Shown here: positions 1-35,732 of the stretch, piece by piece | Numbering within the stretch: the first letter of the stretch is position 1 | How the letters are laid out: the number at the start of each line of letters is the position of its first letter | The notes under the pieces: model-generated | What the model was told of the DNA's origin: nothing | Seen by the model: only the letters and a program-made list of their open reading frames with translations | Databases searched by the model: none | IMG/VR virus record: IMGVR_UViG_3300044675_005663 | Coordinates: 1-35,732 of that record | DNA length: 35,732 nt | Source: a virus | Strand: one strand, 5' to 3' | Program-made: the position numbers and the translations under genes

Positions 1-137
1 CAACCCGCTGGGATTGCCCGCAGTTTGACGCAAGCCGGCGGATGGCGGACCTGTTCGGTGCCCAATTGATTGATGCCAGCCATCACCCAGGGGAAGGTGC
101 CTACTGGGCCGTGCATCGCGTGGGGCCGGTAGTGTGA
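1..137 (+). CDS. C-terminal end of an unrecognised upstream gene (partial)
   Basis: An open frame enters from the left edge (first full codon at base 3) and stops with TGA at 135-137. The 44 visible residues contain the stretches WDCPQFD and HHPGEGAYWAVHRVG. The stop overlaps the GTG start of the next gene (GTGTGA), which is the coupling typical of this phage operon and supports it as real. The family is not recognised, and too little is visible to assign a role. Confidence 0.5.
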   Translation, partial: TRWDCPQFDASRRMADLFGAQLIDASHHPGEGAYWAVHRVGPVV

Positions 138-844
138 CGCCCGCAACACAGCCGCCATGGCTTGAGCCCGTGGTCAAGATTGTCACCGGGTTTTACACGT
201 TTAGAGAAGACGCCCATCTTCCCTGGAGTGAATACTACGAAAGTGCAGGCGCGGACGCCCCCTATTACATTTCGCGGGACGCATTTGAAAGGGTCGGCAC
301 ACCGGATGGTCCTTGGTGCATTGGTTACCGTCATTACGGGATGGATGTTGAGGCAGGGCAGGTAATCGCAAAAGACAAGGCGCTTGAGCTGCTATCGGAT
401 GACCTGCAGTCAATTGCCAAAAAACTGGACGATCTATTGCCATGCTTTCATTGCTGGCCCTACCAGATTCAGGCCGTAGTGGTTTCGCTGGTGTTTGATC
501 AGGGGTTTGATGCTTTCCTAAGTACCGCATTAGGGGAGGAAATGGCGACGACTTGGTATGGCTGCAACCAACCCATGCGTTGCTATGAAGAATATTTTGA
601 AAAATATTTTGGCAAGGTTGATACGCATGGAAAGCGGCTTTACCACGCTCATTTAGATTTATTTGACCAGTTACGGGAGTTCCGACGCGCCGAAGACAAG
701 GCAAAACGTGAAGCTAAACGCATCGCCAAACGGGTCGCGTTAAAGGCAAAGCGCGAGAAAGCTACCCAACCGCATCGGTCATGCTTGGCGGTTTGGCGCC
801 TTAGCCAGCGCGACAAGCTGCAGCGGATTGGGGTGGCCGCGTGA
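134..844 (+). CDS. GH24 lysozyme-like protein with degenerate active site
   Basis: The 236-residue product resembles phage GH24 muramidases. WCIGYRHYG (residues 61-69) sits where the family has WTIGYGHTG, followed by DVEAGQVI, ALELLSDDL and QIQAVVVSLVFDQGFDAF (about 111-128), matching the Q-x-x-AL-V-S-FN-x-G block. The catalytic Thr of the T4 lysozyme triad is Cys62 here. The usual EG...AYxD segment before it is shortened, so the catalytic Glu is not obvious. A lysine/arginine-rich tail (about 185-215) follows. It starts at GTG overlapping the upstream stop and ends overlapping the TerL start. It may be a lysis enzyme, an inactive relative, or a small terminase-like DNA-binding protein; fold assignment is by motif only. 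Confidence 0.5.
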   Translation: MTPATQPPWLEPVVKIVTGFYTFREDAHLPWSEYYESAGADAPYYISRDAFERVGTPDGPWCIGYRHYGMDVEAGQVIAKDKALELLSDDLQSIAKKLDDLLPCFHCWPYQIQAVVVSLVFDQGFDAFLSTALGEEMATTWYGCNQPMRCYEEYFEKYFGKVDTHGKRLYHAHLDLFDQLREFRRAEDKAKREAKRIAKRVALKAKREKATQPHRSCLAVWRLSQRDKLQRIGVAA

Positions 845-2283
845 TCGTCCGCGCCCCCACCGCCGCCGCACGCCTTGCGGTGCTGGAGTTGGAGCGCACC
901 GAAGCAGCACACACCCGCCTAGACATTCCCGCCACCCTCGCCCGGATCCGTGACGACCTCCATGGTGGGCAGGTTGAGCTATTTGATGACACTACCACCC
1001 GTGAGATCGGCGTGGCCGCTGGCTACGGGGCAGGGAAGACCCTTGGCGCCTGCGCTAAAGCCTTTCAGCTCGCCGTGCTCAATCAGGGCTTCATCGGCTG
1101 CGTGTTGGAGCCCACGGGGCCAATGTTGCGGGACATCTGGATCAGGAAGTTTGACGACTTCCTAGATCATTACGGCATCCCCTACACATTCCGCGCCACA
1201 CCCCTGCCCGAGCACGTCCTCCACCTGCCCGAAGGTGATACGCCCGTAGTTGCCCGAAGCTTTGAGAACTACAAACGCATCGTCGGTCCTGACTGGGCAT
1301 GGGCGCTGATTGACGAGGTTGACACGGTGCAGGAGTACATCGCCGCACGGGGCTACGAAAAGATCCTTGGCCGGATCCGGGTCGGCCATGTCAGCCAGAT
1401 TGTTTCCCTGTCAACTCCCGAAGGATTTGTCTGGCATTACAAGACGTTTGGCACCGTCGAGGCCCAGGACGACCCTGGTAAGCGGCTGATCAGGATGCGC
1501 ACTCAGGACAACCCGCACTTGCCCGACGCCTACTTAGACAACCTGCGCACCCGCTATACCGGGCCAATGCTTGTGGCCTACATGGATGGCATCTACGTCA
1601 ACTTGAAGACTGGTCAGGTATATGACCGATTCAGTCGTGATCACCACGTCAAGCCCCTGCCCGATGGGCTGCGGGACACCGATCAGATCCTGGTTGGCAT
1701 TGACTTCAACGTGGGCAATATGTCGGCCGTTATGCTGGTAGTGCGTGGCCGGATCGTTCATGCGTTTGCCGAGATCATGGGCGCCCATGACACCGACGAC
1801 ATGTGCCGAAAGATCCGCAAGCGGTTCCCTGAACGTGCGATCTGGGCTTATCCCGATGCTAGCGGCGCCAACCGCAGCACCAACGCCAGCCTTTCGGACA
1901 TCGGGATCCTGAAGTCTTACGGCTTCATCAACTACGCACCTGACGCCAATCCCCCGGTACGTGATCGGGTCAACGTGGTGCAGGCCCTGCTGCTAAATGC
2001 CAAAGGTGAGACGCGGTTCTATATCACCGAAGACTGCCCACGGCTGATCGAAGCACAAGAGCGCCAGGGCTATAACGAACAAGGTGAACCGGATAAGAAG
2101 ACTGGTTACGATCACCCCAATGATGCCGTCGGCTATCCCCTTCACCGACTGTATGCCGCTGAGCTGGGCTACGGTCCTGGTGGTCCCATGCGTGTCACCA
2201 CCGCCACCTACGGCCACGGCGCCGCCGCCCCGCCACCACGGGACCCGGTGCCTAGGCGATCGCCTATCCCCGGCTTTCGATGA
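841..2283 (+). CDS. terL: Terminase large subunit (TerL)
   Basis: This is the DNA-packaging motor ATPase/nuclease that drives genome entry into the prohead through the portal. The 480-residue product has Walker A GYGAGKT at 61-67 and Walker B WALIDE at 154-159. A coupling motif SLSTPEG lies near 189-195. The RNase H-like nuclease domain shows acidic residues in GIDFN (D288), YPDASG (D339) and DHPNDAVGY (D424, D428). Length and domain order are normal for TerL. The start is GTG 841, overlapping the previous stop by four bases. The C-terminal 30 residues are Pro/Arg-rich. No separate small terminase subunit is recognised nearby. Confidence 0.95.
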   Translation: MIVRAPTAAARLAVLELERTEAAHTRLDIPATLARIRDDLHGGQVELFDDTTTREIGVAAGYGAGKTLGACAKAFQLAVLNQGFIGCVLEPTGPMLRDIWIRKFDDFLDHYGIPYTFRATPLPEHVLHLPEGDTPVVARSFENYKRIVGPDWAWALIDEVDTVQEYIAARGYEKILGRIRVGHVSQIVSLSTPEGFVWHYKTFGTVEAQDDPGKRLIRMRTQDNPHLPDAYLDNLRTRYTGPMLVAYMDGIYVNLKTGQVYDRFSRDHHVKPLPDGLRDTDQILVGIDFNVGNMSAVMLVVRGRIVHAFAEIMGAHDTDDMCRKIRKRFPERAIWAYPDASGANRSTNASLSDIGILKSYGFINYAPDANPPVRDRVNVVQALLLNAKGETRFYITEDCPRLIEAQERQGYNEQGEPDKKTGYDHPNDAVGYPLHRLYAAELGYGPGGPMRVTTATYGHGAAAPPPRDPVPRRSPIPGFR

Positions 2284-2717
2284 CCACTCAACCCACACAG
2301 GCCACAGCCATGACCCGCGAACTCACCGACCACAAAGTCAATCCTGCCAACGACAGCCTCAATGTCACGGTCGAAGACAGCCCCGGCGCTGGCGGGGCCC
2401 ATCACCGTTACTCAATCACCGGATTTGACACTGCCAACAATCCAAGCATTGAAGATCCACAAGGATATAAAGCGTCTTTTTCTAGGCAGGTGATCCTTTT
2501 TCAGAACGGTCCTATCAACGAGGTAGGCGTTAATGGCATCACCCACGAAGCCTTGCTTGTGATCCTAATTGATCGTCTGCGCTGCTTTCAATCCGGTCCT
2601 TACAACTGCTTTGAAAACTTCTGCGCCCTGACCCACTTAGAAGCCGCTCAAGCGTCGTTGCATAGCCGCACCCGCGCCCGCATGGATCGCGGGGTTGAAG
2701 GCACCCACCAGAAGTAG
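2280..2717 (+). CDS. Acb2/Tad1 hairpin-family protein, candidate immune-signal sponge
   Basis: The product is 145 residues, starting at ATG 2280 inside the TerL stop (ATGA); ATG 2310 is an alternative. Its second half carries FQNGPI (74-79), VNGITHE (84-90), then a helical hairpin signature FQSGPY (103-108), EN (112-113) and RTRARMDRGVEGTH (130-143). This signature matches, as I recall them, phage proteins annotated with the Acb2/Tad1 hairpin domain. Such proteins bind cyclic nucleotide or cyclic ADP-ribose signals and so block CBASS or Thoeris defence. The spacing of F103, N113, R130 and R134 fits my recollection of ligand-contacting residues in Tad1 (F82, N92, R109, R113). Function in this phage is inferred; virion or unrelated roles remain possible. 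Confidence 0.6.
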   Translation: MTTQPTQATAMTRELTDHKVNPANDSLNVTVEDSPGAGGAHHRYSITGFDTANNPSIEDPQGYKASFSRQVILFQNGPINEVGVNGITHEALLVILIDRLRCFQSGPYNCFENFCALTHLEAAQASLHSRTRARMDRGVEGTHQK

Positions 2718-2757
2718 CCCATCGCATTATCCGCCAACCCATCAACCCACCGAACCC

Positions 2758-2976
2758 ATGACCCACAAGCCAATCGACCACAGCGACATAACTGCCAACG
2801 ATTTAACTCAGGCAGATTTACGCGCCAAACGCGACACAGCAGCCAAAGCAATATCTGAAATTCTTAACCGTTTTTCAGGAGAAACGGGCCTAGTGGTTAG
2901 ATCGGTTGACTTAGATGTGCCAATTAGTTTTACTTTTCCAGGTCCGTATCTTGTTACGCTAGACATTAGACTGTGA
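2758..2976 (+). CDS. Small unknown protein (72 aa)
   Basis: The family is not recognised. The chosen start is ATG 2758, preceded by an ACCCACCGAACCC leader like other genes here; an earlier TTG at 2695 would overlap the previous gene. The N-terminal half looks helical (DLTQADLRAKRDTAAKAISEIL) and the C-terminal half beta-rich (LVVRSVDLDVP...YLVTLDIRL). The stop overlaps the next start (GTGA), so it lies in one operon with the hairpin-family gene before it and the sigma-like gene after it. Confidence 0.65.
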   Translation: MTHKPIDHSDITANDLTQADLRAKRDTAAKAISEILNRFSGETGLVVRSVDLDVPISFTFPGPYLVTLDIRL

Positions 2977-3230
2977 TCGAAGCGTACAAGCCCCCCCGCC
3001 AAACCTTCCGAGCCGTGATCGTCCTTCGCCGCATCTACAACTACGTTGTCGCTCAGCGGCTTGTCCCATTCCACCTGCCCGCATCAGAGCGTGAGCTACG
3101 CCGCTGGGATGCTCTTGGCGAGGCTTACGGCGCCCTGCTGGAGATCAAGTACGCCGACAGCCTGCAGTCCGCCCGCGAGCTTGCGGCAGGCTCCGTCGAT
3201 CGCGTTCGTGCATCTTGCCGCCAGTCATGA
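2973..3230 (+). CDS. Small unknown basic protein (85 aa)
   Basis: The GTG start at 2973 overlaps the previous stop, and its own stop (3228-3230) overlaps the ATG at 3227 of the sigma-like frame. It is rich in Arg and predicted helical (AVIVLRRIYNYVVAQRL, SERELRRWDALGEAYGALLEI). No domain is recognised. Close coupling on both sides supports it as a genuine gene of the TerL-to-portal operon. Confidence 0.65.
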   Translation: MIEAYKPPRQTFRAVIVLRRIYNYVVAQRLVPFHLPASERELRRWDALGEAYGALLEIKYADSLQSARELAAGSVDRVRASCRQS

Positions 3231-4318
3231 CTACCATCCTCAACCCGCAACCGCAACCCACCGATGGCAACCTTGAAGCTCCCGAAGGCACCGCTATCCC
3301 AACTGGTCGGCAGGCCGGTGGCGGGGACGTGGCGACTTCGCCAGTCGTCGCAGGGGAGCCACCTGGAAGTGTTCAGGTTCGGCGGGAGCTGGACACCACC
3401 ATCGCGGGAGGTGAAGATCCACCTGACGCCAAGCCACGTCGTGCTACTCGATCGCGGCGAGCTGTTCGTGAAGGAGAACCCCTAGAACAGCCAGTCAAGC
3501 CCGGTAGCCCGCCCCGTACCGAGCTATCCGAGCGGTTGATCACTGAAAACCAAGGCCTCGCCCGCGCTGCTGCCAACAAGTGGGCAAGGCTTTGCGGTCG
3601 GCACTATGACGACTTCATCGGCCCCGCGTTGTTGGGGCTTGTCAATGGCTGCCGACGCTACGACCCCACCCGTATCAACCCTAGTACCGGGCGCCCGTAT
3701 GCCATCTCTACCTGCGTCTGCCAGTACATCGAAGGGGAGATCAAGCATTACATCAGGGATCATGGCTATGACGTAAAAATGCCTAGCAAGTGGCGCGAGC
3801 ACTACCCAAAGGCGCGCAGGTTGCTGGCCGAAGGCTTGGCCCTGGCCCAGATAGTGGAGGCCATCCCCGCCTTCACCGAGGCTGAGTTCACCGAAATGAT
3901 GGGTGCCATGGTCGGCACCGTTGAGCTTGAGGATGAGATCACCCTGTTCAGCGATCACCAGCCCGAGTCCGTGGACCAGAGCATCGCAGCGGCATTGTTC
4001 CGACTGACTGAACAAGCATTTAACAACCTGCGACCCGCTGACCGTGGCCTACTGGAGCGATGGGCTGCCGATCCGTTCAAGCGGTCCTTCCCGTCAGGGC
4101 CGCTCATCCAGTTTCACAACCGCTTGAAGGCTCAGCTGCGCGGCAAGACCCTGCAACAGTTCCGCCAGGTGATGCTTGACATTGACGTGGTGGCCACACC
4201 CCCAGCACCCAAGGCACGCAGCCCACGCCAGCCCAGGCCCGCAGCTTCCCCAGTAGTCCAGCCGTCGCTGTTTGGCCGTAATCAGCGCAAGCCACACCCT
4301 AGGGCGGTAAAGCTATAG
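3227..4318 (+). CDS. Sigma-70 region 2 protein, SigF-like (phage sigma-like factor)
   Basis: Residues about 104-192 match region 2 of cyanobacterial-type group 3 sigma factors: LITENQGLARAAANKW, DDFIGPALLGLVNGCRRYDP, then STCVCQYIEGEIKHYIRDHG and VKMPSKWRE. The last segment corresponds to the -10 recognition and core-binding part (FSSFAVPYIxGEIxHYLRD in SigF-like proteins, from memory). A short region-3-like stretch follows (ALAQIVEAIPAFTEAEF). No clear region 4 helix-turn-helix is seen; the C-terminus is Pro/Arg-rich. It probably recruits RNA polymerase to phage promoters. The start is uncertain: ATG 3227 gives 363 residues with a low-complexity first 100, and TTG 3536 would start directly at region 2. 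Confidence 0.75.
   Translation: MTTILNPQPQPTDGNLEAPEGTAIPTGRQAGGGDVATSPVVAGEPPGSVQVRRELDTTIAGGEDPPDAKPRRATRSRRAVREGEPLEQPVKPGSPPRTELSERLITENQGLARAAANKWARLCGRHYDDFIGPALLGLVNGCRRYDPTRINPSTGRPYAISTCVCQYIEGEIKHYIRDHGYDVKMPSKWREHYPKARRLLAEGLALAQIVEAIPAFTEAEFTEMMGAMVGTVELEDEITLFSDHQPESVDQSIAAALFRLTEQAFNNLRPADRGLLERWAADPFKRSFPSGPLIQFHNRLKAQLRGKTLQQFRQVMLDIDVVATPPAPKARSPRQPRPAASPVVQPSLFGRNQRKPHPRAVKL
3264..3485 (+). CDS. Nested small ORF (73 aa) in another frame of the sigma-like gene
   Basis: This frame starts at ATG 3264 after a CAACCCACCG leader and stops with TAG at 3483-3485. Its codons are strongly G/C-ending and the product looks like a folded protein (LVGRPVAGTWRLRQ, HLEVFRFGGSW, VKIHLTPSHVVLLDRGELFV). 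The sigma-like frame over the same bases is Pro/Gly/Arg-rich and low in complexity. I therefore suspect this is the true gene over 3264-3485 and that the sigma-like protein begins later or overlaps it. The family is unknown. Confidence 0.5.
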   Translation: MATLKLPKAPLSQLVGRPVAGTWRLRQSSQGSHLEVFRFGGSWTPPSREVKIHLTPSHVVLLDRGELFVKENP

Positions 4319-4325
4319 CCCAGCA

Positions 4326-4333
4326 GGAAAGCT
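4326..4333 (+). repeat. GGAAAGCT boundary motif, copy 1
   Basis: An exact GGAAAGCT, followed by CCAG, lies in the 42-nt gap between the sigma-like gene and the portal, 35 nt before the portal start. It is one of ten exact copies, all in gene gaps and all oriented toward a start codon. Confidence 0.75.
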
Positions 4334-4360
4334 CCAGTAGCAGGCTAATCGTAGGCGCTG

Positions 4361-5857
4361 GTGAAGTCGAGTCATTCTGGAACTGACCCCAAGCTGCCGA
4401 GTTTTCAGCACCCGGTACTGAAGGAGCATCAGGAAGATCTGGAGCGTGCCTATGACGCCTGGCATTGCCTCAAGGGTGATGAGATCAAGCGTAAATACTT
4501 ACCAGCCGAACCAGCCGAGCCACCTACCGCCTACGAAGGACGATTGGGTCGCGCTGTGTTCAGCGACTTCTTCAGGGCTGGTCTGGAAGGGTTCGCCGGG
4601 GTGTTGTCACGCTCCGAGTTAAAAGATCCGCCGCCAACATTTGAAGCAGCTAAGGACAACGTAGACCTTGAGGGCAATTCGCTGGAGGCCTTCTGGCTCA
4701 CCGTGGACCCCCTGTGCCTGCGCGATGGCGGCGTCCCGATCCTGGTCGAGATGCCAGACGGCCAACCCACCAATGGTGCCAGTGAAGCAGCAGCAAAGCG
4801 GCGCCCGTATCTGGTCAGCCGCACCCGTGCTACCTGCCTGAATTGGAAGACCGCCGTAGTCGGCTCGGTTGAGGTGGTAACCCGCTGCACGTTCCTGGAA
4901 TGGGCGGAAGTTGATAGTGAGGATGGTGCTTTTGGCGTGAAATATGAAGAGCGCTACCGGGTGATTGAACCGGGGAAATGGACGCTCTACCGGCTGATCA
5001 AGCGTGGCGATGGTTCCATGGTTATGGAGGTGGTGGACAAGGGGCAGTACCTAGACTCGAATCAGAAGCCGCTGACCATCTGCCCAGTGGTCTGGTACTC
5101 GGCCGAGAAAGCCGGCTTCGGCCATGGTGCGCTGCCATTGCGGCAAGTGGTCGAGCACTGCTTCCAGTATTTCCGCAAATCAAGCGATCTGGAAGAGAAA
5201 ACCCACAAGTGCGCCATGCCGGTGCCGGTGGAAGAGGGTGGCCTGCCGCCTGGCCCTGGCCAGACTGCCGCCCCGTTAGTGATCGGGCCCAACACTGTAA
5301 TCAGGCTGCAAACGGGAGGGAAGTTCTACTGGTCTGAACCTGCGGCCACGTCCCTGGCTGAGCAACGGGCTCAAATCAAGGAAGTGAAGGAGCTGATTGA
5401 TCAGCAGTTGCTCGGCTTCCTGACCGGTGAAAGCAAAATCACCAAAACCGCCACCCAGTCCCAGCTCGAAGGCGGCCGAACCCAGGCAAGTATCAGGGCG
5501 ATGGGCGAGCGCAAGAAGTCGGTAATGCAGTCCATATTTGCGATCTGGTGCCTCTACACCGGGGAGCAGTTGGCGGTCGGCGCTGGCCTGACGATGGACG
5601 AAAACGCGTTCGCTCCCCCGGTGGATGCGCAACGAGCGGACGCATTGCAGCGGCTTGCTGGTGGTGTTGAGCTGATCAGCCAGGAAAGCGGCGTTGCGGA
5701 GCTGATTCGTGGTGGCTTCAACCGGTCAACAACCAGCGTGGCCGATGAGATGGAAAGGATCAACCGGGAGCGGCCGATGCTGGGGGCACCGACGCCGGAG
5801 CGGGACGACCTGTCCACGCCGCTGGATGAGGAGCTACCGGGCGAGGATGAGGGCTAA
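4361..5857 (+). CDS. Portal protein (DUF4055-like)
   Basis: This 498-residue protein occupies the place of the portal, downstream of TerL. The sequence resembles DUF4055 portal-like proteins: N-terminal HPVLKEHQEDLERAYDAWHCLKG with YLPAEPAE, RAVFSDFFRAGLEGFAGVLSR (about 66-86), and a long C-terminal helix with STT and DEMERINRERP. The portal is the dodecameric ring at the unique capsid vertex that receives the packaging motor and the tail connector. The start is GTG 4361; no strong Shine-Dalgarno sequence is seen. It follows the first GGAAAGCT motif, so it may head its own transcript. Confidence 0.8.
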   Translation: MKSSHSGTDPKLPSFQHPVLKEHQEDLERAYDAWHCLKGDEIKRKYLPAEPAEPPTAYEGRLGRAVFSDFFRAGLEGFAGVLSRSELKDPPPTFEAAKDNVDLEGNSLEAFWLTVDPLCLRDGGVPILVEMPDGQPTNGASEAAAKRRPYLVSRTRATCLNWKTAVVGSVEVVTRCTFLEWAEVDSEDGAFGVKYEERYRVIEPGKWTLYRLIKRGDGSMVMEVVDKGQYLDSNQKPLTICPVVWYSAEKAGFGHGALPLRQVVEHCFQYFRKSSDLEEKTHKCAMPVPVEEGGLPPGPGQTAAPLVIGPNTVIRLQTGGKFYWSEPAATSLAEQRAQIKEVKELIDQQLLGFLTGESKITKTATQSQLEGGRTQASIRAMGERKKSVMQSIFAIWCLYTGEQLAVGAGLTMDENAFAPPVDAQRADALQRLAGGVELISQESGVAELIRGGFNRSTTSVADEMERINRERPMLGAPTPERDDLSTPLDEELPGEDEG

Positions 5858-5859
5858 GG

Positions 5860-5930
5860 GATTGTGACGGATTGCGAAGTGTGCGGGCTGGTTGCTGCTG
5901 AGCCGTAACGGACCGGCTACATTATGAGGA
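5860..5930 (+). promoter_or_regulatory. Composite promoter-like element, copy A
   Basis: GATTGTGACGGAT (5860-5872) is followed exactly 32 nt later by GTAACGGACCGGCTAC (5905-5920) and an AT-rich ATTATGAGG, then the start of a small gene at 5972. The 5' box is a degenerate form of the palindrome GATTG-CGA-CAATC seen in copies B and C. Position and conservation suggest a promoter with an upstream operator or activator site. Confidence 0.65.
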
Positions 5931-5971
5931 CAGGCAAGGGAAACCGAGCCGCCACCGCCACCTCGCCAGCC

Positions 5972-6274
5972 ATGACCGCCATCCTTACTGCCGAAGAAGT
6001 CCTAGCCATCGCCGAGTCAAAAGCTGACCAAGCCAGCACCGCGTATCGTCGCCAGCAGGCTGCTGTGATTGGCGCCGTTTACATCACGGACTTAGCCGAT
6101 TTCCGCCACGCTGTTCGTTATGCCGCTACTGGCGCGGTTGTGCATGTTGCTGGGTGCATGGCTCAGTTCGACCATTACACCTGTATTGGTGAATTGACCG
6201 ATGGCGTCAGGCTTTACAGCCCTGCAGTCCACCCTGGAATCGAAGCTGCCGAATGGGCCGCCATCGTTGACTGA
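5972..6274 (+). CDS. Unknown small protein (100 aa) behind element A
   Basis: The family is not recognised. ATG 5972 is preferred over ATG 5924 because the latter lies inside the promoter-like element and would add a low-complexity leader. Residues about 1-35 look helical (TAEEVLAIAESKADQASTAYRRQQAAVIG). The rest is mixed, with FRHAVRYAATGAVVHVAG and an acidic end. It is the first member of a series of similarly sized cassettes, each followed by a GC hairpin. Confidence 0.65.
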   Translation: MTAILTAEEVLAIAESKADQASTAYRRQQAAVIGAVYITDLADFRHAVRYAATGAVVHVAGCMAQFDHYTCIGELTDGVRLYSPAVHPGIEAAEWAAIVD

Positions 6275-6284
6275 CTCCTGCGGC

Positions 6285-6304
6285 TTGCCGGGGCCTGGCG
6301 GCAA
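6285..6304 (+). repeat. GC hairpin downstream of small gene, copy 1
   Basis: TTGCCG pairs with CGGCAA around GGGCCTGG, eleven bases after the stop at 6274. It belongs to a set of four hairpins ending in CGGCAA after small genes. Confidence 0.6.
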
Positions 6305-6323
6305 CCACGCCTAGCCCATCACC

Positions 6324-6343
6324 GCCCCCATCCGGGGCTTTTT
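6324..6343 (+). terminator. Rho-independent terminator
   Basis: GCCCC (6324-6328) pairs with GGGGC (6334-6338) and is followed by five T residues. It ends the transcript of the 100-aa gene just before promoter-like copy B. Confidence 0.75.
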
Positions 6344-6356
6344 CATGCCCGGCCCA

Positions 6357-6427
6357 GATTGCGACAATCTGTGAACTGTCACCCCTTCCCCCGCATGTTG
6401 CGTAACGCACCGGCTACTATATGAAGA
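6357..6427 (+). promoter_or_regulatory. Composite promoter-like element, copy B
   Basis: The perfect palindrome GATTG-CGA-CAATC (6357-6369) is followed by TGTGAACTG. After exactly 32 nt comes GTAACGCACCGGCTAC (6402-6417), then TATATGAAG. It sits directly after a terminator and about 110 nt before the next start, as expected of a promoter with an operator. Confidence 0.7.
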
Positions 6428-6533
6428 CCGGGGGAGAAATCCGCCGATCGCCAGCCGGCCATAGGCGTCAAACCGGGCCGAATCGCCCCCAGCAGTCCGG
6501 GGGCAACCAACCACCACCCTCCGCCAGCCAGCC

Positions 6534-6836
6534 ATGACCGTCACCACCTTTCGCAGCAACTACGGCTCTTACAATGTCACCCGTGCCGTGCTGGCATGTA
6601 AGCCAGAAATCAACAACGAAGGCACTACAACTCAAGATGTAGTGATCTTTGAAACTACCGATCAACAAGAAGCTGTAAGTATTGTTGGCAAAACTTTGTT
6701 TGTGCTGGCCAATGGCCACACCTTTGAATCCAGCTATGACGGTCAGCGCCGCACATCGCTCAAGCCATGTGCCCGCAAGCAATACGCAAGCATACTCAAG
6801 CAGGGTTACAGCCCAGATATTGAGCTGATCTACTGA
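6534..6836 (+). CDS. Unknown small protein (100 aa) behind element B
   Basis: ATG 6534 follows a long CCACC-rich leader without a Shine-Dalgarno sequence. The protein looks beta-rich in its middle (QDVVIFETTDQQEAVSIVGKTLFVLANGHTFESSYDG) and ends with a basic segment and YSPDIELIY. No family is recognised. Its leader carries promoter-like copy B and it is followed by hairpin copy 2. Codon choice is less GC-rich than the flanking structural genes. Confidence 0.7.
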   Translation: MTVTTFRSNYGSYNVTRAVLACKPEINNEGTTTQDVVIFETTDQQEAVSIVGKTLFVLANGHTFESSYDGQRRTSLKPCARKQYASILKQGYSPDIELIY

Positions 6837-6855
6837 TCCCCCCCCACTGCGGATC

Positions 6856-6874
6856 GCCGGGAGCCTATCCCGGC
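6856..6874 (+). repeat. GC hairpin downstream of small gene, copy 2
   Basis: GCCGGGA (6856-6862) pairs perfectly with TCCCGGC (6868-6874) and AA follows. It lies 19 nt after the stop at 6836. There is no T-run, so processing, attenuation or a protein site are alternatives to termination. Confidence 0.65.
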
Positions 6875-6929
6875 AACCCATTACCTTTTCCGCCACCAGC
6901 CAACCATCCAACAACCCAGCACCCTGGCA

Positions 6930-7106
6930 ATGAATCACCTAGTCATCGTCCCCGCCCACGAAGTAACCAGCCTGGCCCACGGCGTCACCGCAGCCGACGA
7001 TATGGAGGCATCGCAGGACTGGGAGAGGGACGCTGCGCGGCGACGCAGCCACGATCTGGAGCGCTGGCAGCGGGAGGCCGAAGCACGGGTCGGGTTTCGC
7101 ATCTGA
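6930..7106 (+). CDS. Unknown small protein (58 aa)
   Basis: ATG 6930 opens a 58-residue frame ending at TGA 7104-7106, two bases before promoter-like copy C. The C-terminal half is a highly charged helix (DWERDAARRRSHDLERWQREAEARVG) typical of small DNA- or protein-binding phage proteins. The leader has the CCACC/CAACC composition of neighbouring genes. The family is not recognised. Confidence 0.6.
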   Translation: MNHLVIVPAHEVTSLAHGVTAADDMEASQDWERDAARRRSHDLERWQREAEARVGFRI

Positions 7107-7108
7107 CC

Positions 7109-7179
7109 GATTGCGACAATCTGTGAACCGGCCCACCATCCCCTCGCCATCCTGTAACGGACCGGCTACCATATAGGAA
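7109..7179 (+). promoter_or_regulatory. Composite promoter-like element, copy C
   Basis: GATTGCGACAATC (7109-7121) plus TGTGAACCG is followed after exactly 32 nt by GTAACGGACCGGCTAC (7154-7169) and CATATAGGA. The following leader, ACAGGCAAGGG with GAGCCGCCACC, is nearly the same as in copy A, showing that the duplication includes the 5' untranslated region. Confidence 0.7.
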
Positions 7180-7230
7180 CAGGCAAGGGGGAACCCGAGC
7201 CGCCACCACCGCTACCGCAACCAGCCAGTC

Positions 7231-7539
7231 ATGACTACTGCCACCGAAACCCTTCTCAACCAAATGGGCGGTGCCTCAAAGATCAGCGCCATGACCGGCG
7301 CCCAGATCGTCACCGACAACGCAGCCGCCACGCTGGTCTTCAAGAAGCAAGCAGGCGCCAAGAAAATCACCCACTTGAAGGTCAGCTACAACGAAGGCAC
7401 TGATCTCTACGACCTCCAGGGCTTCAAGTACAACCGGAAGACCTTTTCCTGCCCCGAGGTGCTGTCACTTCCTGGGGTCTATGCCGAAGACCTGAAGCGG
7501 ACCTGTGAAGATTTGACCGGCCTTTACTTCAGCCTCTGA
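7231..7539 (+). CDS. Unknown small protein (102 aa) behind element C
   Basis: ATG 7231 lies about 60 nt after the AT-rich end of element C. The product has a helical start (ETLLNQMGGASKISAMTG) and a basic beta-like middle (ATLVFKKQAGAKKITHLKVSYN, DLYDLQGFKYNRKTF). Its end, VYAEDLKRTCEDLTGLYFSL, looks helical. No family is recognised with certainty. It belongs to the small-gene array between portal and MuF-like genes and is followed by hairpin copy 3. Confidence 0.7.
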   Translation: MTTATETLLNQMGGASKISAMTGAQIVTDNAAATLVFKKQAGAKKITHLKVSYNEGTDLYDLQGFKYNRKTFSCPEVLSLPGVYAEDLKRTCEDLTGLYFSL

Positions 7540-7550
7540 CTCTCTTGCCC

Positions 7551-7569
7551 GCCGGGAGCTTATCTCGGC
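7551..7569 (+). repeat. GC hairpin downstream of small gene, copy 3
   Basis: GCCGGG (7551-7556) pairs with CTCGGC (7564-7569), one G-U pair included, and AA follows. It is eleven bases after the stop at 7539. Confidence 0.6.
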
Positions 7570-7603
7570 AATCAATCCACCATCAATCCACCATCAACCG
7601 ACC

Positions 7604-8086
7604 ATGATCTTCCTTCTTCAAGAGAAAGCGGACGCCACTCCCACAAGGGCCCGCAGAAAATGCCCGCTTCAGTGTCAAGTATCAATTAACCCATTCGACG
7701 GCAAAGTACGTTTTGCCGATCCGGCACTTAGCTACGGTGCATTTGCAGAACCTTTCACGCAGGCAGAAGGGGCTAAAGGCTGGACCAAGGAATTTATTGA
7801 AGCCGTCTTCAATCTGCAGGAGGGTGAATTCATCGAGGTAATGGTTTGCCGTGGTCTTATCTATCCAGTGCGATCCAGGCGTTGGGTGTTTTCAGTCAAG
7901 ACCATGGTACGCGAATATGTCTACCCACTGGTTTCAGCAAGAACATTCAGATTTACGGCGATTGCAGATCAATACTACGCTAAAAAAGAATTAGAGTATG
8001 CACGGAAAAGAGCAATTGCGGTAGCCCAAGGTGCAGTTACCGGCTATTCAGCCGGCTATGTCGCACCTATTGAAACCAATGCCTAA
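7604..8086 (+). CDS. Unknown protein (160 aa)
   Basis: ATG 7604 follows hairpin copy 3 and a CATCAATCCACC leader. The protein starts with a basic segment (PTRARRKCPLQCQ), has a central KGWTKEFIEAVFNLQEGEFIEVMVCRG and ends in YSAGYVAPIETNA. Aromatic residues are frequent. I recognise no domain. It is the longest of the array genes and is followed by hairpin copy 4. Confidence 0.7.
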   Translation: MIFLLQEKADATPTRARRKCPLQCQVSINPFDGKVRFADPALSYGAFAEPFTQAEGAKGWTKEFIEAVFNLQEGEFIEVMVCRGLIYPVRSRRWVFSVKTMVREYVYPLVSARTFRFTAIADQYYAKKELEYARKRAIAVAQGAVTGYSAGYVAPIETNA

Positions 8087-8096
8087 CCCCCAGCCC

Positions 8097-8112
8097 GCCG
8101 GGGCTTCCCGGC
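8097..8112 (+). repeat. GC hairpin downstream of small gene, copy 4
   Basis: GCCGGG (8097-8102), a four-base loop GCTT, and CCCGGC (8107-8112), followed by AA. It lies ten bases after the stop at 8086. Confidence 0.65.
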
Positions 8113-8136
8113 AACTAATCCCCTTGCGTCCCTGTC

Positions 8137-8361
8137 ATGGCCTACCCCTTTTTCAAGCAAAGCCGAACCATCTACTGGAACGAAAACCTTGCCGTTGTTG
8201 AAGCGGCACACGCGGAAATGACAGCAGACAGGCTGTTTAATCCACCAGGCCCGATTCAGTGGAGTGATAAGCATCCAAGCTGTTTGACCAGCGGCCCGAC
8301 TGGCAGCCAGCACGATCTGAGGCCAGGCGACTGCCTGCATGCTTGGCGCATCAATGCCTGA
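8137..8361 (+). CDS. Unknown small protein (74 aa)
   Basis: ATG 8137 follows hairpin copy 4. The sequence has aromatic residues near the start (YPFFKQSRTIYWNENLAVVEAAHAEM) and a Gly/Ser/His-rich second half. Its stop overlaps the next start by eight bases, indicating coupling. No family is recognised. Confidence 0.6.
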   Translation: MAYPFFKQSRTIYWNENLAVVEAAHAEMTADRLFNPPGPIQWSDKHPSCLTSGPTGSQHDLRPGDCLHAWRINA

Positions 8362-8590
8362 CCCCACCGGAGCCGACCGCCAGCGCCGCTTCCGCGACCG
8401 CCAGGCTGGCCTGCTGCCCCCTGCAGAGCTACGCCCCTGCGCCTGCTGCCCCCGCCAGCACACCGGGACCCACGGCGATCACTGCTGGGAGTGCTGGCGA
8501 CTGCACACCGAGGCGGGGCGTGCCGATCGAGCGGACCGGGTTGCTCGATCCAGGATGCGTAGACGCCGGGAGCAGGAGCAGGTAAGCTAG
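8354..8590 (+). CDS. Cys-rich, possibly zinc-binding small protein (78 aa)
   Basis: ATG 8354 is preferred to ATG 8339 because it begins MPDPTGADRQRRFRDRQAG, a natural-looking N-terminus. Cysteines and histidines cluster as CACC, TGTHGDHC and CWECWRLH, compatible with a zinc ribbon. The C-terminus is a basic helix (SRMRRRREQEQ). A DNA-binding role is plausible but only inferred from composition. It overlaps the previous gene by eight bases. Confidence 0.6.
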   Translation: MPDPTGADRQRRFRDRQAGLLPPAELRPCACCPRQHTGTHGDHCWECWRLHTEAGRADRADRVARSRMRRRREQEQVS

Positions 8591-8615
8591 GCCCGACCAC
8601 CTGAAACCCTGCCCC

Positions 8616-8807
8616 ATGTCTGCTGAAATCACCCCTGTTGAAGCCCTTCACGAAAGCATCACCGAATTGATCGAAGAAACCGAATGCAGCCTGTTTGAGG
8701 TCATTGGCGTGCTGGAAGTGGTCAAGACCGAAACTACCCTGGCATCACTGGCGGATGAGATTGAAGCCGAAGGGGAGTTTGAAAGCGACGGCGTGGTGGG
8801 TGAATGA
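8616..8807 (+). CDS. Acidic helical small protein (63 aa)
   Basis: ATG 8616 opens a frame for a strongly acidic, helical protein (ALHESITELIEETECSLFEVIGVLEVVKTE, then DEIEAEGEFESDG). It has no recognised domain. The composition would suit a DNA mimic or partner-binding protein, which is speculation. Its stop overlaps the next ATG (ATGA). Confidence 0.6.
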   Translation: MSAEITPVEALHESITELIEETECSLFEVIGVLEVVKTETTLASLADEIEAEGEFESDGVVGE

Positions 8808-8911
8808 CCGCCCCGGTCGTTACCGCCATCGGCCGCCGGCTTCGGCCTGCTGATGGCGTCCACAAGGTGATCAACGGCCCGAAGCTGGCCGGCACGATCA
8901 AAAAGCCGTAG
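8804..8911 (+). CDS. Very small basic protein (35 aa)
   Basis: ATG 8804 overlaps the previous stop, and TAG at 8909-8911 ends a 35-residue basic product (AIGRRLRPADGVHKVINGPKLAG). The GC-ending codons and tight coupling favour expression. The function is unknown and it may be a chance frame. Confidence 0.4.
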   Translation: MTAPVVTAIGRRLRPADGVHKVINGPKLAGTIKKP

Positions 8912-8925
8912 CGGCGCAATACAGC

Positions 8926-8933
8926 GGAAAGCT
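8926..8933 (+). repeat. GGAAAGCT boundary motif, copy 2
   Basis: An exact copy forming part of the 5' arm of the hairpin at 8928-8959, 37 nt before the GTG at 8963. Confidence 0.7.
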
Positions 8934-8962
8934 CAGTCAGTACCCTCTGGCTGGGCTTTTTT
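8928..8962 (+). terminator. Strong terminator-like hairpin abutting a start codon
   Basis: AAAGCTCAGTCAG (8928-8940) pairs over 13 positions (two G-U pairs) with CTGGCTGGGCTTT around the loop TACCCT, and the stem runs into a T-tract (six T residues, 8957-8962). It ends exactly at the GTG start of the next gene. Confidence 0.75.
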
Positions 8963-9802
8963 GTGGCACGCAAATACTCCAGGGATAACCGTGGCCGGTT
9001 TGCCAGTAGTGGCACCGGAGCTACTGCACGGGGCGGCAGGCTCCGAACCGCAACCGGGAGCAAGCGGGCCACGCAGACCAGCCAGATGGCAGCGGCGCCT
9101 AGGGCTGGCACCGTGGGAAAGGGTGGCAAGGCGAGAGGGGCGGCCAAACCTGCCGCTTCTAAGGCAAATGACCGAGCCGTAAGGGCAGCAAAGAATTATC
9201 AAAAAGCTGCCGCAGCAATGAGCAAAGGTGCAATGAATAAGCGCACAGATGTTTCCCTTGCTACCTCAAGCCGCGCTCTTGATATTTATAGAGGCAAACC
9301 GATCACCGGCAAAAGAGCAGGCTTTACGTCGTCTGGTAAACTGTCAAAAAATGGCTCATCTAAGCCAATTATTAACAGAACAAGAAATCAGGCCGCCGCC
9401 GCTCAGCTTGACAGAAAACGTCAAACAATAGAAAACGTTAAAGCGATTCGTGGCAAGCAGTCATACATAGCACCAGAAGGAATCAATCGCAAAGCCGTAA
9501 AAATAAATCAGCGAAACCTATTGACAGGAGGCGTTGACAAAGTAACCGCAAAAGTGCAAACCAAAGTTGTAGGCGAGCGAAATTCTCCTCTATCACAATT
9601 TGGCCGCAAAACCGAAGCGAGAACTGAGCGTGCGTCTACGCGGCTTGACGCACTAATTCAAGCTAAGCGCAATACGCCCAAGCCTCGCAAGGCTTCCGAT
9701 CGTGCGGCACTGGCCAAAATACAGAAGTCAATCTCAACCGTAACTAGAAGTTTTGACAGTTACAGAAACGCTCGATCCGGTCGCCGTGCCAAAAAATCGT
9801 AG
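8963..9802 (+). CDS. Basic Lys/Arg/Ala-rich protein, possibly virion-internal (279 aa)
   Basis: The GTG at 8963 gives MARKYSRDNRGRFAS, an N-terminus I associate with phage head-region proteins. The whole protein is highly basic and poor in hydrophobic residues, with repeated K/R clusters (KGGKARGAAKPAASK, RKASDRAALAKIQKS, SGRRAKKS at the end). It lies just before the MuF-like gene and may be a head-internal or DNA-associated protein; this is inferred from position and charge. Bases 9180-9790 are clearly less GC-rich than the first 200 bases, suggesting two origins. Initiation directly after a terminator hairpin is odd. Confidence 0.7.
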   Translation: MARKYSRDNRGRFASSGTGATARGGRLRTATGSKRATQTSQMAAAPRAGTVGKGGKARGAAKPAASKANDRAVRAAKNYQKAAAAMSKGAMNKRTDVSLATSSRALDIYRGKPITGKRAGFTSSGKLSKNGSSKPIINRTRNQAAAAQLDRKRQTIENVKAIRGKQSYIAPEGINRKAVKINQRNLLTGGVDKVTAKVQTKVVGERNSPLSQFGRKTEARTERASTRLDALIQAKRNTPKPRKASDRAALAKIQKSISTVTRSFDSYRNARSGRRAKKS

Positions 9803-9812
9803 CCGCTAACCG

Positions 9813-10946
9813 ATGACCACCCGCATCGTCGGAGTCGTTGACGACTACGCCGCCATCCTTGACCAGTTGGAAGCCCGCACCCTGGCCAACACCACCGCCA
9901 TGCTGCGCACCGCACTGGATCGCGTGCTAGGTGACCTGAAGCGGCACTATGCGGCCTACCTCAATGCCGTAGGCCCCTCCGACATTGACCCCGAAGGCAA
10001 CCCCATCCGCGCCCCCGGCGCCTACAGCTCCGCCGAAGCAGCCACCAAGTACCGGGTCATCATCAAGGACGCTCAGCAGTTCCTGCCGCCAGAGGAAATC
10101 ACCGCCTGGCAGCGTCGATTCACCACCGATCTGGTCGAGGCCATGGCCATTGGCGGTGAAGCTGCGGCCGCGCTGCAGACGATCGTCACCGGTGCCAGCG
10201 CCACCTTCGCCGGGGCTAATCCGCTGGCGATCCGTGCCGCCGTCCAGACCGCTACTGCCTTCATGTCGGGTGAATCCGCACGGTTCCGTGATCAGATCGC
10301 GCAGATCGTCGGCGAAGGGGTCGCCCGTGGCTGGGGACCTCGCCGGCTTGAACGGCAGATCGTTGGGGCGTTGGAGGGCACAACCGACCCCACTGGCAAG
10401 ACCGCCCGGATGGGGCTCCGCCAGCGTGCCGAGGTGATCGCCCGGTCAGAACTGGCCAATGCCTATGTACGTGGGGCCATTGATCACAACCTGGCCGAGG
10501 GCTTCAGCTTCATCCGCTGGGTTGCCGCCACTGACGAACGCACCTGTAGGTGGTGCCTCAGTCGCCATGGGCGCATCTACCCAGCTGATCAGGTGGTCAT
10601 CCCAGCCCATCCACAATGCCGATGTACACCGGTCCCGCTGCCGGCTGATGAGGTGCTGGAAGCGGACCCGGTGATTCGTGACACCCTGCTCGATAACGAC
10701 TTCTGGCGGGAGGAGCAGGCGGCAGGGGTCAGGGCCCTGGCCAAAGCGGAGGGGATCAGCGAGGAACGGGCCAGGGGGCTGCTGCAGCGTGCCCTGACCG
10801 CACCAACAGCCAGCGAGCGATACCTATTTCCGGATCGCACCCGCAGCCTGCAGCCATCGGCGCCGTTGGATGCTCCGGCAGGTGGGCGGACGTTCAGCGA
10901 GGTGGTAGGGGAATTGGCGGCTAGGAGGGGTGTTGCTGGGGGGTAA
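9813..10946 (+). CDS. MuF-like (SPP1 gp7/Mu gpF) head morphogenesis protein
   Basis: The C-terminal part (about 200-276) is a clear phage Mu gpF-type minor head domain: RAEVIARSELANAYVRGAIDHN, then DERTCRWCLSRHGRIYP and IPAHPQCRCTPVPL. Its metal-site-like residues are C245, C248, H266, C269 and C271. These proteins associate with the portal and are injected or help head assembly. The 377-residue length is normal. ATG 9813 follows the previous stop by ten bases. The 3' end overlaps the convergent minus-strand gene by 26 bases. Confidence 0.9.
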   Translation: MTTRIVGVVDDYAAILDQLEARTLANTTAMLRTALDRVLGDLKRHYAAYLNAVGPSDIDPEGNPIRAPGAYSSAEAATKYRVIIKDAQQFLPPEEITAWQRRFTTDLVEAMAIGGEAAAALQTIVTGASATFAGANPLAIRAAVQTATAFMSGESARFRDQIAQIVGEGVARGWGPRRLERQIVGALEGTTDPTGKTARMGLRQRAEVIARSELANAYVRGAIDHNLAEGFSFIRWVAATDERTCRWCLSRHGRIYPADQVVIPAHPQCRCTPVPLPADEVLEADPVIRDTLLDNDFWREEQAAGVRALAKAEGISEERARGLLQRALTAPTASERYLFPDRTRSLQPSAPLDAPAGGRTFSEVVGELAARRGVAGG

Positions 10947-11169
10947 TACTTTGCCGCCTTTCGAGCCAATCTTTCATCACAGCCCAACTCACTTCGCATC
11001 TGGCTGCCAGTTTTAGAGCAGCAATCAACTGTTCATGCGTCATCTGCGCCACTGGCAACCCCACGGGAATGTCACCCGCAGCGGTCCACAGAACGGTGGC
11101 GCCACCTTCGACGGCGTTGATTAGTTCATCCAACTTGGCCAGAGTTAGGCGTGGTGGGTTGTTGTCCAT
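10921..11169 (-). CDS. Unknown small protein (82 aa), minus-strand island 1
   Basis: It starts at ATG 11169 (minus strand) with MDNNPPRLTLAKLDELINAVEGG and ends in a basic segment (WLERRQSITPQQHPS). It looks like a compact helical protein (MTHEQLIAALKLAARCEVSWAVMKDW). Its last 26 bases overlap the end of the MuF-like gene tail to tail. It is the third gene of a leftward three-gene island. The function is unknown. Confidence 0.6.
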   Translation of the reverse strand: MDNNPPRLTLAKLDELINAVEGGATVLWTAAGDIPVGLPVAQMTHEQLIAALKLAARCEVSWAVMKDWLERRQSITPQQHPS

Positions 11170-11177
11170 GGTGGCGG

Positions 11178-11429
11178 CTAGGGGGTGAAGGGTGAGTTTG
11201 TTTGTGCCCACGCATCAAATTCTGCAAGATGCTCAATCATGTAAGGCTGCATCCAGTCCCAGCCCTCATTAATTTCATCCCAGAATCGTCCCGTAAGATT
11301 TTCTTGCGTGTATTCTGGGCAACGAAATAGCCATTCATTCCAGTCGTAAAAGTCTTGTGAATAAACACCAAAAACAGCAGCAGCCCAGAACTCAAAAGCA
11401 AATTTGAATTGAGTAAATGGGTTGGTCAT
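11178..11429 (-). CDS. Unknown Trp/Phe-rich small protein (83 aa), island 1
   Basis: The minus-strand ATG at 11429 begins MTNPFTQFKFAFEFWAAAVFGVYSQDFYDW. The protein is unusually rich in aromatic and acidic residues (WNEWLF, GRFWDEINEGWDWMQPYM). It is not an obvious membrane protein. A possible 19-codon leader frame (11485 down to 11426) overlaps its start as ATGA. No family is recognised. The region is AT-richer than the flanks. Confidence 0.65.
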   Translation of the reverse strand: MTNPFTQFKFAFEFWAAAVFGVYSQDFYDWNEWLFRCPEYTQENLTGRFWDEINEGWDWMQPYMIEHLAEFDAWAQTNSPFTP

Positions 11430-11513
11430 GGGTCAACAGCTAGGGGGTGATGGGCGGGCTGGGGTGTTGGGGTGGAGTCGGTCATTGGTGGCGGTGAATA
11501 GGTGGGTGGGTGA

Positions 11514-11735
11514 TCAGTTGAATCCTTCAATGAACTCGCGCACCTGATCTTTTGTCGTCAGGTCGCCAAACGCCATCCTGCCCAGGGCAAGCGCAATACC
11601 TGGGTGACCTGCGGTCTTAGGGTGCTTCCTAAGGTCACTGATCATCGAACTCAGTGCCTGCTGCAGATACCCCTGATCCACGTAGTCCAAGGCTCGTTTC
11701 TTGCACCATTGCAGGTGCTGTGCTCGTGGTTGCAT
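11514..11735 (-). CDS. Conserved phage-type small protein (73 aa), island 1
   Basis: The sequence QHLQWCKKRALDYVDQGYLQQALSSMISDLRKHP followed by HPGIALALGRMAFG and VREFIEGFN matches a small protein family I know from many phages and phage-like regions, with no assigned function. The minus-strand start is ATG 11735. It is the promoter-proximal gene of island 1, facing the divergent gap at 11736-11863. Confidence 0.75.
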   Translation of the reverse strand: MQPRAQHLQWCKKRALDYVDQGYLQQALSSMISDLRKHPKTAGHPGIALALGRMAFGDLTTKDQVREFIEGFN

Positions 11736-11805
11736 GGGTGCTCGATGGTGGTGAATGGGTGCCGGGGCGTCAGCCTCACTGCCATGAGGACCCCGGCCCG
11801 CTCAT

Positions 11806-11844
11806 CCTAAGCCATTGTCATTCCCTAAGCCACTCTGGCAAGCT
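11806..11844 (+). promoter_or_regulatory. CCTAAGCC tandem element, copy a
   Basis: CCTAAGCC occurs at 11806-11813 and 11824-11831 (18-nt period). Five bases later comes GGCAAGCTGAGG, a variant of the GGAAAGCT motif. The next + strand start is 58 nt from the first repeat. The upstream part of the gap also has CCGGGG...CCCCGG as a hairpin, shared in part with the gap at 14885-15048. Confidence 0.65.
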
Positions 11845-11863
11845 GAGGAAACGCCACGCACCG

Positions 11864-12076
11864 ATGCCCCACGCTACGGCCGCACCGATGCCCCCCGAAC
11901 TGCGGGCCTTCCTGACCCTTCATGCCACGGTAGGGGCCAGGGATGAAGAGGCTACGCGGCAGGTGCTGCGTGAAGTTGCCGTGGCCATGCCGCCACGCAG
12001 CGGCCATAAGGTCGTCACCATGTTGCAGCGATCCATCGGCATGGGCGCCCGCGTCTGGCTGCAGAAGCTCGCCTAG
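11864..12076 (+). CDS. Unknown small protein (70 aa)
   Basis: ATG 11864 fits the fixed distance from the CCTAAGCC element; upstream in-frame codons would run through that element. The product has a short His/Pro/Ala start, then a helical body (PPELRAFLTLHATVGARDEEATRQVLREVAVAM) and a basic end. No family is recognised. Its TAG is followed immediately by the GTG of the HNH gene. Confidence 0.6.
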   Translation: MPHATAAPMPPELRAFLTLHATVGARDEEATRQVLREVAVAMPPRSGHKVVTMLQRSIGMGARVWLQKLA

Positions 12077-12376
12077 GTGGCATCCCACCGAATCGAGGGA
12101 ACCGTGCTGGTCACTCGAAGCAGTTTCAGGCGCGAGATCATTGACGCCTGGAATGGAATCTGCGCTTACTGCGGATGCCAGCCCAAAAACATCACGCTCG
12201 ATCATGTGATCGCCAAGGCCAGGGGAGGTCCCACGGTCCGTGCCAATCAGGTGGCCGCCTGCGCTCGCTGCAATGCTTCAAAGGGCGATAGCGATGTCTG
12301 GGCCTGGTATCAAGCGCAGCCGTTCTTTTGTGCTGACAGGGCGGCAAGAATCAGGCAGTGGCACGCCCCAGACTGA
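12077..12376 (+). CDS. HNH endonuclease
   Basis: This compact 99-residue HNH nuclease has the paired-cysteine form: CAYCGC (29-34), the catalytic LDHV (41-44), an NQ pair at 57-58 and CARCNASKG (62-70). HNH proteins nick or cut DNA, and in phages they often act in packaging next to the terminase or as homing enzymes. Here the gene is 10 kb from terL, beside antisense accessory genes, so a homing or mobile role is also plausible. The start is GTG 12077 immediately after the previous TAG. Confidence 0.88.
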   Translation: MASHRIEGTVLVTRSSFRREIIDAWNGICAYCGCQPKNITLDHVIAKARGGPTVRANQVAACARCNASKGDSDVWAWYQAQPFFCADRAARIRQWHAPD

Positions 12377-12532
12377 TTACTTGGCCTTCGGGCGGGCGGA
12401 CTTGGCGGACTTGGCGGGCTTGGCTTTCTTCGGCATCGCCATCGCCATGGACATTGAGCTGCCACCCTTCTTGTCCTTGCCCATCGCCATTGAGCCTTTG
12501 CCTGCGCCCTTGCCTGCTGACTTGCCGTACAC
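12377..12532 (-). CDS. Very basic Lys/Met/Gly-rich small protein (51 aa), island 2
   Basis: A minus-strand frame from GTG 12532 to TAA at 12379-12377 encodes a protein built of GK, SM, AM and KSA repeats (GKSAGKGAGKG, SMSMAMAMPKK, PAKSAKSARPKAK). It is too short to be noticed easily but has strongly GC-ending codons. A GGAAAGCT motif lies 30 nt upstream on the same strand, and the gene ends exactly beside the HNH stop. Histone-like or DNA-condensing action is conceivable from charge alone. Confidence 0.6.
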   Translation of the reverse strand: MYGKSAGKGAGKGSMAMGKDKKGGSSMSMAMAMPKKAKPAKSAKSARPKAK

Positions 12533-12554
12533 GGGAATCTCCGATTACTACCGC

Positions 12555-12562
12555 AGCTTTCC
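12555..12562 (-). repeat. GGAAAGCT boundary motif, minus-strand copy
   Basis: AGCTTTCC on the + strand; on the minus strand CCGGGAAAGCTGCGG points at the GTG start 30 nt downstream. Confidence 0.7.
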
Positions 12563-12591
12563 CGGAAACCTGCAGCAGATCGCATAGCGAC

Positions 12592-13086
12592 ATGACCATC
12601 CCAACCCTAAACGCCGCCTGGCGGGTGACGCCACGGGATGACCGTGAGCTGATTCGAGGGTATGCCGGCTGGCCGTTATCGGTTACCAACCAGACCGAAC
12701 TGACCTCAATCCTTAACAGGGTGGCGCTGATCTCCGCCTCTACCGTTTCGCAGGTGCAACGATGGATCGACGAGATCGAGGCCCTGGAGGCGGACTACGC
12801 GGACCGGGTGGAAGCGGGCCGGGAGCACCTGCTGAATGCAGCGAGCTACGAAGGCCCCGCCCCTGGCACCACCCTGACCCGCGAGGACCTAGAGAGCAAA
12901 GCCGACGTATTGGAGTGGAATACCGACCTGCTGCGCGTGAAGTACGAGTCAGGCGGTCCTGGTGGGACGGCCGGCGCCGTGCTCGCCGCTCGTTTGGCCG
13001 ACTTAAAAGGCCGGATCTTCCAGTCGCTGGGGATCAAACCGGTCGTCGGCGGCAGCGGCGGAATGGCGCAACTGGTGCGTAGCTGA
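12592..13086 (+). CDS. Probable head-tail adaptor/head completion protein (164 aa)
   Basis: ATG 12592 is chosen because everything in frame before it lies antisense to the minus-strand basic gene. The protein is largely helical with charged runs (RWIDEIEALEADYADRVEAGREHLLN, LESKADVLEWNTDLLRVKYE). It has a flexible Gly-rich segment and sits directly before two further completion-type genes. Assignment as a connector or adaptor rests on position. Its stop overlaps the next start (TGATGG). Confidence 0.55.
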   Translation: MTIPTLNAAWRVTPRDDRELIRGYAGWPLSVTNQTELTSILNRVALISASTVSQVQRWIDEIEALEADYADRVEAGREHLLNAASYEGPAPGTTLTREDLESKADVLEWNTDLLRVKYESGGPGGTAGAVLAARLADLKGRIFQSLGIKPVVGGSGGMAQLVRS

Positions 13087-13553
13087 TGGCCACGGACTTC
13101 GCCGAATACGCCAACCTGAGGATGCTCTGGACGCCGCCTGGCGCGATCACCAACTTCCGCGCCGGGGTGCCTGCCGCTGGCCCTGCGGTGGTGGTCGAGG
13201 CCTTTGCCAAGAGCCAAGGCCGCAGTGAGCAGGATCTGCCGGGGGTGATGGCGGGCTCGCTGATCTTGGAGGGCTACCTCACCCGTTGGGCGCTGCTGGG
13301 CTCCGCCAGCTGGCTGGCTGCCGGGTCGTCGCTGAGCTGGGATGAGACGGGCTACAGGCCGGCTGGAATGCTGCCAGGCGCCGAAGGCAAGGCGGTGTTG
13401 ACCGATCTCACTGTGCTGCCCACGCTGGCCGATGGTGCCGAGCAGGGGCAGTTGCGGATCCTGGAGTTTCCGTTCGGGGTCGGCGGGATTGGCAGCAAGC
13501 TACGCAAGGCCCTGGGGGACAAGTTCAGGGCGGCACTTTCCACTGCGGTGTGA
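13086..13553 (+). CDS. Head-tail connector region protein, unknown (155 aa)
   Basis: ATG 13086 overlaps the previous stop. The product contains a beta-rich middle (AVVVEAFAKSQGR...VMAGSLILEGYLTRWALL) and hydrophobic turns (ETGYRPAGMLPGAEGKAVLTDLTVLP). Its end is basic. Position between an adaptor-like gene and a gp10-like gene suggests a head completion or stopper protein. No diagnostic motif is recognised. Confidence 0.6.
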   Translation: MATDFAEYANLRMLWTPPGAITNFRAGVPAAGPAVVVEAFAKSQGRSEQDLPGVMAGSLILEGYLTRWALLGSASWLAAGSSLSWDETGYRPAGMLPGAEGKAVLTDLTVLPTLADGAEQGQLRILEFPFGVGGIGSKLRKALGDKFRAALSTAV

Positions 13554-13556
13554 GCT

Positions 13557-13997
13557 ATGTCCATCCGCGTTGAAACCACGGTCACAGGCCCCGGCCCTGG
13601 AGCAACGGACCGGATGCTGCAGGAGATCGCCCGCAAAACCCTGATCGAGCTGTTCGGTCGGTACCAGGCCAGCTTCAACCCTGCGGCGTGGAACTGGCCA
13701 CGGGAAACACAGCGCCGGGTCGGGGTGGTTGGCAGCCCGCGCAATATCGTGGACACCGGCTCACTGCGGCAAAGCGGCACCTACAGCTTCGTTGGCCCCT
13801 ACACGCTGGAAGCTCGCTGGAGCGCCGGCTACGCCACTGCCGTGCATGAAGGTGCCCGACTGCGCAACGGCACCATCCTGCCGGCTAGGCCCTGGACAGA
13901 TGCGGTGAGTGGCGCGGTGCAGGCCCCAGGGATCCCCGTCTATCCACTGGGGCAGCGGCTGCAGCAACGGATACAGGTGGCGGTAGCGCGGGGCTAG
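13557..13997 (+). CDS. HK97 gp10-like neck/tail completion protein
   Basis: The 146-residue product ends with the pattern DTGSLRQSGTYSF, YATAVHEGARLRNGTILPARPWTDAV. This is typical of HK97 gp10-like and related neck or tail completion proteins, in which a Y-A-x-x-xHEG motif precedes a PARPW motif. These sit at the head-tail interface of siphoviruses. ATG 13557 is three bases after the previous stop. The 3' end meets the convergent minus-strand gene, overlapping by four bases. Confidence 0.75.
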   Translation: MSIRVETTVTGPGPGATDRMLQEIARKTLIELFGRYQASFNPAAWNWPRETQRRVGVVGSPRNIVDTGSLRQSGTYSFVGPYTLEARWSAGYATAVHEGARLRNGTILPARPWTDAVSGAVQAPGIPVYPLGQRLQQRIQVAVARG

Positions 13998-14491
13998 GTG
14001 GGTTGGTCGCTGTCTACCGTCGTCGGCAGGAACTGAGTTGACGCCGGCAACCAGTATGTGAACGGCAAGTCCATCTTCAAGCAATATGTCGGTTTCAAAT
14101 CCCAGACCAATTGCACTTGGCCGCAGTGCCTGAAGCTCTTGGCCAGGTAGCAGTAGTGTTCGTCGATGGCGCTGGTTCCATCGTATGCCGTGATGACCAC
14201 ACAATCCCCGTCCTCCGGCAGCCGTTCGCTCACCGGGATGGGCTTTGGCGCGGGGGCGGGGCGGCCATAGCGGGCGAGAACGGCGTGGGCAAACCGCAAT
14301 GCTTCGCCATATAAAGCAAAGTATTCCGCTTCTTTGTCCCAAAGGTCATATAGCTCTTGATCGCTCGGCCCCTCCATCTCCGGCTCGTCCAGAGCGGCTC
14401 GGAGCTTGAGGGTTACACGATTAAGTACGGCCGCACGGCCAGCGTCAATCTCTGACAGCAGCTCAGCACACAAGGCACGAAAGTCGGTCAT
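13994..14491 (-). CDS. DUF551-domain protein (165 aa), island 3
   Basis: The C-terminal half carries the DUF551 pattern: PIPVSERLPEDGDCVVITAYDG, then LPFTYWLPASTQFLPTT. DUF551 proteins are common accessory proteins of phages, with unknown role. The N-terminal half (FRALCAELLSEIDAGR, then a helical segment ending RFAHAVLARYG) resembles other small phage proteins. The minus-strand start is ATG 14491, following a CATTCACCACCACCG leader also seen at other minus-strand genes. Confidence 0.75.
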   Translation of the reverse strand: MTDFRALCAELLSEIDAGRAAVLNRVTLKLRAALDEPEMEGPSDQELYDLWDKEAEYFALYGEALRFAHAVLARYGRPAPAPKPIPVSERLPEDGDCVVITAYDGTSAIDEHYCYLAKSFRHCGQVQLVWDLKPTYCLKMDLPFTYWLPASTQFLPTTVDSDQPT

Positions 14492-14530
14492 GGTCGGTGG
14501 TGGTGAATGGGTGCTAATGCTTTGGTTAGT

Positions 14531-14884
14531 TCAGGTAGTGGGGGCAGGCGCCAGATCGCCGACAGCAACCGCTTCTCCAGCTTCTTGCAGTCGGATCCTA
14601 ATGCGTCGCACCATTTCTGGCGTAAGGGTCTTGCCAGTGCGAGTGCAACAGCCGGCCTCGAAAAGATCACGACTCAAAGCCGACAGGCTCTTGTCACACC
14701 CAGCTTCCAGGACATCCCGGTAGTTCATGGCCTGCCGCAAGGCCTCTACATGGGCTGCGGTGTTGCGCTGTTTGGTCGCTGGCCTTAGCCCACCCAGAAC
14801 AGTGCCTTTTCGCAGGGCTTGCCGCAACCCTTGGCGGATTGCGTAACTAGGGGCGATTTCACCGGTTACAAGTGGTTGGTCCAT
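14531..14884 (-). CDS. Recombinase-type helix-turn-helix protein (117 aa), island 3
   Basis: The minus-strand ATG 14884 begins MDQPLVTGEIAPSYAIRQGLRQALRKG. The second half, SLSALSRDLFEAGCCTRTGKTLTPEMVRRIRIRL, resembles the DNA-binding linker of recombinase-like proteins (S-L-x-x-L-A-x-x-L-x-x-x-G-x-x-T-R-x-G-K-x-W...). No catalytic domain is present, so a DNA-binding accessory or regulator is more likely than a recombinase. It faces the divergent gap at 14885-15048. Confidence 0.6.
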   Translation of the reverse strand: MDQPLVTGEIAPSYAIRQGLRQALRKGTVLGGLRPATKQRNTAAHVEALRQAMNYRDVLEAGCDKSLSALSRDLFEAGCCTRTGKTLTPEMVRRIRIRLQEAGEAVAVGDLAPAPTT

Positions 14885-14990
14885 GAAGGGGTGTCGGTGG
14901 TGGTAGTGAATGAGTGCCGGGGCTTACAAGTCGGCCATGCCGCCTGCAACTCAGTCATCGGGCCCAACGAAAGAGACCCGGCCCTCACAT

Positions 14991-15029
14991 CCTAAGCCAT
15001 CGCCCTTCCCTAAGCCACTACGGCAAACT
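14991..15029 (+). promoter_or_regulatory. CCTAAGCC tandem element, copy b
   Basis: CCTAAGCC at 14991-14998 and 15009-15016 (18-nt period), then five bases and GGCAAACTGGG. The first repeat is 58 nt from the GTG start of the chaperone gene. The whole gap aligns with the one upstream of 11864, so it is a duplicated divergent control region. Confidence 0.65.
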
Positions 15030-15048
15030 GGGAAAACACAACAGCACC

Positions 15049-15750
15049 GTGCCCCTACCCTTTGTCACCGCGCTAGATGTCCAGGTTCAGGACGTGGGGG
15101 ACGCAACCACGGGTATCCTGCAATTCCCGGTCTTCCATGCTCTGCTGGTCGGGGAGCGCTTACTGCTGGAAGAGATTGAAGACCAGTCCACGCTGACCGA
15201 TCAGTTGCAGCGCTTGGCTCAGGTCATCCAGCACATGGACAACCTACCCGAGCCCACCGCCAATCTTGTCGCACTACGGGTGATGTCCGCGCACAACGGC
15301 ATCCCCGTGGTGCTGGAGCCGCTGGAAAAAATGATTCGCAAGCGCGAGCACCGGTTGATCCATGAAATTGACAAGTGCCAAACCGCAAAACTTCAAGCAA
15401 GGGTCACGCGGATGGTTACCGCTGCAATCCGTTACCGCCTGGGGGAAGTAGATGCTGACTGCGCCAACTGGACCGATGATGAAACCCTGAAGATGACCGA
15501 AGGGCTGCGAGATGCCATCTACAACTTTATGCTGCGAGAGCAACGCGGGGGCAAGGATCAGGAAGCGCCCGACTTGCAAGCAATGGCCGAAAACCTGGGA
15601 AAGCCCAACCTGCCCCAACCGACTGGGGCGCAATTTTCTGGCGAGTCAACGACCTCTGGCCCAACCATCAATTCTTCTCCTGTGAGCGATTCGCCTACTG
15701 CCCCGAAACGATCGTCTGGGAAGCGATCGAAACAGGCGCCCGATTCCTGA
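15049..15750 (+). CDS. Tail assembly chaperone, short (zero-frame) form, gpG-like
   Basis: The zero-frame product is 233 residues from GTG 15049, chosen by distance to the upstream element; earlier in-frame codons run through the control region. The body is a hydrophobic start (FVTALDVQVQDVGDATTGILQFPVFHALLVGERLLLEEIED), a long helical part, then a Ser/Thr/Pro-rich tail after residue 185. That tail looks like the untranslated alternative of a frameshift gene. In lambda-like phages gpG and gpGT coat the tape measure protein during tail assembly. Confidence 0.7.
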   Translation: MPLPFVTALDVQVQDVGDATTGILQFPVFHALLVGERLLLEEIEDQSTLTDQLQRLAQVIQHMDNLPEPTANLVALRVMSAHNGIPVVLEPLEKMIRKREHRLIHEIDKCQTAKLQARVTRMVTAAIRYRLGEVDADCANWTDDETLKMTEGLRDAIYNFMLREQRGGKDQEAPDLQAMAENLGKPNLPQPTGAQFSGESTTSGPTINSSPVSDSPTAPKRSSGKRSKQAPDS

Positions 15751-16379
15751 GGGAACGGCAGCACGCTGCAGAACGGCCGATCGCCAACCTTCACGCCTGG
15801 TACGCCAGCGCACACCGGGACACCGATAAACGCAGCGAGCCGTTCAAGATGGAAGACTTCTGCTGGCACTTGCCGCCGACTGCGGCTGGCGATGCACCAC
15901 AGGGCCCGCCTGCAGAAGCTGGCGCGGCGATGCTTGCCCTATGCGAAGCCCAGCAGGTTCCAGGGTTTGCGATGGCCTTCTACGATGCCCTTGCTACCAC
16001 CGGAGAGGGAATAACCCCACCCACACTGTTGGCCCTGCTGGCAGATGATGCCCTGCTACTGGCCCCAGTCGAGCAGCAGGACGGCTGGCGGGGGTTGCTG
16101 CTGGCCGAAGATACCGCAGCCGGTCAGGTGCGTGCCTTCAGGATGGCGGGGGATCCGCAGCGGGTGGTGGCGCTGCTTGTGCCAGACGCTCCCGATGCTG
16201 TGACGCCAGCATGGGCGGCGGCAGGAGCATGGCTGCCCATCGTTCAATCTGCTGATAGCACGCCTCAACCTCCTGCGCTGCCGCCTGGATTGACGGGAAA
16301 TAGCCCAGCGACCAACGGCGACCATCCCACCACACCCGAGCCTGATACGGGCGATGGTTGTTGTGAGGGCAGTGGCTGA
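15049..16379 (+). CDS. Tail assembly chaperone, -1 frameshift fusion, gpGT-like
   Basis: A -1 shift at GGGAAAG (15597-15603) joins the first 185 residues to a second frame that runs to 16379, giving 443 residues. Without the shift this second frame lacks a start for its clearly coding 5' part: DWGAIFWRVNDLWP, ERFAYCPETIVWEAIETG, RPIANLHAWYASAHRD. The nearest ATG (15849) would cut these off. The arrangement reproduces the lambda G/GT system, in which a minority fusion product is needed for tail assembly. The last 240 bases are antisense to the AP2-domain gene, and residues there are Pro/Thr-rich. Confidence 0.75.
15597..15603 (+). other. -1 programmed ribosomal frameshift site
   Basis: The heptamer reads G GGA AAG in the zero frame (codons GGA at 15598-15600, AAG at 15601-15603), the same slippery sequence used by lambda G/GT. 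Slipping to GGG AAA opens the frame that continues to 16379. Confidence 0.75.
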
Positions 16380-16401
16380 CGCCGCGAGGATAGGAGGCCA
16401 T
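16138..16401 (-). CDS. AP2-domain DNA-binding protein (87 aa), island 4
   Basis: The minus-strand ATG 16401 begins MASYPRGVSHCPHNNHRPYQARVWWDGRRW, followed by LGYFPSIQAAAQEVEACY. The pattern RGV...YQARV..DG+R..LGYF....AA...E.CY is the AP2/ERF DNA-binding fold, which in bacteria and phages occurs with or without HNH nuclease domains. Here there is no nuclease, only a Pro/Ala-rich tail. A GGAAAGCT motif lies 13 nt upstream on the same strand. The gene overlaps the end of the chaperone fusion frame by 242 bases tail to tail. Confidence 0.7.
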   Translation of the reverse strand: MASYPRGVSHCPHNNHRPYQARVWWDGRRWSLGYFPSIQAAAQEVEACYQQIERWAAMLLPPPMLASQHRERLAQAAPPPAADPPPS

Positions 16402-16406
16402 GCCCC

Positions 16407-16414
16407 AGCTTTCC
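16407..16414 (-). repeat. GGAAAGCT boundary motif, minus-strand copy
   Basis: AGCTTTCC on the + strand. Read on the minus strand it lies 13 nt before the ATG of the AP2 gene, the same distance as the copy at 17927. Confidence 0.7.
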
Positions 16415-16416
16415 AG

Positions 16417-16455
16417 CCTAAGCCGCTGATGAGGCTTAAGCCATGGCGGCACCCT
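16417..16455 (+). promoter_or_regulatory. CCTAAGCC tandem element, copy c
   Basis: CCTAAGCC (16417-16424) and CTTAAGCC (16435-16442), 18 nt apart, then five bases and GGCACCCTGAG. The first repeat is 57 nt from the ATG at 16474. It shares this short divergent gap with the minus-strand motif of the AP2 gene. Confidence 0.6.
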
Positions 16456-16473
16456 GAGAGGTAACGCCCCGGC

Positions 16474-17322
16474 ATGGCCGGCAGAAACATGACTTTGGAG
16501 TGGCAGCAGGCCTTTGGCTACCGGTTCTTTTTTGCCCCCATCAAGTCGTCAGCGATCGACCTAACCCGCGTCAATCTTGGCGGGCTTGGTGCTGGCAAAT
16601 TCATCAACGACACCACGATTCAACCGGCATCTGCCAAGGTGATTACCGCCGGCACGGGTGATACCTTCGCTTTTGGCGTTGGCACCAAAGCGGTAACGAA
16701 TGCCGTCACCACTACCTCTCTCGCCACCCTGACCTTCGACGCTGCCCACGGCATTGCAGTAGGCCGGAGGATCGTTGTCAAAGATCTCCCCGCCCCGTTC
16801 GCCAGTCTGAACGGTTCGTTCGTGGTGACATCGGTGACCACCACAAGCCCGCACACCCTCTCCTACGCCCTGGCTGGTTCTGCGATCACCACGGCCGCCG
16901 TTGCCGCTGGTGTAGTGGCTCCGTCGCTGCTGCTAGATGGTACTGACCCCCCGTTTCGGCTGCTGGGGCTGACCAACTGCCAGCCGGCAAACAGCACCAC
17001 CAAGGAGGCCATCACCACCTACGACGACGAGGCGGGCGGCTATGCCACCCCGATCCCGACCGCCAAAGATAAGACCTGGACCTTGAACGGTGCTACCGCT
17101 TTCAATGCGTCTGCTTGGCGTGCGATGCGCCTCTGCGAAGAGCTGAACCTGGGAGAGAAACTAATGGTGGGGTACGCCCTGGTCGGCCCCCACAACGGGA
17201 ACCTTGTGGAATACGGGTTCGGCCTGTTTGAGAGCTACCAGCCCTCGCAGGAGGCAGGCACCGTGATCAAGTATTCGGTGAACCTGGCTGGCTACGGCAA
17301 GCCGGGGCTTGAACTGCTCTGA
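16474..17322 (+). CDS. Probable major tail tube protein with inserted beta domain
   Basis: The 282-residue protein has a split layout. An N-terminal tube-like segment (LEWQQAFGYRFFFAP) is followed by a beta domain at about 73-148 (TLTFDAAHGIAVGRRIVVKD, LNGSFVVTSV, HTLSYALAGS). After it, a tube-like C-terminal half continues (YDDEAGGYATPIPTAKDKTWTLNGATAF, SYQPSQEAGTVIKYSVNLAGYGKP). Position after the tail chaperone and before the tape measure agrees with a tail tube subunit. ATG 16474 is used, preceded by AGAGG; ATG 16489 is possible. The inserted domain resembles one in the head protein at 29722. Confidence 0.7.
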   Translation: MAGRNMTLEWQQAFGYRFFFAPIKSSAIDLTRVNLGGLGAGKFINDTTIQPASAKVITAGTGDTFAFGVGTKAVTNAVTTTSLATLTFDAAHGIAVGRRIVVKDLPAPFASLNGSFVVTSVTTTSPHTLSYALAGSAITTAAVAAGVVAPSLLLDGTDPPFRLLGLTNCQPANSTTKEAITTYDDEAGGYATPIPTAKDKTWTLNGATAFNASAWRAMRLCEELNLGEKLMVGYALVGPHNGNLVEYGFGLFESYQPSQEAGTVIKYSVNLAGYGKPGLELL

Positions 17323-17324
17323 TC

Positions 17325-17597
17325 ATGGCGATCACTGTTCGGGGGGAGAAGTTCGAGGGCTACAACAAGCCCAAGCGGACCCCCCAGCACGCCACTAAGA
17401 GCCATGCGGTGCTGGCGAAGGAGGGCGAGAAGATCCGGTTGATCAGGTTCGGGCAGCAGGGGGTGAAGGGTGCTGGCGATCAACCACGCACCAAGGCGCA
17501 GAAGGCCCGCCGTGCGAGCTTCAAGGCCCGCCATGCCGAGAACATCGCCAAGGGCACGATGAGTGCCGCCTACTGGGCTGACAAGGTGAAGTGGTAG
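17325..17597 (+). CDS. Conserved basic phage protein (90 aa)
   Basis: The sequence ITVRGEKFEGYNKPKRTP, KSHAVLAKEGEKIRLIRFGQQGV, then RRASFKARHAENIAKGTMSAAYWADKVKW, belongs to a small family that I recognise from many phages, without known function. The length and the terminal AAYWADKVKW are typical. It begins three bases after the tail tube stop and ends before a terminator, so it closes this transcript unit. Confidence 0.85.
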   Translation: MAITVRGEKFEGYNKPKRTPQHATKSHAVLAKEGEKIRLIRFGQQGVKGAGDQPRTKAQKARRASFKARHAENIAKGTMSAAYWADKVKW

Positions 17598-17640
17598 GTC
17601 TGATCAGGTATCCGGAAATCCCGGACAACTGAATTGATAG

Positions 17641-17664
17641 GCCCCGTCGATGCTGGGGCTTTTT
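17641..17664 (+). terminator. Rho-independent terminator
   Basis: GCCCC (17641-17645), an eight- to nine-base loop, GGGGC (17655-17659) and TTTTT. It follows the + strand gene ending at 17597 and precedes the end of the convergent minus-strand gene. Confidence 0.8.
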
Positions 17665-17672
17665 AGTGCCCT

Positions 17673-17894
17673 TTATGGTTCAGCGCTAATTAGCTGGCTG
17701 ATCCGTTCGATGCGCTTAGCCCAGGTATCACCACCCTCGCGGCCATTGCATGGATTGATGCAGTTCGGGTCGTTGATCTGATTGCACACCAGGCCGGCTA
17801 GGTCAAGCCCTGAGGCTTTCTTGCCGGTGCCTGACCAATACAACTGCCCACCTAGCCATCGGGCGCCGCATCGGGTGCAGGAGCGAGCTTCCAT
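17673..17894 (-). CDS. Cys-rich conserved phage-type small protein (73 aa), island 5
   Basis: The sequence ARSCTRCGARWLGGQLYWSGTG, LDLAGLVCNQIND, CINPCNGREGGDTWAKR has four or more cysteines arranged like a zinc-binding small protein. It matches a family I associate with cyanophages and related phages. The minus-strand start is ATG 17894. It is a single-gene antisense island between two + strand tail genes, with the GGAAAGCT motif of the next + strand gene in the divergent gap. Confidence 0.7.
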   Translation of the reverse strand: MEARSCTRCGARWLGGQLYWSGTGKKASGLDLAGLVCNQINDPNCINPCNGREGGDTWAKRIERISQLISAEP

Positions 17895-17926
17895 GATGGG
17901 TAGGCGGTGGTTGTGGCAGGTTACCG

Positions 17927-17934
17927 GGAAAGCT
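17927..17934 (+). repeat. GGAAAGCT boundary motif, copy 3
   Basis: The copy is extended to ACCGGGAAAGCTGCAGCA and lies 13 nt before the ATG at 17940. The flanks TTACC and GCAGCA are shared with the copy at 25925. Confidence 0.75.
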
Positions 17935-17939
17935 GCAGC

Positions 17940-18386
17940 ATGACCCTGCCCACCACTGCACAGGAGCTATACGACCTGCTGGCGGCCGATGCCGTGGTCA
18001 GCGCAGCACTGGGCACCTACACCCCCCGCAGCGGCACCACCATCCCCGCCATCGCAGTGGTGCGACGCAATGAAGCATTGCCCGAGGGGGTGGCCGTGGC
18101 TGGCCTGGAAGTGGTGATCATGGCCAACCCCGACTACGCCACCGAAGCATTCGCCACGGGTGAAACGGCGCTCAATCCGCAGTTCCGGCTTTACGTGTCC
18201 GAGTGGTCACCGGCTGGTGGGATGACGGCCCTGCAGTTGCTCACGCAGCGGATCATTGCCCTGCTCCCCGGCTGTCGTGCGGTGCCGATCGGTGGCGATC
18301 CCCCGGGCCGTGGTATCGGGGTGCTTGATCAGTTCGCCCTGAGCTGGACCAACCCCACCGAGTACGTCGTCACCCCAGGAATCTGA
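17940..18386 (+). CDS. Probable tail terminator/completion protein (148 aa)
   Basis: ATG 17940 is preferred to GTG 17907, which would read through the boundary motif. The protein begins with a helix (TAQELYDLLAADAVVSAALG) and continues with strands (IPAIAVVRRNE, LEVVIMANP). It ends with a helix-strand pattern (ALQLLTQRIIALLPG...LDQFALSWTNP). This alpha/beta outline and the position just before the tape measure fit a tail terminator (lambda gpU-like). No motif proves it. Confidence 0.5.
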   Translation: MTLPTTAQELYDLLAADAVVSAALGTYTPRSGTTIPAIAVVRRNEALPEGVAVAGLEVVIMANPDYATEAFATGETALNPQFRLYVSEWSPAGGMTALQLLTQRIIALLPGCRAVPIGGDPPGRGIGVLDQFALSWTNPTEYVVTPGI

Positions 18387-18387
18387 C

Positions 18388-21018
18388 ATGGCAAACGAGT
18401 GGGTTGTCAAGGTAACGGCCGATGTCAAGAGCATCCTTGATGCGTCGCGGCTGATTGGCCAGCAAGGCAAGCAGGCGGGGGAGCAGTTCAAGCAAGGTTT
18501 TGCCGGCAGCGACCAGACGATCACCGGGTTGCGTGGCCGATTGAATGAGCTGACTCAAACCGTGGAGAGGGCGAAGATTGGGTCGCGGGAGTTCAGGGAT
18601 GCCCAGCGGGAACTAGCCGCTGCCCAACGGGAAGTGGACAAGGCGCTAGGTCAGACCACATTGGCGGCCAAGGCGTTAAACGTTGCTTTGTCTGGGATTG
18701 GGGCGCTAGGGGTTGGCGCGGCAGTTACCGGGTTCCTGAAGGGATCCATTCAGGGAGCGGCAGAGCTTGAAACAACTACTCGCAAGCTATCCGCCACCCT
18801 TGGCGCCCAGGGGGCTGCTGGGGCTCTCAGCTTCGCCCGTGAAACCGCCGATACGTTGGGGTTGTCTTACAGAAGCCTGTCTAGCACTTTCGGCAGTTTT
18901 ACCGCAGCAGCAACGGCTTCCGGCGTGCCGCTAAAGCAGCAGAAAGATCTGTTTGCATCGGTAGCAAAGGCCGGCCAAGTATTGGGGTTGACCAATGATG
19001 GAATCAGCGGGACCTTTTTGGCGCTTCAGCAAATTGCCTCAAAGGGCGTGGTTTCCATGGAAGAGCTGCGTCAACAGCTTGGGGAAAGGCTGCCAATCGC
19101 TCTAGCTGCGACCGCCAATGGTCTAGGTATTAGCCAGCAGGCGCTGATTAAGCTGGTGGAAACTGGCAAACTCACATCGGCTGAGTTTTTCCCGGCAATC
19201 ACCAAAGGATTAAATGATCTGACTGCTAATGCTGGCGCAACACTTACCGCAGCACAGAACTTTGCCAAGTTGCAAAACGCCTGGCAAGACTTACAAGATA
19301 GCTTCGGAACGAGCTTACTGCCAACGGTTACGCAGCAGGTAGTAAAGCTAGCCGGGGCGTTGGAAGGGTTAAAGGTTGACGTATCGGCAAGAGACTTGCG
19401 TCAGTCATTTGGCGTAACAGCCGATGAAGCAACCCAGCTTGTTGGTATCCTAAAAAACATCACCAAGGAATACGGACTTAGCGACCAGCAAGCCAAGAAC
19501 CTGCTAAGCAACGCCATCGCAAACACTGGGGCCAGTCGTGATTGGTTTGGCGAGCTAAACTTAGGAGGCAAGCGATTTAGTCAAATTCAGCTAGAAATTG
19601 GCGACCTAGCCAAAGATTTTGCCAGTAAACAGCGCGACATACTAGGCGAAACTAATGCTGCCGCAGCTGCCGAATCCCAGCGACTCGCAATTGCGAAAAA
19701 GCAAAACGAAGAAAAAACCAAAGAACTAGCAAGTCAAGCGCAGTTAGCAGAAGCCGTTGGCAGGACACTTCAAGCCGAAATTGCCGGTCGCGCAGAAGTT
19801 CAGCAGGCCGGCATCAACCTTGGCCAAGCGCTTATTGGCCTAGAAGATTCGCGTTTCAGTATTATCCGCAATCGCAATAACTATGAGCTACAGGAGGCGG
19901 AAAAACGTGGTGCAAGTGAGGGTGAAATCAATGCAATTAGACAACAAGGAGACGAGATTGATCGAGCCGCTTTAACTTTTAAGTTTAACGCTTTACTAGC
20001 ACAGCAGGACCTGCAAAGGCAGATACTTGCCTTGCAGCAAGAACAAGCCAGGCTAGATGCTGGGCTTGCGTCAGACTCGGCAAGGCTAGAAGTAGAAAAA
20101 GCAAAGCTAGGACTCGAACAGGCCTCGCTGTCAAACAATGCACAAGCCATCCAGCAAGCCGAACTTGCGCTGAGAATTGCTGAGCTTGGTACGCAATCCG
20201 CTGATTCTAAGCTCCAGATCCTCAGCAAGACCCAGGCCATCGAGTCGCTGATTGCTGGCGTCACCAATGAAACCGCGCAAAACCAGATTAAGGCCGAAGC
20301 TGCTGCCAAGAACCTAGCGCTGTTTTCTGATGGCACCTTTCAGGCCACTAAGGGCACTAGGGACCAGTTCAACAGCTTTCAGGACTTGCTGTACCTCAAT
20401 CTGGACCAGCAAAAGACCTTCCAGGGGCTGGTCAGGGACACGGGGTTGGAGGTCAAAAACACCGGCAAGGGCTACTTCGAGATCAGCGGATTCATCGACG
20501 GTGCCGCCAAGGCTACGGGTGCCGCCAGAAGCCAGACCGCCGGGCTTGCCAGCAACATGAGCAATGCTGCCGATGCGGCCAGGTCGTTCTACAACAGCCT
20601 GAATGCCGCCGCCGGCCTACCCCCTGCACGGTTCACGGGTGGCCCGGTGGACGCCGGCCAGACCTACCGCATCAATGACGGCCCGAGCGGGATGAGCCTA
20701 GGGCAGGAATCGTTCCTGTCGGCATCCGGGGCGCTGAGCTTGATCAATCGACCCGCAAACAGCCTCTGGATGGCGCCATCAAAAGGGACCGTGATCCCCG
20801 CTGCCGTGACCAGCCGACTGAAGGAGTCCGGGGCCCTTGGCGGTGCTGGCGTGATGCGGGTGGGATCTGACCCGGCAATGGCCCATCTTGCGGCGGCGGT
20901 TGGAAACCTGAGCCAGGAGGTAGCTGAGCTGAGGCGTAAAGCGTGGAACGTGGGGGTCAATGTGCGAGGCGATGGATCCGGCCTGAAGCTGGCGCAGACC
21001 ATGGCGCGGATTCGTTGA
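18388..21018 (+). CDS. Tape measure protein
   Basis: The 876-residue protein has the N-terminal tape-measure domain (about 120-300): ELETTTRKLSATLGAQGA, RSLSSTFGSFTAAATASG and VSMEELRQQLGERLPIALAATANGLGIS. A long Gln/Ala/Glu-rich coiled-coil region follows (about 400-640), then a Gly/Ser/Ala tail with hydrophobic stretches. At the usual 1.5 angstrom per residue the length would set a tail of about 130 nm, in the siphovirus range. Bases about 19500-20150 are AT-richer than the ends. The start is ATG 18388, one base after the previous stop. Confidence 0.92.
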   Translation: MANEWVVKVTADVKSILDASRLIGQQGKQAGEQFKQGFAGSDQTITGLRGRLNELTQTVERAKIGSREFRDAQRELAAAQREVDKALGQTTLAAKALNVALSGIGALGVGAAVTGFLKGSIQGAAELETTTRKLSATLGAQGAAGALSFARETADTLGLSYRSLSSTFGSFTAAATASGVPLKQQKDLFASVAKAGQVLGLTNDGISGTFLALQQIASKGVVSMEELRQQLGERLPIALAATANGLGISQQALIKLVETGKLTSAEFFPAITKGLNDLTANAGATLTAAQNFAKLQNAWQDLQDSFGTSLLPTVTQQVVKLAGALEGLKVDVSARDLRQSFGVTADEATQLVGILKNITKEYGLSDQQAKNLLSNAIANTGASRDWFGELNLGGKRFSQIQLEIGDLAKDFASKQRDILGETNAAAAAESQRLAIAKKQNEEKTKELASQAQLAEAVGRTLQAEIAGRAEVQQAGINLGQALIGLEDSRFSIIRNRNNYELQEAEKRGASEGEINAIRQQGDEIDRAALTFKFNALLAQQDLQRQILALQQEQARLDAGLASDSARLEVEKAKLGLEQASLSNNAQAIQQAELALRIAELGTQSADSKLQILSKTQAIESLIAGVTNETAQNQIKAEAAAKNLALFSDGTFQATKGTRDQFNSFQDLLYLNLDQQKTFQGLVRDTGLEVKNTGKGYFEISGFIDGAAKATGAARSQTAGLASNMSNAADAARSFYNSLNAAAGLPPARFTGGPVDAGQTYRINDGPSGMSLGQESFLSASGALSLINRPANSLWMAPSKGTVIPAAVTSRLKESGALGGAGVMRVGSDPAMAHLAAAVGNLSQEVAELRRKAWNVGVNVRGDGSGLKLAQTMARIR

Positions 21019-21028
21019 GGGTGCCCTG

Positions 21029-21793
21029 ATGAGCATCCAGCTCAGCTACGGCGCATCGACCCTGACCCTGCGCTACCTGCAGGCGCAGCCGTTTGGTTAT
21101 GCCGAAGCTGAAACTGAGCAGGGCCTGACGGCGCGGCGCTTCACCGTGGCGGGGCTGTGTACGCCAGCGCAGTGGGTGACGTGCTGCACGATCTTCGATG
21201 CCTGGCAGGCGGCCAAGATCCTGGAATCGCCCACCATCACCAGCCGAGCTGTAGGGGCCACCGTGGCGCTGACTTGCTCCGCTCATGGCCGCAGTGTCAC
21301 CGGCCTGGGTTGCTGGTTTACCGGAGCGCCAGCGGGGGAGACGGCTGGGGCATGGGTCAAGGTGAGCTTCACGTTGATCGACGCGGCGCAGCAGTTGGCG
21401 GTGGTGCTCCGCCAGAACGAGAAAGCTCGCCTGGGGGGGGATGCGTTCCTGCCCGCCTACGGCTCCATCACCCTTGGCACCACCACCCTGGCGCTACTCG
21501 ACCAACCCGAGGGCTTCGAGGATGGCCCCAGCCTAGAGCCCACCAGCACCGGGGGGTTCGTGGCGCGGGGCCCCCTGGTGGCCTCTGAGGTGCGGACCGT
21601 TCGGGGGGTCACCAATTCCGCCGGCTGGACTGCGCTCAAGGCCTGGTTTGCGTCCACCATCGCCGTACGTCCTGGAGCTACCGACTTCTGGCCCGTGGGT
21701 GAAATGGGACTGGAGCGCGACCAGATTATCAGCGGTGGCGCGGTGGTCGAGCGCTACATCGTGACCGTGAAGCTCAAGCGGAGGGCTGCCTGA
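21029..21793 (+). CDS. Distal tail-type protein (254 aa)
   Basis: ATG 21029 follows the tape measure by ten bases and the stop overlaps the hub gene start. The protein is beta-rich throughout (IQLSYGASTLTLRYLQ, RSVTGLGCWFTGAP, AWVKVSFTLIDAAQQLAV, YIVTVKLKRRAA). This order (tape measure, distal tail, hub) is standard for siphoviruses, so a Dit-like or lambda gpM/L-like role is inferred from position. Confidence 0.65.
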   Translation: MSIQLSYGASTLTLRYLQAQPFGYAEAETEQGLTARRFTVAGLCTPAQWVTCCTIFDAWQAAKILESPTITSRAVGATVALTCSAHGRSVTGLGCWFTGAPAGETAGAWVKVSFTLIDAAQQLAVVLRQNEKARLGGDAFLPAYGSITLGTTTLALLDQPEGFEDGPSLEPTSTGGFVARGPLVASEVRTVRGVTNSAGWTALKAWFASTIAVRPGATDFWPVGEMGLERDQIISGGAVVERYIVTVKLKRRAA

Positions 21794-24660
21794 TGCCTGC
21801 AGCACCGATTGATGTTCGCGCTCAGGTATTCAGCAACCTGGGGCCTGTTGTTGGGGGGCAGTTATCCACCGATCCATTGCAGCCTGGAGTAGGACTCCTG
21901 CGCACGCAAGGGGAGGTGGTGATCAGCGGCTTAATCCAGCCGGCCAAGGGCACCGAGATCACCCTAGGGGTGCGGCTGCCAGGGGGCACCCTGACGCGGT
22001 TCCCCAGGCGTTTGCGGGTGATCAAGGCGGCGAGCGACCCGACCGAAAACCAGACCACCCTGACGGTTGGCTGCCTGCTGGCCCTGAAGTGGGACCTGGT
22101 GAAAGCTGAGATTTACTACGCCGATGAGGACCCCCAGTGGACACCGGTTGAGCCAACAGCAGCAGGATCAACGCCGCATATCTGCCATTTGAGCAGTGTG
22201 GTTGCTACCTGCCTAAATCGCTGCGGGATTACCCAGGCAGGTAGCAACCCTGCCATCACGGGCGCCAGGGCGGTAGACAGCATTGATCTGTCAGATGGCT
22301 ACCTGGACATTGCTAGCAGGATCCTAGGGGAGGCGGGCCTGTACGGGTTCATTGATGCCGGCGAGAACCTGCGACTGCGGCAAGTATCGGACTCTGCCGG
22401 CAACGGTCCGGTGCTGACGGTGCAAGACTTAATCACGTTGGAGCCGATCGGCGATCCTGCGGCACCGGATGAGATCCTGGTCAACTACACGGCAGTTGTG
22501 GCGCCGCCGAATTACAAGCCAAAGAATCCCAATGACGCGGCGGTTAGTTGGAATAACACAGAGAACCCTGAGGCTGAGCCAGGCTACGCAAGGGACTGGA
22601 CTAAGCAAGTGACAATCAGCCCAGTCCAAGTCTATGAGATCGAATACGAAGTAACTGTTGGCGACACCAAGGTCACGAAACAAGAGGCCATAAGTTTTGT
22701 ATCTAAGTCTGTAAATATGAGTTACTACGAAACAAAAGAATATAACGATAAGGACGGCAAGCGTCAAAAGCAGGACGTACTTACAAGGTCAACATCAGAC
22801 ATAACCACCTGCAGGGCTGCCGTAAATGCAACCGAATGGAAATCAAGACGTGAAGGTGGCTCTGGATTCAACCCTGGTGCGACGGTAGTCAGAGAGACAA
22901 GGGTTTCCAAGTCTTACAAGATCACCGAAGACGGACCGGTGGAAAAAGAGCAAGTCACAGAAGAATACGAGCCGTTCGTCGCTTTTTCTGGCGGATTATC
23001 TATTGAAAACTATAGCGGTGTTAGTATTGGGTCAGGAAATTTCCTGATAAGAAGGACCATAGTTACTAAAACAGAAAACAAAGCAGCAGATACAACACTA
23101 CAAACAACCACCGTATACCAAGCCTGGGGAGCAACATCATCCGGCAAGACGGTCGCTGCGGCAACGATGAAAAAGGTTAGCAGGTACAGCAATGATAGCG
23201 CCAGAATCGTTGGCACTCTAGCGCTAATCAATCGAATGGCCGCATTGGTTTACAGTGGCAGTGAAACGGTAATCAATATAGGGCGCGGGCAAATTCCCGC
23301 ACCACCAAAGGAGGTTGACGAGCAAAACAACAAACTAGACAACATCCAAAACGACGTAACTACTAACAGTAGCCTAGAGAAAACAAATCCAAGAGGTGAG
23401 TCAACGCCTCAGCTAGTGACCTTGCAGTTTGGCCAGAGCAGCGCAAGTAGCATCGGCAAATACGACATGCAGTTCGCCCCAGACAGCTACCTGCGACCCG
23501 CTGATGGTGCTGGCGACAATGGTACTGGCATGACATTTGTCAATGGTGAAGCTGATGCCGCTGCATACAAATACGGTAAAGCGATTTATACCATCCTGTC
23601 AGGAATGGCCAATGGCAAAACGATCACCACCGAGTTTCGCAACATCCCCAGCGAGCCACTGGCCGGCATCTACATCGAAGCAGCCGGCACCGTGGGTCGA
23701 TTCAGGGCTAACGGCATCACCTACGCCTTTGATGCCGAGGGGCTGATCGCCGGCTGTGATGCCATGCTTGACGGCGGGGCGGGCTTGACGGCCGGAGCCA
23801 GCGGCGCTGATTGGTTCCCGATGATGGTTCCCGCCACTAACCTGCAGACCGTCACCCCAGTGGTCAGCGGCGCCCCTGCCCTAGCAAACACCATTGCGGC
23901 GCCAGTTGGCTTTGACCCAAGATCGCCTGGCAGCGTGTTTACCAGCTTTGGGACGGCTGGTGTCGAGGGGGACGTGTACGCAGCAGACCTGACCGTGCTG
24001 GCCACGGTAGGGGCGGTGCCGGAGGTGGTGCGGCGAGAGAGTGTGAGTCGATCGCTGACCTGGCTGTTGGAGTCGGACTACAACCTGACGCCGGTAGTGG
24101 AGAACCTGGTGAGCGTGGCAACGTCATACGGCACCCTCAACAAGTCGGTGGATTGTTTCGCAGGCAGTGGATCGGGGGCCATTGTCACCCTTGGCTCAGC
24201 CGTATCTGCGTCGCTGCTGCTGGCCGGCAGCGGATCGGGGGCCATCATCACCTATGGCACGGTTGTAGCGATGGGATCCCGCACTACAAAAACTCATACA
24301 ACATCAGAACTGGCGCAATTTGGTGTAGAAGATTTTGCTATAAGCATTGGCAAGTTAGCAAAACTATTGGCCGTAAAGGTATCTGAGCCTTCATGGGTCA
24401 GGATCTATCGTACCAGCGATCAACGGGCGGCAGACTCCAGAAGCGCTTCTGGCGGCAACCTGCAAGCAGTCATCGACCTAGGCGAAAATAGGCCGTATTC
24501 TGAGACTGTAACAACACAAGCAGATCAGACGATTGTCCGCAATTCGGTTCCAATGATGCAAGGTGATAGCAACGGTCTTGTTTATGTTAGATTGATCAAA
24601 CAAAATGGCGGCACATCGCCTGTCACCCTTACTCTCACCATTTTCCTTGAGGAAATTTAG
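21793..24660 (+). CDS. Tail hub/tail-associated protein (955 aa)
   Basis: The large product follows the distal tail gene, where the baseplate hub or tail tip protein lies. The N-terminal 240 residues are hub-like (TEITLGVRLPGGTLTRFPRRLRVIKA, DIASRILGEAGLYGFIDAGENLRLRQ). The middle (about 265-535) is charged and AT-rich in base composition, suggesting an exchanged domain. Near 790-830 two short repeats GSGSGAIVT and GSGSGAIIT occur. The last 130 residues are again AT-richer and beta-like, ending TLTIFLEEI. Host-binding function is possible for the exchanged parts. Confidence 0.7.
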   Translation: MPAAPIDVRAQVFSNLGPVVGGQLSTDPLQPGVGLLRTQGEVVISGLIQPAKGTEITLGVRLPGGTLTRFPRRLRVIKAASDPTENQTTLTVGCLLALKWDLVKAEIYYADEDPQWTPVEPTAAGSTPHICHLSSVVATCLNRCGITQAGSNPAITGARAVDSIDLSDGYLDIASRILGEAGLYGFIDAGENLRLRQVSDSAGNGPVLTVQDLITLEPIGDPAAPDEILVNYTAVVAPPNYKPKNPNDAAVSWNNTENPEAEPGYARDWTKQVTISPVQVYEIEYEVTVGDTKVTKQEAISFVSKSVNMSYYETKEYNDKDGKRQKQDVLTRSTSDITTCRAAVNATEWKSRREGGSGFNPGATVVRETRVSKSYKITEDGPVEKEQVTEEYEPFVAFSGGLSIENYSGVSIGSGNFLIRRTIVTKTENKAADTTLQTTTVYQAWGATSSGKTVAAATMKKVSRYSNDSARIVGTLALINRMAALVYSGSETVINIGRGQIPAPPKEVDEQNNKLDNIQNDVTTNSSLEKTNPRGESTPQLVTLQFGQSSASSIGKYDMQFAPDSYLRPADGAGDNGTGMTFVNGEADAAAYKYGKAIYTILSGMANGKTITTEFRNIPSEPLAGIYIEAAGTVGRFRANGITYAFDAEGLIAGCDAMLDGGAGLTAGASGADWFPMMVPATNLQTVTPVVSGAPALANTIAAPVGFDPRSPGSVFTSFGTAGVEGDVYAADLTVLATVGAVPEVVRRESVSRSLTWLLESDYNLTPVVENLVSVATSYGTLNKSVDCFAGSGSGAIVTLGSAVSASLLLAGSGSGAIITYGTVVAMGSRTTKTHTTSELAQFGVEDFAISIGKLAKLLAVKVSEPSWVRIYRTSDQRAADSRSASGGNLQAVIDLGENRPYSETVTTQADQTIVRNSVPMMQGDSNGLVYVRLIKQNGGTSPVTLTLTIFLEEI

Positions 24661-24662
24661 CT

Positions 24663-25634
24663 ATGGCTGTCACCAAGCAGGTTTACGCATCTGCTACCGC
24701 CCCGTGGGCTGCTACTGCCGTTTGTGACGACCTAAGGGATGCCTTCATCGGCGCGGGGCTGATGAGTGCATGGTTCGATTCGTTTTCTTCTGGTGGCCGC
24801 GAGCATCGAGTATTGGAAATTGTTTATGACAACTCCAAAACTTACGGCAAGACTTACTACTGGTTTACGGTTAGCACTGCAGGCATTTGGCTTCGAATTG
24901 TAAGCGGCTGGAATGCTGGGACCGATGTCCCAACAGGTACGGCATTCCTAGATTTTTACGACAACGTAACAACGGCTCTCAATGGTGCCGTGCAGCTTTT
25001 AACGCTGAATAGTTCAGTTTCTTTTTCATGCACTCGCTACACATCTTCGGGTCGTACCTTTTTTCTTATCAGAACCGGTACAGACTACTTAACGTTTACG
25101 ATTGATCCCGCTAATACAACTTTCATAAGCCTATATGACTTGGATATCGGCTACCATGAAGGATTTTTTCGAGTAGCTATCGCTAGCTACGTGGCTGGTT
25201 TTTCGTGCTTATGCAGAACCAGAAGGGCTTTGCTGCTGGGATCCTGCCTTAATAACAGCACGTCAGCGACTGGTTACATCTCGGCTGAGCGAGTCAGTTC
25301 GTATTCCATGCCCAGAAACGCTGGCACCCATAGCAGCGCAACTTTCAGCACCGAAGGATTTGTGATGCCAGGATGGACGACTGCAGCCAACCCAGCCGCT
25401 TCAAACAACCTTAACCCTGTATTCACTGGACTTAAGCTTTCAAGCGTCCACTCAGCCAACTTGCCTGTTGATTTTGGCTTTTCAGCAATCAAGACAAGTA
25501 ACACGTTTGCGATTCAGGATAACGCAACAGTTACCACTGGAACCGAAGAGTATGAAATCTTGGAGCTAGTGAAGTTAGGTTTTGTGAATAGTATCGCCAC
25601 CAATCCAGTCTTTCTCGCAAGGACCGTCGGATGA
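24663..25634 (+). CDS. Unknown virion-type protein (323 aa)
   Basis: ATG 24663 follows the hub stop by two bases with GAGG upstream. The sequence (FDSFSSGGREHRVLEIVYDNSKTYGKTYYWFTV, TDYLTFTIDPANTTFISLYDLDIGYHEGFF) is rich in Ser, Thr and aromatic residues. It resembles uncharacterised structural proteins of cyanophages and other aquatic phages as I recall them. A tail-fibre or tip role is inferred from position. It overlaps the next start by four bases. Confidence 0.6.
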   Translation: MAVTKQVYASATAPWAATAVCDDLRDAFIGAGLMSAWFDSFSSGGREHRVLEIVYDNSKTYGKTYYWFTVSTAGIWLRIVSGWNAGTDVPTGTAFLDFYDNVTTALNGAVQLLTLNSSVSFSCTRYTSSGRTFFLIRTGTDYLTFTIDPANTTFISLYDLDIGYHEGFFRVAIASYVAGFSCLCRTRRALLLGSCLNNSTSATGYISAERVSSYSMPRNAGTHSSATFSTEGFVMPGWTTAANPAASNNLNPVFTGLKLSSVHSANLPVDFGFSAIKTSNTFAIQDNATVTTGTEEYEILELVKLGFVNSIATNPVFLARTVG

Positions 25635-25906
25635 CTCTAACCACTGCACAACTCGTCAATGGTGGCCCCTGGAGTTCCGCGTCATCGGCTGGATCTCTAA
25701 CGGTCAATAGAGGGCTAGCGCCTCCGCAGACGGTTTCTCCTACCGGATCTGCGGGCATTGGCGCTGGGTTTAATTTAGCCTTTGCAAACCCAACAAATAC
25801 TGGCGGGGTTCCTAATATCACAGCCGGTTTTGATCCTTCTGTTATTTATGCGCTTGCGGTAAAGCTGCAATCCGTTGGGGATATATGGCCAATTGGGCTA
25901 GGTTGA
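25631..25906 (+). CDS. Small virion-type protein (91 aa)
   Basis: ATG 25631 overlaps the previous stop (ATGA). The product is rich in Gly, Ser, Ala and Asn (TAQLVNGGPWSSASSAGSLTV, GIGAGFNLAFANPTNTGGVP), as in fibre or decoration proteins. No family is recognised. The GGAAAGCT gap follows. Confidence 0.55.
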   Translation: MTLTTAQLVNGGPWSSASSAGSLTVNRGLAPPQTVSPTGSAGIGAGFNLAFANPTNTGGVPNITAGFDPSVIYALAVKLQSVGDIWPIGLG

Positions 25907-25924
25907 TCCGTTGTCCGGTTTACT

Positions 25925-25932
25925 GGAAAGCT
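25925..25932 (+). repeat. GGAAAGCT boundary motif, copy 4
   Basis: Context GTTTACTGGAAAGCTGCAGC, 31 nt before the ATG at 25956. The motif forms AGCTG-CAG-CAGCT, a small hairpin. Confidence 0.75.
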
Positions 25933-25955
25933 GCAGCAGCTATCCCTAAAAAGCT

Positions 25956-26399
25956 ATGCCTGCAATGATTCAAACCCCTTACGAAGCGGAGCGGATTTTT
26001 GCGGGCAACTATGCAGGCAAGAAGGCCAGGCTGTGTCTCGCGACGGCGACAACGCAGGATCTTGAATCAACTACGGCGCAATGGGATGCCGTTGAAAAAA
26101 GTGGTAATGGCTATGCGCGTTGCGAGTGGACAATTCCGAATGGAGCTTACAATGCTACTACAGAACGATTTGAGGCAGCCTCCCAATCCTGCCAGTTTGT
26201 TGCCTCATCTGGTGGCGCAGGGTTGTCCTGGGACTCGGCCTATCTGGTGATTGGCACTATCGGGGGTGGTGGTGCCGTGACGTGGAATACGGGTGTTTCG
26301 TTTGTGCTAACCGAAAATCCTGTCGTTACATTGGGAGCAGGGACAAGCCGCAATTACACGGTGCTGCTATTTGCCGATGGGTTCACGGTGACGGCATGA
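25956..26399 (+). CDS. Virion-type protein, paralogue 1 (147 aa)
   Basis: The sequence has NYAGKKARLCLAT, TTAQWDAVEKSGNGYARCEWTI, GAYNATTERFEA, LSWDSAYLVIG and NYTVLLFADG. The next gene has the same order of motifs, so the two are diverged tandem copies. The beta-rich, Gly/Thr-rich composition suits a small virion surface or tip protein. The start is ATG 25956, behind its own boundary motif. Confidence 0.65.
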   Translation: MPAMIQTPYEAERIFAGNYAGKKARLCLATATTQDLESTTAQWDAVEKSGNGYARCEWTIPNGAYNATTERFEAASQSCQFVASSGGAGLSWDSAYLVIGTIGGGGAVTWNTGVSFVLTENPVVTLGAGTSRNYTVLLFADGFTVTA

Positions 26400-26401
26400 T
26401 C

Positions 26402-26409
26402 GGAAAGCT
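26402..26409 (+). repeat. GGAAAGCT boundary motif, copy 5
   Basis: Two bases after the stop of paralogue 1 and 27 nt before the start of paralogue 2. GATACT is found 12 nt downstream. Confidence 0.75.
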
Positions 26410-26428
26410 CAGGTAGGCGGGGATACTC

Positions 26429-26827
26429 ATGGATGTTCTGATCTCACCGGATGCGCTGGGCAAGCAGGCTCAGTTGACCTATGAGGGCAAGCCCTACAAG
26501 ATGCTGCTGGCCTATCGCGGTGGCACGGTGCTTACCCAGGCCAGCCTGATGAGCGCGTGGAATGCGGTGAAGCTGACGGCGGGCAATGGCTACGCGGAGG
26601 TAACGGGCACCATCGGGACCGGGAGCTTCAATAGCGGCAACGCACGCTACGAACTGCCAGAATTTACGATGGCCTTGACCGCCACTGGTAGCGGGTTCAC
26701 TTATGACGCGCTGGTGCTGCAGGTTGACAACCGGACGTATCCCGACCGGGTGATTCTGTACCCGACAGCAGAGACAATGCAATCGGGACAAAGCAAGAGC
26801 TTTGTGTTGCTACTGGCCCAAGGATGA
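26429..26827 (+). CDS. Virion-type protein, paralogue 2 (132 aa)
   Basis: It shares with the preceding gene the scheme GK..kllLAy, l.saWnAVk...GNGYA.v.gTi..G.fN....rYE, tyDaLvLqv and a final sfVLLLa. It therefore arose by duplication of that gene or of a common ancestor, each copy keeping a GGAAAGCT motif in its leader. The stop overlaps the next start (ATGA). The function is unknown. Confidence 0.65.
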   Translation: MDVLISPDALGKQAQLTYEGKPYKMLLAYRGGTVLTQASLMSAWNAVKLTAGNGYAEVTGTIGTGSFNSGNARYELPEFTMALTATGSGFTYDALVLQVDNRTYPDRVILYPTAETMQSGQSKSFVLLLAQG

Positions 26828-27552
26828 GTCTGATTGTTGACATCAATCCGGTGCCATGGGAGATCCTGGATCTGGTGAAGGCCAGGATTCTAAAGAACCG
26901 GGCGAACAGGCAGAAGCGGCAACCGGAGAAGCCGGGTGAATTGCGGCGGGTCATGCAGGTAGATAATGGGCTGCTGGCAAAGCAGCGATGGGAGGAGCCG
27001 AGCTTTATTAGTGGGGGGGAGGGGGTTCATTATTCAATTTCAATCATTGACGAAGATGACGAATATAGTACTCGATACGGTACTCGCGATATTAACTGGC
27101 TTGATTGGAGCAATAAAACAAATTTTACTTTTATTAACGAAATTAACAATCAAGAAACGCAAATCGATCTTTTAAATGCGACTGAAAAAAGATTTATACT
27201 TATAGTTCCAAAACAACCGCGCAGATTAATTTCATATCCATCAGAATGGCCATACCTAGCTAATGACGCAACCGAAAGCCCGGTAGGTTTTCAATTTGAC
27301 GTAGCTAGATATGATTTCGACAATGGCATAATAAGACCATCGAATTATTTTACCTTAATAGAACAAGCAACGGGCTTGTCGTGGGCCGATATTGGAAGTG
27401 TTGAAATATCGGTTGACAATAGCGGCTCTATGTACAGAACCACTGTAGCTCCGGATTTAGACGTATTACGAGCAAAATTAACGGAACTAGACATTCCATT
27501 TGCAGAATACCAAAATTTTGAAGAAAATTGGATATATCAACATAACCAGTGA
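26824..27552 (+). CDS. MIDAS-motif (VWA-like) virion protein (242 aa)
   Basis: Residues 196-203 read ISVDNSGSM, containing the D-x-S-x-S metal-ion-dependent adhesion motif of von Willebrand A domains. The sequence ends with YQNFEENWIYQHN, which I associate with a group of phage structural proteins having the same DNSGSM motif. The first 65 residues are GC-rich and basic (RILKNRANRQKRQPEKPGELRR). From about base 27030 the gene becomes strongly AT-rich, as if a domain had been grafted on. It may bind surfaces or partners through a metal ion. Confidence 0.65.
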   Translation: MSLIVDINPVPWEILDLVKARILKNRANRQKRQPEKPGELRRVMQVDNGLLAKQRWEEPSFISGGEGVHYSISIIDEDDEYSTRYGTRDINWLDWSNKTNFTFINEINNQETQIDLLNATEKRFILIVPKQPRRLISYPSEWPYLANDATESPVGFQFDVARYDFDNGIIRPSNYFTLIEQATGLSWADIGSVEISVDNSGSMYRTTVAPDLDVLRAKLTELDIPFAEYQNFEENWIYQHNQ

Positions 27553-27603
27553 ATCGTATATGCACCAAACATCCATGGAATCTCATCCCTAAATTCAGCG
27601 AGC

Positions 27604-27741
27604 ATGAACCCCCAACACCAACCCGACTCCTTCGAGACCCTCCTGGAAACCGTCCAGACCCGCCAGCTTGCCAACCGCATCGCCGCCGCCGAACGGGAGC
27701 AGGAGCGCCGCCAGCGGCCTAAGCCATCGCGCAACCGCTAA
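27604..27741 (+). CDS. Small charged protein (45 aa)
   Basis: ATG 27604 encodes a helical, charged product (DSFETLLETVQTRQLANRIAAAEREQERRQRPKPSRNR) ending in TAA, four bases before the next boundary motif. Codons are GC-rich, unlike the AT-rich gene before it. It precedes the scaffold gene and could be a head assembly helper. The end of this gene carries CCTAAGCC (27718-27725) and CTAAGCC (27738-27744), related to the tandem elements upstream of 11864. Confidence 0.6.
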   Translation: MNPQHQPDSFETLLETVQTRQLANRIAAAEREQERRQRPKPSRNR

Positions 27742-27744
27742 GCC

Positions 27745-27752
27745 GGAAAGCT
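27745..27752 (+). repeat. GGAAAGCT boundary motif, copy 6
   Basis: Context CTAAGCCGGAAAGCTGGAG, 46 nt before the scaffold ATG. Here the GGAAAGCT word directly follows a CTAAGCC word. Confidence 0.75.
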
Positions 27753-27771
27753 GGAGACGTAGTTGCTCGCG

Positions 27772-27782
27772 GGCGTGATGCC
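27772..27782 (+). promoter_or_regulatory. GGCGTGATGCC element before scaffold gene
   Basis: A near-palindrome (GGCGT-G-ATGCC) nine bases before the scaffold start. Three further copies lie in the capsid gene leader. Confidence 0.5.
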
Positions 27783-27790
27783 CCGATCAC

Positions 27791-28591
27791 ATGAAGAAAC
27801 GTTGGATTGATCAGTTCACCCTCCAGGGCCCTGAAGGTGGCAGCGAGGGTGGTGGTGGTGGTGGCAATGCTCTCGGCACAGGAGCTGGCTTGGGGGGCGC
27901 CGATCCCGCCCCTGGCGGTGGCGAGGGGGATGGCGAAGGGGATGACCTCTCCCGCGTCAAACATGCCCTGCAGCGTGAGCGCGAGGCCAACCGCGAAAAA
28001 GAGCGTCGTATGGGTGCCCTGGAAGCCCAGTTAAAGGAGCTTAGCACTACCAACCCTGAGGCAGTGCGGGCGGCCGAGGCCAGGGCCAAGGAGGAGCAAG
28101 CACGACGGGAGCTGATCGAGCAGCAGGCGGCCTTGGAGCGCCAGCAGATCGAGGCCAAATACTCGCAGCAACTGGAAGCATCCACCACTGCCCTTCAGGC
28201 CGAACGGGAAGCCCGCCAGCGCGAGCTTGTACGGCAGCTAGCCGAGAAGGCCTTTGTCCTCGCCAAGGGATCCACGGAGGTATCCGAGATCGACCGCAGC
28301 ACCCCCTTTGATTCGGTCTGGGGCCGTTTTGGCCCTCAGTTCCGCAATGAAGACGGTGCACTTGTGGTTGTCGATGCCAATGGAAGCCCAGAGATCGACC
28401 CGGAAACCGGCAAGCGCTTTGAGCCCGTCAAGTGGTTCCGGCGGCTCCAATCCGATCCCGTCTGGGGGCGCAACTTCGAGCCAGCCATGGGCAGCGGTGG
28501 CGGGGCACGTACCGGGCGTGATGGCCGTGTTACCAACGGCAAAGACCTGATGTCCATGCCTGTTAGCGCGGCGATTGCGGAGGTTTTTTAG
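27791..28591 (+). CDS. Capsid scaffold protein
   Basis: The 266-residue protein has the scaffold layout. A Gly/Asp-rich flexible start (GGGGGGNALGTG, GEGDGEGDDLSRV) leads into a long coiled coil at about 58-150 (LQREREANREKERRMGALEAQLKEL through QAEREARQRELVRQLAEKAF). A C-terminal domain follows with DPETGKRFEPVKWFRRLQSDP. Scaffold proteins nucleate prohead assembly and leave before packaging. It lies directly upstream of the capsid gene, which supports the call. Confidence 0.85.
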   Translation: MKKRWIDQFTLQGPEGGSEGGGGGGNALGTGAGLGGADPAPGGGEGDGEGDDLSRVKHALQREREANREKERRMGALEAQLKELSTTNPEAVRAAEARAKEEQARRELIEQQAALERQQIEAKYSQQLEASTTALQAEREARQRELVRQLAEKAFVLAKGSTEVSEIDRSTPFDSVWGRFGPQFRNEDGALVVVDANGSPEIDPETGKRFEPVKWFRRLQSDPVWGRNFEPAMGSGGGARTGRDGRVTNGKDLMSMPVSAAIAEVF

Positions 28592-28650
28592 TTAATCCCC
28601 GCTGACGGCTTAGGGGCCTGGGAAACATCAAACAACAGGGATCGACTGAT

Positions 28651-28723
28651 GGCGTGATGCCTGAGGTGGTCTCAATCCAAACAGCTCGGCGTGATGCCCT
28701 GCAATGTCTTCCCGGCGTGACGC
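28651..28723 (+). promoter_or_regulatory. Three GGCGTGAYGCC repeats in the capsid leader
   Basis: Copies at 28651-28661 and 28688-28698 (GGCGTGATGCC) and 28713-28723 (GGCGTGACGCC, a perfect GGCGT/ACGCC inverted repeat about a central G). They fill the 167-bp gap between scaffold and capsid. Repressor or activator sites, or RNA hairpins in the capsid mRNA leader, are possible. Confidence 0.55.
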
Positions 28724-28758
28724 CACCCCTTTAACCTTCACCCGAACCTCCCCCCCCA

Positions 28759-29673
28759 ATGGGACTAACACTTCTGGAGGCCGCCAAAGTTGATACCAAT
28801 CAACAACGGGTGGCCGTTATTCGCGCTCTTGCTGAATCCGAGGTAATCCGCCTCGTACCCTTTCTCAACGTGCAAGGTGGTATTGACTACCTCACCGAAG
28901 CTGAATTGCCTGGCGTTGGGTTTCGTGGTATCAACGAAACCTTTGAGGCTACCTACGGCGTGCTCAATCCTGAGTACGAACGCCTCAAGCCGTTTGGCGG
29001 CGACATTGATGTGGACATGCACCTCATCAAAAACAATGGCCCTCAGGTAAGGGCTCAGCAAATCGAGGCGAAGCTGCGATCCATGCGGCTAACGCTTGAG
29101 GATTACATGTTCAACGGCGATGAGTCGGTTGACCCTCGCAGCTTTGATGGCCTCAGGAAACGGATTGGCACCGACAGCTCTCAAGCATTTAATGCCAGCG
29201 GTGCATTTTCGCTTGGCTTGCTGGATGAGCTGATTGACGCCGTGGATGGCGACAACAAGGTTGTCCACATGGGCAAGGCGATGCGTCGGCGACTCACTGC
29301 TGCTAGCCGTAATTCCACCATCGGTGGATTCCTGACTACCACGCGAGACGAGTTTGGCAATCTCGTCACCACTTATGGCGACACTCGCATTGTCGTCACT
29401 GACACCAATGCCCAAAACGTGACCATCCAAGGTTTTACCGAGGCTGGCAACACCACCAGTGTTTATTGCGTCGCCTACGGTGATCAGCAAGTCACTGGCA
29501 TCCAAGGCCCTGATTCGGCTGGTGGGTATGGGGTTGACGTAAAGGCATTCGGAGAAGTATCCGATGCCCCAGTGGATCGCACCCGGATCGAATGGTCTGT
29601 CGGACTTGCGATTATGAATGGTCGCAGCGCTGCCCGCGTTTACGGCATCACTAATGACGCAATGACCGCCTGA
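28759..29673 (+). CDS. Major capsid protein
   Basis: The 304-residue product follows the scaffold gene. It has features of HK97-fold capsid proteins: helical start (LLEAAKVDTNQQRVAVIRALAESEVIRLVPF), E-loop-like GVGFRGINETFEATYGVLNPEYE, spine-helix region (QVRAQQIEAKLRSMRLTLEDYMFNGDES) and LDELIDAVDGDNKVVHMGKAMRRRL. A beta-rich P-domain and an AMTA end follow. The start is ATG 28759 with no Shine-Dalgarno sequence, after an AACCTCCCCCCCCA leader. It is far (23 kb) from the portal, an unusual order. Confidence 0.85.
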   Translation: MGLTLLEAAKVDTNQQRVAVIRALAESEVIRLVPFLNVQGGIDYLTEAELPGVGFRGINETFEATYGVLNPEYERLKPFGGDIDVDMHLIKNNGPQVRAQQIEAKLRSMRLTLEDYMFNGDESVDPRSFDGLRKRIGTDSSQAFNASGAFSLGLLDELIDAVDGDNKVVHMGKAMRRRLTAASRNSTIGGFLTTTRDEFGNLVTTYGDTRIVVTDTNAQNVTIQGFTEAGNTTSVYCVAYGDQQVTGIQGPDSAGGYGVDVKAFGEVSDAPVDRTRIEWSVGLAIMNGRSAARVYGITNDAMTA

Positions 29674-29721
29674 TCATTGCCCTATTTATCCATCCATCCC
29701 CTGATTCCTTGAGGTATTGAC

Positions 29722-30405
29722 ATGGCACGCGCAACAGGACTAGCCCCCCGAAGGGGCTATCTACTGGATGCAATGACCGTATTGGTCGGCAGCGTCCTGG
29801 CCGGCGCCCGTGGCCGTCCCGCCGAAACCCGCATCGGGGCCGCTCGGTTGCTCACTACCAATCTGGCAGCCCAGAATACCTGGAAGCTTATCGCCTCCGG
29901 TGGCTCCAGTAACTCCGCTGGCGGCTACATCCTGCAGGCCGCTCACGTTGCCGAAGGCGCCGCCCTGAGCACTGCCTCCGCCTACGCCAACATCGGTGTG
30001 GTCACCGCCACCGCTGGCGCAATTAATGAGGTCGTTGTCGGCGGCAAGCAGATCCGTGATGCCGTCAAGGCTGCCGGTTCGGTGACTGGTGACGTTCGGG
30101 TGGCTGCGGTCCGGGTGCGCCCCGGCACCGGCAACCTGGCGATCAGCAACGTGGCGCTGACTTCCAACGTGGTCACGATCACGTTATCGGCTGCGCATAC
30201 CATGCTGGTTGGTGAGGTCGTCACAGTGGGATGCTCCAACCCGCTGGTGAATGGCACCTTTGCTATCACGGGCGTGGGCGCGAGCACCTTCACCTACGCA
30301 TTGGTGGCCAGTAACATCACCAGCGCATCGGCCACCGGGACCGTTACCAACGGCGCTGCTGTGCCGGTTGGAACCAACACCGTGGCCCTAGTTCCCGCTG
30401 AGTGA
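29722..30405 (+). CDS. Head decoration-type protein (227 aa)
   Basis: GAGG precedes ATG 29722. The N-terminal 135 residues are Ala/Gly/Val-rich (VVTATAGAINEVVVGGKQIRDAV). A beta domain follows at about 139-212 (VTITLSAAHTMLVGEVVTVG, NGTFAITGVGASTFTYALVASNI). The same domain pattern occurs inside the tail tube protein at 16474. Position immediately after the capsid gene and composition suggest a decoration or head-stabilising protein. A GC hairpin terminator follows. Confidence 0.65.
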   Translation: MARATGLAPRRGYLLDAMTVLVGSVLAGARGRPAETRIGAARLLTTNLAAQNTWKLIASGGSSNSAGGYILQAAHVAEGAALSTASAYANIGVVTATAGAINEVVVGGKQIRDAVKAAGSVTGDVRVAAVRVRPGTGNLAISNVALTSNVVTITLSAAHTMLVGEVVTVGCSNPLVNGTFAITGVGASTFTYALVASNITSASATGTVTNGAAVPVGTNTVALVPAE

Positions 30406-30431
30406 ACCATTAGGCGGCTTGTGATCACTTA

Positions 30432-30450
30432 GGGCCCTCCAGGGCCCTTT
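30432..30450 (+). terminator. Terminator-like hairpin
   Basis: GGGCCC (30432-30437), loop TCCA, GGGCCC (30442-30447) and TTT. It ends the capsid/decoration transcript. Confidence 0.65.
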
Positions 30451-30465
30451 CTGCTATCTATCACC

Positions 30466-30675
30466 ATGAATTTCCCTATCGGCTACGGCCACGAAGTCAA
30501 GCCACAACAGCCAGCAGCCGAGCCCGAGGCCCAGGAACCCGCTGCGGAGCCCTTGACGGCATCGCAGTCAGGACTGACCGGCTCCGCCAAACGCAAACGA
30601 GCACGGGTGACGGGTGGGCGGTTTGCTGCCGACAATCCGGCCACCGTGGCCGATGAGGCGTGGGTGGAAAGCTAG
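30466..30675 (+). CDS. Small head-region protein (69 aa)
   Basis: ATG 30466 encodes a Pro/Glu/Ala-rich start (QQPAAEPEAQEPAAEP), a basic segment (AKRKRARVTGGRF) and the end AADNPATVADEAWVES. Similar small proteins with GG+F..D.P.T...EAWV ends lie next to capsid genes in other phages, as I recall. Its last codons (GAA AGC TAG) are part of the GGAAAGCT motif, which thus overlaps the stop codon. Confidence 0.65.
   Translation: MNFPIGYGHEVKPQQPAAEPEAQEPAAEPLTASQSGLTGSAKRKRARVTGGRFAADNPATVADEAWVES
30666..30673 (+). repeat. GGAAAGCT boundary motif, copy 7
   Basis: It overlaps the end of the 69-aa gene and lies 46 nt before the next ATG, the same distance as the copy before the scaffold gene. Confidence 0.75.
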
Positions 30676-30711
30676 GGCAGCGATCTTTGCCGCTGAACAA
30701 AGGAGACCCCA

Positions 30712-31113
30712 ATGGCTTTTCAGTTTTCGGTAGCAGCGCGTAACGCTGCGCTGGACGCAATCGAAACGGCAGCAGGTACAGCCCCGACGCTGACGATTCG
30801 CACGGGATCCGTCCCGGCCAACTGCGCAACGGCAAGGGCGGGTACGGTGCTGGCAACACTGGTCCTCCCGTCCGACTGGCTGACAGCTGCATCAAGCGGG
30901 TCAAAGGCGCTATCCGGTACGTGGCAGGACGTAGCAGCGGACGCAGCTGGTACAGCGGCGCACTTCAGCATTGATCAGGGCGCCACCTGCCATATCCAAG
31001 GGACCGTAACTGCCACTGGTGGCGGCGGTGATATGACGATAGACAACACGTCGATTGCTGCAGGCCAACAGGTGACGATTACATCATTCAACCTGACCGC
31101 TGGCGGTGCCTGA
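30712..31113 (+). CDS. Virion-type protein (133 aa)
   Basis: AAAGGAG lies just before ATG 30712, one of the few strong ribosome binding sites here. The sequence MAFQFSVAARNAALDAIETAAGTAPTLTIRTG, then VLATLVLPSDW and HFSIDQGATCHIQGTVTATGGGGDMTIDN, matches a beta-rich phage structural protein type found in many tailed phages, function unassigned. It begins a compact series of virion genes ending at 34040. Confidence 0.7.
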   Translation: MAFQFSVAARNAALDAIETAAGTAPTLTIRTGSVPANCATARAGTVLATLVLPSDWLTAASSGSKALSGTWQDVAADAAGTAAHFSIDQGATCHIQGTVTATGGGGDMTIDNTSIAAGQQVTITSFNLTAGGA

Positions 31114-31115
31114 AG

Positions 31116-31574
31116 ATGACAACGCGAGCACAAAAAATCGCGGCAAAGGTGGCGCAGTTTGCCGGGGCCGCAGAGTCTGAAGTTGCCGCCGCGCTTAATG
31201 CGCCAGACAGCAACCTGCCAACAAAACGAAGCGATGTGGCTACCGAAGAAGCCAGGGAAATCCTGCTGGCCACAGGTGAATGGGGGGCAGTAATTCTTGC
31301 TGCCGAAAACAGCACAGTCCCCCAACAGCTACGTGCTGCGTGCATTGTCCTGCGCGATACAATCACACAAACAGCGACGATCCCTGTCAGCACACCGACG
31401 ATATACAGCGCAACGACAGACCTGCTTAATGGATTAGTTGTTGCCGGGATTCTAACGAATGACACCCGCAATGCGCTGATGGGCCTTGCAGACGTACATC
31501 AGTCATGGGCTGATATGGAGGGAGTGGGTGAGGTTACAACCCGCGACGTTGGCATTGCCAGGGGGAACATCTGA
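31116..31574 (+). CDS. Unknown helical protein (152 aa)
   Basis: ATG 31116 follows the previous stop by two bases. The product is mostly helical (AQKIAAKVAQFAGAAESEVAAALN, TPTIYSATTDLLNGLVVAGILTNDTRNALMGLAD). It ends ADMEGVGEVTTRDVGIARGNI. No domain is recognised; position suggests a virion accessory protein. The stop overlaps the next ATG. Confidence 0.6.
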   Translation: MTTRAQKIAAKVAQFAGAAESEVAAALNAPDSNLPTKRSDVATEEAREILLATGEWGAVILAAENSTVPQQLRAACIVLRDTITQTATIPVSTPTIYSATTDLLNGLVVAGILTNDTRNALMGLADVHQSWADMEGVGEVTTRDVGIARGNI

Positions 31575-31993
31575 TGGCCGTCGCAAAATGGGCAACACCA
31601 GGCACAAGGTCGTCCAACCTTGCCGGTACAACATTCAACACGCTGGCAAACGGCTCTGCCGGAACGGCGATCACCTATGACAACAGCACGGCGCGTGATC
31701 TTTACGCCGCTGTCACGGTCAAACTGGGATCGCTTACTCCGACAACGGGCGGTGAAATTACGCTGAGGGTTTACAGCGGGGACGGAACTGACACGCCAGA
31801 CTTGAATGGCGGGTCTTTCGACACCTACAGGGCGGCGCTAACAACAACCGCAGGGGCCAAGGTTGTGACGTTCCCAATGGTGCGGCTCTATCCATTCTCA
31901 GGCGCTTTGCAGGTGGTTAACAACGCGGGTGTTTCAACTGCGGCCAGTGGGAATGAGCTTTTTGTCCGTCCATACAACGAGGATGTCAGCTAG
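31574..31993 (+). CDS. Virion-type beta protein (139 aa)
   Basis: The sequence AVAKWATPGTRSSNLAGTTFNTLANGS, YAAVTVKLGSLTPTTGGEITLRVYSGDGTDTPD and LFVRPYNEDVS is beta-rich and resembles small phage tail or head proteins of unknown role that occur next to the 133-aa type. The start codon overlaps the previous stop, and its own stop overlaps the following GTG by one base. Confidence 0.65.
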   Translation: MAVAKWATPGTRSSNLAGTTFNTLANGSAGTAITYDNSTARDLYAAVTVKLGSLTPTTGGEITLRVYSGDGTDTPDLNGGSFDTYRAALTTTAGAKVVTFPMVRLYPFSGALQVVNNAGVSTAASGNELFVRPYNEDVS

Positions 31994-32802
31994 TGTCACG
32001 CGGTACGTCACCGCTGGACGAGGCGCGGCTGCAGGGGCGCCTGTGGTCTCCTGATCTACTGGGCACTGCCCGCACTACGTTCGTTTTTGACGCTGCATTG
32101 CCACAGTGCATGACCCTGGAAAGCGGCAACAAGGCGTCGTCCATCCAGGATGCGTTTAGCCGGACGGGCAGTTTCGTCCAGGCTACGGATGCCCGCAGGC
32201 CGACATATGCACCTAGCGTTGCATCGGATCTGCCGTCGCTGAAATTTTCGCGCACGGGGCAGAACAATCTGGACAGCAGCGATGTGTTTTTTTCTGGCGC
32301 AAACCAAAGCCTATTCCTGGTGCTGAGGAGCGCAAACCCGAGCGTCAATGGCGAAAACATCTTAGATACGGGCGCGGACAATGCTTTATCAAGACGGCAG
32401 CTAGAGATAACAAACACGACCGGACGATTGACGGCTTCGCGTGATGGCAGCGGCGGTTCGCTCGTTTCTCCAGTTACCTCCATTTTTGGATGGCAGGCCG
32501 TCGGAATTGTCTATAATGGAGCTAATTCGTTTATATCAGTAAACGGGAATCGAGTTAACGGAACAATAAGCACAAGTACAACATCAAGCGTTGCGCCATA
32601 TCGGATCGGCTCGCGGTTTGCAAGTCCGGCTGCGGGGGATTGGTTCAACGGCAACTTTGCCACGTTTATACATTTTAATGGTGTGTGGACAAGTAAGGAG
32701 GTTGACCTGCTGCAAGGATTGTATGCGTGGCTAGGGGGGTTCAGGAACTTGCTGGCTGCATCTCATCCCTTTCGCAATCGTCCGCCACTAATAGGAGACT
32801 GA
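31993..32802 (+). CDS. LamG/concanavalin-like adhesin-type protein (269 aa)
   Basis: The C-terminal half has the pattern of a LamG/concanavalin A-like jelly roll: FGWQAVGIVYNGANSFISVNGNRVNG, SVAPYRIGSRFASPAAGDWFNGNFATFIHFNGVWTSKEVDLLQGLYAW. Such domains in phages often bind carbohydrate on fibres or decorate virions. The N-terminal part (SPLDEARLQGRLWSPDLLGTART) also fits known virion proteins. The start is GTG 31993. Bases about 32500-32600 are AT-richer. Confidence 0.7.
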   Translation: MSRGTSPLDEARLQGRLWSPDLLGTARTTFVFDAALPQCMTLESGNKASSIQDAFSRTGSFVQATDARRPTYAPSVASDLPSLKFSRTGQNNLDSSDVFFSGANQSLFLVLRSANPSVNGENILDTGADNALSRRQLEITNTTGRLTASRDGSGGSLVSPVTSIFGWQAVGIVYNGANSFISVNGNRVNGTISTSTTSSVAPYRIGSRFASPAAGDWFNGNFATFIHFNGVWTSKEVDLLQGLYAWLGGFRNLLAASHPFRNRPPLIGD

Positions 32803-32803
32803 T

Positions 32804-33697
32804 ATGCTACGCATCCGCGTTCCATCTATCGGGACGGGAGTAGTCGATGGCGGCGGGATTGTCGCCACAGCTTCTGGCACGATTAGTTTTACCGGGTCTG
32901 CAACTGGCACCGTTGCAAATTCCGGCACTGCTAGCGGCACGCTGCCACTCACGGGATCTGCTACGGCAACCGCCCCAATCATCGGGGTTGCCAGTGGCAC
33001 GCTTGAGCTAACGGGTGATGCAGCGGGCGTCATTGGCAACGCCCCTGCTAACGCTACCGCATCCGGCACGCTGCCCCTCGGTGGGTCGGCAACGGGTGCG
33101 GTAGCTGTATCCGGCTCTGCCGCTGGCATCTTGCCCCTTGATGGGGGCGTCACTGGTGCCGTCACCGTATCTGCGGTGGGTAGTGGCACGCTGCCCCTGT
33201 CTGGCACCGCTACGGGCGTGGTCGGCACCGTTCCGATCACTGCCACGGCAGCAGGGATACTGCCGCTCGCTGGTACCGCTACGGGCAAGGTCAGCGTCGA
33301 TGGCGCCGCCAGCGGGACGCTGCCGCTCGATGGTGAGGCGACCGCTTCTGTCCGCGTGTCCGGCGTTGCCACTGGCATCTTGCCACTTGGCGGGACTGGC
33401 GTAGCAGCGGCTTTGATCAGCGCGATTGCCAGCGGCACCTTACCGCTCACTGGTAACGCGACCGGCACGGTAGCTACGGCAATCATATCCGGGGTAGCGG
33501 CGGGAGATTTGCCCCTTGGCGGGTCAGCAACAGGCGCGGTCCGTATTATCGGATTGGCGGCTGGTGCCTTTGTGGTCACCGGCACGGCAACGGCGATCGG
33601 GCCAGTTCAATTTGCCACCCGCTTTGCCTACCCTGGCGATCCGGCCAATAACGGAAAACTAGCTGTATCACGCCGTGGTGGACGGCTCGTCAGATGA
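32804..33697 (+). CDS. Protein of twelve 20-residue repeats (fibre-like, 297 aa)
   Basis: Nearly the whole protein is a tandem array of about twelve units of 20-23 residues. The consensus is (A/V)ASGTLPLTGSATGTVxxSG; each unit contains a SGTLPL-like strand and a GxATGxV strand, so a beta-solenoid or extended fibre is likely. A short unique C-terminus (ATRFAYPGDPANNGKLAVSRRGGRLVR) follows. GGAG precedes ATG 32804. No cysteine or aromatic core is present in the array. The genes around it suggest a host-binding or decoration fibre. Confidence 0.7.
   Translation: MLRIRVPSIGTGVVDGGGIVATASGTISFTGSATGTVANSGTASGTLPLTGSATATAPIIGVASGTLELTGDAAGVIGNAPANATASGTLPLGGSATGAVAVSGSAAGILPLDGGVTGAVTVSAVGSGTLPLSGTATGVVGTVPITATAAGILPLAGTATGKVSVDGAASGTLPLDGEATASVRVSGVATGILPLGGTGVAAALISAIASGTLPLTGNATGTVATAIISGVAAGDLPLGGSATGAVRIIGLAAGAFVVTGTATAIGPVQFATRFAYPGDPANNGKLAVSRRGGRLVR
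32873..33600 (+). repeat. Tandem array of 60-70-bp coding repeats
   Basis: Recurring words such as GGCACGCTGCC, GGCATCTTGCC and GCAACGGGC mark about twelve diverged units of 60-69 bp. They encode the SGTLPLTGSATG repeats of the protein that starts at 32804. Confidence 0.75.
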
Positions 33698-33704
33698 GGT
33701 TTTG

Positions 33705-34040
33705 ATGGAAACGTTTTACATCAAACGGGGTGATACGTCACCAGCAATACGGTACGCGCTAAGCCCTGCAACGGTGAATCTAACCGGGGCCACCGTGCGC
33801 TTCCAGATGCGGGCGCGACGATCGCGTGGCGGGGCCACCGTGATTGACGCTGCGGCGGTGGTGGTGACTGCAACTGGTACGCCAACGGTCGAATATCAGT
33901 GGCAAACGGGCGAAATCGCCAATGCTGGCATCTTTGAAGCCGAGTTCCGGGTGACCTATGCCGATGGCAGGGTTGAGACGTTCCCCAATGATGAGTTCAT
34001 CTCGGTCAAGGTTTCTGAAGATGTCCCGCCAGCGAGTTAG
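33705..34040 (+). CDS. BppU-like N-terminal domain protein (111 aa)
   Basis: ATG 33705 (behind GAGG) is preferred to GTG 33675, which overlaps the repeat gene. The sequence FYIKRGDTSPAIRYALSP, VNLTGATVRFQMRAR and VEYQWQTGEIANAGIFEAEFRVTYADGRVETFPNDEFISVKV fits the N-terminal domain of phage baseplate upper proteins (BppU-like) that attach receptor-binding parts. As a stand-alone domain it may link fibre to virion. Confidence 0.7.
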   Translation: METFYIKRGDTSPAIRYALSPATVNLTGATVRFQMRARRSRGGATVIDAAAVVVTATGTPTVEYQWQTGEIANAGIFEAEFRVTYADGRVETFPNDEFISVKVSEDVPPAS

Positions 34041-34066
34041 CTCCTGATAGCAACGCTTCGGCGCCT

Positions 34067-34074
34067 GGAAAGCT
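34067..34074 (+). repeat. GGAAAGCT boundary motif, copy 8
   Basis: Context CGCCTGGAAAGCTAGGCCAG, in the 81-nt gap, 55 nt before the ATG of the membrane protein at 34122. Confidence 0.75.
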
Positions 34075-34121
34075 AGGCCAGAGCGTAAACCCTTGTAACG
34101 CATGGCTGGGATCATCGACGG

Positions 34122-34250
34122 ATGACACTAATCCCTGACGATCTGCTCTCAATGACGCTGTGGCACCTGGCGTTGTTTCTGCCTGCCTGGGGTGTTCTGA
34201 CGGCGGTGCCGGGTGTGCGGCGCTGGATGCGGGGGAGGTTGGAGCCGTGA
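34122..34250 (+). CDS. Small single-span membrane protein (42 aa)
   Basis: ATG 34122 encodes a short hydrophobic segment (LLSMTLWHLALFLPAWGVLTAV) followed by a basic end (RRWMRGRLEP), as expected of a small inner-membrane protein. The stop overlaps the next GTG (GTGA). With the two following membrane genes it looks like a lysis module (holin or pinholin type), which is inferred from size, topology and clustering. Confidence 0.55.
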   Translation: MTLIPDDLLSMTLWHLALFLPAWGVLTAVPGVRRWMRGRLEP

Positions 34251-34729
34251 GCGGAGAACAACAGACTTTTGAATCAGTTGCGCAGCCAGGATCGCAGAGC
34301 GAAATAGCCGCTTTCCTGGGAATACTAAAAACGGCCTGTGATCGCTTACATGGTCTTGAAGGCAAACTTGAAACTATTGCTAAAATAGGTTTTAGGCTTG
34401 AGGCTGTAGAAAAAGGGCAAGAACAAATTGCAGATAAAATTGACAGATCAGCGCAAGCGCATCAATCCTTACAGGAAAAATACCTAGACCAATCGCATAA
34501 ACACGAAATTGAAATATTAGAGATCAATGGACGAATAAAAGACTATGAAGAAGTCGCTAAAACGGTTGCCAGGTTAGACAAAAACGTTTCCGCCTATGTG
34601 TTGCTAGCCGTTGTTGGGGGGGGCATACTGGGAGCTTTGTTTACTGGACTTCCTGCTTGGCTGGATCGCATGAAGCATTCTAAAACAGGCACCATGACCC
34701 CCCCAGCACTGGTGAGGTGGAGGGGGTGA
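34247..34729 (+). CDS. Coiled-coil protein with C-terminal membrane span (160 aa)
   Basis: GTG 34247 overlaps the previous stop. The protein is a charged helix (about 15-125, with EGKLETIAKIGFRLEAVEKGQEQIADKI and KHEIEILEINGRIKDYEEVAKTVARLDKNV). A membrane segment follows (YVLLAVVGGGILGALFTGLPAW), then a basic end. This resembles XhlA-like or spanin-like lysis accessory proteins in layout, without a clear family match. The coding sequence is much more AT-rich than its neighbours. Confidence 0.6.
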   Translation: MSGEQQTFESVAQPGSQSEIAAFLGILKTACDRLHGLEGKLETIAKIGFRLEAVEKGQEQIADKIDRSAQAHQSLQEKYLDQSHKHEIEILEINGRIKDYEEVAKTVARLDKNVSAYVLLAVVGGGILGALFTGLPAWLDRMKHSKTGTMTPPALVRWRG

Positions 34730-34935
34730 CCCGCTACATAAGCTGGTGTCTTGGGTTTGCCGGCTTCTGCTTACTGGCTGGCGCAGGAGTCGGGGTTCTT
34801 GACTGGTGGAATTGCACGAAACATGCTGGCGGCAAAGCCTGTGCTGAAAGCCGCACCGTTGCAATCGTTGCCCTTACCGGTGCAGCCACCACAGCGCTAG
34901 GCATTGCCGTGCCAAACCGCACTCACAATCCGTGA
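34726..34935 (+). CDS. Two-span membrane protein, holin-like (69 aa)
   Basis: GTG 34726 overlaps the previous stop (GTGA). Two hydrophobic stretches, YISWCLGFAGFCLLAGAGVGVLDWW and TVAIVALTGAATTALGIAV, flank a polar loop with NCTKHAGGKACAES, giving a class II holin-like topology. Size, position and coupling to two other membrane genes support a lysis role. No sequence family is recognised. The cyclooxygenase-like gene starts 16 bases after its stop. Confidence 0.55.
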   Translation: MTRYISWCLGFAGFCLLAGAGVGVLDWWNCTKHAGGKACAESRTVAIVALTGAATTALGIAVPNRTHNP

Positions 34936-34951
34936 CACAGGAGAAAAGCTA

Positions 34952-35732
34952 ATGATCTTGTCGGTTCTGATACGGTCCCGATTGTTGCGAAGGGTCATTG
35001 GGTGGGCATCATCAATCCCCTGGCTCGGAAAACATGTAAACCGACTGATCACCAATCTGATCGCTAACTCCACCACGCCTCGGCCCAGACCATTCAGCCT
35101 GTGGTCTCCTGTGGCAGTTGCAACGGGTGGCCCCAGTGGTCCGATTTCCGATTACACATCCTGGCCTGCCCTGACGGATCGTCAGTTTTCCGCGCGTCAC
35201 ATGCCTCCTGCCAGCATGAGCAGCATTGCGGCGCTCCCCGATGATGCCCCAAGCGGGCAAGGTGGTTGGGGTCCGGTTACGTCCTTGTTCGCCAGGGGCG
35301 AGGTGATGCAGGCGGATCGATCATCTGTTCTGTTCATGTTTTTTGCGCAATGGTTTACCGACAGTGTGCTCCGCACCGACCCTGACGACCGACGCAAGAA
35401 CACCTCCAACCATGATGTCGATCTCTGCCAGATATATGGGCTGTATGAGCACCAAGCCCGGTGTCTACGGAGTCACTCTGGAGGACGCTTAAGCTCTCAG
35501 ATCATTAATGGGGAGGAATATCCTGATTATCTAGGAGAGCGAAACGAGGCAGGCGAATGGCAGGTCAAGGCTAAATATAGCTGTTTAGATTCTGCAGGGC
35601 GGGTTATCCCCTCACAGGGGCTTTACCCCCATGGCAATACCGAATGGGTAAAGGCAGCCCTAGACAAGAGTTTCCCCCCAGGCACGCTGACGCCAGAGCA
35701 GCGTGATGCAAGGCTCGACAGGCTCTATGCAA
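34952..35732 (+). CDS. Cyclooxygenase-like heme peroxidase, N-terminal part (runs off window)
   Basis: AGGAG precedes ATG 34952, and 260 residues are visible before the window ends. They align with animal prostaglandin-endoperoxide synthase. WASSIPWL (18-25) fits the membrane-binding region, followed by YTSWPALTDRQFSARHMPP (68-86) and LFARGEV. FMFFAQWFTDSVLRTD (128-143) matches FAFFAQHFTHQFFKT, and NHDVDLCQIYG (153-163) matches GHGVDLGHIYG. LRSHSGGRLSSQIINGEEYP (172-191) matches the following segment. The catalytic distal Gln is kept (Q133), but the distal His position holds Asp137. The catalytic Tyr and proximal His would lie outside the window. Such enzymes oxygenate fatty acids. It reads as the next gene of the phage operon, but host origin at a prophage edge is not excluded. 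Confidence 0.85.
   Translation, partial: MILSVLIRSRLLRRVIGWASSIPWLGKHVNRLITNLIANSTTPRPRPFSLWSPVAVATGGPSGPISDYTSWPALTDRQFSARHMPPASMSSIAALPDDAPSGQGGWGPVTSLFARGEVMQADRSSVLFMFFAQWFTDSVLRTDPDDRRKNTSNHDVDLCQIYGLYEHQARCLRSHSGGRLSSQIINGEEYPDYLGERNEAGEWQVKAKYSCLDSAGRVIPSQGLYPHGNTEWVKAALDKSFPPGTLTPEQRDARLDRLYA

Follow-up and report, generated by a model that had tools for sequence, protein, structure and literature searches.

A conserved paired TAAGCC element, and candidate two-box late promoter, before structural-module genes in an uncultured group of likely cyanophages

The locus and its likely host

The window, by which we mean the whole stretch of DNA that was analyzed (35,732 nucleotides, or 35.7 kb), is an IMG/VR virus record. 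Its terminase is 51 to 55% identical to those of the cyanophages KBS-S-2A, S-H1, and P-HS2, its capsid protein is ~45% identical to those of PSS2 and several Caulobacter phages, and for its tail protein and sigma gene, distant matches come from S-CBS2, S-CRES1-3, and PSS2. These matches make a cyanobacterial host likely, and we infer that the host habitat is probably fresh water. A search of GTDB genomes found no prophage with a related tail protein.

Exact matches to CCTAAGCCN10CYTAAGCC begin at 11806, 14991, and 16417, all on the + strand and all with a period of 18 nt, just as a reading of the sequence alone had proposed; 100 dinucleotide shuffles gave an expectation of 0 and a maximum of 0. 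A single CYTAAGCC with one mismatch allowed is not enriched (51 seen versus 51.6 expected), so the signal lies in the fixed pairing. Pairs of TAAGCC spaced 18 or 19 nt apart occur four times in the window against ~0.009 expected under random placement. Unbiased hexamer dyads in the window gave many chance ties, and the element therefore stands out only by its longer words and its conservation; a test of 8-mer overrepresentation failed to rank the TAAGCC words, as TAAGCC on its own is frequent.

Site 1 (11806..11831, +) has the form CCTAAGCC-N10-CCTAAGCC. It lies beyond a leftward gene (11514..11735, −) and is followed by a small + gene, an HNH gene, and further structural-module genes. Site 2 (14991..15016, +) has the same two boxes, lies beyond two leftward genes (13994..14491 and 14531..14884, both −, the cargo at the latter varying among relatives), and precedes a + gene at 15049..15750. 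Site 3 (16417..16442, +; CCTAAGCC-N10-CTTAAGCC), for which relatives supply 36 distinct sequences, precedes the gene for the major tail protein (16489..17322, +). The looser copy that had been pointed out at 27718 is a true fourth member of the set, with 21 distinct sequences among relatives: site 4 (27718..27744, +; CCTAAGCC-N11-GCTAAGCC) has a period of 19 and precedes the genes for a scaffold-like protein (27791..28591, +; a weak family match) and the major capsid protein (28759..29673, +). Site 4 also overlaps the end of the upstream + frame: box 1 falls within its final codons (Pro-Lys-Pro), and the TAA of box 2 provides its stop codon. The codons CCT AAG CCA are invariant in all 21 sequences amid synonymous variation in most neighboring codons, which suggests that selection acts on the DNA word itself.

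Sites 1 to 3 each lie just past a leftward island, as had been claimed, and for site 3 this island is a leftward gene of 87 amino acids (16138..16401, −; MASYPRGVSHC...). Variation in this gene averages 0.19 at third codon positions against 0.05 to 0.06 at the other two (mean over 28 sequences), and a competing + ORF (15849-16379) was rejected as far as its end at 16379, for stop codons interrupt its last part in many relatives. The codon-position variation and these stops together indicate that the minus-strand gene is real, and it is kept in 36 of 36 site 3 sequences. Its protein is conserved (MASYPRGVSHCPH...YQARVWWDGRRWSLGYF); by eye only, it resembles an AP2-type domain, and a Pfam search with it gave no match.

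In the window, the next + start lies 58, 58, and 57 nt from the first box of sites 1, 2, and 3, a regularity that holds for this sequence and is not conserved in relatives, where the distance is 58 to 63 nt at sites 1 and 2, mostly 71 to 72 nt at site 3, and 72 to 73 nt at site 4. The conserved start of the tail protein gene is 16489, and the ATG at 16474 looks like a strain-specific extra ATG upstream of it. The third block once assigned to the element, GGCAMNCTGRG after a five-base gap, is indeed present at sites 1 to 3, but it resembles a separate leader element, GGAAAGCT, and is best left out of the promoter core. At site 1 this block is GGCAAGCTG (11837..11845, +), a variant of the intercistronic element GGAAAGCT, and at site 4 GGAAAGCT itself (27745..27752, +) is fused to the paired boxes.

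Conservation of the paired boxes in relatives

We compared 69 loci with a related tail protein and 33 with a related capsid protein from IMG/VR contigs. Dozens of these contigs carry the sites at matching gene borders, and only on the strand that bears the structural genes. Eight further large records carry three to four sites each, all on that strand, making nine site-bearing genomes with the window. We grouped the sites by sequence into families A (sites 1 and 2), C (site 3), and D (site 4), in all of which the invariant core is TAAGCC while most of the flanks vary. Among related contigs, TAAGCC pairs are spaced 18 nt apart in 35 distinct cases and 19 nt in 13, with two or fewer cases for any other spacing. 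The expectation that related phages would share this geometry was thus borne out for the paired boxes and their gene borders and failed for the distance to the start codon. Variants point to the essential features: box 1 is altered to TAATCC in one genome (G004), and box 2 to CCTAAGGC or CCTAAGCA in three loci (L290, L320, and L317) that keep the spacing. In a distant clade with 46 to 48% tail protein identity, box 1 is kept, and box 2 becomes CTTGCC, CTTACC, or CTTGCA. The element has the sequence features expected of a two-box sigma promoter, namely, conserved boxes, a spacing constant to within 1 bp, and a place upstream of genes on one strand.

Accepted sites scored 24.4 to 36 with a position weight matrix (PWM). 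Because reversed-sequence controls produced a single score of 24.6 and a single score of 21.4, the score alone is no proof. The sets of related contigs on which the PWM, spacing, and junction tests were developed and applied overlap, and their counts are not independent; the sole correction for relatedness is the tree of junction 2 described below. We also considered a bidirectional promoter at site 3 (reverse-strand TTAAGCC...CTTAG, then GGAAAGCTG and the minus-strand start). Its PWM scores of 10.5 to 11.5 were near those of the controls, and this reading was therefore not adopted.

Coupling of the element to leftward inserts

Junction 2, between the genes at 13557 and 15049, amounts to a natural experiment that was repeated at least five times. 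Among 42 distinct rows of relatives, the site is present in all 30 that have a leftward insert and in none of the 12 that do not. The tree of this junction requires at least five independent changes, and the five independent contrasts all point the same way (sign test, 0.0625, the lowest value possible for five pairs). One relative (L137) has lost both the insert and box 1 and still has box 2 and the leader. The cargo genes at the inserts are unlike from relative to relative, so the element is not tied to any one cargo. The proposal that the element restarts + strand transcription after each antisense insertion is accordingly strongly supported at junction 2 but does not hold universally: no leftward gene precedes site 4, and two relatives (L165 and L300) keep site 1 at junction 1 without an insert. 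A cassette that brought the element along would leave junction 2 looking just like this, although sites 1 and 4 speak against a cassette as the full explanation.

Two relatives with an empty junction 2 (L253, from G001, and L237) carry TAAGCCGGAAAGCTAAGCCG there, in which a TAAGCC pair lies 13 nt apart; it is a hybrid of the box and the GGAAAGCT leader with the wrong spacing. The leftward genes have a leader of their own in common, YATTCACYRCCA, just upstream of their start codons (14912, 14509, 11756, and 11500, all −). Most relatives, though not every one, have one or two copies of it, opposite in strand to the structural genes, and it may serve the inserted genes as a promoter or leader.

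A divergent sigma factor in site-bearing genomes

The window encodes a divergent sigma factor with SigF/SigB-like regions 2 and 3 (3215..4318, +; conserved core from ~3479), which we propose as the reader of the boxes. The sigma gene is present in nine of nine site-bearing genomes. The ORF at 3215-4318 matches the PHROG sigma factor family at 3e-18 and carries a sigma70-family region 2, the part that binds core polymerase and reads the −10 box: PF04542 (region 2) was matched in all nine genomes, mostly below its curated cutoff, and the modeled region 2 superposes on known sigma factors at 1.3 to 1.6 Å over 72 to 78 residues, among the best matches. A Foldseek search with the model returned transcription initiation or sigma chains throughout the matches listed. 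The best family models, for 12 of 12 members, are SigF (1.1e-17) and SigBFG (8e-12). The nearest named family is cyanobacterial SigF/SigB. Scores of 45 to 65 bits are below the curated cutoffs of 234 to 261 bits, which makes the protein a distant relative of the SigF/SigB/SigG subfamily. Its only PDB profile match is Staphylococcus aureus SigB (1.2e-5).

No match to PF04545 (region 4, which reads the −35 box) was found at this gene. The C-terminal 85 residues are modeled as four helices (pLDDT 77), and a structure search of the PDB with this domain gave no clear match.

The terminase-related isolates KBS-S-2A and S-H1 were searched for this type of sigma factor and for the sites, and both isolates lack both; KBS-S-2A has an RpoD-like sigma factor, and S-H1 gave no region 2 match. 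The cyanosiphoviruses S-CBS2, S-CRES1-3, and PSS2 have a related SigF-type sigma gene (~30 to 35% identity), which in S-CRES1 and S-CRES3 directly follows the terminase gene; in both phages, a leftward HNH gene also lies a short distance before the gene for the major tail protein. No TAAGC(C/T)-type pair was found in S-CBS2, S-CRES1, or S-CRES3 (first 50 kb of each) or in P-HS2.

A proposed late promoter and its alternatives

The sequence-only reading took the element for a promoter or activator site. Its four conserved sites on one strand, the 18- or 19-nt spacing, its constant place before structural-module genes, and the sigma gene in all nine genomes support a promoter-type element. We consider it moderately probable that the paired boxes are a two-box phage late promoter of the approximate form CMTAAGCC, 10 or 11 bp, YCTAAG(CC). 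From sequence evidence, we infer that host RNA polymerase with the phage's own SigF/SigB-like sigma factor would read box 1 as a −35-type box and box 2 as a −10-type box, and that transcription would start a few bases beyond box 2 to yield a short 5′ leader. Each of the four copies would then drive a late block of its own: the genes that follow 11806, the gene at 15049, the major tail protein gene, and the scaffold and capsid genes. Where leftward genes have come to lie between + genes through insertion, the copy on the far side would restart + strand transcription. Such a promoter would provide a specific and testable code for late transcription, with a candidate sigma factor to read it, in a cyanophage group that has not been cultured, and it suggests how a phage could accept wrong-strand genes inside a structural operon without silencing the genes beyond.

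Several observations count against a promoter. The C-terminal domain of the sigma factor would have to recognize box 1 but gave no match to any known region 4; the boxes are nearly identical, a feature seen more often in repeated regulator sites than in −35/−10 pairs; at site 4 the GGAAAGCT block abuts box 2, and a start just past box 2 would cut into it; and the spacing of 18 to 19 is shorter than the ~20 bp of SigF −32/−12 promoters, from whose consensus the boxes also differ. We regard as doubtful a bolder version in which a new C-terminal DNA-reading domain of the phage sigma factor reads the two near-identical boxes and a fresh copy of the element accompanies each antisense cargo insertion, the two being gained and lost together.

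The near-identity of the direct repeats and the lack of a recognizable region 4 would fit a phage or host activator that binds tandem TAAGCC and recruits polymerase with a host sigma factor, the real −10 and −35 boxes lying elsewhere. A scan of sites 1 to 3, however, found no + strand match to the sigma70 housekeeping promoter TTGACA-N17-TATAAT, and every site-bearing genome has the sigma gene. Most tandem regulator sites occupy one face of the DNA at whole helix-turn spacing, whereas 18 to 19 bp does not correspond to an integral number of turns, and we think an activator site unlikely. It is more improbable still that the element works as RNA in the 5′ leader, whether as a structured leader, a processing signal, or a translation signal. 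Two hairpins are possible at site 3, TAAGCC/GGCTTA and, beside the start, CCGGC/GCCGG; families C and A have consensus folds that are stabler than column shuffles (z of −2.65 and −3.43, respectively), and the GGAAAGCT block beside box 2 recurs at gene borders. Family D, on the other hand, is no stabler than shuffles (z of −0.07), an Rfam search of the window gave nothing convincing, and box 1 of site 4 lies inside upstream coding sequence; the boxes are invariant, with no covariation or compensatory pairs, and no fold is shared by all three families, which disfavors RNA. We give least credence to the element being no promoter at all and simply part of an inserted cassette, as a recombination or homing target of the leftward genes. 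The joint comings and goings of element and insert at junction 2 and the nearby HNH gene fit such a cassette, but site 4 has no leftward gene, L165 and L300 keep site 1 without an insert, unrelated and differing cargo sits beside the same element, and the orientation of the element fits the + genes only.

Known systems resemble the proposed late promoter in part. Like T4 gp55, the sigma factor proposed here is phage encoded and would turn on late structural genes. T4-type late promoters have a single −10-type box with clamp activation, whereas the element described here has two boxes. Cyanobacterial group 3 SigF promoters (Synechocystis pilA1 and sigF) have TAGGC at −32 and GGTAA at −12 (PMC2758279). 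The phage element likewise has two boxes, the −32 box loosely resembles the TAAGC of box 1, the −12 box shares TAA with box 2, and SigF is the best family model of the phage sigma factor. The phage boxes (TAAGCC and YCTAAG) are nonetheless different words in a near-identical pair, lie 18 to 19 bp apart instead of ~20 bp, and stand before phage structural genes; this is not a cyanobacterial SigF promoter. Bacillus SigB promoters (GTTTAA-N14-GGGTAT; PMC9847131) also combine two boxes at near-fixed spacing with a sigma factor of the same class, but their sequences are unrelated, and their start-to-start distance is 20 against 18 to 19 in the phage. The phage element would thus be a relative in kind of SigF and SigB promoters and a member of neither class. 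A limited literature search found no promoter of similar form, which is not proof that none has been described.

Other repeats in the window

The GGAAAGCT element occurs eight times on the + strand (4326, 8926, 17927, 25925, 26402, 27745, 30666, and 34067) and twice on the − strand (16414 and 12562). It lies mostly at + gene borders, at times overlapping the upstream stop codon, and it is biased toward the structural strand in eight of the eight genomes counted (e.g., 11:4 and 9:2). It is possibly a leader, processing, or translation-coupling element. Ahead of small + genes, a further leader, GTAACGnACCGGCTAC, occurs three times (5905, 6402, and 7154, +), each followed by an AT-rich stretch, and TGCGACAATCTGTGAAC precedes two of the three (6360 and 7112). 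These GTAACGnACCGGCTAC leaders look like a putative second promoter class. Three copies of CCGGCTACnTAT are also present in one relative (G002), and this sequence is absent from the others.
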